A stretch of 41,615 bases of DNA from a virus (IMGVR_UViG_3300046011_006653:1-41615), one strand, 5' to 3'; numbered from the stretch's first letter, positions 1 through 41,615 are shown. Numbers and translations are program-made. Notes: generated by a model not told the origin, from the sequence alone.

Positions 1-945
1 ACCAGTACTTGTAATTCTAAAACCATTAAAAGTAGTATTACTACCAGAACATTCAGGACAATCACATCTTAATCCTCCATTAAATACACCTCTATGGGTT
101 TTATGTGTAGTATAGTTCTTAATTCTATTATATACTTTCTCAAGTAATACAACGTCTTTTTGACAATATTCTATCATTAAATCCATAGATTTTGGATTGT
201 TATCTGTGATTATATTTAACCATAACTGGAATCCACCAGTAGATAATTTTCCACCAAATCCTAAAAACTTGGCTATGTAATCAAGCTTATTAGAGTTAAA
301 TCTAAAACCTTTCCTACTTAATTTAAGTGTATCTATACTTTGAATATCAGGTAATACATCAATATTATGAAGTAAACATCTAGTTCTAAACCATTTAATA
401 TCAAAGTTATCACTGTTATGACCTATCACTTCATCAGCAGAATTAAGTACTTTAGCAAAATCTTTCATCATTTGCTTATCATCACCTTTATTCCAACTTA
501 ATGAATGAACTTCTTTTTCATGTTCCCACTTCCAACATATACATATAATAGCACGCTCTTTTATAATATTTTCATGTGGTATGTTTAGTTTATAACCAAC
601 ATTCCAACTAAATACTACATTAGGACTTGTTTCTATATCAAAATAAAGCCTTCTAAAAGGTTTTTCAACCATTCCTGATACTTTATTAGCTACTTGACTA
701 GATACCTTCTTATATGCAACATTTAAAAGTTTGCTTGATTTACTTATATAAGGGTAAACTTCATTACGAACTGTTTCTCTAGCTCTTATAATCTCAGTTA
801 CCTTAGCAGTATCAAACAAACCTTGTAAATATTCTACAGATTTTTTACAATAACCTGGTTTTATCCTTAGAAAAGATAAAATTCTTTTGTATTCTGCTTT
901 ATCCAACTTCTCATTTATTCTTTCCACTCTTGCAGATTTGCTCAT
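1..945 (-). CDS. DEDDy-type 3'-5' exonuclease, 3' end outside window
   Basis: The frame opens at an ATG (943-945) and stays open for 315 codons to the window edge, so the C-terminus is missing. Residues about 97-265 carry the RNase H-like exonuclease motifs: YFDIET (D103, E105), GHNSDNFD (about 175-182) and YCQKDV (Y260, D264), the last giving the DEDDy variant found in PolB-associated exonucleases. The first 95 residues are basic and helical and have no motif I recognise. A CxCxxC cluster near residues 294-299 suggests that a zinc ribbon follows. It sits just downstream of an unknown gene and the dUTPase, in the replication block. The family degrades DNA 3'-5' in replication or repair. Because the phage polymerase has its own exonuclease domain, a separate repair or recombination role is inferred. 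Confidence 0.8.
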   Translation of the reverse strand, partial: MSKSARVERINEKLDKAEYKRILSFLRIKPGYCKKSVEYLQGLFDTAKVTEIIRARETVRNEVYPYISKSSKLLNVAYKKVSSQVANKVSGMVEKPFRRLYFDIETSPNVVFSWNVGYKLNIPHENIIKERAIICICWKWEHEKEVHSLSWNKGDDKQMMKDFAKVLNSADEVIGHNSDNFDIKWFRTRCLLHNIDVLPDIQSIDTLKLSRKGFRFNSNKLDYIAKFLGFGGKLSTGGFQLWLNIITDNNPKSMDLMIEYCQKDVVLLEKVYNRIKNYTTHKTHRGVFNGGLRCDCPECSGSNTTFNGFRITSTG

Positions 946-960
946 CTTGTTTATTATTAA

Positions 961-1767
961 TTAAAATTTAATTTCTTTATCTTTATAGTTTTCTTGTAAA
1001 AACTTATTTATTAAATACTTTAATGAAACTTTATAATTATCAGTAGTATCATTTTTAATTGTTACAATACCATTATCTTTATCTACTGCTTCAATATTTA
1101 AAACTTCTACTTTCTTTTCATCAAAAGTTAATTTAAGATTATGATCTATTACAAGAATCTTGTTAGGATTACTAGTAGTTTCTATTAAACTTTTAAATAT
1201 AAGTCTGTAAAATTTAAATATTGCTAAATTATATTCTATCGTAGTAATGCCTAATAAATCATAATTCATAAACAATATACCTTGGCTACTAAGGGCTTTT
1301 ATTGTTTCTTCATTATCTGCATCATTATAAATATTTTTTAAACTATTTAATAAAGTATAAGTATTTGTTACAGGAGTTTTAAGTATTTTAGCTAATATTA
1401 CAACACATATCTCATCAGGACTACTATGCTTAAAACTATTAAACATACTTAATCTATCTTCAACAGTTTTGCTATGATCATTAGCTATTTTAAAAATATT
1501 ATAAAAATCTGTTTCATTTACTAAATTATTATCTACAAAAAACTTAGTCCATTCTTCACCAAATATTTCAATAAGAAAAGTAGTTAATATTTCATTAGCT
1601 ATTTCATCACCATGTTCATGTGCTAATAATTCTATTTTTTGTACTATACTACCTTCATTATCTGGTTTAAATTCTTCTACTTTTTCTACAACAGGTACAC
1701 TTTTAATTTGTCCCAGTGCTTCCAAATCCTGAAACCCCTCTTTCTGTGGCTCTAAGTTCTTCTCCAT
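961..1767 (-). CDS. Uncharacterised acidic protein, overlaps dUTPase exon 2
   Basis: About 268 residues, starting at the ATG at 1765-1767. A TTG two codons upstream is less likely. The first 20 or so codons overlap the end of dUTPase exon 2 in another frame. The first 45 residues are Glu/Lys rich and probably disordered. The rest is predicted mixed alpha/beta, rich in Asn, Lys and Ile. I see no catalytic motif, membrane segment or signal peptide. Its place between dUTPase and an exonuclease suggests co-expression with the replication genes. No function is assigned. Confidence 0.7.
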
Positions 1768-3090
1768 TTTCAATTGTTTTAAATATTGCTTTTTCTACTT
1801 TAGCTAATACACCTTGGGCTATTCTATCACCTTTAGATATAGTTCTTACTTCATTAGACAGATTAATTAAAATTACTGCTATTTCTCCTCTATAATCCAT
1901 TTGTTATCTTGAAAGCTCTTTATCTCTCAAATCTATACTTTTATTGCTCAGTTATTTGTATAGCTCAGACTATATCATCACTATTTCTAGTGTTGGATGT
2001 TCGTGGGTTTATTATATTCTATATTTCTATAGTTTCAAAACCTAGTCGTTGAACCCGCTAGCTTTGTTAAAGGCTAGATAGGCTGCTGATTGTCCTCTTC
2101 AGGATTTTCCAGCAATTTATCCAATTTAAAGACTCCAATTATTCTACCATTATTATTATTTCTAATTATTTTTTTATCCTTTAAATGTTCTTTGGTATGT
2201 TCAGATCTTGTTAAAGGTTGTAAATTAGAAATTTCATTATTATTATGATTATGATCTATATGATGTACATCTATATCTTTTTTTAAATAGTGTTTGTTAT
2301 TAATTAATACAAAATATTTTATATCAAATAACATGTAATTTTGTTCTACTATTAACCTATGCTTTTTAACTCTACTATCCCTATCTTTAAAAGGATGTTC
2401 AGGATTATAAACTTTTATATCTATCTGATTATGATTCTTTTTTTTAATTTCCAACCCTTTAAAAGAACTATTTAATTCTCCTTTTAAACCATATTGATGA
2501 TTATTTTCACCTTTAGTATATTCTTTTTTAAAAAGTAGTAAACACTCTTTAGAACATGTAGGATTTTTGAATTTTAATTTATCTAATCTAGATTTTTTTA
2601 AATACATAGGTTTTTTACAAATACCGCATTCACAGTTAGAAGGTTTTGAAACTTTTAAATTTGCTTCATAACAATGATAAGAACAAAAGTTCATAGGATA
2701 TTTTTTAGTAGAGTATTTTTCATACTCTTTATTACACATAACACAATTCATAATTTTTTATATTTTGTACAAATATATAACATAATTAATAATAATTATT
2801 AATTTTCCTGGTATTGTAGATTAAGCTCTACATAGCTTTAGTTTAGAGTCTATTGTCCCTGGAGCATTTAATACAGTAATAGTTTGCTTTAAAGCTAAAC
2901 CACTTCTAGGTCTAATTTGTATTTCAGTATCATCTGGTAATTCTACCATTATTCCTGTAGGTACTAACACAGGCTCATTAGGATATAATACAGCATCTTG
3001 TGATGCTACTAAATCAAATCCACTTGAGCCTTCTGTAGCATATTTAGGAATAACTCCATTTTCAGTTGTTTTAATTTTTACTTCTATCAT
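1703..3090 (-). CDS. dut: dUTP diphosphatase, split by a group I intron
   Basis: Two exons are evident. Exon 1 (3090 to 2845, 82 codons) has the trimeric dUTPase motifs [14 protein letters not shown] and the start of motif III (LNAPGTIDS). Exon 2 (1897 to 1703, 64 codons) resumes inside the same motif with DYRGEI, then GDRIAQ, and ends with the P-loop-like [10 protein letters not shown] arm. Joined, they give 146 residues, a normal dUTPase length, with the junction reading GTIDS/DYRGEI as in intact enzymes. Without splicing the frame reads ten codons into the intron and stops at TAA. The enzyme hydrolyses dUTP to dUMP and PPi, keeping uracil out of phage DNA. The start ATG directly follows the stop of the upstream 70-residue ORF. 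Confidence 0.93.
1898..2844 (-). ncRNA. Group I self-splicing intron in dUTPase
   Basis: About 947 nt lie between the exons. They show the conserved group I core on the minus strand. The R element GTTCAACGACTAGG (2041-2054) pairs with the S-like GATATAGTC (1968-1976) to form P7. A GAAA-capped P8 hairpin, CACTAGAAATAGTG, is at 1979-1992. A P6-like CTAGC/GCTAG hairpin precedes R, and a Q-like AATCAGCAGCC lies near 2080-2091. The 5' exon ends in U (GACTCT) and the intron ends in G (AAATG), as group I splicing requires. I could not draw a clean P1 with the usual U-G pair. The HNH gene sits between the 5' end and the core. Confidence 0.88.
2074..2751 (-). CDS. Intron-encoded HNH homing endonuclease
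   Basis: 225 residues. The N-terminus has several Cys pairs (CVMC, CSYHC, CECGIC, CSKEC), suggesting zinc-finger DNA-binding modules. Residues about 87-105 ([18 protein letters not shown]) resemble the NUMOD3 DNA-binding motif of homing endonucleases. Residues about 160-190 are an HNH nuclease: [20 protein letters not shown] followed by a basic EHTKEHL segment. It lies wholly within the group I intron, and its last codons (N-Q-Q-P-I) overlap the Q-like core element, so ORF and ribozyme share sequence. Enzymes of this type cut intronless alleles, here dUTPase genes, so that the intron is copied in. Confidence 0.92.
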   Translation of the reverse strand: MNCVMCNKEYEKYSTKKYPMNFCSYHCYEANLKVSKPSNCECGICKKPMYLKKSRLDKLKFKNPTCSKECLLLFKKEYTKGENNHQYGLKGELNSSFKGLEIKKKNHNQIDIKVYNPEHPFKDRDSRVKKHRLIVEQNYMLFDIKYFVLINNKHYLKKDIDVHHIDHNHNNNEISNLQPLTRSEHTKEHLKDKKIIRNNNNGRIIGVFKLDKLLENPEEDNQQPI

Positions 3091-3303
3091 TTATATACTT
3101 AAATCTAATACTACTTTTTTCTCATTTAATAATTTACAAATACCTTCAGCTATTCCTTTAGTATTTGCAAAATAATTCTTAACTGTACTAACTACAATTT
3201 TTACATCTTTACTTTCTATATATACAATATCATGGCTTTTATTGCTTTCATTAAGTTGTATTATATAAGTACCTTCAATACCTATATTTTTTAGTGAACT
3301 CAT
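3091..3303 (-). CDS. Small uncharacterised protein upstream of dUTPase
   Basis: 70 residues, ATG start. The stop TAA is followed immediately by the dUTPase ATG, and the start overlaps the end of the next upstream gene, so translation is probably coupled. It looks like a compact beta-alpha fold (beta strands near 12-40, helix near 48-60). No motif is recognised and the function is unknown. Confidence 0.65.
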   Translation of the reverse strand: MSSLKNIGIEGTYIIQLNESNKSHDIVYIESKDVKIVVSTVKNYFANTKGIAEGICKLLNEKKVVLDLSI

Positions 3304-3647
3304 ATTTCTAGTTTTAGTTGATTTTCTTTTACTTTAGTGTATATTTTATTCCTGTTATCTATAACAGTATTATTTATTACACCTTCTTCTAACATTAATA
3401 TACTAGCTGAAGCATGAGATAAATGTGAGTTACCACTTTCATCCATATCTTCACCCATTAACCAAGCATCTAAATGTCTTTGACAAGCATCGTACAATCT
3501 TAAAGCTTCTATTTTACCAGAATAATTAAATTTATTGTATTTCTTTTGTCCATAATTAAATGCTTTAATTGTATTTATTAATGCTTTTCTAGGTAAATCT
3601 GAATGTTCATACTTACCTGTATCATATTTTGTAACTTCTCCTATCAT
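3300..3647 (-). CDS. dATP/dGTP diphosphohydrolase-like protein (DUF5664 type)
   Basis: Start chosen at the ATG at 3645-3647, one base after the upstream TAA. An in-frame TTG lies further upstream. It gives about 115 residues. The family pattern is clear: KYDTGKYEHSDLP near the N-terminus, then YGQKKYNKFNY, YDACQRHLDAWLMGED and SHLSHASASILMLEE. These are metal- and nucleotide-binding segments of the small all-alpha MazG-like phage proteins annotated DUF5664 or dATP/dGTP diphosphohydrolase. Known relatives hydrolyse deoxynucleotides to adjust pools. The neighbouring dUTPase fits a nucleotide-pool role. Confidence 0.8.
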   Translation of the reverse strand: MIGEVTKYDTGKYEHSDLPRKALINTIKAFNYGQKKYNKFNYSGKIEALRLYDACQRHLDAWLMGEDMDESGNSHLSHASASILMLEEGVINNTVIDNRNKIYTKVKENQLKLEI

Positions 3648-3648
3648 C

Positions 3649-4194
3649 TTACATAAACTTTTTAATATCAAATACTTCTATTCTAAATTCAGGTTTACTA
3701 GATATTTCTCTTTTAGGTAATTTAGCATCTAGTTGCTGTTCTAGTAATTCAATATCTGTATTACTAGGATAGAATATTTTTTTATACTTATTATATAAAT
3801 CTTTATTATATCTTAAATAACATTGTAATGATAATTCTTTAAAACTATTACTAGTCTTAGAAAAATCACCATTAATTAGTAAATAAAAATCATTTATATA
3901 AGCTCTAGGAAAGTTAAACTTAAATATGTAATAATTCTCTGTTTCAGTATAAGATTCAAATAACTTATTGTTAGTTAATTCTTCATATACTTTCAGATAA
4001 CTAGCAGTATCTTCAAAACTTCTTGTATATACTACCACTAATTTTTCATAATCTTCTACTATTTCTACATAAGAATTGTAATAATTCTTACCCCAAAATA
4101 CTAAAGGATAATTCAACAAGTTTCTAAAAAACATAGAACTGCAAGTTTCTATATTATTATCAACTGTGTCCGTGATTAAAGTACTCTCCCTCAT
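3649..4194 (-). CDS. Uncharacterised protein
   Basis: About 181 residues from the ATG at 4192-4194, which has a GGGGAAGAAA stretch just upstream. An in-frame ATG at 4227 would lengthen the overlap with the exonuclease gene to 68 nt. Aromatic-rich (many Tyr/Phe), predicted alpha/beta, no signal or membrane segment. It sits between the 5'-3' exonuclease and the dATP/dGTP hydrolase-like gene, overlapping the first. No family is recognised. Confidence 0.65.
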   Translation of the reverse strand: MRESTLITDTVDNNIETCSSMFFRNLLNYPLVFWGKNYYNSYVEIVEDYEKLVVVYTRSFEDTASYLKVYEELTNNKLFESYTETENYYIFKFNFPRAYINDFYLLINGDFSKTSNSFKELSLQCYLRYNKDLYNKYKKIFYPSNTDIELLEQQLDAKLPKREISSKPEFRIEVFDIKKFM

Positions 4195-5005
4195 TTTCTT
4201 CCCCTTCATTTCTAATACTTTTACCATATAAATCTAATATATCTCCAAGTTCCATATCTTTAAATAAAGACATATCTCTTTTTAAATATATCAGCTTAAA
4301 ACTTTCTGCAAATGATTCAACTCCTTTTTCTAACCCTAACCTCTTTATGAAGGTAGTCAAGACCAAGTTTGAATAATCCCCAACATCTGTATTTCCTAAC
4401 ATATTAGAAGCTGATACAGCCCCTAACCCTTTAAGGTACTTTATATTATCTACTTTATCTCCTATTAGCATTTGATACCATAAGTTATATTCACTATCTT
4501 CTTTAGAAACATATTGTACTTGTTTCTTATTAAGATTGTAATGATAACCAGGTATTTGTAATAAGTCTTTATCAGTAGAAAATATAATAGTGTTACTATT
4601 TTCAGATTGATTAGCTGCTAGAGCATCATCGGCTTCATAACCATCTACAAAGTAGAAAGTGTCTGTTGCGGATAGATGGCGTTTGAGCTCATTCAAATTA
4701 TCAGGCAATAAAAAAGCTGTTCTATTAGCTTTATATTTAGCTGTAACTTGTTTTCTAAAACTATTACTACTAAAATAACCAATATATTTATTTATATTCA
4801 TGTCATTACTACAAACTGTAGCTCGTAAATACGCATAAAACTCTTTTATCAAATCATCCAAACTCCTGCCCTCTTGACTTCCATATAAAGAAATTTGTTC
4901 TGAAGTTTGTTTCTTATTAACAGCTATTCTAAAAGCAAAAATATCAGCATCTAATAATGCTATTGTAACATTTTTAGGTACTTCTTCTACTATAGAATAT
5001 CTCAT
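4160..5005 (-). CDS. 5'-3' exonuclease (FEN/PIN-like)
   Basis: 281 residues. The N-terminal LLDADIFAFRIA gives the first acidic metal ligand. Residues about 129-134 read YEADDALA, and STDKDLLQIPG follows near 150, together the acidic core of T4 RNase H/T5 exonuclease-type enzymes. IGDKVDNIKYLKGLG near 195-210 is the helix-hairpin-helix-type DNA-binding stretch of the family. Such enzymes remove RNA primers and flaps in phage replication. It overlaps the next downstream gene and shares ATGA-type junctions with its neighbours, so it is likely part of one operon with primase and helicase. Confidence 0.9.
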   Translation of the reverse strand: MRYSIVEEVPKNVTIALLDADIFAFRIAVNKKQTSEQISLYGSQEGRSLDDLIKEFYAYLRATVCSNDMNINKYIGYFSSNSFRKQVTAKYKANRTAFLLPDNLNELKRHLSATDTFYFVDGYEADDALAANQSENSNTIIFSTDKDLLQIPGYHYNLNKKQVQYVSKEDSEYNLWYQMLIGDKVDNIKYLKGLGAVSASNMLGNTDVGDYSNLVLTTFIKRLGLEKGVESFAESFKLIYLKRDMSLFKDMELGDILDLYGKSIRNEGEENEGEYFNHGHS

Positions 5006-5292
5006 TAATCTAAAACATTATCATTTACAAATTCTATCCATTCATCATACAAATTAGATAAATAATATATCTTTTGTTTATCAAAATGAATATTCATTCT
5101 GTCAGAAAGCTCATCTATATAATCACTGATTAGCGATCCTACAGAATATCTTCCATTTATTGCTAGATTAAATAACCTGCTATTTGTATTATCTTTACCA
5201 TATTTATCTATAAAATTGGTAATTTTTTGTACAAATTGTTCAGGGTATTTAACTGTTACTTCTGTTAAATTCTTAATAACTGTTTGTTTCAT
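5005..5292 (-). CDS. Small uncharacterised protein
   Basis: 95 residues, predicted mostly helical (KYPEQFVQKITNFIDKYG, then DYIDELSDRMN). One base overlap with the exonuclease start suggests translational coupling. No motif, signal or membrane segment is seen. Confidence 0.65.
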   Translation of the reverse strand: MKQTVIKNLTEVTVKYPEQFVQKITNFIDKYGKDNTNSRLFNLAINGRYSVGSLISDYIDELSDRMNIHFDKQKIYYLSNLYDEWIEFVNDNVLD

Positions 5293-5296
5293 CTAT

Positions 5297-5509
5297 TTAA
5301 TTTATAATTTCAACAATAAAATTAGTTGTAATATATTGTTGTAAGTCATTAACTAGTTGTTCTAATTCTTTATTTTTTTCTTCAGTTATTATAAAAATTT
5401 TATTTGTTTCATCAAATTCATACAAATCATTATGATTATATTTAGATTTAATCATAATTTCTGCTAAATCATCACTTAATAATTGTAATTCTATTTTAGA
5501 TATTATCAT
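5297..5509 (-). CDS. Small uncharacterised protein
   Basis: 70 residues, alpha/beta, acidic. The ATG overlaps the stop of the RusA-like gene by four bases. Its KNKELEQLVNDLQQY segment could form a short helix or coiled coil. No family recognised. Confidence 0.6.
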   Translation of the reverse strand: MIISKIELQLLSDDLAEIMIKSKYNHNDLYEFDETNKIFIITEEKNKELEQLVNDLQQYITTNFIVEIIN

Positions 5510-6096
5510 ATTTTAAATATAGTTATTGTTAATAATGTTTCTTCAGATTCTATATATGTACAAGGAGTACTCCTTACATATTGAACAGAATCATCTTCTA
5601 TTATAGTATTTTTCAATACATCTAATAAACATTTCTTATAAAATAAAGCATGATTATCTAAATCCCAATCACCTCTTCCAATAGGCTTTCTAAATTCCAT
5701 AGCTACTCCAATAGGATAAGCTTCTTTAGTTAACTTTTTAAAAGGTTTTATATAAGGATATAAAAATGATTTTATTTCGTTAGCTATTTTACTTCTTAAA
5801 TTATGGTCTATCCCTGACCATAAATCATTACCTCTAATTTTCTTAAATTTAGGTGTACCAGCTGCACGTATGTTCTTTAATATTTTTTCATTGTTTTCAT
5901 CAATTAAGAATCCTAAACTATTGTATTTATATTTAGGATTGTTTAAGTATCTTTTAGGTATTTTAGTACCTTTCTTATAATAAATTGGTCTTCTCTTTTT
6001 AGAAAGTTGAACAAATTCTATATAATCAGGTATCTCGATTTTATAAATTAGATTACTAGATAATTCTTTGTTTTCTTCATGGTTTAATTGTTCCAT
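5506..6096 (-). CDS. RusA-like Holliday junction resolvase
   Basis: 196 residues. The C-terminal half has the RusA pattern: a basic RKPIGRGDWDLDNHALFYKK segment, in which two Asp of DLDN are expected metal ligands, then LLDVL and IIEDDSVQYV, supplying the third acidic site. The first 100 residues are an extra basic extension. RusA enzymes act as dimers to cut four-way junctions and are common in phages that replicate with recombination. It sits between the 5'-3' exonuclease and primase genes and overlaps the primase by 20 nt. Confidence 0.85.
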   Translation of the reverse strand: MEQLNHEENKELSSNLIYKIEIPDYIEFVQLSKKRRPIYYKKGTKIPKRYLNNPKYKYNSLGFLIDENNEKILKNIRAAGTPKFKKIRGNDLWSGIDHNLRSKIANEIKSFLYPYIKPFKKLTKEAYPIGVAMEFRKPIGRGDWDLDNHALFYKKCLLDVLKNTIIEDDSVQYVRSTPCTYIESEETLLTITIFKI

Positions 6097-7090
6097 TTAC
6101 AAGTTTATCTATTACTTCTTTTGCTTCTTGATACCCTCTTTCTTTTATAAAATCAGAAATATCTTTAATATCATATTCATCAGGAATAAATATTGAAGGT
6201 ATTTTAAAGTCTTTGTTTAGCTTATCTGCACCTCTTTTACCAGCTTCATCTGTATCATAAAATGATATAATATTAACAAATCTTTTAGTTAGCTTATTAT
6301 AGAATTCATATTCTAATCTATTAGCTTCTCCTTGTAAACTAATAGCATTATAACCTAGTTTATATAATACAATAACATCTTTTAAGCTCTTTGTAATGAT
6401 TAAAGTAGTATCAAGGTTAGATAACATATCATAGCCTTCTATATTCTCTTTAGAACCATTAAAAAGCCATTTAAACTTTCTATCAGCCAAAGGAGAGTAT
6501 ATCTTGTAGGATATTCTATCAAATTCACTAAATTCATAAGCATAAATTGGATTATTATTTGTATAGTATTTAACTAATTTATCATCTAAAAATACTTGCT
6601 TACAACTAAAAACATTAAATTTTACTAAATCTTCTATATTTACTGAATATTGCTTCCAGTAATCTATATCTATTTTAGTAAAAGGTTGTTTTCTTATAGT
6701 TATAATTTTCTTATTATTAGTTGTTTTGCTGTTGTAAACATCAGAAGAATCAACTTGAATTCTTGGTAATTGCTTACTATTAGATTTATTAATATTAAAA
6801 TCATTGGATATTATTTTTAAAGCTTCTATAAAAGTACACATATAAAGCTTTTGTACTATACTAAAACAATCAAATGTTTCACCTGTTGAAAAGTCTTTAG
6901 CTATTATTTTATTGTTAATTTCTTTAATACCAAAACTAGGATTACTATCCTTTCTAAAAGGACTGCTAATCAAGGTATTATATTTAATTTTAACATTAAG
7001 ATAATATTCGACTATTTCTAAAGGTGAAACATAAGATAATATTAGGTCTTTACTGATTTTTTCTTCTTTATTTGAAAAATCAAATCTCAA
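6077..7090 (-). CDS. DnaG-like DNA primase
   Basis: 337 residues from a TTG start. No nearby in-frame ATG precedes the conserved region. The N-terminal part resembles a CHC2 primase domain (SSPFRKDSNPSFG, KDFSTGETFDCFSIV), but the four zinc-binding Cys/His are not present. Residues about 225-310 look like a Toprim domain: LIITKSLKDV (in place of the usual invariant Glu region), then FYDTDEAGKRGADKL with the DxD-like pair. It makes RNA primers for the phage polymerase, beside helicase and SSB. The missing zinc site is the main oddity, and the Toprim Glu is replaced by Lys-Ser at the expected place. Confidence 0.85.
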   Translation of the reverse strand: MRFDFSNKEEKISKDLILSYVSPLEIVEYYLNVKIKYNTLISSPFRKDSNPSFGIKEINNKIIAKDFSTGETFDCFSIVQKLYMCTFIEALKIISNDFNINKSNSKQLPRIQVDSSDVYNSKTTNNKKIITIRKQPFTKIDIDYWKQYSVNIEDLVKFNVFSCKQVFLDDKLVKYYTNNNPIYAYEFSEFDRISYKIYSPLADRKFKWLFNGSKENIEGYDMLSNLDTTLIITKSLKDVIVLYKLGYNAISLQGEANRLEYEFYNKLTKRFVNIISFYDTDEAGKRGADKLNKDFKIPSIFIPDEYDIKDISDFIKERGYQEAKEVIDKLVNGTIKP

Positions 7091-7092
7091 AT

Positions 7093-7620
7093 TTAGAATG
7101 GTAAATCATTTTTTTGAGGAGCAGCTACGTTTTCAGAAGGTAATCTTTCTACGTCATACTTATTTGTTTCATCAAATTTTAACTTTGATTCCCCTGCATT
7201 TACTTTAACCATATTCTCACAAAAGTCAGGTAAACCAATGTCTGATTTAATTCTAACTTTTCCTTCTTTATTCATATACTCAACACCTTTAACTTTCAAT
7301 CTAAAAGCTTTACCAGTTAATGCAGCATTGATTTTATCAATATTATTCATACTAGCTACTTTATCATTTTCATAATGTTTAGTTAGCATGTGTTTTAATT
7401 TAGAAGTTGTATAAGGAACAGCTCCGCCTTCCATAGACCAACTAACTTCCAATTCTTCACCATTTTCTTTAACAAAGCCTACTTTAACAACATTTTTACC
7501 ATTAGGTGTTGTATCTGCCATAACTCCTGTTACAGTAACTCCTTCGTGAATACCTGGACGCATAATTTGCTTACCTGTTACTACTCTATCTCCTTCTACA
7601 CTATTAAAATCTAAATTCAT
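7093..7620 (-). CDS. Putative single-stranded DNA-binding protein
   Basis: 175 residues, predicted beta-rich through residue 130 (OB-fold-like), followed by a flexible polar tail ending in NDLPF. That ending matches the acidic/hydrophobic C-terminal tip of bacterial SSBs (DDDIPF type), which recruits replication partners. It lies between primase and a Sak4-like ATPase. Sak4 single-strand annealing proteins usually work with an SSB partner, which strengthens the inference. Sequence similarity to classical SSB is not evident by eye, so the call rests on tail and context. Confidence 0.7.
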   Translation of the reverse strand: MNLDFNSVEGDRVVTGKQIMRPGIHEGVTVTGVMADTTPNGKNVVKVGFVKENGEELEVSWSMEGGAVPYTTSKLKHMLTKHYENDKVASMNNIDKINAALTGKAFRLKVKGVEYMNKEGKVRIKSDIGLPDFCENMVKVNAGESKLKFDETNKYDVERLPSENVAAPQKNDLPF

Positions 7621-7676
7621 CTGTTTCTTGTTTTTACGTTAATTACTAATTTACTTATCCTATTTCTAGGTTCTAT

Positions 7677-8336
7677 TTATTTTACAAACTCTAATACTTT
7701 ATCTAAAATAAAGTTACTATCATTTGTTATTTTTAATATATCCTCTCCAAAAATATCAGGAGGACACTTTGCTGATGTACCTTCAGCAGCTAATATAAAG
7801 CTGTATTCAGGCTTTTTACCATCATGAAATCTTTTATCTGTATATAAGACCATTGTATAGTCTTTTTCTACAAAACCCTCAAATTCCTTACCTTTAACTT
7901 TAATACGTTTTTCAGGAGCTCCTTCTAAGTTTAATATTTCATAATGTCCTGTTACAAACACTTCTTTTTGTACTCGTTTAACATAGGTATTAAACATACT
8001 AATAAACTCAGCATATTGTTGCCATACGTCAAAACCTTTCTTAGTTTTTCTAGCTTCTTGTAAAGCTAAATCAACAGCAGCACTAAAACTATCTATTACT
8101 ATACAAGTAACATCAGGTAATTTTGCTGCATCCGCTATAGCTGTTAAAACATCTTGAGAAGTATTACACCTAATATTATACTTTAAATTATTTTTAAATG
8201 GTAAAGGTTTATTCTCTACATTTATAAAATAAGTAGTATTAGGATTCATATTTCTAAAAGAATATGTTTTACCATCACCACTTGAGCCTACAATAAATAT
8301 CTTGTAATAATCTCTTTCTACCGCACTTTTTTCCAT
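7677..8336 (-). CDS. Sak4-like RecA-fold ATPase (AAA_24)
   Basis: 219 residues. Walker A is VGSSGDGKTYS (residues about 16-26). Walker B is CIVIDSFSA (about 83-91). VFVTGHYE near 128 is the sensor-like strand of RecA-fold ATPases. The lack of extra domains matches phage AAA_24/Sak4 proteins, which anneal single strands or assist recombination together with SSB. It stands between the SSB-like gene and the DnaB-like helicase, two bases from the latter. Confidence 0.85.
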   Translation of the reverse strand: MEKSAVERDYYKIFIVGSSGDGKTYSFRNMNPNTTYFINVENKPLPFKNNLKYNIRCNTSQDVLTAIADAAKLPDVTCIVIDSFSAAVDLALQEARKTKKGFDVWQQYAEFISMFNTYVKRVQKEVFVTGHYEILNLEGAPEKRIKVKGKEFEGFVEKDYTMVLYTDKRFHDGKKPEYSFILAAEGTSAKCPPDIFGEDILKITNDSNFILDKVLEFVK

Positions 8337-8338
8337 CT

Positions 8339-9394
8339 CTAATTATTTAATTTATTTATGTATTCTCTATAAGAATCATCAGTCATTTCACTTGCTGGAG
8401 GTAATTCTAAGAATGTTCCTGCTTTTGGGTTAAATAATATACCCAACGCTGTGTTATCTACAGACAACCTGTTCTTGATTACTTTAAGCATAATAAAATT
8501 ACTTTTGAATTCTTTTAATCTATATTTTAGACATTCATTCATGTCAAGCTTATATGGATTCATTAATCCAATCACTATATCAGCATCATCATAAGGATTC
8601 CTTGTATTTTTAAAATCAGACTGTTGGGGAGATAAATCTACACCTTTTAATCTACTTCTATCAACACTAGATAAACTATCGTTAAATTGGCTTATATTAA
8701 AGAAACTATAACCAAATTGATTCTTTAATTCTACACAATACTCACTCCATTTATCTATATTTTCCTTAACACTAAAACCTCTCTCTAAACTCATTAAACT
8801 TAAATGATCTAATACAACAATACATTGCCAGTCTGGGTCATTTGGTATAAATTTAACTATTTTTTGTTTGGTTGTACCGTCTTCTGCTTTATATGGTTCA
8901 TAGATAAATCTACCATTAGCTTTACCATGTTGCCAAAGTTTAAAATACATTCCTGTAGGATTCTCTGGTTTAAATGTAAAGTTAATCTTAGAGAACATTT
9001 CTTCCATAGTAGGTATTTCACTATATATTAAGTCTTGTTCATCTTTAGTTAATCTATTATTACCCAAACCTTTGATTTTCTCAGGAGCTATAGTTATTCC
9101 ATATTTATTGTAAATAATATTACTTAACATATTACATTGCTTAGTAACTTTATCTATTTCATAACTAAAATAAAACACATCTAATTTTACTTTCTTAGCT
9201 TTAGCATCTTGCATAGCATTACTAAGAATAAAATCAACTAATGTTGTTTTACCTGCCCCTGAGTTAGCACCTATAAGTGTATTACACTTTCTCTGAACTC
9301 CAAATATTATTTTGTTTAATCTCTTAAAACCATTAGATAGCCCCTCATACTTACCCAACAATCCTTCATCTATACGCTGTTTTAAGTCACTCAT
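8339..9394 (-). CDS. DnaB-like replicative helicase (SF4)
   Basis: 351 residues, consistent with the C-terminal RecA-like motor of DnaB without the N-terminal primase-interacting domain. LSNGFKRLN precedes Walker A (IGANSGAGKTT, about 42-52). DVFYFSYEI is the motif with the catalytic Glu. CIVVLDHLSLMS (about 186-197) is Walker B. FFNISQFND and an R-rich segment follow as the DNA-contact and arginine-finger regions. It unwinds DNA ahead of the family B polymerase. The gene upstream may be its loader. Confidence 0.9.
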   Translation of the reverse strand: MSDLKQRIDEGLLGKYEGLSNGFKRLNKIIFGVQRKCNTLIGANSGAGKTTLVDFILSNAMQDAKAKKVKLDVFYFSYEIDKVTKQCNMLSNIIYNKYGITIAPEKIKGLGNNRLTKDEQDLIYSEIPTMEEMFSKINFTFKPENPTGMYFKLWQHGKANGRFIYEPYKAEDGTTKQKIVKFIPNDPDWQCIVVLDHLSLMSLERGFSVKENIDKWSEYCVELKNQFGYSFFNISQFNDSLSSVDRSRLKGVDLSPQQSDFKNTRNPYDDADIVIGLMNPYKLDMNECLKYRLKEFKSNFIMLKVIKNRLSVDNTALGILFNPKAGTFLELPPASEMTDDSYREYINKLNN

Positions 9395-9398
9395 TACA

Positions 9399-9989
9399 TT
9401 AAATAGTATTTAATCTATCTTCACCTAAAGGTATTTCTTCTAATTTACTATCATTCATATTTTCTAAGTATGATAATAAAGTAGAAGTATCATCTTTAGA
9501 TACAAAATTATTGCTTTTTTGGCAATATTCAAACCTATTTATACTCTGTTGATTAATATAATTTTTAGTAGCCTTAAAAATCATATCTTTATTATATTCA
9601 GGGTATAAACTTAACAATTTTTCTAATTTTTTGTTACAGTCTGCTTTATCAGTCTTAATGAAAAAACCTGCTCTATTTTTAGTTTTAGCTGGAAATAAGT
9701 TATACCACTCATCTATCCAGTCAATATCTACTTTAGTAGGTTTAAACAAGCTAGCTATTTCTTTAGACTGCTCAACACCTGAAGGTGTTAATTTAAGATT
9801 TTTAAATATTATTTTATCATCTATTTGTTCTATTAGCTTTAATTCAGCTAATTGTTTATAAGTAGTATAGTCAATATTTTCATAAGCCATTCTAGCTTTG
9901 ATATAAGATACATCTTTTTTGTATATACTATATAATACAATTAGCTGATTAATACTAAATTTTTGCAATAACTCTATTAAAGTTATCAT
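9399..9989 (-). CDS. Putative replication accessory protein with winged helix
   Basis: 196 residues. Residues 1-75 look like a winged-helix domain (LLQKFSINQLIVLYSIY, KQLAELKLIEQID, LTPSGVEQSKEI). Residues about 85-180 contain DEWYNLFPA, YPEYNKDMIFKATKNYIN and NFVSKDDTSTLLSYLE, a pattern reminiscent of phage replisome-organiser and helicase-loader C-terminal regions. It is four bases from the DnaB-like helicase gene. A loader role is inferred from architecture and context only. Confidence 0.65.
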   Translation of the reverse strand: MITLIELLQKFSINQLIVLYSIYKKDVSYIKARMAYENIDYTTYKQLAELKLIEQIDDKIIFKNLKLTPSGVEQSKEIASLFKPTKVDIDWIDEWYNLFPAKTKNRAGFFIKTDKADCNKKLEKLLSLYPEYNKDMIFKATKNYINQQSINRFEYCQKSNNFVSKDDTSTLLSYLENMNDSKLEEIPLGEDRLNTI

Positions 9990-9990
9990 G

Positions 9991-11664
9991 TTAAAAGCTT
10001 TCTGAATTTCCTGTAGTTCCTGAAAGACCTTCTATACTATCTATTCCTTGAAATTCTGAATTAGGCATTACTATCTCATCTCCAGGAGAAGGATAATATG
10101 CTGTACTACCAGAAGTAGTAGTTCCAGTTCTAAAAGTAAATCCACTATTAGAAATAGCATATTCTCTAGCTCTAATTTCTGCATTTATTTGTTCTCTTAT
10201 TAAATCAAAAGTTGAATCTACACTTCTAGTTGTTTCTTCAGTTTCAAAAGGTATATCATCATTATCATCATCCATATCATCTTGATCCATCATTTCATCA
10301 TATTGCTCATTAAATATAGATAAAGCTTCTTCTCTACTAAATAATAAATCAGGAATTATTCTCTGACTAGATAACAATAATGGAGGAGTAAGATTTGGAT
10401 GACTAATTATAGAATTTAAATAAGATACAAAATTATTATATGGACTAAAAGTTACTAATCTAGTATTATATTCAGGATGCTCTGAAAGTAATTGTTCTAA
10501 TCCTTCAGTTTGTTCATTTAAATGTGATAATAAATGTCTTAAATCATCAAATGTACTAAATCTTAAATTAGGTATTTGATAACCAATTTCTCTAAGTCCT
10601 TGTAATAAATCTAAAACACTTAATAAAGTTATAGTCCTACCTAATTGTCTATAATATGTACTTAATATTCCATTTTCAAAACTATCAGTTGTATTATTTA
10701 TAATTAATTCTTCTAAATCATCTACCCTTCTATTAGGATGATTAATTTTTATTTTAGATTCATTTAAATTACCAAATACATCTAATAAAATCTTTTCAAA
10801 TTCATTTATTTCATAACCAACACTATCTACATTAACACTATTAAATACATTTTTAATATCAGTTATTCCTTTATTATATTCTGATATTAATAACATAAGT
10901 TTAGGAATAGTTTTATTTAATCTATTTAAACCTTTATGTAAATCAGAATTAGAATATACTTTATCTAATATATTGTTTATATTTATTTTAGATTTAATTA
11001 ATCTTTCAGTATAATATTCTATATCTTTATCACTAAACTTTAAGTTTTTTAAAAATTCAGTAAAATTATCATATTTAGATATATTAATAGTTAATATTTC
11101 ATTAAATTCTAAAGGATTATTTTTATCTTCTGTTAATATATTCTCTAAATAAAAATTTAGAATATCTTTTTTAAAAGTAATATTTAAATCATTAATAGTT
11201 GTATTACTTAAATCAAAGTGAGTAGTTTTAAAATCTTTACTTTTTTTAAGTAAAAGTTTATTAAACACTTTATAAATTTGAGTATTTATATCATCTGATT
11301 TAATTTCTTTTAATAAACTAGATGTAGCTGATAATTCATTATCTCCTTGTGTTAGAGTAACATAAGGTTTAGAATTATAATTTTTTAAATAACTAATATT
11401 TATTTCTCCTTTTTTAAACTTAAATATATCTAATATAGCTTGTCTTACATCAGAGTTTAAATTACTGTTATTCTTTCTTTTATCTACCTTTAAAGGTATT
11501 AATATATCAAATTGAGTATTAAGATTTACATCAGTTTTTAAACCTAGTAATCTAGCATTAATATCAATTATCGTATTAATATAAACCTCTTTAGATAGTT
11601 TATCCATTTTTGAAATTCCAATTTTACTTAAAAATTCCAATAAACTTCCTAATTTTTCTTTCAT
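9991..11664 (-). CDS. Large uncharacterised protein
   Basis: 557 residues, Asn/Lys/Ile rich, with long predicted helices. A very acidic stretch lies near residues 455-470 (DEMMDQDDMDDDNDD), and the C-terminus is Ser/Thr/Gly rich and probably disordered. No enzyme motif, signal peptide or membrane segment is seen. It overlaps the 97-residue gene upstream by four bases and lies between the amidotransferase block and the replication genes. Function unknown. Confidence 0.7.
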   Translation of the reverse strand: MKEKLGSLLEFLSKIGISKMDKLSKEVYINTIIDINARLLGLKTDVNLNTQFDILIPLKVDKRKNNSNLNSDVRQAILDIFKFKKGEINISYLKNYNSKPYVTLTQGDNELSATSSLLKEIKSDDINTQIYKVFNKLLLKKSKDFKTTHFDLSNTTINDLNITFKKDILNFYLENILTEDKNNPLEFNEILTINISKYDNFTEFLKNLKFSDKDIEYYTERLIKSKININNILDKVYSNSDLHKGLNRLNKTIPKLMLLISEYNKGITDIKNVFNSVNVDSVGYEINEFEKILLDVFGNLNESKIKINHPNRRVDDLEELIINNTTDSFENGILSTYYRQLGRTITLLSVLDLLQGLREIGYQIPNLRFSTFDDLRHLLSHLNEQTEGLEQLLSEHPEYNTRLVTFSPYNNFVSYLNSIISHPNLTPPLLLSSQRIIPDLLFSREEALSIFNEQYDEMMDQDDMDDDNDDIPFETEETTRSVDSTFDLIREQINAEIRAREYAISNSGFTFRTGTTTSGSTAYYPSPGDEIVMPNSEFQGIDSIEGLSGTTGNSESF

Positions 11665-11954
11665 ATTTTTTTAATATCTTTAATACTTCTTATTTCTTGT
11701 TCTGTATAGCTAGTACCAAATATAAAATTATATAAATTTATAAGTAAGTCTAAGTCTTTTTTTTTATTTAAAAAATCAATTAGTTTTTTTGGAATCTTAT
11801 CAAAGATTTCAAGTTTTTCAACTTTACTTTCTTTGATAATTTTATCCATTTTAACTGCTTTTAAATTCTTATCTCCATACTTATTAATTAAATAACTTTC
11901 AAATGTATTATCTATTCCAGTATTCTCGAAATCAAACTGTAAGGTGTTTTGCAT
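11661..11954 (-). CDS. Small uncharacterised protein
   Basis: 97 residues, Lys-rich and helical. It overlaps the end of the class II amidotransferase gene by 23 nt and the following gene by four, so translation is likely coupled. No recognised domain. It could be an accessory of the amidotransferase system by position. Confidence 0.6.
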   Translation of the reverse strand: MQNTLQFDFENTGIDNTFESYLINKYGDKNLKAVKMDKIIKESKVEKLEIFDKIPKKLIDFLNKKKDLDLLINLYNFIFGTSYTEQEIRSIKDIKKI

Positions 11955-13206
11955 TTGCTTTTTGATATTTAACTAAATCTTCATAATCTATTTGTCCTAT
12001 TCCACTAATATTTAAAGAAGCTTCTTTTTGTTTCATTCTAGGATTACCTAAATGCTTATTAATTTTCTTAATTGCATTTTTAGACAAATTTCTAGAATAA
12101 AGCTTATTTAAAGATTCATAATAATCAGCCTGAGCTTTTTTAGCATATATAGTTTTTTCTAATTTTTTAAATTGATTAGAATACATAGTATATCCAGTCC
12201 AATTATTACTATAAACTTCACTTAAAGTTATAGTAAAATCTTGAGTATTAGCACTATTAGGATAAATCATGTTTATATCAGTAATTTGTAGCATAGTTTT
12301 TTTAGGAACTAAAGTATCTTTTTCAGTACCTTTAAATACTATATGAACAGTATCATAATTATCTTCATTTAGTTCAAACCAATCATCTAAAATAACTGAA
12401 TTTATTCTTGAAGAAGAAGTATTTTTTATTTGAATTCTTTCTCTATGACTTCCAATACTATATCCTAATATTTTATTTAAAATACTAGTAGAAGGTAATT
12501 TTAAATCATCATTACTTTCTACTATTTCAGGTTTAGTAATTGTAGCTACTCCTCCAACATCTACATAATTAGGATTTTTATAACCTCCATTAGAAAATAA
12601 ATATCCTTTATCTTTTATAAATCCAGATATATCAGAATGTACCATAAGTTGATCATATTCAGGAAATAATGTACCTACTTTAGCCCATTCACCATTAGCA
12701 TAATGTTTAAAAAATGCAACAGGATCTTCTTTATAACCTTCCATATCTTGATCTATAACAGATTGTATGAAATTATAAGTATCAGATAAAGTTCTATCTA
12801 CCATAGTATAAGTATCTCTACCAAATATACCATTATGAGCAGTTACTGGTTTTTTTAGATCATGACTAAAAATAGTAAGTAATCCATTAGCCCCTCTTAC
12901 TTCATCATGTACATAAGGATGAGCATTACTTTCACTAGTTTCACCATTAGTAGCTGCTCTACCATGTATTAGAATTTCATCATTATCTGATAAATTCCAA
13001 CCTATTAGAGAATCTATAAATACTTTAGGATTTCTATCAAAAAAGCCTTTATTCATTATTAATGTAGCCTCTTTCTTATCATGATCATATTGCTTAACAG
13101 CATAACCCCAACCAGATCTATAACTTCTACATAAAACTTCTAAACAACTTTCTAAAAAGGGTTCATTTACTGGAACCCCAGCAGGTTTTAATATTAATAA
13201 ACACAT
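11932..13206 (-). CDS. Class II glutamine amidotransferase-like (Ntn) protein
   Basis: 424 residues. Cys2 directly follows the initiator Met (MCLLIL) and would become the N-terminal nucleophile. HGRAATNGE near 81-89, the SNAHPY segment and AHNGIF near 122 are the glutamine-binding and oxyanion features of the class II GATase fold. Enzymes of this class release ammonia from glutamine or act as related Ntn amidohydrolases. The C-terminal 200 residues are an unassigned beta-rich region plus a basic helical tail. Only 14 nt separate it from an amidoligase gene, suggesting that it supplies or removes amide groups in that pathway. Confidence 0.85.
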   Translation of the reverse strand: MCLLILKPAGVPVNEPFLESCLEVLCRSYRSGWGYAVKQYDHDKKEATLIMNKGFFDRNPKVFIDSLIGWNLSDNDEILIHGRAATNGETSESNAHPYVHDEVRGANGLLTIFSHDLKKPVTAHNGIFGRDTYTMVDRTLSDTYNFIQSVIDQDMEGYKEDPVAFFKHYANGEWAKVGTLFPEYDQLMVHSDISGFIKDKGYLFSNGGYKNPNYVDVGGVATITKPEIVESNDDLKLPSTSILNKILGYSIGSHRERIQIKNTSSSRINSVILDDWFELNEDNYDTVHIVFKGTEKDTLVPKKTMLQITDINMIYPNSANTQDFTITLSEVYSNNWTGYTMYSNQFKKLEKTIYAKKAQADYYESLNKLYSRNLSKNAIKKINKHLGNPRMKQKEASLNISGIGQIDYEDLVKYQKANAKHLTV

Positions 13207-13220
13207 TTAATTATTGTTTT

Positions 13221-14657
13221 TTAAGTTTCTAATATTTTAATTATTCTTTTATCTTCATCAAAAACTAATTCATTATTAGCTAAATCATTTTTCTCTTCTT
13301 TACTATTTATATCATCTATAAACAAGTATTTTCTTTTCTGAATGTAATCTATCAAACTTTGATTAGTCTTTTTAAAAGACTTCTTGATAACATTATCTAA
13401 AGTAAACTCAAAGTTATCTTCAAGTATTTCTCTATAATAATTATCAGCAACATAGCAAAATGCCATGCAAATTTGCACCCAAGATTTAATCTTAGTGTAA
13501 TTTGTTGTACTAGAGTGATTTCTAAACTCTAGTGTGTAAACAGGTTTAAACTTATCTCCTTTAGTATTAAACATAGCTGGTAAAAAGTTTAACCAAGCAT
13601 ATCTAATATTAGAATGATTATAACCTGCTTTAGCTCCTTGTGGATGGTTAGTAAGCTTATTAGCTTTTCTATCTTGATTTTGACTGCAAAGTATTTTAAA
13701 TAAAGTAGCATAGTAATTATCTACTCTAAAATTAAAATCTTCAACATTAGTTATATTATTAAAATTAACATTCAAATCATTTAACATAAAACAATAAGGA
13801 TTATTCCTTCTGCTTTTAGGTAACATATCAAATATTTCATTTTGTAATTTATAACCAAGCTTATATGCAGCTAATACAAAAGCTTTAGAAAAACTCATAC
13901 CACCGATGTGTACATGAAGACCTGTAGTATTGTTTAAACAACCTCTTTTACTAGCTTGATTACATATTAGTCTAAGTTGATTAAAACCAGCATCACCTGT
14001 TAAAACACCTGTAATCCATTCTGGACCATATTTCTCACCTTTAGAGTTAGTTATGCTACCATCTTTTACACAACTTATATTTAACATATCTCTTTTAATA
14101 GCGTGAATAGGTATAAATCCATCAGCCATTTCTATTTCTACACCAAAAGTATATTTCTTACCTTCAGTTAAAATATAGCTAGGAGATTTTTTACCTATTT
14201 TTATTTCTTGAGATATTGTTAAATTTTTACCACTAAACATGTTTTTAAATTCATTAAATTTAGGATAATCTTTATTTTTTTCTACATAATCTTTATCTTG
14301 AAAAATACCTTTAATAAAGTTTTCTACTATACCTAATTCTTTAAAAAGCTCTTCATTGTACAATACGTTAGTATTACTATATCCTTCTTTATTTATATAA
14401 GTAACATAAGCATTTAAACTATTGAAATCAACATCTCTAAAATGAGTAAAACAATCTATTAATTTGCCTTTATTATCTAACTTAAAAACAGGAATTGCTG
14501 ATTTTTTCTCTATGTAAGAATTTAAAATTTCAGAATAAATATAATATCTTTCTAAGTCTTCTTTATTAGCATTTAATTTATCAAGTACAGGTTTAAAAAA
14601 AGAATCAAACCCTCTACAAACCATATTTATTTTTTCAATTTGTTTTTCAATCTCCAT
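13221..14657 (-). CDS. Amidoligase_2-family enzyme
   Basis: 478 residues. The glutamine-synthetase-like amidoligase signature starts near residue 170: YTFGVEIEM, then KDGSI, GLHVHIGG near 250 and LEFRNHSST near 380. These hold the metal- and ATP-binding acidic, His and Arg residues of the family (PF12224). The N-terminal 160 residues are an extra helical region. Family members are predicted to form amide bonds between a carboxyl and an amine using ATP. It overlaps the second class II GATase by 11 nt, matching the linkage of amidoligases with GATases described by comparative genomics. Confidence 0.9.
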   Translation of the reverse strand: MEIEKQIEKINMVCRGFDSFFKPVLDKLNANKEDLERYYIYSEILNSYIEKKSAIPVFKLDNKGKLIDCFTHFRDVDFNSLNAYVTYINKEGYSNTNVLYNEELFKELGIVENFIKGIFQDKDYVEKNKDYPKFNEFKNMFSGKNLTISQEIKIGKKSPSYILTEGKKYTFGVEIEMADGFIPIHAIKRDMLNISCVKDGSITNSKGEKYGPEWITGVLTGDAGFNQLRLICNQASKRGCLNNTTGLHVHIGGMSFSKAFVLAAYKLGYKLQNEIFDMLPKSRRNNPYCFMLNDLNVNFNNITNVEDFNFRVDNYYATLFKILCSQNQDRKANKLTNHPQGAKAGYNHSNIRYAWLNFLPAMFNTKGDKFKPVYTLEFRNHSSTTNYTKIKSWVQICMAFCYVADNYYREILEDNFEFTLDNVIKKSFKKTNQSLIDYIQKRKYLFIDDINSKEEKNDLANNELVFDEDKRIIKILET

Positions 14658-16557
14658 AATATCTATTCATTAGATTGCTATTTTTTATTTCTTCTTCTTG
14701 ATGTTTAATTTTTTCAAGTAATAATGAAAAACTTTCATATAAACTTCTCTCTATATCTTGAGATACGCCTTTAAAATCTTCCATTAACATTTTTAACGCA
14801 GGTTTTTCTGAAATATTAGTAAATCCACTTTGCTCTGTATATCTAAAATTATCTTCATAATTTTCTAAACTTTCTATAATACTAGATAATTCATTATCAA
14901 GCATAGCATTATCTGGTTCTAATAAAAAATCATCTATTACTAAAGCATCATCAGTATTACCAGTAAATACATAAAAAGATTTAGCAAATTCAGATGTTAA
15001 ATTTTTATAAACAGTTTGATTCCATACAGAATCTTCTATTTCTACTTCAGCTGCTATTATTTCAGTTTCTCTAGCTAAAAAATCTTCTTCTTCAGCTTCA
15101 TTTTCTTCCATAAATGGATAACCATTTGATTTTACAAAAGGTACTTTTCGGTTAAGCCCAGATTCAACCAAACCATGTCCATCACAAATAGAACATAAAT
15201 TAGATTCACTATGTATCCATCCTATACCTGTACAATTAGAACAAGCTTCCAATCCTTCATATTTATTTGGGACAGCTGGAGGATATCTCATAGGTGTTTG
15301 ATTAGAAACAGGTTTATCAGTTTCCCAAATTAATTTTTGTTCTTCTGAAACTAAAGGTCTAATCCATTCATGTTTAATGCTGTTATATTGGATATTGTCT
15401 TCAGTTAATACAGAATAGTTAGTAATATTACCACTTTTACAAGAGGCTATAACTTTACATATTTGACCTTCTTTAATTTTAACAACACCCTCTTTATTTT
15501 CAACATCATCCATAAACATAACCCAACCTTTAATAAACATAGAATAAGCATTATTATTTTTTTCAAATACTTCTATATTTCTAGAAGAATATGCAATATA
15601 ATGTTTTCTAATAACTTCTATATGTTCACCATCTTTGCTAGTAACTCTTATCATTTCATCATTAGATATATCTAAAAACGCATCTTTTACAAATACCCAA
15701 TCACCATAAACAAATTTAGTATCATTTCCAACAGCAGTTTTAAATTTTGTTCTTTGGTCAATCATTACCCACTTATTGATATATTCTTTAAGACCAGAAT
15801 TAAAGTTAGTTGTAGTATGTTTAACAACTTTACTAACTACTTTAAATTCACTAAATACATATCCATCTAAAACTTGTTTTTCAACTAAGCTTGTAGATTT
15901 ATACTCATAATTTTCTTTAGCTATTTCAATAGTAGATAAACAATTAACTCCAAAACTAAAAGTAACAGAGCAATTAATTGCTTTTAAGCTACTTTCTGTA
16001 GAACTAATATATACATTACCATCATCTTTACATATACCCCAAAATAAAGGTCTTTCTGAATTTCTATAAACATATAATATAGGAGATTTTTTAGTAATAT
16101 CTGTATATAATACAGCTGTACCACCATCTAATTCTTCAAATATTGTATGATTTTTACGTTTAGCTAATATTTGAGCTATAACCTGAGTATCTGTTTTCCA
16201 ATCTTTATCTTTAATTAAGCCTTCTTTAGCTGCTAAACTACCTTCATTACTCAAAGTACCATTATGAGCCATTACAAGCCATTCATACTTCATTGGATGA
16301 GCATTTGCAGCATCAGTTTTACTACCAGAAGTACCAGATCTAACATGTCCTATTAATAAATTACTAGGTAGTAACTCATTAAATTCTTTCTTAGCAATAA
16401 ATTCTTCTGCTTTAACACACTCTTTAATTACATTATCTGTAACAGGAGTCCAAATACCAGTTGAATCTTTACCTCTTTCTTGATTATGATAAAAAAGAAA
16501 TCTTATCTTTTCTTTATTATAATCTGTTTTACCTATAAAACCTATTATTCCACACAT
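14647..16557 (-). CDS. Class II glutamine amidotransferase with zinc-ribbon extension
   Basis: 636 residues. Residues 1-230 are a GlmS/PurF-type GATase domain: MCGIIGFIG with Cys2 nucleophile, HVRSGTSG near 71, AHNGT near 97 and a DGGTAVLY segment near 144. It lacks any sugar isomerase or phosphoribosyltransferase domain. Residues 250-410 look beta-rich, perhaps SH3-like. Residues about 439-462 hold two CxxC pairs in DnaJ-like CxxCxGxG form (CSNCTGIGW, CSICDGHG), a probable zinc ribbon. The tail is acidic and helical. It is the second class II GATase in the cluster and overlaps the amidoligase gene. The domain combination is unusual. Confidence 0.88.
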   Translation of the reverse strand: MCGIIGFIGKTDYNKEKIRFLFYHNQERGKDSTGIWTPVTDNVIKECVKAEEFIAKKEFNELLPSNLLIGHVRSGTSGSKTDAANAHPMKYEWLVMAHNGTLSNEGSLAAKEGLIKDKDWKTDTQVIAQILAKRKNHTIFEELDGGTAVLYTDITKKSPILYVYRNSERPLFWGICKDDGNVYISSTESSLKAINCSVTFSFGVNCLSTIEIAKENYEYKSTSLVEKQVLDGYVFSEFKVVSKVVKHTTTNFNSGLKEYINKWVMIDQRTKFKTAVGNDTKFVYGDWVFVKDAFLDISNDEMIRVTSKDGEHIEVIRKHYIAYSSRNIEVFEKNNNAYSMFIKGWVMFMDDVENKEGVVKIKEGQICKVIASCKSGNITNYSVLTEDNIQYNSIKHEWIRPLVSEEQKLIWETDKPVSNQTPMRYPPAVPNKYEGLEACSNCTGIGWIHSESNLCSICDGHGLVESGLNRKVPFVKSNGYPFMEENEAEEEDFLARETEIIAAEVEIEDSVWNQTVYKNLTSEFAKSFYVFTGNTDDALVIDDFLLEPDNAMLDNELSSIIESLENYEDNFRYTEQSGFTNISEKPALKMLMEDFKGVSQDIERSLYESFSLLLEKIKHQEEEIKNSNLMNRYYGD

Positions 16558-16572
16558 GTATTTTTAATTTTT

Positions 16573-17421
16573 TTATACATTAATTTTTACCAATTCTTTT
16601 ACTGTAGTCTCTAACTTATATTTATCTAATAGATAAGTAGCTATATCTCTATCATTAGTATCAATAGCTTGAATACAAGCTTCTATATCTGATAAATTAT
16701 CGAATCTAAAACCATTATTAATATCATCTATTAACTTAAAAGTTTGTTCAAATATATAGTTACAAATATTAATATCTTTAAACCAGAAATTACTTAATGT
16801 TCTATACTCTAAGCCAAAGTTTTTAAACCTATAAGCACCTGCTTTTCCATACATCTGCTTTCTTAAATATCCTTTGTCTAGTATAACACTAGGAACACCT
16901 AAATATAAATCTAAACCTCTTAAAATAGCTAAATTAGTATCTTCATTAGGATTATCATAACCTATAGCAAGATGACCACCAGCACTTCTAAGATTACCAC
17001 CAGGAGCTGGAGCTATATTTTCATCAAGTGTCCAAGAATTAAAATCTGGTTCACAACCAAACTCTTGTGCTTTTTTAGTTTTTAATTGACTTTCATCAAA
17101 ATATAAAGCACTATCAAAACAAAATTTATATTTATAATTATCTAGTTTCTCTTTTTGAATATAATTAAATACTTCTAAGAAACTTTCATAGAATACATTA
17201 ACATCACTGCTAGGTATAATATTAAATTCTGCTGCTACATTATCTTCTTGATAACCTAACATATCTTTCAACCATATTGGTCTTTTCTTAGTACCACCAA
17301 CAAGTCCTACAAGACTTGCTGGTTTATTATTACTGTCTAGAGCAAAAAACTCTGGATCACTTCCTAATAATACATTTTTAATAGGAGTTATTTTATTTTC
17401 ATTTAATTTTACTACTTGCAT
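16573..17421 (-). CDS. COOH-NH2 ligase (type 2 phage amidoligase)
   Basis: 282 residues. LLGSDPEFFAL near 19-29, DNVAAEFNIIPS near 61, RSAGGHLAIGY near 145 and GLEYRTLSNFW near 205 are the catalytic blocks of the phage COOH-NH2 ligase family (PF14395 type), a relative of glutamine synthetase. The acidic residues of DPEF and AEFN and the HLAIG His should bind metal-ATP. It is the second, distinct amidoligase here, two bases from a class I GATase/peptidase gene. It is predicted to form a peptide or isopeptide-like amide, with unknown substrate. Confidence 0.88.
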   Translation of the reverse strand: MQVVKLNENKITPIKNVLLGSDPEFFALDSNNKPASLVGLVGGTKKRPIWLKDMLGYQEDNVAAEFNIIPSSDVNVFYESFLEVFNYIQKEKLDNYKYKFCFDSALYFDESQLKTKKAQEFGCEPDFNSWTLDENIAPAPGGNLRSAGGHLAIGYDNPNEDTNLAILRGLDLYLGVPSVILDKGYLRKQMYGKAGAYRFKNFGLEYRTLSNFWFKDINICNYIFEQTFKLIDDINNGFRFDNLSDIEACIQAIDTNDRDIATYLLDKYKLETTVKELVKINV

Positions 17422-17423
17422 TT

Positions 17424-18143
17424 TTAATCTAAATCTTGGTTAATAACTGCATTAATAATTTCATCAATTCTAGGATCTAATAGTTCCTCTGGATGACCTT
17501 GAATTCCAAATATAGGTAAACTTTCATGCACAAACATTTCAACTACTCTTTCACTATCTGTTGTACACATAGATATTAATTCAGAAGAATATTTTTTTAA
17601 ATTTGATAGACTTACAGCTTGATGATGTAAACTATTTAAATCAAAACCTTCTTTACTACCTTTATAAGTACTACTTTTTGTATACATACCTATCCTTCTA
17701 GGGAATTGTACAGTAACATTTTTATGTACTATATCTCCTCTATCTTTAGATTGTGGATGAAAATATAAATGTTGTGTTAAAGGACTTCCAAAATATACAG
17801 CTAATGTTTGCATACCTCTACATATACCTACAATTGGTTTACCTGATTGTACAATTTTAGGTAAACAATAAGTATCAAAACTTTCTAGTATTTGATTAGG
17901 TGGCCATGCCCAAATATGAGGTACTTCATTATATCTAACTGGATTAACATCTGCTCCTCCAGGTAATACAAAAGCATCTACTTCTGTAATAATTTTATCT
18001 ATTTCAGTATGCTCATTAGGAGATATTATCCTAACTGTACCAAATTGAGTTAAATAATCATAATAAGGTTTAGTTACACCAAAACTGTTGTCTCCAACAT
18101 TCCAGCCTACAATTGCAATTACTTTTTTTTGTGTTTTATTCAT
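17424..18143 (-). CDS. Class I glutamine amidotransferase / C26 peptidase-like
   Basis: 239 residues. PGGADVNP near 55-62, GICRGMQTLAVYFG near 103 with the nucleophilic Cys, SLHHQAVSL near 170 and GIQGHPEE near 218 with catalytic His and Glu mark the class I GATase fold. They most resemble PuuD-like gamma-glutamyl hydrolases. These cleave gamma-glutamyl amides or supply ammonia. Next to an amidoligase, it could reverse or trim the bond the ligase makes, or feed it ammonia. Complete triad, normal length. Confidence 0.88.
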   Translation of the reverse strand: MNKTQKKVIAIVGWNVGDNSFGVTKPYYDYLTQFGTVRIISPNEHTEIDKIITEVDAFVLPGGADVNPVRYNEVPHIWAWPPNQILESFDTYCLPKIVQSGKPIVGICRGMQTLAVYFGSPLTQHLYFHPQSKDRGDIVHKNVTVQFPRRIGMYTKSSTYKGSKEGFDLNSLHHQAVSLSNLKKYSSELISMCTTDSERVVEMFVHESLPIFGIQGHPEELLDPRIDEIINAVINQDLD

Positions 18144-18160
18144 TTTTAAATTGTTTTTAA

Positions 18161-19255
18161 TTATACTTTATTATGTTCAAATAAATCTATAAAGATATAA
18201 GGATTTAATTTTATCACTACATAATCATTAGGAGCATAGCTATTTTTACATATATTATACGGTAATATATCTATTATAACTTTATCTAATTCTACTGTAC
18301 CTGCCGCTAATTTTTTAAATGCTTTTTCAAATATTTCATAAGATTCAACACCTTCATAATACAAAGCATTCATTAATTGTACAACTAATGATAAAGTTTT
18401 GTTAGATAAACCTGCTGTTAAAAGCCCATTAAAAGAAATATTAACACTATTATTTTTAGATAAAGAGCTAATAACTTCTTTTATACTAGAAGTAATTTTA
18501 CCAATACAAGGAGATGAGTAATACCAAGAATTTGATATATCTAATCTTTTTAAATTTAGATAACTAGCATAAAATACATTATAAGTACTATTTAAAGTAT
18601 AAGTTGCTTGATTGAATTCATCATCTTGTTTACTAGTACCATTATAAAATGGGACATAACTTCCTATAATTGTAGCAACTATAAATATTTGATAATTATC
18701 TAATTTTTTACCTGATTCAACTACTTTATTACAAATAGCAGGTATTTGACAACCTGAACTAAATGAATAGATATATCTAGATAGTTGAAATGTAGCAAAA
18801 TAATGATAATTAGATTTAAAATCTGAATGATTTAATCTTATTAGATATTCTGTTTTATCTGAACAATCTAATGTCATAGGAAAGCCCAATTCTGTACAAA
18901 AATCTACCCAAAATTGTATATAATCTGAAGGTACATCAAAACCTGCCATTTTAGATACTTCTTCTATGTATTTTCTTTCTATAAAATGAATAGTTTCACT
19001 ACAATTATCAAATAAATTATTCATTCTTAAATTTTGAGCACATCCAAAACTATGAGTAGTTACAGCTTTTGTATTTTTAGTAATAGTATGAACTTTAGCT
19101 TGATGATACATCTTTTTACTAGGATTATTACCAGCTGAATAAGATACAATATCTCTAATCATACTACCTAAAGCTTGTATTTTAGGTTCTATTTGACTTC
19201 TTAATTCTTCTTTAAATGAAATTATTTCATTTGTTTTTTCTTTAGTTAATTCCAT
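18161..19255 (-). CDS. Uncharacterised protein in amidoligase cluster
   Basis: 364 residues, mostly helical by composition, with scattered Cys and His (HSFGCAQN, NCSETIH, DFCTELG) but no clear metal motif. No signal peptide or convincing membrane span. It lies between the C26-like gene and the ATP-grasp gene with 1-17 nt gaps, so it is probably co-expressed with them. It might be a substrate or scaffold for the ligases, purely by position. Confidence 0.65.
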   Translation of the reverse strand: MELTKEKTNEIISFKEELRSQIEPKIQALGSMIRDIVSYSAGNNPSKKMYHQAKVHTITKNTKAVTTHSFGCAQNLRMNNLFDNCSETIHFIERKYIEEVSKMAGFDVPSDYIQFWVDFCTELGFPMTLDCSDKTEYLIRLNHSDFKSNYHYFATFQLSRYIYSFSSGCQIPAICNKVVESGKKLDNYQIFIVATIIGSYVPFYNGTSKQDDEFNQATYTLNSTYNVFYASYLNLKRLDISNSWYYSSPCIGKITSSIKEVISSLSKNNSVNISFNGLLTAGLSNKTLSLVVQLMNALYYEGVESYEIFEKAFKKLAAGTVELDKVIIDILPYNICKNSYAPNDYVVIKLNPYIFIDLFEHNKV

Positions 19256-19256
19256 A

Positions 19257-20141
19257 TTATCTGTTTGCTTTATCTTTAATTAGTTTAGGAATTTCTTCAA
19301 TGTATTTTTGAGTAGTAATATCACCAAAACTTGGAGCACTTGCAGATTCTACAATAATCCATTCAGGGTTATTACGTTCCCTACCTTCTTTAGAACCTTG
19401 TACCATTACATCAAATGCACAAATATCAAGACCTAAAGCTTGCTGTGCTCTTATACAATCTTCTACAATTAAATTCCAATTATTAGGTTTTTTAAAACTA
19501 GGATTGCTTTCTAAAGCCCAAGTTACTACATCATCATGTCTTTGCCAAGTACCTTCAGGTGCATCGTTTCTTAGTAATTTTCTACAAGCATAAAAACAAC
19601 CATTCTTACTAATATGTAATCTATACTCTCTTGTATATCCTACAAATTGCTCAAAAATATAGCTAGATAGATCTCTATTTCTCATCCAAACTTCTAAAGC
19701 TTGTTGATTGTCTAACTTAGTATTACCAACACCTCTACTACCAAAATGAGATTTAGCTATGATGGGGAAAGGTAAATCACTAATACTTCTATCAGCTTCA
19801 CCTAACGCTATTCCTTTTTCAATCCATCCTCTGCCTCCAATAGAATCATATTTTACAAACCATCTTGCAGTTTTAACACTTGCTCTAGTAAAACATCGTT
19901 TCATCAATAACTTACTAGCACTATTTCTAACACCTGTAACACTATTAATTTCAATTCTACTATATAATCCATCTCCAGATGTAGTAGAGCCTAATCTAAC
20001 TATACTTCTATATGGAAGTAAAGGTAATTCTCTTCTTAATGGACTATGACTAGGATGTCTACTTCTAACTTGAGGTCTAAATCTAGTAGGTATTTTTTTA
20101 GTAGGAGCTTTTACTCCAACATTCTTTCTTTTAACTAACAT
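19257..20141 (-). CDS. ATP-grasp ligase
   Basis: 294 residues. The first 60 are basic and Pro/Arg/Ser rich and probably disordered. The ATP-grasp fold follows: FPIIAKSHFGSRGVG near 123-137 (ATP-binding Lys and Gly loop), IFEQFV near 160, EYRLHISKNG near 170 and the metal-binding CAFDVMV and WIIVESASAPSFG near 240-272. The family joins a carboxylate to an amine or thiol through an acyl-phosphate. With two amidoligases nearby it suggests stepwise peptide or amide synthesis. It overlaps the following upstream gene by seven bases. Confidence 0.87.
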   Translation of the reverse strand: MLVKRKNVGVKAPTKKIPTRFRPQVRSRHPSHSPLRRELPLLPYRSIVRLGSTTSGDGLYSRIEINSVTGVRNSASKLLMKRCFTRASVKTARWFVKYDSIGGRGWIEKGIALGEADRSISDLPFPIIAKSHFGSRGVGNTKLDNQQALEVWMRNRDLSSYIFEQFVGYTREYRLHISKNGCFYACRKLLRNDAPEGTWQRHDDVVTWALESNPSFKKPNNWNLIVEDCIRAQQALGLDICAFDVMVQGSKEGRERNNPEWIIVESASAPSFGDITTQKYIEEIPKLIKDKANR

Positions 20142-20779
20142 ACTTTAATTTTCTTTAAATTTTTAATCTTAGTTTTATATACTTTAGATTCATATTGTAT
20201 TTCACAATAATTTTTATCTAAAATTCTATTTAATAATACTTCTTTTTTAACAGGTATATTTAAATGCTTATTTCTAATTAATCTATGATGTTTTCCAGGT
20301 ATTAACTTATAAAAGTAATCAACATTTTTAATTGCTTTAGGTTGACTAGGTTTTAAACCACTTAAATCTACAGGTATTAAACTAATATCTACTTCACTAA
20401 GTACAAATCTATAATTTATACCATCTATAGGTATTAATATAGTATCTCTAGTTACTCCATCTTTCTTACAAAGTTTACCATATTCTATTATACAGTTTCT
20501 ACCCTCAAATACTTGATTTAAAGCTTTCTTTTTAGTTCTCTTATGTCCAAATATATCTATAGATTGATCTACTCTTAAAACAGTTATATTTACATAATTA
20601 AAATTAATACCTGTACTTATCCAATCTAATTTATCTATGCTAGTTCTACTATACATAGCTCTGTTAATATCTACAAACTTATTTAAGTTATCTAAAGATA
20701 CTACTCTAATCTTAGTTTTAGTAGCACCTAATTGAATATATGGAACACCTCGTATTACTATTATATTTTTTAAATCCAT
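20135..20779 (-). CDS. Uncharacterised basic beta-rich protein
   Basis: 214 residues, strongly basic, with repeating beta-strand segments that could be two or three SH3-like barrels (CIIEYGKLCK, CEIQYESKVYKTKI). It overlaps the ATP-grasp start and abuts the next upstream gene. No enzyme motif. A nucleic-acid or peptide binding role is possible but not shown. Confidence 0.65.
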   Translation of the reverse strand: MDLKNIIVIRGVPYIQLGATKTKIRVVSLDNLNKFVDINRAMYSRTSIDKLDWISTGINFNYVNITVLRVDQSIDIFGHKRTKKKALNQVFEGRNCIIEYGKLCKKDGVTRDTILIPIDGINYRFVLSEVDISLIPVDLSGLKPSQPKAIKNVDYFYKLIPGKHHRLIRNKHLNIPVKKEVLLNRILDKNYCEIQYESKVYKTKIKNLKKIKVC

Positions 20780-20780
20780 T

Positions 20781-21656
20781 TTAGTTTCTTAAAGCTTGTA
20801 AATATTGAGACCAAGTATAACCATATTCATCTTGTTTTTCTTGATTTAATGTAGCATTACTATCATTAGGATCATAATACCATACTTTCTTTCTAATAGT
20901 ATTACACCAAGAAGTTCTAAAATGGTCTCTACTAACAATAGTAGTTAATATTTGTAATACTTCTCTTAAAGTACAAGCAGGATAATAGTATTTACAAATC
21001 ATAAATATATCACCTAAACTACGTCTTCTACCCCAAGTAGTTTGTACTTCATGATTATCAACAAAAATAGTATTTTTATATTCACCTTGCTCTTCATCTA
21101 CTTCATTATTACCATTCCACTCTATAAAGAACTTTTCAATAAATTGAGCAAGAGTTTCCCTTCTAGTTCTTAATGTTCTTTCTAATCTTATAGACCTAGT
21201 ATAAGAATCTGTTATAATTCTTTCTAAAGTATTTAACATTGTAGTATTATTAGTTGTAGTAGTTGTAGGATTAGTAGGTGTTGGAGTAGTAACTGTTGTA
21301 GGAATATCATATACAGCAGTTAAATCTACAGCTCTAATAATAGCTCTTCTTCTATCAGTAGGTTGAAAATCTACTACAGCTCTATTCTTTTTATAATAAA
21401 TAGATATTATAGTACCTGGTAAAGTTACCCCTTCTATAAGAACATTATACCTTTGAGATTTCTCAACTCTATGATGAACAGTTCTAGTTTTATTTATTAT
21501 TTTAGTAATACTAAAACCTGGTATTCCTAACATGTCTTGTAAACCTACTTCTGTACCAAATTGTGAATCAACTCTTCTAGTTGCATATAAACCTGTTCTA
21601 TTGTCTAATACATATAAACAATTACTTATTGTAAATTCTAAAATTTGACTTGTCAT
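20781..21656 (-). CDS. Uncharacterised two-part protein with Thr/Pro linker
   Basis: 291 residues. Residues 1-115 are beta-rich and basic, like the neighbouring protein. Residues about 117-140 are a low-complexity Thr/Pro/Asn linker (TPTPTNPTTTTTNN). The C-terminal 150 residues are helical with many Trp and Tyr (FFIEWNGNNE, WSQYLQAL). The stop/start junction with the next upstream gene overlaps by one base. Not recognised. Confidence 0.65.
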   Translation of the reverse strand: MTSQILEFTISNCLYVLDNRTGLYATRRVDSQFGTEVGLQDMLGIPGFSITKIINKTRTVHHRVEKSQRYNVLIEGVTLPGTIISIYYKKNRAVVDFQPTDRRRAIIRAVDLTAVYDIPTTVTTPTPTNPTTTTTNNTTMLNTLERIITDSYTRSIRLERTLRTRRETLAQFIEKFFIEWNGNNEVDEEQGEYKNTIFVDNHEVQTTWGRRRSLGDIFMICKYYYPACTLREVLQILTTIVSRDHFRTSWCNTIRKKVWYYDPNDSNATLNQEKQDEYGYTWSQYLQALRN

Positions 21657-22150
21657 TATTGCAATTTTTTTATTTCGTTATTAATTAAGTTTTTAATATA
21701 ATCTTCTTGTTCTTTTGTGAAGATTTGTTCAGTTTTAGTTTGATTTTGAGCAACATAAGCTTCTTTAGTACTTGGTTTAAAACAATATTCTTTACCTTGA
21801 GTCATTTGACCTCCACCATCTTCATAAATTATTCTATAGCCTCCACTAGGATAAGCATCTGTTTTATAAATTTTTCCTATTTTAGTATAAGTAGTCCAAC
21901 TTTTAGGTAATTCAATACATTCAACATATTCAGGTATTACTTCTTTTTCGTATATTGGTTCAAACCATAAGTCTAATACACCTGCTTGTTTAAGACTTTT
22001 TATAAAATTTCCTTCAATAGTAAAAGGACTATTAAAGTAATTATTAATAAATTCTACAGGATTGTCGTAACCATATATTCCTGTAATAGATATAACAGCG
22101 TTTACATATTCAGGTTTAATTAATTTATAACCTATTATTTTTTTATTCAT
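21656..22150 (-). CDS. Uncharacterised phage protein, short beta domain
   Basis: 164 residues. The N-terminal GYKLIKPEYVNAV is a segment type I would expect in small Bacteroidetes-phage proteins. The middle (SWTTYTKIGKIYKTD, YRIIYEDGGG) looks like a small beta barrel. The C-terminus has a Gln/Lys-rich helix. It is two bases from the DNA polymerase gene. No function assigned. Confidence 0.65.
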   Translation of the reverse strand: MNKKIIGYKLIKPEYVNAVISITGIYGYDNPVEFINNYFNSPFTIEGNFIKSLKQAGVLDLWFEPIYEKEVIPEYVECIELPKSWTTYTKIGKIYKTDAYPSGGYRIIYEDGGGQMTQGKEYCFKPSTKEAYVAQNQTKTEQIFTKEQEDYIKNLINNEIKKLQ

Positions 22151-22151
22151 T

Positions 22152-24071
22152 TTAAAATAATTTTAATTGTGTTTTTTGTATATTATTAATTTCTTTTTGT
22201 GCTTCTTTTATATAATATTTGTAATTAATATTGTAGTCTTCAAAAGGTTTTTCTACATAATTATTAAATATAGTTACTTGATAACCTGAATTAATAACTT
22301 CACTTGTTCCTTTACTATAATACTTTATAAAATTAGCTCCTTTATTAGAAATATAATATCTAACATTCTTTTGTTGTTTTTCTACTATTTCTTTATTAAT
22401 AAATAAATCTAAATAATGAATTTGTCCATAACTATCTTTAGTAAACTTTTGTCTACCACAAAAATCATATATATTTGTATGATTTCTAATAGTTTGTTCA
22501 ATAGGTATATTATTAACAAAATATTCTTGTAAAGCTAAAGGAATTATTCTGAATGAATTATCTTTATGATAAGCTGGTTCAGAACCAACTACTTTATCTA
22601 CTTCAAATCTACCTTTATTCTTAATTTTACCTTTAGTAGTTACAGCTAAGTAATTATTAACATCACCTATAATCATTTTAGAATATTCTACGTATTCTAA
22701 AGTTAATTTAGTATCTTGTTCCCAACCTTTACAAACATCATAATATTGGTCTATTAAATCTTTATGTAATTTAACAGTAATACCATCAGTATTAATTTGT
22801 AATATTTGTATAAAACTATCACAACTATCAACTAATTCTTCAGCTAATAAACTTAATAATAATTGACCATTAAGAGTAATAGCCATTGTAAATTGAGGAT
22901 CATATAAAAAACTATTAATATCATTACTTTTACCATATACTGAATTAGCTGCTAATTTAAATCCGTCAGATAATACCATATTACCTTCTTTTTTAGCTTT
23001 TAAACGTAGATTAATAATTTCTTGATATATATCTACAAACTCTTGTCCTAAATGCTCTATAAAGAAGTTATTTGTTATTGCTAAACTGGGGTATAAACTA
23101 GCTACATCTGCATCTATAATAACATATTCATCATTAGATTCATATACTCCAGATTTTATACAACCATGAATACCACCTGTACCATAATCATATTTAAAAC
23201 CTTTATATATAACTGATTGTTCAATACTACCTTTAGTTTCAGTTATTTCTTTAAATTTAAAGTAATTTAATAAATTAGTAAATTCTTTAGATTCAAATTT
23301 AATATAAGGTAATATAACACCATTTAAAGCTATTTTAGCTCTATGAGTTCGTAGTTTTTTAATATCCCAATAATTAGCTCCAATCTTATCACAATAAAGC
23401 TTTAAAATCAATTGTTCACCTATTTTACTATCACTCCAATTTATACAAGGAATATCAAATTGTTGAATTAATGATTTTCTTAGTTCTATTTTAGGTAAAG
23501 ATTTTTTATAAAATTCATAAGTAGCTAATACATCATTTAAATTGTATTCCAATATACTAGGAATTTCTTCTAAAGTAATATCTTCTCTTGTATGAGAAAT
23601 AGGCATTTCCATAACATTAGGATAGTTCATACTAATCTCTAATGCTTTTAAAGAAGTACTTCTAGCTGCATTATTGTAATGCCATATTTTGAATAAATCT
23701 AATTGATGTATCAACACTTCTGATTCTTTAATAGAAGCAAATTTATAAAATGATTTAGCATTTTGTAATTCTATTACTCTTTGAGCTTCTTCATATATAT
23801 ATTTTATAGTAGATCTCCTTTTATAAGAACCGTCTATTGTTTTTAATATGTAATGAATAATAGGATAATCAAAATTTAAATTATTAAAACCAATTTGACC
23901 TTTACATTGTTTTAAATGATTTATAAATTCATCCCAATCGCTTTTATCTTTATGTAGTACATATTGAACTATTTCTTCTGTATCTACATTTATTGCTGTA
24001 TATGTAAAACAAGATTTTAAAGTTTCTATATCATATACCCACACTTTCTTGTCTTGTTTTATTTCATTCAT
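22152..24071 (-). CDS. Family B DNA polymerase with 3'-5' exonuclease
   Basis: 639 residues, short for the family. Exonuclease motifs: YDIET (D14, E16), GFNNLNFDYPI (61-71) and EYNLNDVLATYE (D180). Polymerase motif A DADVASLYPS has D320/D322, motif B KLAANSVYG is at 372-380 and motif C INTDGIT at 426-432 retains the second Asp (D429), with Asn for the first. It copies the phage genome with proofreading. The last residues, QLKLF, match the bacterial sliding-clamp-binding consensus QLxLF, pointing to use of the host clamp. Primase, helicase and SSB-like genes lie about 13 kb downstream on the same strand. Confidence 0.94.
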   Translation of the reverse strand: MNEIKQDKKVWVYDIETLKSCFTYTAINVDTEEIVQYVLHKDKSDWDEFINHLKQCKGQIGFNNLNFDYPIIHYILKTIDGSYKRRSTIKYIYEEAQRVIELQNAKSFYKFASIKESEVLIHQLDLFKIWHYNNAARSTSLKALEISMNYPNVMEMPISHTREDITLEEIPSILEYNLNDVLATYEFYKKSLPKIELRKSLIQQFDIPCINWSDSKIGEQLILKLYCDKIGANYWDIKKLRTHRAKIALNGVILPYIKFESKEFTNLLNYFKFKEITETKGSIEQSVIYKGFKYDYGTGGIHGCIKSGVYESNDEYVIIDADVASLYPSLAITNNFFIEHLGQEFVDIYQEIINLRLKAKKEGNMVLSDGFKLAANSVYGKSNDINSFLYDPQFTMAITLNGQLLLSLLAEELVDSCDSFIQILQINTDGITVKLHKDLIDQYYDVCKGWEQDTKLTLEYVEYSKMIIGDVNNYLAVTTKGKIKNKGRFEVDKVVGSEPAYHKDNSFRIIPLALQEYFVNNIPIEQTIRNHTNIYDFCGRQKFTKDSYGQIHYLDLFINKEIVEKQQKNVRYYISNKGANFIKYYSKGTSEVINSGYQVTIFNNYVEKPFEDYNINYKYYIKEAQKEINNIQKTQLKLF

Positions 24072-24092
24072 ATTTTATTATGTATTAATTGT

Positions 24093-24425
24093 TTATTTTA
24101 TTTTTAAAAATTGTTCATATAAGTAATCTACTAAATGTACTTTATTTGTATTTTCAGTGTACATACTATGAATTGCCCAACTAAGATGACAACCATACCA
24201 ATTATCTTTATCTCCTAATTTAAAAAAAGTTTTATAAATTTTTTCAGATAAATGTAATAAACAAAACTCAAACCAATGAATAAAAGTTAAATATTTATCA
24301 TTTTCAAATGCTAAAAATCTTAATTCATCTGTAAAAAATTCAAATTTACAATATTCAGGAAACAACTTCTTACACATCTCAAGTAACTTAACTTTATGCT
24401 TTTCTGTTAGTTGTATGCTAGTCAT
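24093..24425 (-). CDS. Small uncharacterised protein
   Basis: 110 residues, rich in Phe, Trp, Leu and His, helical. No signal peptide; its hydrophobic stretches (FIHWFEFCLLHLSEKIYK) look amphipathic, not membrane-spanning. Directly upstream of the polymerase gene. Function unknown. Confidence 0.6.
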   Translation of the reverse strand: MTSIQLTEKHKVKLLEMCKKLFPEYCKFEFFTDELRFLAFENDKYLTFIHWFEFCLLHLSEKIYKTFFKLGDKDNWYGCHLSWAIHSMYTENTNKVHLVDYLYEQFLKIK

Positions 24426-24647
24426 TTAACTTAGTTTTATAGATATAAAAAACAACATCCATCTTAACATAGCCATTGTTATATTATCTCCAGAATTAAA
24501 ATAAATACCACGTTTTATAGCATTTAACTTATTTTCTTTGTAATCATCACTAAAAACTGTTATAGCTGTTAAAGTATACATTACTATAAATAGCCAAAAA
24601 TAGCAATTAGCAGTATATTCAATTAATTCATTTGTATTTATATTCAT
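24426..24647 (-). CDS. Small membrane protein
   Basis: 73 residues with two likely membrane helices, near 13-30 (YFWLFIVMYTLTAITVF) and 55-72 (ITMAMLRWMLFFISIKL), joined by a basic loop. No signal peptide. Junctions with both neighbours are tight (zero to four bases). Function unknown; a host-membrane role is inferred only from topology. Confidence 0.65.
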   Translation of the reverse strand: MNINTNELIEYTANCYFWLFIVMYTLTAITVFSDDYKENKLNAIKRGIYFNSGDNITMAMLRWMLFFISIKLS

Positions 24648-25594
24648 AACTTACTTTTTACTAATTGTTTTAATGCTACACTAGCAGTTACATAGCCAGC
24701 TTTTCTTAAATCCATAAGAGATAAACAAGGCTTGTTAATAGTTACATAATCTTCAGCTGCTTTTAAAGTGTAGAATACTAGAGAATTATAACCATCTTGC
24801 CTTTTATCTAATATATTATTACACGCTCTAGCAGGAATATCTTTATTTAAATGAAAATTATGTAATATTACTTCAAATAATTTTTGATTTTCATCATAAA
24901 TATTAACACCATCTTCAGTTGTAAACAAAACAGGTTTAGCTTTAATCCAACTAGATAAAGAATTACCATAATTATTAAACTCTATTTTATTTTTAACAAT
25001 TTTAATACTATCAATAGTTTGTATAGTATTTTCATTACCTAGTACTAATTGTATAGTATCACCTAAAGTAAATATAGTATTATCACTAAGACGTTTAACT
25101 GAATAAATATTGTATTTTACACCTCCATTTAAATGATTATTTATTATATCATCTAAAGTTCTATAAGGTTTTGTTTCCATTCTACCATTATTATTTCTAG
25201 CCCAACCTTGATTATCAAAATAAGTCCATAAATCTGTCATACCAGAATCTTGTTTGAAACTTAATATATCATATTCTTCTTTAGGTTTAGTATATAATTT
25301 AAAGTGTTCTTCAAATTTAGGATTAGTACAACACATAATACCAAATATACCTAAAGTACCACCTACAGTATTATTAGTACATATTAAATCATGTATAGAA
25401 CCTTCTTTAACTTTACAATAATGTCTAGGACTAGGATTTAATATGAAAGGTTTTATACAAATAACTTTATCACCATGCTCATATTTAGTTTTAGTCTCTA
25501 TTGTTTTATCATATAACTTACATATTTTGTTAGTTATAATATCAACATTATCTTCTGTTTCAAGTATGTGTTTTATTTGCTCTTTTTTATTCAT
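24644..25594 (-). CDS. Uncharacterised protein with SH3-like N-terminal segment
   Basis: About 316 residues from the ATG at 25592-25594, preceded by GAAGAAA and overlapping the upstream stop by eight bases. A TTG three codons earlier is less likely. Residues about 40-75 (HGDKVICIKPF, HYCKVKEGSIH) look like a beta-barrel segment of the type often seen in phage accessory proteins. It is otherwise beta-rich with Trp and Tyr. No catalytic motif. Confidence 0.65.
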   Translation of the reverse strand: MNKKEQIKHILETEDNVDIITNKICKLYDKTIETKTKYEHGDKVICIKPFILNPSPRHYCKVKEGSIHDLICTNNTVGGTLGIFGIMCCTNPKFEEHFKLYTKPKEEYDILSFKQDSGMTDLWTYFDNQGWARNNNGRMETKPYRTLDDIINNHLNGGVKYNIYSVKRLSDNTIFTLGDTIQLVLGNENTIQTIDSIKIVKNKIEFNNYGNSLSSWIKAKPVLFTTEDGVNIYDENQKLFEVILHNFHLNKDIPARACNNILDKRQDGYNSLVFYTLKAAEDYVTINKPCLSLMDLRKAGYVTASVALKQLVKSKL

Positions 25595-25931
25595 TTTCTT
25601 CAATTATTTGAGCATCGCTAATAGTAGTAATACTTGTTGTATCAGTAGTTTCAGTAGAGCCTTGTGGTTGTTCTAATTCTTCAGGTTTATTGTCTACTAT
25701 TTCTTTAGCTTTTTGTTCTATTACTTTTCTCATATGTGTTTGAAACACATCTAAAAATGCTTTAGTATCTGTAGAAGACATTTTGTTATTGTCATTATAT
25801 TCTTTCATTTCTTCTAAACTCATAGCTTTGAATTTAGCTTCCATATCAAAATACCTTTTCATTATTTTATTATTAACATCTTTAGTTTTAGCTCTAGCTA
25901 ATTCTCTTTTATTTCTTCTTGTATTACTCAT
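25587..25931 (-). CDS. Uncharacterised charged protein
   Basis: 114 residues. The basic N-terminus (NTRRNKRELARAK) leads into a helical, probably coiled-coil middle, then an acidic Thr/Ser/Pro-rich tail. No motif. It looks like a small structural or regulatory protein. Confidence 0.6.
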   Translation of the reverse strand: MSNTRRNKRELARAKTKDVNNKIMKRYFDMEAKFKAMSLEEMKEYNDNNKMSSTDTKAFLDVFQTHMRKVIEQKAKEIVDNKPEELEQPQGSTETTDTTSITTISDAQIIEENE

Positions 25932-25998
25932 TATTTCTTTTTTAATTTCTTAATACTAACTAATATAAATATACTAGCTAGTACTAAGAATAATATTA

Positions 25999-26346
25999 TT
26001 AATTTAACCATTGTTTTGATACATAATTATAATAACAAAACCATAGTACTATTACTATAATATATACAATAGTTAATGATATTATATTTTCTATTAATAT
26101 ACTTAGGTTTTTCTTTTTAAATAAGTCTTTAAGATAACATTCACTAACATGATGTATCTCTTTAATTTTAATATCTATTGAATAAATATTTATATCTAAA
26201 TCAAATGAAGAAGCTATTAATCCAAATAAACCTTTTTGAATTTTTATTCTTTTGCCTGTAATTAAATCTAAATAAGATATTTTATATTCAAATACTATTG
26301 TAATAAATATTAAGAATGATATTATGAATAAGTATAGGAATATCAT
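25999..26346 (-). CDS. Small membrane protein
   Basis: 115 residues. A long hydrophobic N-terminus (FLYLFIISFLIFITIVF) serves as signal anchor or first membrane helix, and a second helix lies near residues 85-108 (IISLTIVYIIVIVLWFCYY). The middle 60 residues are polar. It ends next to the start region of smaller genes and is two bases from the PRPP-synthetase-like gene. Function unknown. Confidence 0.65.
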   Translation of the reverse strand: MIFLYLFIISFLIFITIVFEYKISYLDLITGKRIKIQKGLFGLIASSFDLDINIYSIDIKIKEIHHVSECYLKDLFKKKNLSILIENIISLTIVYIIVIVLWFCYYNYVSKQWLN

Positions 26347-26347
26347 A

Positions 26348-27253
26348 TTAAAATATGTTTAATTGTTTAATTAAAGAACTATTGTGTACTATAGCATTTG
26401 AAAAACTTTGATAACTGTTAGTACAATATATACCATCAAAATAATAACCTAATTCTGTTGTTCCTTTACTAAAAATTCCATGAGTTACTATGAGATATTT
26501 TTTAGTATTAAAACCTTCATAATACTTATTAATTTCTTTAGCTATGTTGATAAACGTAGCTCCCCCATCACAAATATCATCTATAATAACAAAGTCTTTT
26601 TCAGGCGCGATAGAACCATTTAAAGGTACAACTACTTTATTTAAATTACCATTAACATCTCTATCTTTACTACAAGTAATAATATTTCCTTTATAACCAA
26701 TTTGTTCAGCTATTTTGTATATCTTTTTACTTGCTCCTGCGTCTGGAGATACTAAGATAAATTCATCTACTTTAGGATTTCTACCATGTGTAAAGCCACA
26801 TAAGTCTTGAATAGTAAATTTAACTAATTCTAAATTAGAAACTTTCTTAAAGTTATTAATACAATTATCTAATACTAAACTATGAGAATCAATACAGGTA
26901 ACTGATTTAAAATTTAAAGAATTAATAATAGGAGCTAATACAGATTTAATATAATAATTACTACCTTCTTCAAATTTATTATCTTGTCTACCATCTATAA
27001 AAGGTACATATAAATGTATTTCTTCTACTCCTAACTCTCTTAAAGATGCACAAGCACACATTATAAGTTCTAAGTCAAGAAAGTTGTTTAAACGTGATTT
27101 AATTATAACTATACATTCTTTATGTGTTAATATAAAATCTCCTTCTAAACAATCATTTTTATCAATAATAATATTCTGCTGTCCCGAAGGAAATTTACTG
27201 ATTTTGTATTTAATATCTGATTTATCAACATCAACTAAATTTAAGTTTTTCAT
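26348..27253 (-). CDS. Ribose-phosphate pyrophosphokinase-like protein
   Basis: 301 residues. PFIDGRQDNKFEEG near 85-98 corresponds to the ATP-contact arginine segment of PRPP synthetases. CIDSHS near 121, SPDAGASKK near 168 and the ribose-5-phosphate/PRPP loop FVIIDDICDGGATF near 220-233 complete the family pattern. In the canonical reaction ATP and ribose-5-phosphate give PRPP. A variant in phage NAD+ reconstitution pathway 1 instead makes ADP-ribose pyrophosphate. It is separated by only two bases from the NAMPT-like gene, so the two almost surely act in one pathway. Which substrate it uses cannot be read from sequence by eye. Confidence 0.88.
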   Translation of the reverse strand: MKNLNLVDVDKSDIKYKISKFPSGQQNIIIDKNDCLEGDFILTHKECIVIIKSRLNNFLDLELIMCACASLRELGVEEIHLYVPFIDGRQDNKFEEGSNYYIKSVLAPIINSLNFKSVTCIDSHSLVLDNCINNFKKVSNLELVKFTIQDLCGFTHGRNPKVDEFILVSPDAGASKKIYKIAEQIGYKGNIITCSKDRDVNGNLNKVVVPLNGSIAPEKDFVIIDDICDGGATFINIAKEINKYYEGFNTKKYLIVTHGIFSKGTTELGYYFDGIYCTNSYQSFSNAIVHNSSLIKQLNIF

Positions 27254-27255
27254 AA

Positions 27256-28839
27256 TTATATTTTATTTAATCTTTCTCTAATTTCTGTTAAAGAAGTTTG
27301 GTTAAAGAATTTACCATCTTCATAGATTACTTGAAGTACACCATAAGTTTCATCATAAAGTGAGCACTCAGTAACAACATAATATTCACCATTTGCTTTT
27401 TTATGTACAGCACATAAACCTTTTAAAGATTTCTTACTACCATCATCTGTAATAGGATCTTTGTAGATGTTGTAAAATTTAGTTCTAATACCCCATTCAA
27501 CACTTTCAGGAGTAGCTAAAAATTCTTCTTCAACTTCAAACCAAGCACCTTTAGCAGCAAATCCTAATGTATCTCTAGTATTATACTGATAAGTAAATGA
27601 ACCTACACCTAATACAATATTCGTTGAAGCAAATCCTTTAGCAGCTAATCTTTCATAAATTTCACGCTGTCTATCAGGTGTAATACTATCACCATATATA
27701 GCACCAATATGTGGATCAAGAACTTTATATCCTTGTTCATTTACTGTACCACCAAAAATATCCCAAAGTAATTCTATTACTCCTTTATGTTGAGGTAGCC
27801 CACTTACTTCAATTGGAGTTTTACCATGTTCAGAAGACTTTTCTAATTTATAGTATTTACCATCAGGACTTGGTAATTCTCCACAAATAATATCTACAGG
27901 ATCTCCTGAATCAGGTCTAATTACTAATTTACCATCACGAGCCATAATAGCTTCTTTATTAGCTGGCAAATATTCAGTAATAAGTTTCCATAAATCAAAT
28001 GTATCTGATACAATACTTAATATTCCTTTAGGAAATATCTGTAACCAATCAGTAATCATTTGTTGTTCACCTACTGTAAAGATTTTAGTAGTACTAACAC
28101 TATGTTCAGAAGCATTAACACTAAATATAGGCATTTCATCTTCACCTACTCCGTAGAAATATCTACTTGCAGGTATAACAGGTAATGTATCACTACCTTT
28201 AAATGATGTAGCATGTCCTAATCCTATTAGATATTGACTCATTGGGTCTAATCCACGAGCAGAGAAATCATGGCACATAAAATCCACTAACCATAAATTC
28301 TTCTCATCAGTTTTCATAACCCATTCTTCAGCTTGTCTTCTATACAATTTAGCAATAGTAGCTGCTGTACTAGGTTTCCAAGCTAATGAAGAAACTACAG
28401 TTTCAAGATATAATGTTAACCATGCAAATCCATCTACTGTATTTACAAAAGTCATATGAGGAATATTAGGATCAGTTTCAATACCTTCAGGTAATGATTT
28501 AACTTTAATAGGTAAATAACCTAAATCCCATAGTTTTTCAAAATGTTTACCATCATATTCCATACCTAAGTATAAAGACATATCTTTAACAAATTGAAGT
28601 GCAGTATCTCTATTATCCCCATCACGTTTCATAAAGAAGTTTTCCTCAAACTCATCATGTAACCATTTCCAAACTAATTGTTGACCAAATGATACAATTT
28701 TAGTAATACCTTTTGGAGCATGTTTAACACTTCTTGGTATCCAAGTACCATATAATTTAATTGTTCCAGGAGCTAACATAGCTTTATGTCCAACTTTATA
28801 ACCATCGCTTAAATATAAGCTGTTTATTTTAAATCCCAT
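27256..28839 (-). CDS. Nicotinamide phosphoribosyltransferase-like enzyme
   Basis: 527 residues, close to NAMPT length. LSDGYKVGHKAML near the N-terminus, DFMCHDFSARGL with FKGSDTLPV near 205-240, VIRPDSGDPVD near 310 and GDSITPDRQ near 395 match the substrate-binding blocks of NAMPT (the RPDSGxP loop is diagnostic). NAMPT makes nicotinamide mononucleotide from nicotinamide and PRPP. A relative, NAMAT, uses ADP-ribose pyrophosphate to give NAD+ directly. Paired with the downstream Prs-like gene it could refill NAD+ during NAD+-depleting host defence. Confidence 0.92.
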   Translation of the reverse strand: MGFKINSLYLSDGYKVGHKAMLAPGTIKLYGTWIPRSVKHAPKGITKIVSFGQQLVWKWLHDEFEENFFMKRDGDNRDTALQFVKDMSLYLGMEYDGKHFEKLWDLGYLPIKVKSLPEGIETDPNIPHMTFVNTVDGFAWLTLYLETVVSSLAWKPSTAATIAKLYRRQAEEWVMKTDEKNLWLVDFMCHDFSARGLDPMSQYLIGLGHATSFKGSDTLPVIPASRYFYGVGEDEMPIFSVNASEHSVSTTKIFTVGEQQMITDWLQIFPKGILSIVSDTFDLWKLITEYLPANKEAIMARDGKLVIRPDSGDPVDIICGELPSPDGKYYKLEKSSEHGKTPIEVSGLPQHKGVIELLWDIFGGTVNEQGYKVLDPHIGAIYGDSITPDRQREIYERLAAKGFASTNIVLGVGSFTYQYNTRDTLGFAAKGAWFEVEEEFLATPESVEWGIRTKFYNIYKDPITDDGSKKSLKGLCAVHKKANGEYYVVTECSLYDETYGVLQVIYEDGKFFNQTSLTEIRERLNKI

Positions 28840-28841
28840 AA

Positions 28842-29276
28842 TTATCCTATTTCATCTAATTGTTTATTACTTTCTTTAAATCCTCTATATTGATATAGAG
28901 CTGATTCTAATATGTCTAAAGCTTCATTTAATCCACTTCTATCACATAAATTAATATTATAATATATTTTACCATTATTACCATAAGGTAAAGCTATTGG
29001 ATTGTTATTAATAGCATCTATTGGTATTTTAACTTTCTCACAATATTCTTGTATTTCAGAAAATCTATCAGTATTACAAGCTGTAAATACTACAATATAA
29101 GCTCCTGTATAATGAGCTAATTGTAATAATTTAATAGTTCTTTGTATATCTTCTTCATTAAAATTTTCTCTATATGCAAATATAGTATCATCAAAATCAG
29201 TAGATATAATTATTTTACCATGTATTTTCCATTCTTCAAATAATCTCTGTGTATATTTATTTTTAATTATACTCAT
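28842..29276 (-). CDS. HAD-superfamily phosphatase-like protein
   Basis: 144 residues. STDFDDTIFAY near 26-36 is HAD motif I (DxDxT type), VVFTACNTDR near 62-71 fits motif II, and a Lys/Arg-rich centre follows. Motif III/IV acids are less clear, with NINLCDRSG near 107 a possible match. Immediately upstream of the NAMPT-like gene (two bases), so a role in nucleotide or NAD+ precursor dephosphorylation is plausible, though a polynucleotide or sugar phosphatase is equally possible. Confidence 0.7.
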   Translation of the reverse strand: MSIIKNKYTQRLFEEWKIHGKIIISTDFDDTIFAYRENFNEEDIQRTIKLLQLAHYTGAYIVVFTACNTDRFSEIQEYCEKVKIPIDAINNNPIALPYGNNGKIYYNINLCDRSGLNEALDILESALYQYRGFKESNKQLDEIG

Positions 29277-29512
29277 TTTATTAATTTAGTTGATTTAACA
29301 TAACACATAGTTGTATATACTTTAATACTATCATAATACTTAATACATCCTTCATAAGGGTTTAAATTAGGCATATAAGGATATATTTGATATAAAGTAT
29401 CTTTACTATTATCCCAATAAGTTATTTCATAATCATGATATACTATTGGTTTATCTTCACAACTACTAAATAATAGTATTGTTGCAATTAATATTGTTAA
29501 GATTTTTTTCAT
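29273..29512 (-). CDS. Small predicted lipoprotein
   Basis: 79 residues from the ATG at 29510-29512, one base after the upstream stop. A longer frame from 29536 would place eight residues before the signal. MKKILTILIATILLFSSC is a lipoprotein signal ending in a lipobox with Cys at residue 18, followed by Glu-Asp. The mature part has three further Cys-poor beta-like segments. It should be lipid-anchored, probably at the outer face of a membrane. Phage lipoproteins of this type can block superinfection; that is only an inference here. Confidence 0.75.
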   Translation of the reverse strand: MKKILTILIATILLFSSCEDKPIVYHDYEITYWDNSKDTLYQIYPYMPNLNPYEGCIKYYDSIKVYTTMCYVKSTKLIK

Positions 29513-29513
29513 A

Positions 29514-29825
29514 TTATTTCTTTTTAAATTGTTCAATCAATTCATTAAAATTATCTTCTCCTGTTAATTGAAAGTTTCTACCTGTTTCAAAAGATAACTT
29601 CATATCTTCCTCACTATACATTCTTTCTTGTGCTAATTTATAACCATTTATAAAAGCTTTTTTTTCAATATCTTGAAATCTTTCTAAAAATAATTTATTG
29701 TTAGGATATAATCTTTCAGCAGCTTCTTCAAGTGTTTCTTGCTTTATACAATTAGGATATATACAATTATTATTTAAAGTACAAGATTCTCCTTCTTTCT
29801 TAATCCCATTTTTATTACAATTCAT
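29514..29825 (-). CDS. Small uncharacterised protein with N-terminal Cys pair
   Basis: 103 residues. Cys3, Cys16, Cys22 and Cys27 in the N-terminal 30 residues might bind a metal or form a small knot. The rest is helical (RFQDIEKKAFINGYKLAQERM) and resembles small phage early proteins. No family assigned. Confidence 0.6.
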   Translation of the reverse strand: MNCNKNGIKKEGESCTLNNNCIYPNCIKQETLEEAAERLYPNNKLFLERFQDIEKKAFINGYKLAQERMYSEEDMKLSFETGRNFQLTGEDNFNELIEQFKKK

Positions 29826-30085
29826 ATATCAAGTTTTAAATTTGAAATATATCTTTCTTTAGGATTATCAAATGATAAACTTAATTTTTTATCTAAAATA
29901 CCAGCATCATAAGCTTTATTTATTTCAGGTATTAAAGAAGTTGATTGAGATAATACTGCTTCACATATTGTAATCTTACCATTTAAATAAGATTGTGTAT
30001 GATTATCAGGTTCTACTTCTCTTTGATGTTTTAACTCTTTTAATCTCTGTTCAAGTTTAGTTTTATTTATTATGATATATTCCAT
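29822..30085 (-). CDS. Small uncharacterised protein
   Basis: 87 residues, helical: a basic N-terminal helix (KTKLEQRLKELKHQREV) and a second around DAGILDKKL. The four-base overlap with the next gene suggests coupled translation. Function unknown. Confidence 0.6.
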   Translation of the reverse strand: MEYIIINKTKLEQRLKELKHQREVEPDNHTQSYLNGKITICEAVLSQSTSLIPEINKAYDAGILDKKLSLSFDNPKERYISNLKLDI

Positions 30086-30086
30086 G

Positions 30087-30314
30087 TTATTTTATATTAG
30101 TTAATGGGTAAGATTTTAAGATAGAATTTTTGTTTACATGACTAAGAGTATAAAATTCTTTATCTCTAGTAACTGTTGCCTTTTTACTTGCAGCCTTTAA
30201 TGCAGCCTCTACATGAAGTTTAGCAAATTCTATAATTTTATCACACTTCTTTTTTAAAACTATATTTTGAAATTCGCCTTTAAAAAATTCTTCTGCTGTT
30301 GGTATTTTGCTCAT
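30087..30314 (-). CDS. Small uncharacterised protein
   Basis: 75 residues. The N-terminal IPTAEEFF followed by FAKLHVEAALKAA is a pattern typical of short phage early proteins, with a helical core and a basic tail. No catalytic residues recognised. Confidence 0.6.
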   Translation of the reverse strand: MSKIPTAEEFFKGEFQNIVLKKKCDKIIEFAKLHVEAALKAASKKATVTRDKEFYTLSHVNKNSILKSYPLTNIK

Positions 30315-30316
30315 AA

Positions 30317-30520
30317 TTATTTAATTTTATTTCTATCTAAAGATATGTTTTTACAAAATCTTATTTCTTTATTATTTAATGTCCAAATTTGACCATTATC
30401 CATAGCACAAGTAAATAATAAATTATGTTCTTGTGAATAATCTATAACTAAGAAAGCATAACCTTCCATATTATCTGATACTCTAAATATAGGTATCATT
30501 GGGTTAAGTTGTAGTATCAT
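30317..30520 (-). CDS. Small uncharacterised protein
   Basis: 67 residues, beta-rich (GYAFLVIDYSQEHNLLFTC), possibly a small barrel. Overlaps the next upstream gene by four bases. Function unknown. Confidence 0.6.
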   Translation of the reverse strand: MILQLNPMIPIFRVSDNMEGYAFLVIDYSQEHNLLFTCAMDNGQIWTLNNKEIRFCKNISLDRNKIK

Positions 30521-30882
30521 TTAGATTTTACAATTTCTATTAATTTTTTAAGACATTCAAGTTCTGCTTCTTCATAAGTATCAAATACATCAAATATTTT
30601 ATAATCTACCATACCTATAATTGTCATTATATCATAAGTCCAATCTTTATCTGTATTTTGCATAACTATTTGCCATAATCCACACTTCTCTCTAAAAAAT
30701 CTAAATGCTTGTTGATAAAGTGGTGCTAATATTAATTTACCTGTATTTGTTGATGTTGAATGTGAATGAAGTTCATATAATTCGTTTGGTTCAATATTAT
30801 TGAACAAACCAAAACAAGGTTTATTAAACCCCAATTCTTTTAAAGCTAATGCTTGCTTGTAAGGTATAAATTCTTTTTCCAT
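30517..30882 (-). CDS. Small uncharacterised protein
   Basis: 121 residues. It opens with EFIPYKQALALKELGF and ends in an acidic EEAELECLKKLIEIV helix, the layout of a widespread but uncharacterised group of Bacteroidetes-phage proteins as I recall them. Trp-containing middle (FREKCGLWQIV). No function assigned. Confidence 0.65.
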   Translation of the reverse strand: MEKEFIPYKQALALKELGFNKPCFGLFNNIEPNELYELHSHSTSTNTGKLILAPLYQQAFRFFREKCGLWQIVMQNTDKDWTYDIMTIIGMVDYKIFDVFDTYEEAELECLKKLIEIVKSK

Positions 30883-30891
30883 TTTTTTAAT

Positions 30892-31746
30892 TTAAAATAT
30901 ATATCTTATTGTGTTCCAAGGTATAATACTATCATGTATTTCAACCCATTCTTTTATGTAATTACTTTTTAAATTATGTTTATATCTAATATTATCTCCA
31001 CCATATTGTGATATTTTAGATTCTTGAATATCAGGAGTCCATAATAATTCTTCACCTGTTAATTTATTAGCTAAATTATATTTATGTTTATTCTCATTAT
31101 GAGTTAAAAATATAACTTCACATTTAACTATATCTTTATAATCAACATAAGTATTAACCATTTGAAATAAATCTTCATAATCTTTTAACCAATTATCATA
31201 AACAATAACAGGACTAAAGTTTATATGTACATCATAACCAGCATCTATAAAAGCATCAATAGCTTTAATTCTATCAATTATTTTAGATGTATTAGGTTCT
31301 AATTTATCAGATATATTTTGAGGCATTAAACTGAATCTAATTCTAATTTTACTTTCAGGATTAAATTTAGTTAAATTAGGATTAACATATTTAGTAGCTA
31401 AACTACCCATTGCTAATGGATGATTTTTAAAGAAATCAAATATTTTTTCCCATTCATGATATTTAGCATGTAAAGCAAAATCTTCATTACAACTTATATC
31501 ATAAGTTATAAACTTTTCATGAGTTTGATTAGGTTTATCTACAATAGCAAACATTGAATGATTATTAATTTCAGTTAATATATTCATAGTATTTTTTGCT
31601 ATATCTAATCCTTCAAATTTATGTCTTTTCATATAACAATAAGAACAATTATATAAACAACCATAACCAAAACTAGGACTAATAAAATCTGTTGACCTAC
31701 CACTAGGTCTTATAATCATAGATTTTCTTATAACTTTTTCTATCAT
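30892..31746 (-). CDS. Radical SAM protein, spore photoproduct lyase-like
   Basis: 284 residues. CLYNCSYCYM near 30-39 is the CxxxCxxC motif that binds the [4Fe-4S] cluster with SAM. The flanking PSFGYGC, the absence of other Cys-rich insertions and the ATKYVNPN and RIRFSLMP strands match the SplB/COG1533 radical SAM group. Spore photoproduct lyase repairs thymine dimers in DNA; others in COG1533 have unknown substrates. A phage copy could repair or modify AT-rich phage DNA. The C-terminal region is intact and shows no extra domain. Overlaps the small gene upstream by four bases. Confidence 0.8.
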   Translation of the reverse strand: MIEKVIRKSMIIRPSGRSTDFISPSFGYGCLYNCSYCYMKRHKFEGLDIAKNTMNILTEINNHSMFAIVDKPNQTHEKFITYDISCNEDFALHAKYHEWEKIFDFFKNHPLAMGSLATKYVNPNLTKFNPESKIRIRFSLMPQNISDKLEPNTSKIIDRIKAIDAFIDAGYDVHINFSPVIVYDNWLKDYEDLFQMVNTYVDYKDIVKCEVIFLTHNENKHKYNLANKLTGEELLWTPDIQESKISQYGGDNIRYKHNLKSNYIKEWVEIHDSIIPWNTIRYIF

Positions 31747-31994
31747 AATTTAATTATTTGATATACTTTATCAATTGTAGTCCAATAAGGTTTTTTATTT
31801 TTATTATAAATACACCATAAACCAATTCTATCTAATTTTGGTTTAGCTTCTGGTTTTATACATGCTTCATATAATTTATTTTGAAACCATACAATAGGAT
31901 ATATTGTATTTTTATCCCATTCTTCATTTAAAGATTTACCTATTTTATATTTATTACCTTTAAATTCCCATTCTTCTTGAATTATATTTTTCAT
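31743..31994 (-). CDS. Small protein upstream of radical SAM gene
   Basis: 83 residues, Lys/Trp/Tyr rich, beta-like. Its stop overlaps the radical SAM start, so the two are probably translated together. It might be an accessory partner, by position only. Confidence 0.6.
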   Translation of the reverse strand: MKNIIQEEWEFKGNKYKIGKSLNEEWDKNTIYPIVWFQNKLYEACIKPEAKPKLDRIGLWCIYNKNKKPYWTTIDKVYQIIKL

Positions 31995-32144
31995 AATTTA
32001 ATTTATTAATATTTACTAATACTACAGTTAATCAGACTGTATTGCTAGACAAGCTAGATTCTCTTTATAATAAGAAGCAATATGAAAGCACTTATTAAAT
32101 GATATGTTAAACTAAGTATTAGTAGTCCCTTTTAAAGACTGTTG
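31995..32144 (-). other. Non-coding stretch 3' of the tRNA, hairpins
   Basis: No credible ORF. On the minus strand AGTCTTT pairs with GGGACT-type sequence just after the tRNA, TATTGCT (around 32079) pairs with AGCAATA (around 32039), and ACAGT/ACTGT form a small hairpin near 32025-32041. They may mark processing or termination downstream of the tRNA. No second tRNA could be folded. Confidence 0.4.
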
Positions 32145-32226
32145 TACTCAAAAAGAGATTTGAACTCTTACACCTTACGGCACTAGTTTCTAAAACTAGC
32201 GTGTCTACCAATTCCACCATTTGAGC
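32145..32226 (-). tRNA. tRNA-Leu (anticodon UAG)
   Basis: 82 nt on the minus strand. The acceptor strand GCTCAAA pairs with TTTGAGT (G-U at the end). The anticodon arm CTAGT-TTTAGAA-ACTAG presents UAG, which reads CUA leucine codons. A long variable arm (TGCCGTAAGGTGT) is typical of Leu tRNAs, and the T arm is AAGAG-TTCAAAT-CTCTT. CCA is not encoded (CAA follows). It lies five to eight bases from the tmRNA 3' end, so both probably come from one precursor. Confidence 0.93.
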
Positions 32227-32233
32227 ATTTTAG

Positions 32234-32611
32234 TGGAGCTGGAGGGAATCGAACCCTCGTCCAAACAATTTATAATTAAAATTTCTACAAGTTTATTATA
32301 GTTTTATAACTATACGAATCTTAGTAATTTATTTAGATCTTTCTAGGTTTTACTAAACCTATGCACTCAGATAACTTAGAGTTAGTTTGTTGTTTATTAG
32401 ACTAATTCTAATTCTTCTGCTACAACAGCAGGAGCTAAATCAGCTACAAGAGCTGAGATTGCGGACTTAGAAGTAAGATCTGCTACAGAACCTACTTCAG
32501 AAATAATGGTATTGCCATTTGAAAATATATAACCATGTATTAAAGTGATAGATTACATCTCACTACTTGCTTAATTACCTATACACTTGCTGTCAAAAAC
32601 CAGTCAGCCCC
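32234..32611 (-). ncRNA. ssrA: tmRNA (ssrA) with a 39-codon tag frame
   Basis: 378 nt. The 5' end GGGGCTGACTGG and 3' end CAGCTCCA form the tRNA-like acceptor stem, with the T arm GAGGGTTCGATTCCCTC. CCA is replaced by CTA and must be added. By comparison with the Bacteroides tmRNA (resume codon GGC after an AACT-like stretch), translation should resume at GGC 32514-32516, preceded by CAAAT. The frame then stays open for 39 codons to tandem stops at 32394-32399. The peptide starts G-N-T-I-I-S-E, has ALVA inside and ends V-A-E-E-L-E-L-V, unlike the short ALAA-type degradation tags. tmRNA frees stalled ribosomes and tags the product. Confidence 0.9.
32397..32516 (-). other. tmRNA tag-peptide reading frame
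   Basis: 40 codons including the first stop. The resume codon is assigned by analogy (GGC). The peptide is Ala/Val rich and acidic near its C-terminus, with two stops in tandem (TAATAA). A competing frame one base later (GCA start) would stop after seven codons, so the frame assignment needs testing. Confidence 0.6.
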
Positions 32612-32685
32612 ATATAATTTAAAAAAAGGCTTCTCACCTTATTGTATGTTACAACTTCAACATATAAGTTCTATCTTTAATCTAA
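32612..32685 (-). terminator. Weak hairpin plus T-run before tmRNA
   Basis: On the minus strand AAGG-TGAGAAG-CCTT is followed by a run of T (about 32621-32643), downstream of the membrane-protein gene and just before the tmRNA 5' end. The stem is only four pairs, so this is a possible weak terminator or a tmRNA processing site. No clear Bacteroidetes promoter precedes the tmRNA. Confidence 0.35.
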
Positions 32686-33222
32686 TTATTTATGTTCTTT
32701 AACCCAATTCATTATTTGTTCTAAAGCACCAAATTCAGGATTAATAAAACCTGTAACAATGGTATCTAAATGGCATAAAAACACTAATAACAGTATAAAT
32801 CCTATTATTAATTGTCCTAATCTTATAAAACCTAATCCTGTTAAAAAATCTATATCTTCATCAAACCATTCTTCATCGGATTTGTTTTTATTTATAAAAG
32901 ATAGTATAAGTATAAAAGCTAATACACCACATAATAGATATAAAATACTATTTACTACTTGTTGTTTTACTAATATAACATATACATGTTCTGCTCCTAC
33001 TTTTAATGCTCCAGCAATACCAACTAAACCTGATTTTAAATTAGTATATAATTGTTTACTAACACTAGAAGTATCTATTGTTTTAGCTGTATTAATAACA
33101 TTAGTTTTTAAAGTATCTATTTTATTAGATACACTAGTTATAGTTTCTGTAACTAAATTTGATTCTTTACTATAAGTTGTTATTGTAAAGAATAACATTA
33201 AAATTGTTAGTATTTTTTTCAT
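32686..33222 (-). CDS. Exported membrane protein, signal peptide and two TM helices
   Basis: 178 residues. MKKILTILMLFFTITTYS is a signal peptide with likely cleavage near residue 18. A Ser/Thr/Val-rich extracytoplasmic helix region follows, then membrane helices near 85-108 (VNSILYLLCGVLAFILILSF) and 130-155 (LGQLIIGFILLLVFL). A short acidic loop lies between them and a helical tail after. The topology could suit a holin-like or envelope-altering protein, but position among early genes argues against a lysis role. Not recognised. Confidence 0.7.
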   Translation of the reverse strand: MKKILTILMLFFTITTYSKESNLVTETITSVSNKIDTLKTNVINTAKTIDTSSVSKQLYTNLKSGLVGIAGALKVGAEHVYVILVKQQVVNSILYLLCGVLAFILILSFINKNKSDEEWFDEDIDFLTGLGFIRLGQLIIGFILLLVFLCHLDTIVTGFINPEFGALEQIMNWVKEHK

Positions 33223-33227
33223 ATTTT

Positions 33228-33545
33228 TTAATCTTGAGTTACTATTACTAAATTAGATTCTTTAGGTAATTCTACAGTTTCACCTGTATATGCTAGAGCA
33301 TAATTATTAAACTTTTCAATAGGATTATCTCCTTCTTCTAATTCAATAATACAAACAGGACATTCAATTGCTTTACCAAAAGCTAATTGCCTACCTTTAC
33401 TTCTTGAAAAAGGTAATCTATATATAGGATTCCATTCAGCATCTCCTATTCTTATAGTATTACCTACTTGTATACCACTTATTGTGGCTCTACGACCATT
33501 TTTATCTGGTTCTGTTCTAAAATTAAATGTTTTTAAATCATTCAT
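33228..33545 (-). CDS. Small uncharacterised protein
   Basis: 105 residues from the ATG at 33543-33545. An earlier in-frame start at 33584 would add 13 residues encoded by an AT-rich leader. Basic, beta-rich, with GIQVGNTIRIG and a central RSKGRQLAFGKA basic stretch, then CPVC (a single Cys pair). May bind nucleic acid. Function unknown. Confidence 0.65.
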   Translation of the reverse strand: MNDLKTFNFRTEPDKNGRRATISGIQVGNTIRIGDAEWNPIYRLPFSRSKGRQLAFGKAIECPVCIIELEEGDNPIEKFNNYALAYTGETVELPKESNLVIVTQD

Positions 33546-33593
33546 TTTTTTATTTTTGTGAGTTGAGTTATATAAAATAGTCAAATTATTATA

Positions 33594-33623
33594 AAATATA
33601 AGGGCTTTTACACCCTTATATTT
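33594..33623 (-). terminator. Strong hairpin between two early genes
   Basis: AAATATAAGGG (33594-33604) pairs perfectly with CCCTTATATTT (33613-33623), an 11-bp stem with an 8-nt loop. Read on the minus strand it follows the end of the 193-residue gene (33659) and is followed by a T-rich run, TATAATAATTTG. It suits a rho-independent terminator or an attenuator before the next gene. Confidence 0.7.
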
Positions 33624-33658
33624 CTCCGAACCAACACTAATCCCCGCAGACTAGTATT

Positions 33659-34240
33659 TTAAGCTTTTCCTAATACTTTCTTTTTAGCAGATAGTACTTC
33701 TTCATTGTTAGCTGTAGTATCTTCTACCATTTCACCAACTAGTTTAGTATGCTTACATTGACTTTCAAAATCAACTGTAGTATTAGAATAGATAGTTTCA
33801 CCATCTTCTGTTACAAAGATAAATGTTTTACCATCTTTAACAATTTGTTTAGGCTTTTGAGTGATAGTCTCACCATCAGCATCAATATAAGTTCTAGCAG
33901 TAGTAGTTTCAGTTATTTTAACTACTAATCTATCACCATCTAAAGACGGATTTAAAATATTTAAGTTCATTGTTTTACCAACTTTTAAATTTTTAACATC
34001 AACGTCAAAATATTTTTCCATCATTTTAGCTGTAGCATTTGTCCATGCTCTTCTAGCTTTAGAGGTAAATCTACTATCATCAGCATTTAACATGCTTAAT
34101 AGGTTTTTACCTGTTCCTTCACCCTTAATAATTTGGGCTACTTCAATTTCAAATTTGCTACCTGAAACTGCTCTTACTCTTGTAAGAAGTGTTTGACCTT
34201 GTTCTAATGTTTCTAAAGATCCTGTGTTTAACTCGTTCAT
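33659..34240 (-). CDS. Uncharacterised early protein
   Basis: 193 residues, beta-rich and mixed charge (LTRVRAVSGSKFEIEVAQII). MKFEIEV-type strands alternate with Thr-rich segments (TTTARTYIDADGETIT), and Cys is nearly absent. It has the look of a small single-domain binding protein. It is followed on the minus strand by a strong hairpin. Function unknown. Confidence 0.7.
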   Translation of the reverse strand: MNELNTGSLETLEQGQTLLTRVRAVSGSKFEIEVAQIIKGEGTGKNLLSMLNADDSRFTSKARRAWTNATAKMMEKYFDVDVKNLKVGKTMNLNILNPSLDGDRLVVKITETTTARTYIDADGETITQKPKQIVKDGKTFIFVTEDGETIYSNTTVDFESQCKHTKLVGEMVEDTTANNEEVLSAKKKVLGKA

Positions 34241-34251
34241 TTTGTGTTTTT

Positions 34252-34758
34252 TTAATTAATTTGTAATTGTTTGTTTGTTGTTTCTAGATTTTCTCTAATA
34301 ATTTGACTAAATTTAACTTTTTTATCAATCTTTGTATATATAGTGTGATTAACCACTACATTAACTCCACGTCTTTTAGTGTGGATTTGGTGTACTTCAG
34401 TTTTGTATTGCGGTGAATATATATTAGCAAATAATGTATTAGTTTCTTTATTTCTATACACTATTTCCATTTTAAGCATATCTGACCATTCTTGTTTAGA
34501 TTTACCACTAAACATACTTGTAGCTAATGGTAAGTTATCAATAAGCTTTAAAGCTGATTGTATATGACTTAATTCCATATGTCTAATTTGTATATTATAG
34601 TATGTATCTTTGCCATCTACAACTTTTTTACATCTCCAATTTTCATATCTAAATTGTAATGATTTAGGTATAGTTTTAGAGAATACTTTAACTTCTTTGT
34701 TTAGATTTTCACGCATATTAAGATATGCTTGGCTTGGTTTGTAAGGTTCTTTGTACAT
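34252..34758 (-). CDS. Uncharacterised early protein
   Basis: 168 residues, basic, with a helical first third (RENLNKEVKVFSKTIP), a central Trp/Tyr segment (RYENWRCKKVV) and a basic TKRRGVNVVVNHTIYTK strand region. It could bind nucleic acid. No domain recognised. Eleven bases from its downstream neighbour, it is likely co-transcribed with it. Confidence 0.65.
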   Translation of the reverse strand: MYKEPYKPSQAYLNMRENLNKEVKVFSKTIPKSLQFRYENWRCKKVVDGKDTYYNIQIRHMELSHIQSALKLIDNLPLATSMFSGKSKQEWSDMLKMEIVYRNKETNTLFANIYSPQYKTEVHQIHTKRRGVNVVVNHTIYTKIDKKVKFSQIIRENLETTNKQLQIN

Positions 34759-34759
34759 A

Positions 34760-34975
34760 TTATTTAGGATTTTGTTTGTTATCTTCTATTAATTCTTTAG
34801 TACAAGCTATTAGTTCAATTATAAATATAGGACTTAATAACCATATAACAAATGCCCAAATTACATCAGTAAATGTATCAAAGCCTTTATCAAATATGTG
34901 TATTATTCCTAATATATATGAAGCTATAAGCCATATAAATACTATTAATAGTAATACGATTTTAATTGTTTCCAT
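34760..34975 (-). CDS. Small membrane protein
   Basis: 71 residues with two hydrophobic helices, 4-25 (IKIVLLLIVFIWLIASYIL) and 36-58 (FTDVIWAFVIWLLSPIFII), then an acidic helical tail. No signal peptide. Function unknown; it may sit in the inner membrane. Confidence 0.65.
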   Translation of the reverse strand: METIKIVLLLIVFIWLIASYILGIIHIFDKGFDTFTDVIWAFVIWLLSPIFIIELIACTKELIEDNKQNPK

Positions 34976-35023
34976 TTTGTTAAGTTTTTAAAAGGTTTTT
35001 AATTAGTTTTACCCATCCACAAT

Positions 35024-35116
35024 TTATAGAGGCTTTGGACTCTTAATGTATTTATACATTAGCTGTGTTAGTAAAACTACAACAAACAATAGATAAACTC
35101 TTATATATAAGTGCAC
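35024..35116 (-). CDS. Possible 30-residue membrane peptide (GTG start)
   Basis: The frame from GTG (35114-35116), directly after a TAA, to TAA at 35024-35026 encodes 30 residues. One hydrophobic stretch (VYLLFVVVLLTQL) fits a membrane helix, flanked by Arg and Lys. It overlaps the 20-bp palindrome. Small size and a GTG start make it tentative. Confidence 0.35.
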   Translation of the reverse strand: MHLYIRVYLLFVVVLLTQLMYKYIKSPKPL

Positions 35117-35167
35117 TTATATACAATACTAAAGATATTCATTAGTTTCTCAGGCTAATTTTTTCTT

Positions 35168-35296
35168 TTATATTACAGTTGAGTCTGTAATTTGTACTTC
35201 TCTATTATTTGTTGTAATAGCAACATAAGGAGTTTGCCACACCACTGCTTCTACTCGTAGTCTACAGTTTAACCACAAGTGCCTACCATTTCCCAT
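35168..35296 (-). CDS. Possible 42-residue protein
   Basis: ATG at 35294-35296, right after an in-frame TAA, to TAA at 35168-35170. The sequence (MGNGRHLWLN... VVWQTPYVAITTNN) is of protein-like composition, with Trp, Arg and beta-type segments. Its 3' part overlaps two hairpins. Too short for a family call. Confidence 0.45.
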   Translation of the reverse strand: MGNGRHLWLNCRLRVEAVVWQTPYVAITTNNREVQITDSTVI

Positions 35297-35708
35297 TTAT
35301 TTACTACATTAATGGAATACTCTCAGCTTAATTTTTAAGTTTTAGTTTACATAATTAATTTTAAGCCATATACCACGCTTAATATGAGCATACTCAGGCT
35401 TAGTAATAAGTCTATAAATAACTTGCAGTAATAAGTATATTCATATTTTATACAATTGTATGCCTACAACTGTATGACTTCATAAACTGTTCCAGTTATT
35501 GTTTGGAACAGCACTTTAAGGCATAGGACAATTGCTTGCCTATATTGTGTTTTACACCTAAAACTTTGAATGAATAGATTGTTCTAATTCAGTTAGTCAC
35601 TTAGTAATAAATACTAAGCCCGAATTAGTTCACAAGAGCTATCTTATCAAAGAAACTGGTGTCCTCAACATCTTGGAATGTTATTGAGTTTTTTATTTAA
35701 GTGTACAT

Positions 35709-36023
35709 TTATAAAAGTAATAATAATTTGTTATTATTTACAACTTTTATTTTAGTTACACAACAAATAGGAAAATACCAACTGTATTGTCTTTTCCCTT
35801 TACCGTGACATCCATTATCGTGAGAACTTATTTGACCATTAGGTCTAGTAAATATTTTCTCATCAAATTGGATAGCTAGTTTACTACAATCAGCTGTATA
35901 GCCTATGATTGTACCTGTTTTACCTTCATATACATCAGTATACCAATGTCTACCTTTTACATATGAAAGGGATAAAGCTTCTTTAGTTAAAGAAACTCTA
36001 TCACCAATTGCTAAAGTATTCAT
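35709..36023 (-). CDS. Uncharacterised small protein
   Basis: 104 residues. MNTLAIGDRVSLTKEAL and KTGTIIGYTADC resemble a small SH3/KOW-like beta barrel. The middle has HDNGCHGKGKRQYSW and the C-terminus is hydrophobic/basic (KIKVVNNNKLLLLL). It could be a nucleic-acid-binding barrel. Overlaps the next gene by one base. Confidence 0.65.
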   Translation of the reverse strand: MNTLAIGDRVSLTKEALSLSYVKGRHWYTDVYEGKTGTIIGYTADCSKLAIQFDEKIFTRPNGQISSHDNGCHGKGKRQYSWYFPICCVTKIKVVNNNKLLLLL

Positions 36024-36286
36024 TAGAATAACTCTTTTAGAAGTTCTTCATAATATCTCAATTCTCTGTCCAACAATTGCTTTTCACATTGTTTACCATA
36101 TAGGTATTTAGCTGAAACATTAGTAGACGATTTAGCAGTTTCAATTGCTTGATTTAAAGCAGCTATTTGTTTTTTACATTCAAGCACTTCTTTTTGGAAG
36201 TCTAAATGTTTTTCTTCAGCTACTAAAATGTTGTTTGATTTAGCAGTTTCTTCTGCTGTTTGGTTTAATCTGTCGATGAATTTCAT
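36023..36286 (-). CDS. Small coiled-coil protein
   Basis: 87 residues, almost all helical, with heptad-like Leu/Ile spacing (KEVLECKKQIAALNQAIETA). Charged, no Pro or Gly. Likely a coiled coil acting as an oligomer or adaptor. Function unknown. Confidence 0.65.
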   Translation of the reverse strand: MKFIDRLNQTAEETAKSNNILVAEEKHLDFQKEVLECKKQIAALNQAIETAKSSTNVSAKYLYGKQCEKQLLDRELRYYEELLKELF

Positions 36287-36367
36287 ATTGATTTTTATTT
36301 GTGGGTTTTTGTTTATGCTATAAATAGATTAATGTAGAGTTTTGTGATTAGTTAAAGTTAATAATAA

Positions 36368-36399
36368 CTCAAGGAATATTATAACAACATATTCCTGAG
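36368..36399 (-). terminator. Hairpin after first early gene
   Basis: CTCAAGGAATAT (36368-36379) pairs with ATATTCCTGAG (36389-36399), 11 pairs with one bulge and a nine-base loop. Read on the minus strand it follows the stop of the 36427 gene, and a T-rich stretch (TTATTATTAACTTT) follows it, fitting a terminator or attenuator between that gene and the coiled-coil gene. Confidence 0.6.
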
Positions 36400-36426
36400 C
36401 TATTAATAACAATACATTAAGGGGTA

Positions 36427-36705
36427 TTACCACCCCATATAGTATATTGGGTAAGTCACACCTTCACTCACCTTAGTACCAGCAAACTCTAATGTTACAG
36501 TAGAACCTTTCAGTTTCATCAAAGTCAGCATCTTATAGTCTGTCTTGTAGCCTATAATACACCTAATTGAACTACCGTCTGATACAAATGTACCAAATAC
36601 ATAGTCTTTCACATAGTTAAAACTTGTGAAGGTGGCGTTAGCCACAGAACCTGTCTTTAACTTAGTAAAGTCTACAGGTTTAATTGTTTTTGTTGAAAAT
36701 TTCAT
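36427..36705 (-). CDS. Small uncharacterised protein, first of leftward block
   Basis: 92 residues from the ATG at 36703-36705. A longer frame from 36780 overlaps a 21-bp direct repeat and is less likely coding. Beta-rich (SVANATFTSFNY, VFGTFVSDGSS, VTLEFAGTKVS), a compact barrel-like protein without motif. As the first gene of the leftward transcription unit it is probably expressed early. Confidence 0.6.
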   Translation of the reverse strand: MKFSTKTIKPVDFTKLKTGSVANATFTSFNYVKDYVFGTFVSDGSSIRCIIGYKTDYKMLTLMKLKGSTVTLEFAGTKVSEGVTYPIYYMGW

Positions 36706-36756
36706 AATACGGGTTATTTGTTTCGTATCATAATGAGAGGGGGCTGTTTGATAGGC

Positions 36757-36830
36757 TAGTATCTGTAAATATTTATACAATATTTTTAAAAATACAAAAT
36801 AAAAATTTATAGTATCTGTAAATATTCATA
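36757..36830 (-). repeat. Two 21-bp direct repeats upstream of leftward genes
   Basis: TAGTATCTGTAAATATTTATA at 36757-36777 recurs with one mismatch (TTC for TTT) at 36810-36830, 53 bp apart. Both lie before the first leftward gene, in the divergent control region. They could be operators or activator sites for leftward transcription. Confidence 0.7.
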
Positions 36831-36919
36831 TAAAACTTTTTTAAAAAAATTTTAAAAAAAATTATTCTAACTGATTTATAATAAGTTAGCTATAAATGCT
36901 AAAAATAATTGCTAAAATA
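36831..36919. other. AT-only stretch and hairpin between divergent blocks
   Basis: Long A and T runs (36834-36864) followed by CTAACT/AGTTAG at 36867-36889, a 6-bp stem with an 11-nt loop. No gene. The run may bend DNA or melt easily, so an origin or promoter-upstream element is conceivable. Nothing in the sequence decides between these. Confidence 0.4.
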
Positions 36920-36951
36920 TTTGGAAGTTAAATTTATATTGTATACCTTTG
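36920..36951 (+). promoter_or_regulatory. Bacteroidetes-type promoter for packaging block
   Basis: TTTG at 36920-36923, then 20 nt, then TACCTTTG at 36944-36951, matching the -33/-7 consensus TTTG-N(19-21)-TAnnTTTG of Bacteroidetes primary sigma factor. Transcription would start near 36957-36959, at the base of the first leader hairpin, and run into the winged-helix gene and on to TerL. It shows the phage uses host RNA polymerase here. Confidence 0.8.
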
Positions 36952-36958
36952 TCTCAAT

Positions 36959-37125
36959 TAAATAAGATGCAACTTATTTAGGAGTATTAAGTCCCAAGAA
37001 ATGTAATAGGTTATGGAAAATACCTGGAAATATTGGGTCGGGGTTTTAAGGATATGACCACTTAATAAGACTAGATAAGCCAAGATGGACCTCAATACTT
37101 TGCTATTGGGGGAAATCCTTTTATT
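36959..37125 (+). ncRNA. Structured leader RNA, possible terminator/antiterminator switch
   Basis: From the predicted transcription start a hairpin TAAATAAG/CTTATTTA (36959-36980) forms. AGTATT (36983-36988) plus GTCC (36991-36994) can pair with GGAC (37087-37090) plus AATACT (37094-37099), closing a junction that contains AGGTTAT/ATACCT and GGTC/GACC stems. Alternatively CCTCAATA (37090-37097) pairs with TATTGGGG (37104-37111), a terminator-like hairpin followed by T-rich TCCTTTTATTTATTT. The two folds share 37090 and 37094-37097 and exclude each other. It is richer in G and C than its surroundings. It could be an attenuator, a ligand-sensing leader or a stand-alone small RNA. No known class recognised. 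Confidence 0.55.
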
Positions 37126-37135
37126 TATTTATAAA

Positions 37136-37175
37136 TAAGCTAATATTAGCTAGTATATTATATATTAAGCTAATA
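37136..37175 (+). promoter_or_regulatory. Repeated TAAGCTAATA, possible operator
   Basis: TAAGCTAATA occurs at 37136-37145 and 37166-37175, 30 bp apart (about three helical turns). The first copy is part of the palindrome AGCTAATATTAGCT (37138-37151). It lies 30 bp before the winged-helix gene, so autoregulation is possible. Confidence 0.45.
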
Positions 37176-37204
37176 GGTAAGGTAATTGTGTTAGATTGAT
37201 TGAT

Positions 37205-37582
37205 ATGTTGGAGATACCTATAAATACTACTAAAGATAAGATATTTGAGCAATATCTATATATAATAAATCCTGTTTTAAATAAGAATAAGTTAACTGAT
37301 ATAGAGGTTAAGGTATTAGCTAAGTTATTGTATGTTTATCATATGTATATTTCTCTAGGAAGGGAAAAGGCTAATATGATTGTATTTAATGCTGAAACTA
37401 AGAAAAGGATTAGAACTGCTATAAGTAGTGAACTTGGTTCTATATTTAGTGTTAATAGTTTTAATAATTCTATTTCTAAGCTTAAAAAGAAGGGTATGAT
37501 TAAAGATAATACTATCTTAATTAAAGTGCCTTATAATGAAGGTGAGATAAAAATTGGTTTTAAATTAAAGATAAATGAGTAA
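37205..37582 (+). CDS. Putative winged-helix DNA-binding protein
   Basis: About 125 residues from the ATG at 37205 (a TTG three codons upstream is less likely). LTDIEVKVLAKLLYVYH near 30-50 and SVNSFNNSISKLKKKGMIKDN near 85-108 look like the first helix and the recognition-helix/wing region of a winged helix-turn-helix. First gene of the packaging operon, next to its own promoter region, so likely a transcription regulator; a small-terminase role is an alternative. Confidence 0.6.
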   Translation: MLEIPINTTKDKIFEQYLYIINPVLNKNKLTDIEVKVLAKLLYVYHMYISLGREKANMIVFNAETKKRIRTAISSELGSIFSVNSFNNSISKLKKKGMIKDNTILIKVPYNEGEIKIGFKLKINE

Positions 37583-37883
37583 TTCTTATTCTCCTATAAC
37601 TAATGATGTATTGGTTAAGAAGATTATCCAAGAGATTGCTGATAAGTATAATATACCTTATTTTGTAGCTGATAGTATATGGCAAAGTCAATTTAAGTTT
37701 CTTAGAAGCTATATTAAGGATATTGGTAATATTGAAAATTTAGAGTTTGAAGATTTTAAAATTGTTATGTTACCTAAGTTAGGTAAATTTCATCCTGGGC
37801 CCTCTAAAGTAAAGTATTATAAGACTAAAGCTAAGAATAAATTAATAAATAAAGAAGATGATAATAGCAAAGAAAATGGTTGA
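37575..37883 (+). CDS. Putative IHF/HU-like DNA-binding protein
   Basis: 102 residues. DVLVKKIIQEIADKYNIPYFVADSIW resembles the helical dimerisation region of HU/IHF, and EFEDFKIVMLPKLGKFHPG the strand leading to the DNA-binding arm. The C-terminus is Lys-rich. crAss-like phages are known to carry an IHF-like protein near the terminase, which agrees. Overlaps the upstream gene by eight bases. Confidence 0.6.
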   Translation: MSNSYSPITNDVLVKKIIQEIADKYNIPYFVADSIWQSQFKFLRSYIKDIGNIENLEFEDFKIVMLPKLGKFHPGPSKVKYYKTKAKNKLINKEDDNSKENG

Positions 37884-38274
37884 ACCGTTACATACGGAAT
37901 ATGTAGCTAATAATATAAGAGCTATTAAGGGGGTTGATGTAATTACTGATGATCCTAGTGAGATTAAGTTTTTTAGTGATTATATTATACTTTCTTTTAA
38001 TATAGAATATAATAGGAAAGATACTATGGAAAATGATTTGACTGGTATTGATGAGAATATTCTATCTAATATTATGATGAAAGAAAATTGTCTTGTACCT
38101 AAAGATAATTGTTTTATATATACTGAAGTTAATTTAATTGATAAAGAGAAGTATTATAATTGTACTATAAAAATAGAAGATGATATATTTAGTATACCTT
38201 GTAGTACTGAAGAAGAGCAATTAAGAATATTTGATGTATTGTGTTTATGGAAAATGAATATGCTAACAAGCTAA
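37876..38274 (+). CDS. Uncharacterised protein
   Basis: 132 residues from the ATG at 37876, overlapping the upstream stop by eight bases; an ATG at 37858 is an alternative. Acidic, alpha/beta, with NCLVPKDNCFIYTE and a late CSTEEEQLRIFDVL helix. No motif. Conserved position between DNA-binding and zinc-ribbon genes suggests a packaging-module accessory. Confidence 0.65.
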   Translation: MVEPLHTEYVANNIRAIKGVDVITDDPSEIKFFSDYIILSFNIEYNRKDTMENDLTGIDENILSNIMMKENCLVPKDNCFIYTEVNLIDKEKYYNCTIKIEDDIFSIPCSTEEEQLRIFDVLCLWKMNMLTS

Positions 38275-38468
38275 ATGAAATATTTCAAGGTTGGAAGAAT
38301 TTAATATTTGAAGACCCTGAAATAGAAAAGATAGCTAAAGCTAGAGCTGAGATATGTGCTAGTTGTGAGTTTAATATAAAGAATAAATGTACTGAATGTG
38401 GTTGTCCTTTGATAGCTAAGACTAGAAGTTTAAAATCAAAGTGTCCACAAGATAAATGGGAGAAATAA
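38247..38468 (+). CDS. Small zinc-ribbon protein
   Basis: About 73 residues from the ATG at 38247 (a GTG at 38241 is the other option). Residues about 28-70: CASC, then CTECGCP and a final CP (CASCEFNIKNKCTECGCPL ... SKCPQDKW), giving four to five Cys for one zinc ribbon. Similar short proteins occur next to terL in crAss-like phages as I recall. Role unknown. Confidence 0.75.
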   Translation: MENEYANKLNEIFQGWKNLIFEDPEIEKIAKARAEICASCEFNIKNKCTECGCPLIAKTRSLKSKCPQDKWEK

Positions 38469-38480
38469 ATAAATAAATAT

Positions 38481-38786
38481 ATGAGTAAGAAAGAAGTAAA
38501 TTTTGAATGTATTGGTAAAACTATTTTAGTAAAACCAATTAGTGAAGTAGCTGGGTTAGACCTTAGCTTTATGAAAGAATCACCTTTAGCTATGGAAGTA
38601 TTTGGTGTAGGAGATGAAGTTACTAAAGTATCTGTAGGAGAAATGGTAGTTTGTATAGGTAGTTTCTTAAGTCTTAATATTGATGATATTAAGTATTTCC
38701 AGCTTTATGAGTCCCAAATTATGGGTAAAGTAAAGAATGGTGGTAAAGTTACTATTAATAACCCTGAACCTGCTAGTCAATTCTAA
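38481..38786 (+). CDS. Putative GroES-like co-chaperonin
   Basis: 101 residues. KTILVKPISEVAG near 13-25, VGEMVVCIGSF near 52 and YFQLYESQIMGKV near 71-83 line up with the start strand, mobile-loop-flanking strand and C-terminal YxxxxESDI strand of GroES/T4 gp31-type proteins. The loop between residues 25 and 45 could contact GroEL. T4 gp31 helps GroEL fold the major capsid protein. Position in the packaging/structural block suits that role. Similarity is modest. Confidence 0.6.
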   Translation: MSKKEVNFECIGKTILVKPISEVAGLDLSFMKESPLAMEVFGVGDEVTKVSVGEMVVCIGSFLSLNIDDIKYFQLYESQIMGKVKNGGKVTINNPEPASQF

Positions 38787-39313
38787 TGAATACTAAGATA
38801 TTTGATTTAAAAGATAATCAAGTAATAGTTAAACCTGAGAGCTTATTGATTTATCCCTTTTCTAATATTTGGAAGAGGGATAAGTCTAAGACTAAAGAAA
38901 TAGCTCATAAGGAAATTAAGTATATTTGGTTCTTCTCAGATTTTGATAGTCCATATTTTGAATATGATGATACTGAGAAGGCTCTGTTAATTAAGGAGCA
39001 AGTATTGGAAGATACTAAATACAAGCCTGATAGTCTAGTACTAGAAGCTATAGAAGCCTATAAGAAGCTTAATTTAACACCTAGTATGAGGATGTTAGAT
39101 GCTATTAACTCGGCTATATTTAAGATGGATGCTTATTTTAAAGATGTTGATTTTAGTATGGATGGTACTGAAATAGATAAGGTACAAAAGGCTGTAATGA
39201 ATATGCCTAAAATGATGCAATCTGTTAATGAATCTAAAGAGATTTGTAAAAAAGAGCAGGCTTCTAGTGAGAGAGTTAGAGGTAATGCTGAATTAAACAT
39301 GTTTGAGGATTAA
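38786..39313 (+). CDS. Uncharacterised packaging-block protein
   Basis: 175 residues. An N-terminal beta segment (QVIVKPESLLIYPFSNIWKRD), then helices to the end, with Lys/Glu-rich ends and Met clusters (MNMPKMMQSVN). TAATG overlap with the co-chaperonin-like gene. Lying two genes before terL, it could be the small terminase or a virion protein; no sequence evidence decides. Confidence 0.65.
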   Translation: MNTKIFDLKDNQVIVKPESLLIYPFSNIWKRDKSKTKEIAHKEIKYIWFFSDFDSPYFEYDDTEKALLIKEQVLEDTKYKPDSLVLEAIEAYKKLNLTPSMRMLDAINSAIFKMDAYFKDVDFSMDGTEIDKVQKAVMNMPKMMQSVNESKEICKKEQASSERVRGNAELNMFED

Positions 39314-39314
39314 T

Positions 39315-39713
39315 ATGAAAGATAAATATTACTACACACCTACAATTGAAGAGTTTCATGTAGGATTTGATTATGAGTGGTTAAGAAATACAGAGTGGAT
39401 TAATTTTAACATTTATAATCATATAGAATTGATGGCTATATTAAAGGCTTATAGAGAAGGGAAATTTGAAGGTATTAGAGTTAAATACCTAGATCAATCT
39501 GATATAGAAAGTTTAGGCTGGGTAAATGGTGAAACACACGGTGTAAGTGGTTTAGTATTTAATTATGGGGATAAAAATGATAATTGGCAAATATATCCAA
39601 ATTACGATGTACAGTTTTATGCTATATACAGTATTACTGGGATAATATTTCAAGGCTTTATTAAAAATAAATCTGAACTTAAAAAATTAATGCAACAATT
39701 AGATATTAAGTAA
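39315..39713 (+). CDS. Uncharacterised protein preceding terL
   Basis: 132 residues from the ATG at 39315 (a TTG at 39303 would extend it). Starts KDKYYYTPTIEEFHVGFDYEWL, a segment type frequent in Bacteroidetes-phage small proteins. Beta-rich, with Trp and Tyr. Its stop overlaps the terL ATG by one base (TAATG). Function unknown. Confidence 0.65.
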   Translation: MKDKYYYTPTIEEFHVGFDYEWLRNTEWINFNIYNHIELMAILKAYREGKFEGIRVKYLDQSDIESLGWVNGETHGVSGLVFNYGDKNDNWQIYPNYDVQFYAIYSITGIIFQGFIKNKSELKKLMQQLDIK

Positions 39714-41615
39714 TGGAAGAAGAAATTAAAGAAAGTTTAGACTTAGATTTAAATAATTTATTCTCTTTAAGGGGGAATGGCTATATTGATATGCCTGATA
39801 AGTTTACTAATACAGAAGAATTTCAAACTGAAGCTACTTTCTTTAAAAAACATGGAGTATATACTTTAAGTCCTAAAGGAACATATCAATACATAGAATA
39901 TTGGAAAAACCAAAGAGAGAGATGTTTAAATGGATTTACTAATAGTGATGGACTTTGGATACCAGGTACATACTATTTCTATTTAAACTTTGTACAAATA
40001 AAGCTTAATATAAATAATAAGAAAGGTAAAGGGTTTCCTAAGTTTTTAGACTTAGACTTTCTTTATTTTCAGCTTATAGATTACTGTAAAAAGAATCAAA
40101 AATCCTTAACTGCTGTTAAAGGTAGGAGGCAAGGATGGTCATATAAAGCTGCTGCTTTAGGTAGTCATGAATTTAATTTTAGTAGAGATAGTTCTACTAT
40201 AGTAGGTGCTTATCTTAGTAATTATTCACAGAATACTATGAATATGATACTAGATAATTGTAACTTCTTAAATAGACATACTGCTTTTGGTAGACAAAGA
40301 AACCCTGATACTAGTGATAATATACAAGCTAAATACCAAGCTGTTAAAGATGGTAAGAAGTTTTGGAAAGGTTTAATGTCTACTGTTCAGTCTATTACAT
40401 ATAAAGATAGACCAGGAGCAGGTGTTGGTAGGTCCGCTGATTATCTTATCTTAGATGAGGTAGGTATATTTCCTAATATAATTGAATCTTATGGTTTATC
40501 TGAACCTCTTATAAAGGATGGTAGTGTATATACTGGTGTATGTATAATGTTTGGTTCTTCTGATAGTATGGATACAGGTAGTATTCATTTTAAGAAGATA
40601 TTTACTAGCCCTAAAGACTATAATATGCTAGGTTTTAAAGACCCTAAGAACTCTGAAAGGATTATAGGTTTCTTTAGTGCTGCATATTTTGGTAGATGGG
40701 GTAAATGTAGAGATAAGAATAGTATTTATTATGATCAAGAGCTTGTAGATAAAGATGGTAATAGTAATGTATTAGCGGCTATAGCGGATATATTGTATGA
40801 AAGAGATATTAAAAAGAAATCTCCAGACCCTAAAGTTTATAGAGATTTTGTAACTCAGTTTCCTATTTATTGGGAAGAAGCCTTTTTAATAAGTGCTAAG
40901 AGTCCTTTCCCTACTTATTTAGCTGAAGAAAGACTTGCTCAATTAGAAACAACTAGATCAATTACTGATAGTATATTGACTGGTAAAATGGTTTATAAAG
41001 ATAGAGTAGAGTTTCAAGTAGACTTTGATGCTGAACCTATCTTACAATATCCTGTTAGTTCTGATATGAATAAACTAGATGGAGCTGTTCAAATATATGA
41101 ACCTCCTTATCAAGATAGTCCAAGTTATGGAATCTATATAGCAGGTATTGACCCTTATGATGATGATCAAGCAGATAGTAGTACTTCTCTAGGAAGCATT
41201 CAAATACTTAATACTTTAACTAATAGAATAGTAGCTGAGTATACTGGTAGACCACAAACAGCTAAAGAATTCTATGAAGTATGTAGAAGAATGTTAATCC
41301 ACTACAACGCTATGGCTTTGTATGAAAATAATAAGAAAGGTTTATTTACTTATTTTGAGCAAAAAAACTCTACTTATTTACTATGTGATACACCTAAGAT
41401 ATTGAAAGACATGCAGATAACTAAAATTAGTTATGATGCTGGAAACAATGCTAAAGGTGTAAATGCTACTAAAGAAGTTAATAAGTATGCTAGAGAATGT
41501 ATTAAGACTTGGATGTTGGATGCAGCTTTTTCTAGTACTGAAGAGGATTATATTACTAATACCCATACTATTATGAGTATTCCTTTGCTTAAAGAGATTA
41601 TATATTGGAATATTC
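39713..41615 (+). CDS. terL: Terminase large subunit, 3' end outside window
   Basis: 634 codons are open to the window edge. AVKGRRQGWSYKAAA near 134-148 is the divergent Walker A (GRRQGWS) of phage packaging ATPases. YLILDEVGIF near 243-252 is Walker B with catalytic Glu, and MFGSSDS near 272 the coupling motif. AGIDPYDDD near 480 starts the RNase H-like nuclease domain that cuts the concatemer. The protein drives DNA into the prohead. The sequence resembles crAss-like TerL. Confidence 0.93.
   Translation, partial: MEEEIKESLDLDLNNLFSLRGNGYIDMPDKFTNTEEFQTEATFFKKHGVYTLSPKGTYQYIEYWKNQRERCLNGFTNSDGLWIPGTYYFYLNFVQIKLNINNKKGKGFPKFLDLDFLYFQLIDYCKKNQKSLTAVKGRRQGWSYKAAALGSHEFNFSRDSSTIVGAYLSNYSQNTMNMILDNCNFLNRHTAFGRQRNPDTSDNIQAKYQAVKDGKKFWKGLMSTVQSITYKDRPGAGVGRSADYLILDEVGIFPNIIESYGLSEPLIKDGSVYTGVCIMFGSSDSMDTGSIHFKKIFTSPKDYNMLGFKDPKNSERIIGFFSAAYFGRWGKCRDKNSIYYDQELVDKDGNSNVLAAIADILYERDIKKKSPDPKVYRDFVTQFPIYWEEAFLISAKSPFPTYLAEERLAQLETTRSITDSILTGKMVYKDRVEFQVDFDAEPILQYPVSSDMNKLDGAVQIYEPPYQDSPSYGIYIAGIDPYDDDQADSSTSLGSIQILNTLTNRIVAEYTGRPQTAKEFYEVCRRMLIHYNAMALYENNKKGLFTYFEQKNSTYLLCDTPKILKDMQITKISYDAGNNAKGVNATKEVNKYARECIKTWMLDAAFSSTEEDYITNTHTIMSIPLLKEIIYWNI

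Follow-up and report, generated by a model that had tools for sequence, protein, structure and literature searches.

What a phage would do with six enzymes that make, transfer or break amide bonds is the question raised by a gene cluster in the viral fragment IMGVR_UViG_3300046011_006653, the whole 41 615 nt of which (positions 1–41615) are referred to here as the window. An earlier note on this DNA had placed two amidoligases, two class II glutamine amidotransferases (GATases), a C26-like GATase and an ATP-grasp enzyme between 11932 and 20141, packed with tight junctions. The ORFs were present as described, and HMM searches assigned six enzymes among the seven proteins of the cluster to the families that had been named, with a weak match for the second class II enzyme (Table 1). 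Junctions between 20141 and 11932 range from an 11 nt overlap to a 17 nt gap, all on the minus strand, and the cluster is enclosed by a tight minus-strand gene run (24071 to 8339) with a DNA polymerase at its start and a DnaB-like helicase at its end. A scan of the cluster region for promoters and terminators did not rise above shuffled background, no peptidoglycan-binding domain or Mur-ligase relative was present in the cluster, and a PF06094 search of the 41.6 kb fragment for gamma-glutamyl cyclotransferase (GGCT) returned no match. A role in anti-phage defence was also considered and set aside, there being no PADLOC match.

Table 1. Genes of the amide-bond cluster and its upstream neighbour in the window
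Product	Position	Strand	Match or assignment
ATP-grasp carboxylate-amine ligase, RimK/GshB-like, 294 aa	19257..20141	-	phrog_2599 5e-23; rimK_fam 1e-4
U364, 364 aa protein	18161..19255	-	Probably a divergent member of the hypervariable family found beside the cassette enzymes
C26, Peptidase_C26-type class I glutamine amidotransferase / gamma-glutamyl hydrolase, PuuD/SpuA-like, 239 aa	17424..18143	-	PF07722 6e-27
CL2, phiEco32-like COOH-NH2 ligase type 2, 282 aa	16573..17421	-	PF14395 1.4e-9; phrog_3815 3e-64
GT2a, class II glutamine amidotransferase without synthetase domain, 636 aa	14647..16557	-	GATase_6 PF13522 2.8e-13; phrog_4736 1e-29
AL1, amidoligase, 478 aa	13221..14657	-	Amidoligase_2 PF12224 1.2e-13
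GT2b, second divergent class II glutamine amidotransferase, 424 aa	11932..13206	-	phrog_4736 1.8e-4 (weak)
U214, 214 aa basic protein	20135..20779	-	Homologues occasionally lie immediately upstream of ATP-grasp

Judging from alignments of about 110–145 relatives per enzyme family, all six enzymes look active, having kept their near-invariant catalytic residues. CL2 retains E24, E65, H150, R187, R198, E205 and R207, the exception among its near-invariant positions being a change of W222 to Y; AL1 retains E174, E176, D199, S201, E213, H248, H250, E377 and R379; the ATP-grasp enzyme, which is 39 % identical to that of crAss-like phage cr108_1, retains the invariant K77, E172, R174, K188, D244 and E265; and C26 retains the triad C108-H217-E219 along with an HHQ motif. 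Sequence searches for solved relatives gave nothing significant for AL1, CL2 or the ATP-grasp enzyme, while the nearest PDB entry to C26 was 3fij (Lin1909, 1e-11), followed by 7d4r and 7d53. Both amidoligases are predicted to adopt the glutamine synthetase/gamma-glutamylcysteine ligase (GS/GCS) fold. The CL2 model (mean pLDDT 94.7) matched YbdK, bifunctional glutathione synthetase, Pup ligase and glutamate-cysteine ligase with Z scores of 13–14.6, the YbdK match (Z 14.6) extending across 233 residues. The AL1 model had a mean pLDDT of 75 and was poor in its N-terminal part; its GS/GCS-fold catalytic domain comprises about residues 145–460, and the model matched YbdK and glutamine synthetases (Z about 11.7, residues 145–463) as well as the glutamine synthetase homologue 4hpp.

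Neither class II amidotransferase carries a synthetase domain. GT2a keeps C2, R73, N99, G100 and D123 in its family alignment and includes a zinc-finger-like CxxC stretch at about residues 437–464. GT2b had no Pfam match by HMM search, but we regard it as a true class II amidotransferase because it retains the N-terminal Cys nucleophile (C2), the Arg (R83), the Asn-Gly oxyanion hole (N125, G126) and the Asp (D142), and because it is monophyletic, with support of 0.999, with copies from 20 other contigs (21 loci in all) that lie downstream of AL1. The first amidotransferase copies group instead with those of other crAss-type cassettes that have a single copy. On this phylogenetic evidence GT2b is a distinct paralogue clade beside the amidoligase, described here for the first time; a tblastn search of deposited phage genomes gave no match at 1e-2. 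The duplication of the class II amidotransferase and its retention beside AL1 in the crAss variant argue that the two work together.

The cluster is an enlarged crAss-type form of the cassette known from phiEco32, LUZ24 and RIO-1, and the window carries all four of its core members: a PF14395 ligase, a PF12224 amidoligase, a class II GATase without synthetase domain and an ATP-grasp enzyme. The earlier note is corrected in this respect, as the cassette is already known from many isolated phages. It is annotated in PaP3, phiEco32, Cronobacter phage A24, tf, Aeromonas phage LAh_9 and others, and also in crAss-like cr108_1 and the isolated crAss-like Cellulophaga phage phi14:2. The amidoligase cassette has been on record since 2009, and PMC10580990, citing Iyer 2009, links that of phiEco32, as a proposal, to superinfection exclusion; the name 'peptidoglycan modification cassette' appears in PMC5498523, and phage HP1 expresses these genes immediately (PMC7082346). 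The envelope modification that the earlier note had offered as one possible product had already been proposed for this cassette. Our literature search found no biochemistry for any cassette member, and no paper containing both 'crAss-like' and 'amidoligase'.

A scan of IMG/VR with CL2 yielded 391 loci, the best 80 of which gave 76 contigs, all found through the PF14395 ligase alone. In this sample a class II GATase lay nearby in 75/76 contigs, AL1 in 74, ATP-grasp in 70 and C26 in 66, a co-occurrence far above chance. GT2 adjoins AL1 in most contigs, as C26 adjoins CL2. GGCT was nearby in 29/76, a common but not universal accessory, and is found in most crAss-type relatives; it was not seen nearby in L028, L045, L076 or L105 either. 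A separate ATP-grasp scan (65 contigs) recovered CL2 in 55, AL1 in 54, GT2 in 56, C26 in 53 and GGCT in 54. Distances in the AL1, GT2 and ATP-grasp trees were correlated (r 0.76–0.89), but CL2, AL1 and GT2 distances correlated as strongly with those of the phage primase (r 0.81–0.86), and co-inheritance may therefore reflect plain vertical descent. CL2 matched 312 phage records, and among 60 of these, sampled at even intervals, no named host was Gram-positive, an apparent restriction to Gram-negative-type hosts that is confounded by shared phage ancestry. A CL2 scan of genome contigs yielded 13 loci, each from a metagenome-assembled genome. A link to NAD salvage through nearby NAMPT/Prs genes was rejected; two isolates have related genes close to the cassette, but none of the 76 CL2 contigs does.

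Origin of the window from a crAss-like phage is supported, though not proven. Six GT2b-bearing relatives (L090, L105, L083, L045, L115 and L108) encode a crAss-type portal (E 1e-106 to 1e-151), a marker that was not recognised in the 41.6 kb window itself. Placement by DNA polymerase was rejected, the best matches being assorted phages at 36–38 % identity, none of them crAss-like among the 15 listed.

The earlier note had also suggested that U364 and the basic beta-rich proteins upstream (U214 and U291) might serve as substrates or scaffolds. In isolated phages, one or two ORFs of 260–460 residues directly precede CL2 (PaP3 orf50/49, phiEco32 gp88/87, A24 gp30/31, tf 17/18 and others), and many crAss-type cassettes have one such ORF adjoining ATP-grasp, C26 or CL2. 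BLAST detected no relationship among the PaP3, phiEco32, A24 and crAss versions, nor between paralogues within phages, the exceptions being the cr108_1 pair gp29/30 and a borderline match between A24 and phiEco32; CL2 proteins from the same phages are 30–48 % identical. A C[FYW]G motif occurs within the first 90 residues of 16/52 cassette-adjacent ORFs compared with 21/949 other ORFs, and in 15/19 of those from isolates and cr108_1, counts that are descriptive because the motif was spotted by eye beforehand. A leave-one-out profile test, trained without BLAST-detectable relatives (E 1e-2), ranked about 890 ORFs and placed 15 of the 25 members with the motif among the first 18. Six background ORFs were inspected for their top scores, and four of them turned out to adjoin C26, CL2 or ATP-grasp without having been listed as neighbours. 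We take the ORFs next to these ligases to belong to a single hypervariable family, marked by Cys-Phe/Tyr-Gly near the N terminus and a central L-x-x-x-R-Y helix, new here and recognised by profile comparison; PHROGs distributes four of its members over four different families of unknown function. The 175 aa window protein at 7093–7620 is not a member by profile search. Primase/DnaB-adjacent proteins of about 190 residues join in numbers only in iterated models, and we do not claim them as a group because their two BLAST clusters (F6 and F20) stay at background level under the cassette-only model, even though it matches individual members.

U364 is probably a weak, divergent member of this family. 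It has no BLAST relative beyond one sibling contig, and homology to any single neighbouring family was rejected (hhalign probability at or under 1 %). Against a family HMM built without it, U364 scored E 0.0018–0.0047, a score reached by 0/400 shuffles; it aligns at the central L-x-x-x-R-Y helix and carries SFG in place of CFG. Membership is held to be only probable because the E value is unstable, lying between 22 and 0.0084 across iterated models, and because the same-position ORFs of L105, L103, L062 and L098 did not match the profile. As a weak joiner of a family found beside the ligases, U364 could be a substrate or scaffold as suggested. The basic proteins are less tied to the cluster: U214 homologues lie upstream of ATP-grasp in a handful of related contigs (L028/L103, L045, L062 and L076), and the U291 family is found mostly elsewhere in crAss-like genomes. 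It is possible, though we hold it as a tentative idea, that the hypervariable family (PaP3 orf50/49, phiEco32 gp88/87, cr108_1 gp29/30 and probably U364) serves the ligases as substrate, as acceptor or as a host-specific adaptor, its rapid divergence marking an arms race at the modification site.

Our preferred reading, to which we assign a probability of roughly 0.45, is that the cluster is a crAss-phage variant of the known cassette that carries out early amide and gamma-glutamyl chemistry on a soluble Glu-type peptide, with host peptidoglycan precursors as the leading candidate. GT2a and GT2b would hydrolyse glutamine and pass ammonia to the neighbouring GS-fold AL1, a supply suggested by the adjacency of two amidotransferases without synthetase domains to the amidoligase, and AL1 would activate a carboxylate with ATP to form a primary amide. 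The presence of CL2, which is GCS-like, and ATP-grasp suggests carboxylate-amine ligation, in which amines would be joined to carboxylates that probably belong to glutamate or a Glu-containing peptide. C26 and, in relatives, GGCT suggest the cutting of gamma-glutamyl bonds; C26 may cut or transfer gamma-glutamyl groups, and GGCT could take part in this where present. We infer that a soluble Glu-containing peptide, most likely of the Glu/diaminopimelate type, is the simplest common substrate. Host peptidoglycan precursors fit both the early timing of HP1 and the Gram-negative-type hosts of the 60-record sample, and their modification early in infection might yield an envelope that excludes other phages or resists hydrolases. 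Against this target, the cluster contains no peptidoglycan-binding domain or Mur-ligase relative, and amide-bond chemistry fits a free peptide, polyamine or protein equally well.

Two alternatives concern other targets. The cassette may make a free small gamma-glutamyl peptide or amine, such as a polyamine derivative or signalling metabolite, that the ligases build and C26 or GGCT break, as in the PuuA/PuuD pathway or glutathione cycle. Membership of C26 in the PuuD/SpuA-type family, the likeness of CL2 to YbdK and glutamate-cysteine ligase, the 4hpp match of AL1 and the frequency of GGCT in crAss-type relatives all speak for this possibility, but it leaves the stand-alone class II amidotransferases unaccounted for and no Puu-type oxidases or dehydrogenases were recognised in the cassette; we consider it rather unlikely. 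Modification of a host or phage protein or peptide, possibly the hypervariable protein, in the manner of RimK, Pup ligase or graspetide enzymes seems less probable again. The ATP-grasp enzyme does belong to a RimK-type family, the CL2 model matches PafA and Dop (Z about 13) and the hypervariable family adjoins CL2, yet that fold match is common to all GS-type ligases, and no conserved short tag or core peptide was recognised.

Further from the preferred reading of peptide modification, auxiliary nitrogen metabolism has been claimed for Planctomycetes phage ZRK32, whose genes for an amidoligase, a GATase, a glutathione synthase-like protein and GGCT accompany raised growth on nitrate or ammonium (PMC10945688) and whose record contains a CL2 homologue. 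That the present genes aid host ammonia assimilation is nevertheless improbable: the ZRK32 experiments used whole phage preparations and no gene deletions (PMC10945688), and such genes would look redundant since bacteria generally own glutamine synthetase. Least credible is hypermodification of phage DNA bases. The cassette does lie among replication genes in many genomes, but five ordinary restriction enzymes (RsaI, HpaI, EcoRV, SmaI and HaeIII) cut the DNA of cassette-bearing phage tf (PMC3517423), which disfavours this explanation, and neither a base hydroxylase nor an enzyme of base transfer was recognised beside the window cassette.

The cassette extends well beyond the window, to hundreds of phages that include the tractable isolates phiEco32, LUZ24, PaP3 and phi14:2. 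The hypervariable family offers a concrete new handle; if it is a true acceptor or adaptor, the product could be reached by pull-down and mass spectrometry.

Among characterized systems, peptidoglycan amidation by MurT/GatD and AsnB/LtsA resembles the window cassette in that a glutaminase feeds ATP-dependent carboxylate amidation, whereas the ligases of those systems have Mur ligase or AsnB synthetase folds rather than GS/GCS. The PuuA/PuuD gamma-glutamyl polyamine pathway shares with the window a GS-fold ligase and a C26-type gamma-glutamyl hydrolase; the window cassette differs in having extra class II GATases and ATP-grasp, with no oxidoreductases recognised. The phiEco32/LUZ24/PaP3/RIO-1/PSA-HP1 cassette of Iyer 2009 and Hardies 2013 comprises PF14395, PF12224, class II GATase and ATP-grasp members clustered near replication genes, all common to the window. 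By comparison, the window adds GT2b and has the class I enzyme C26, and the fragment lacks GGCT and a PaP3 orf47-type gene. The order of ATP-grasp, PF14395 ligase, class II GATase and amidoligase is the same in cr108_1 and phi14:2 (Steigviridae) as in the window, but these two phages have no second GATase and, unlike the window, a uracil-DNA glycosylase adjoining the amidoligase. The DNA polymerase slot is occupied by a phrog_1252-type enzyme in the window and by DNA polymerase I in cr108_1, which shares with the window the presence of C26.

The hypervariable cassette family, whose members lie beside the ligases of the amide-bond cassette and carry an N-terminal Cys-Phe/Tyr-Gly motif, may also have copies outside the cassette, because proteins of 170–216 residues with an N-terminal CFS/CWA motif match it (E 1e-4 to 1e-9). 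These proteins sit elsewhere in crAss-type contigs, several of them near DnaB. Members of the family of U291, a basic beta-rich protein, were present in 42 of the 65 contigs scanned with the ATP-grasp, where their usual site was near DnaB and less often inside the cassette.

The Prs-like and nicotinamide phosphoribosyltransferase-like genes of the window form a predicted pair for NAD salvage, similar to those of NAD-restoration systems in phages, and related genes were also found near the cassette in two compared loci (L004 and L006). The spore photoproduct lyase-like protein is possibly a phage DNA repair enzyme.

Features within the window and in compared loci (L prefixes)
Feature	Coordinates	Strand	Match or motif
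ATP-grasp	window 19257-20141	-	ETN-type motif, residue 267: ESA
U291	window 20781-21656	-	family member, GRRRSLGDIF.ICKYYYP stretch
Prs-like and nicotinamide phosphoribosyltransferase-like genes	window 26348-28839	-	
Phage family gene	window 28842-29276	-	phrog_1238 (phosphoheptose isomerase)
Spore photoproduct lyase-like radical SAM protein	window 30892-31746	-	PF20903, 2e-20
tRNA-Leu gene	window 32144-32226	-	
CFS/CWA-motif protein	L012:10295-10912		hypervariable cassette family
CFS/CWA-motif protein	L106:714-1367		hypervariable cassette family
CFS/CWA-motif protein	L045:2334-2879		hypervariable cassette family
CFS/CWA-motif protein	L091:3227-3811		hypervariable cassette family

The residue 267 column of the ATP-grasp falls outside those conserved at ≥90 % in the family alignment; it holds Asn in the crAss-like phage cr108_1 and in a Leptolyngbya phage, whereas the window differs.
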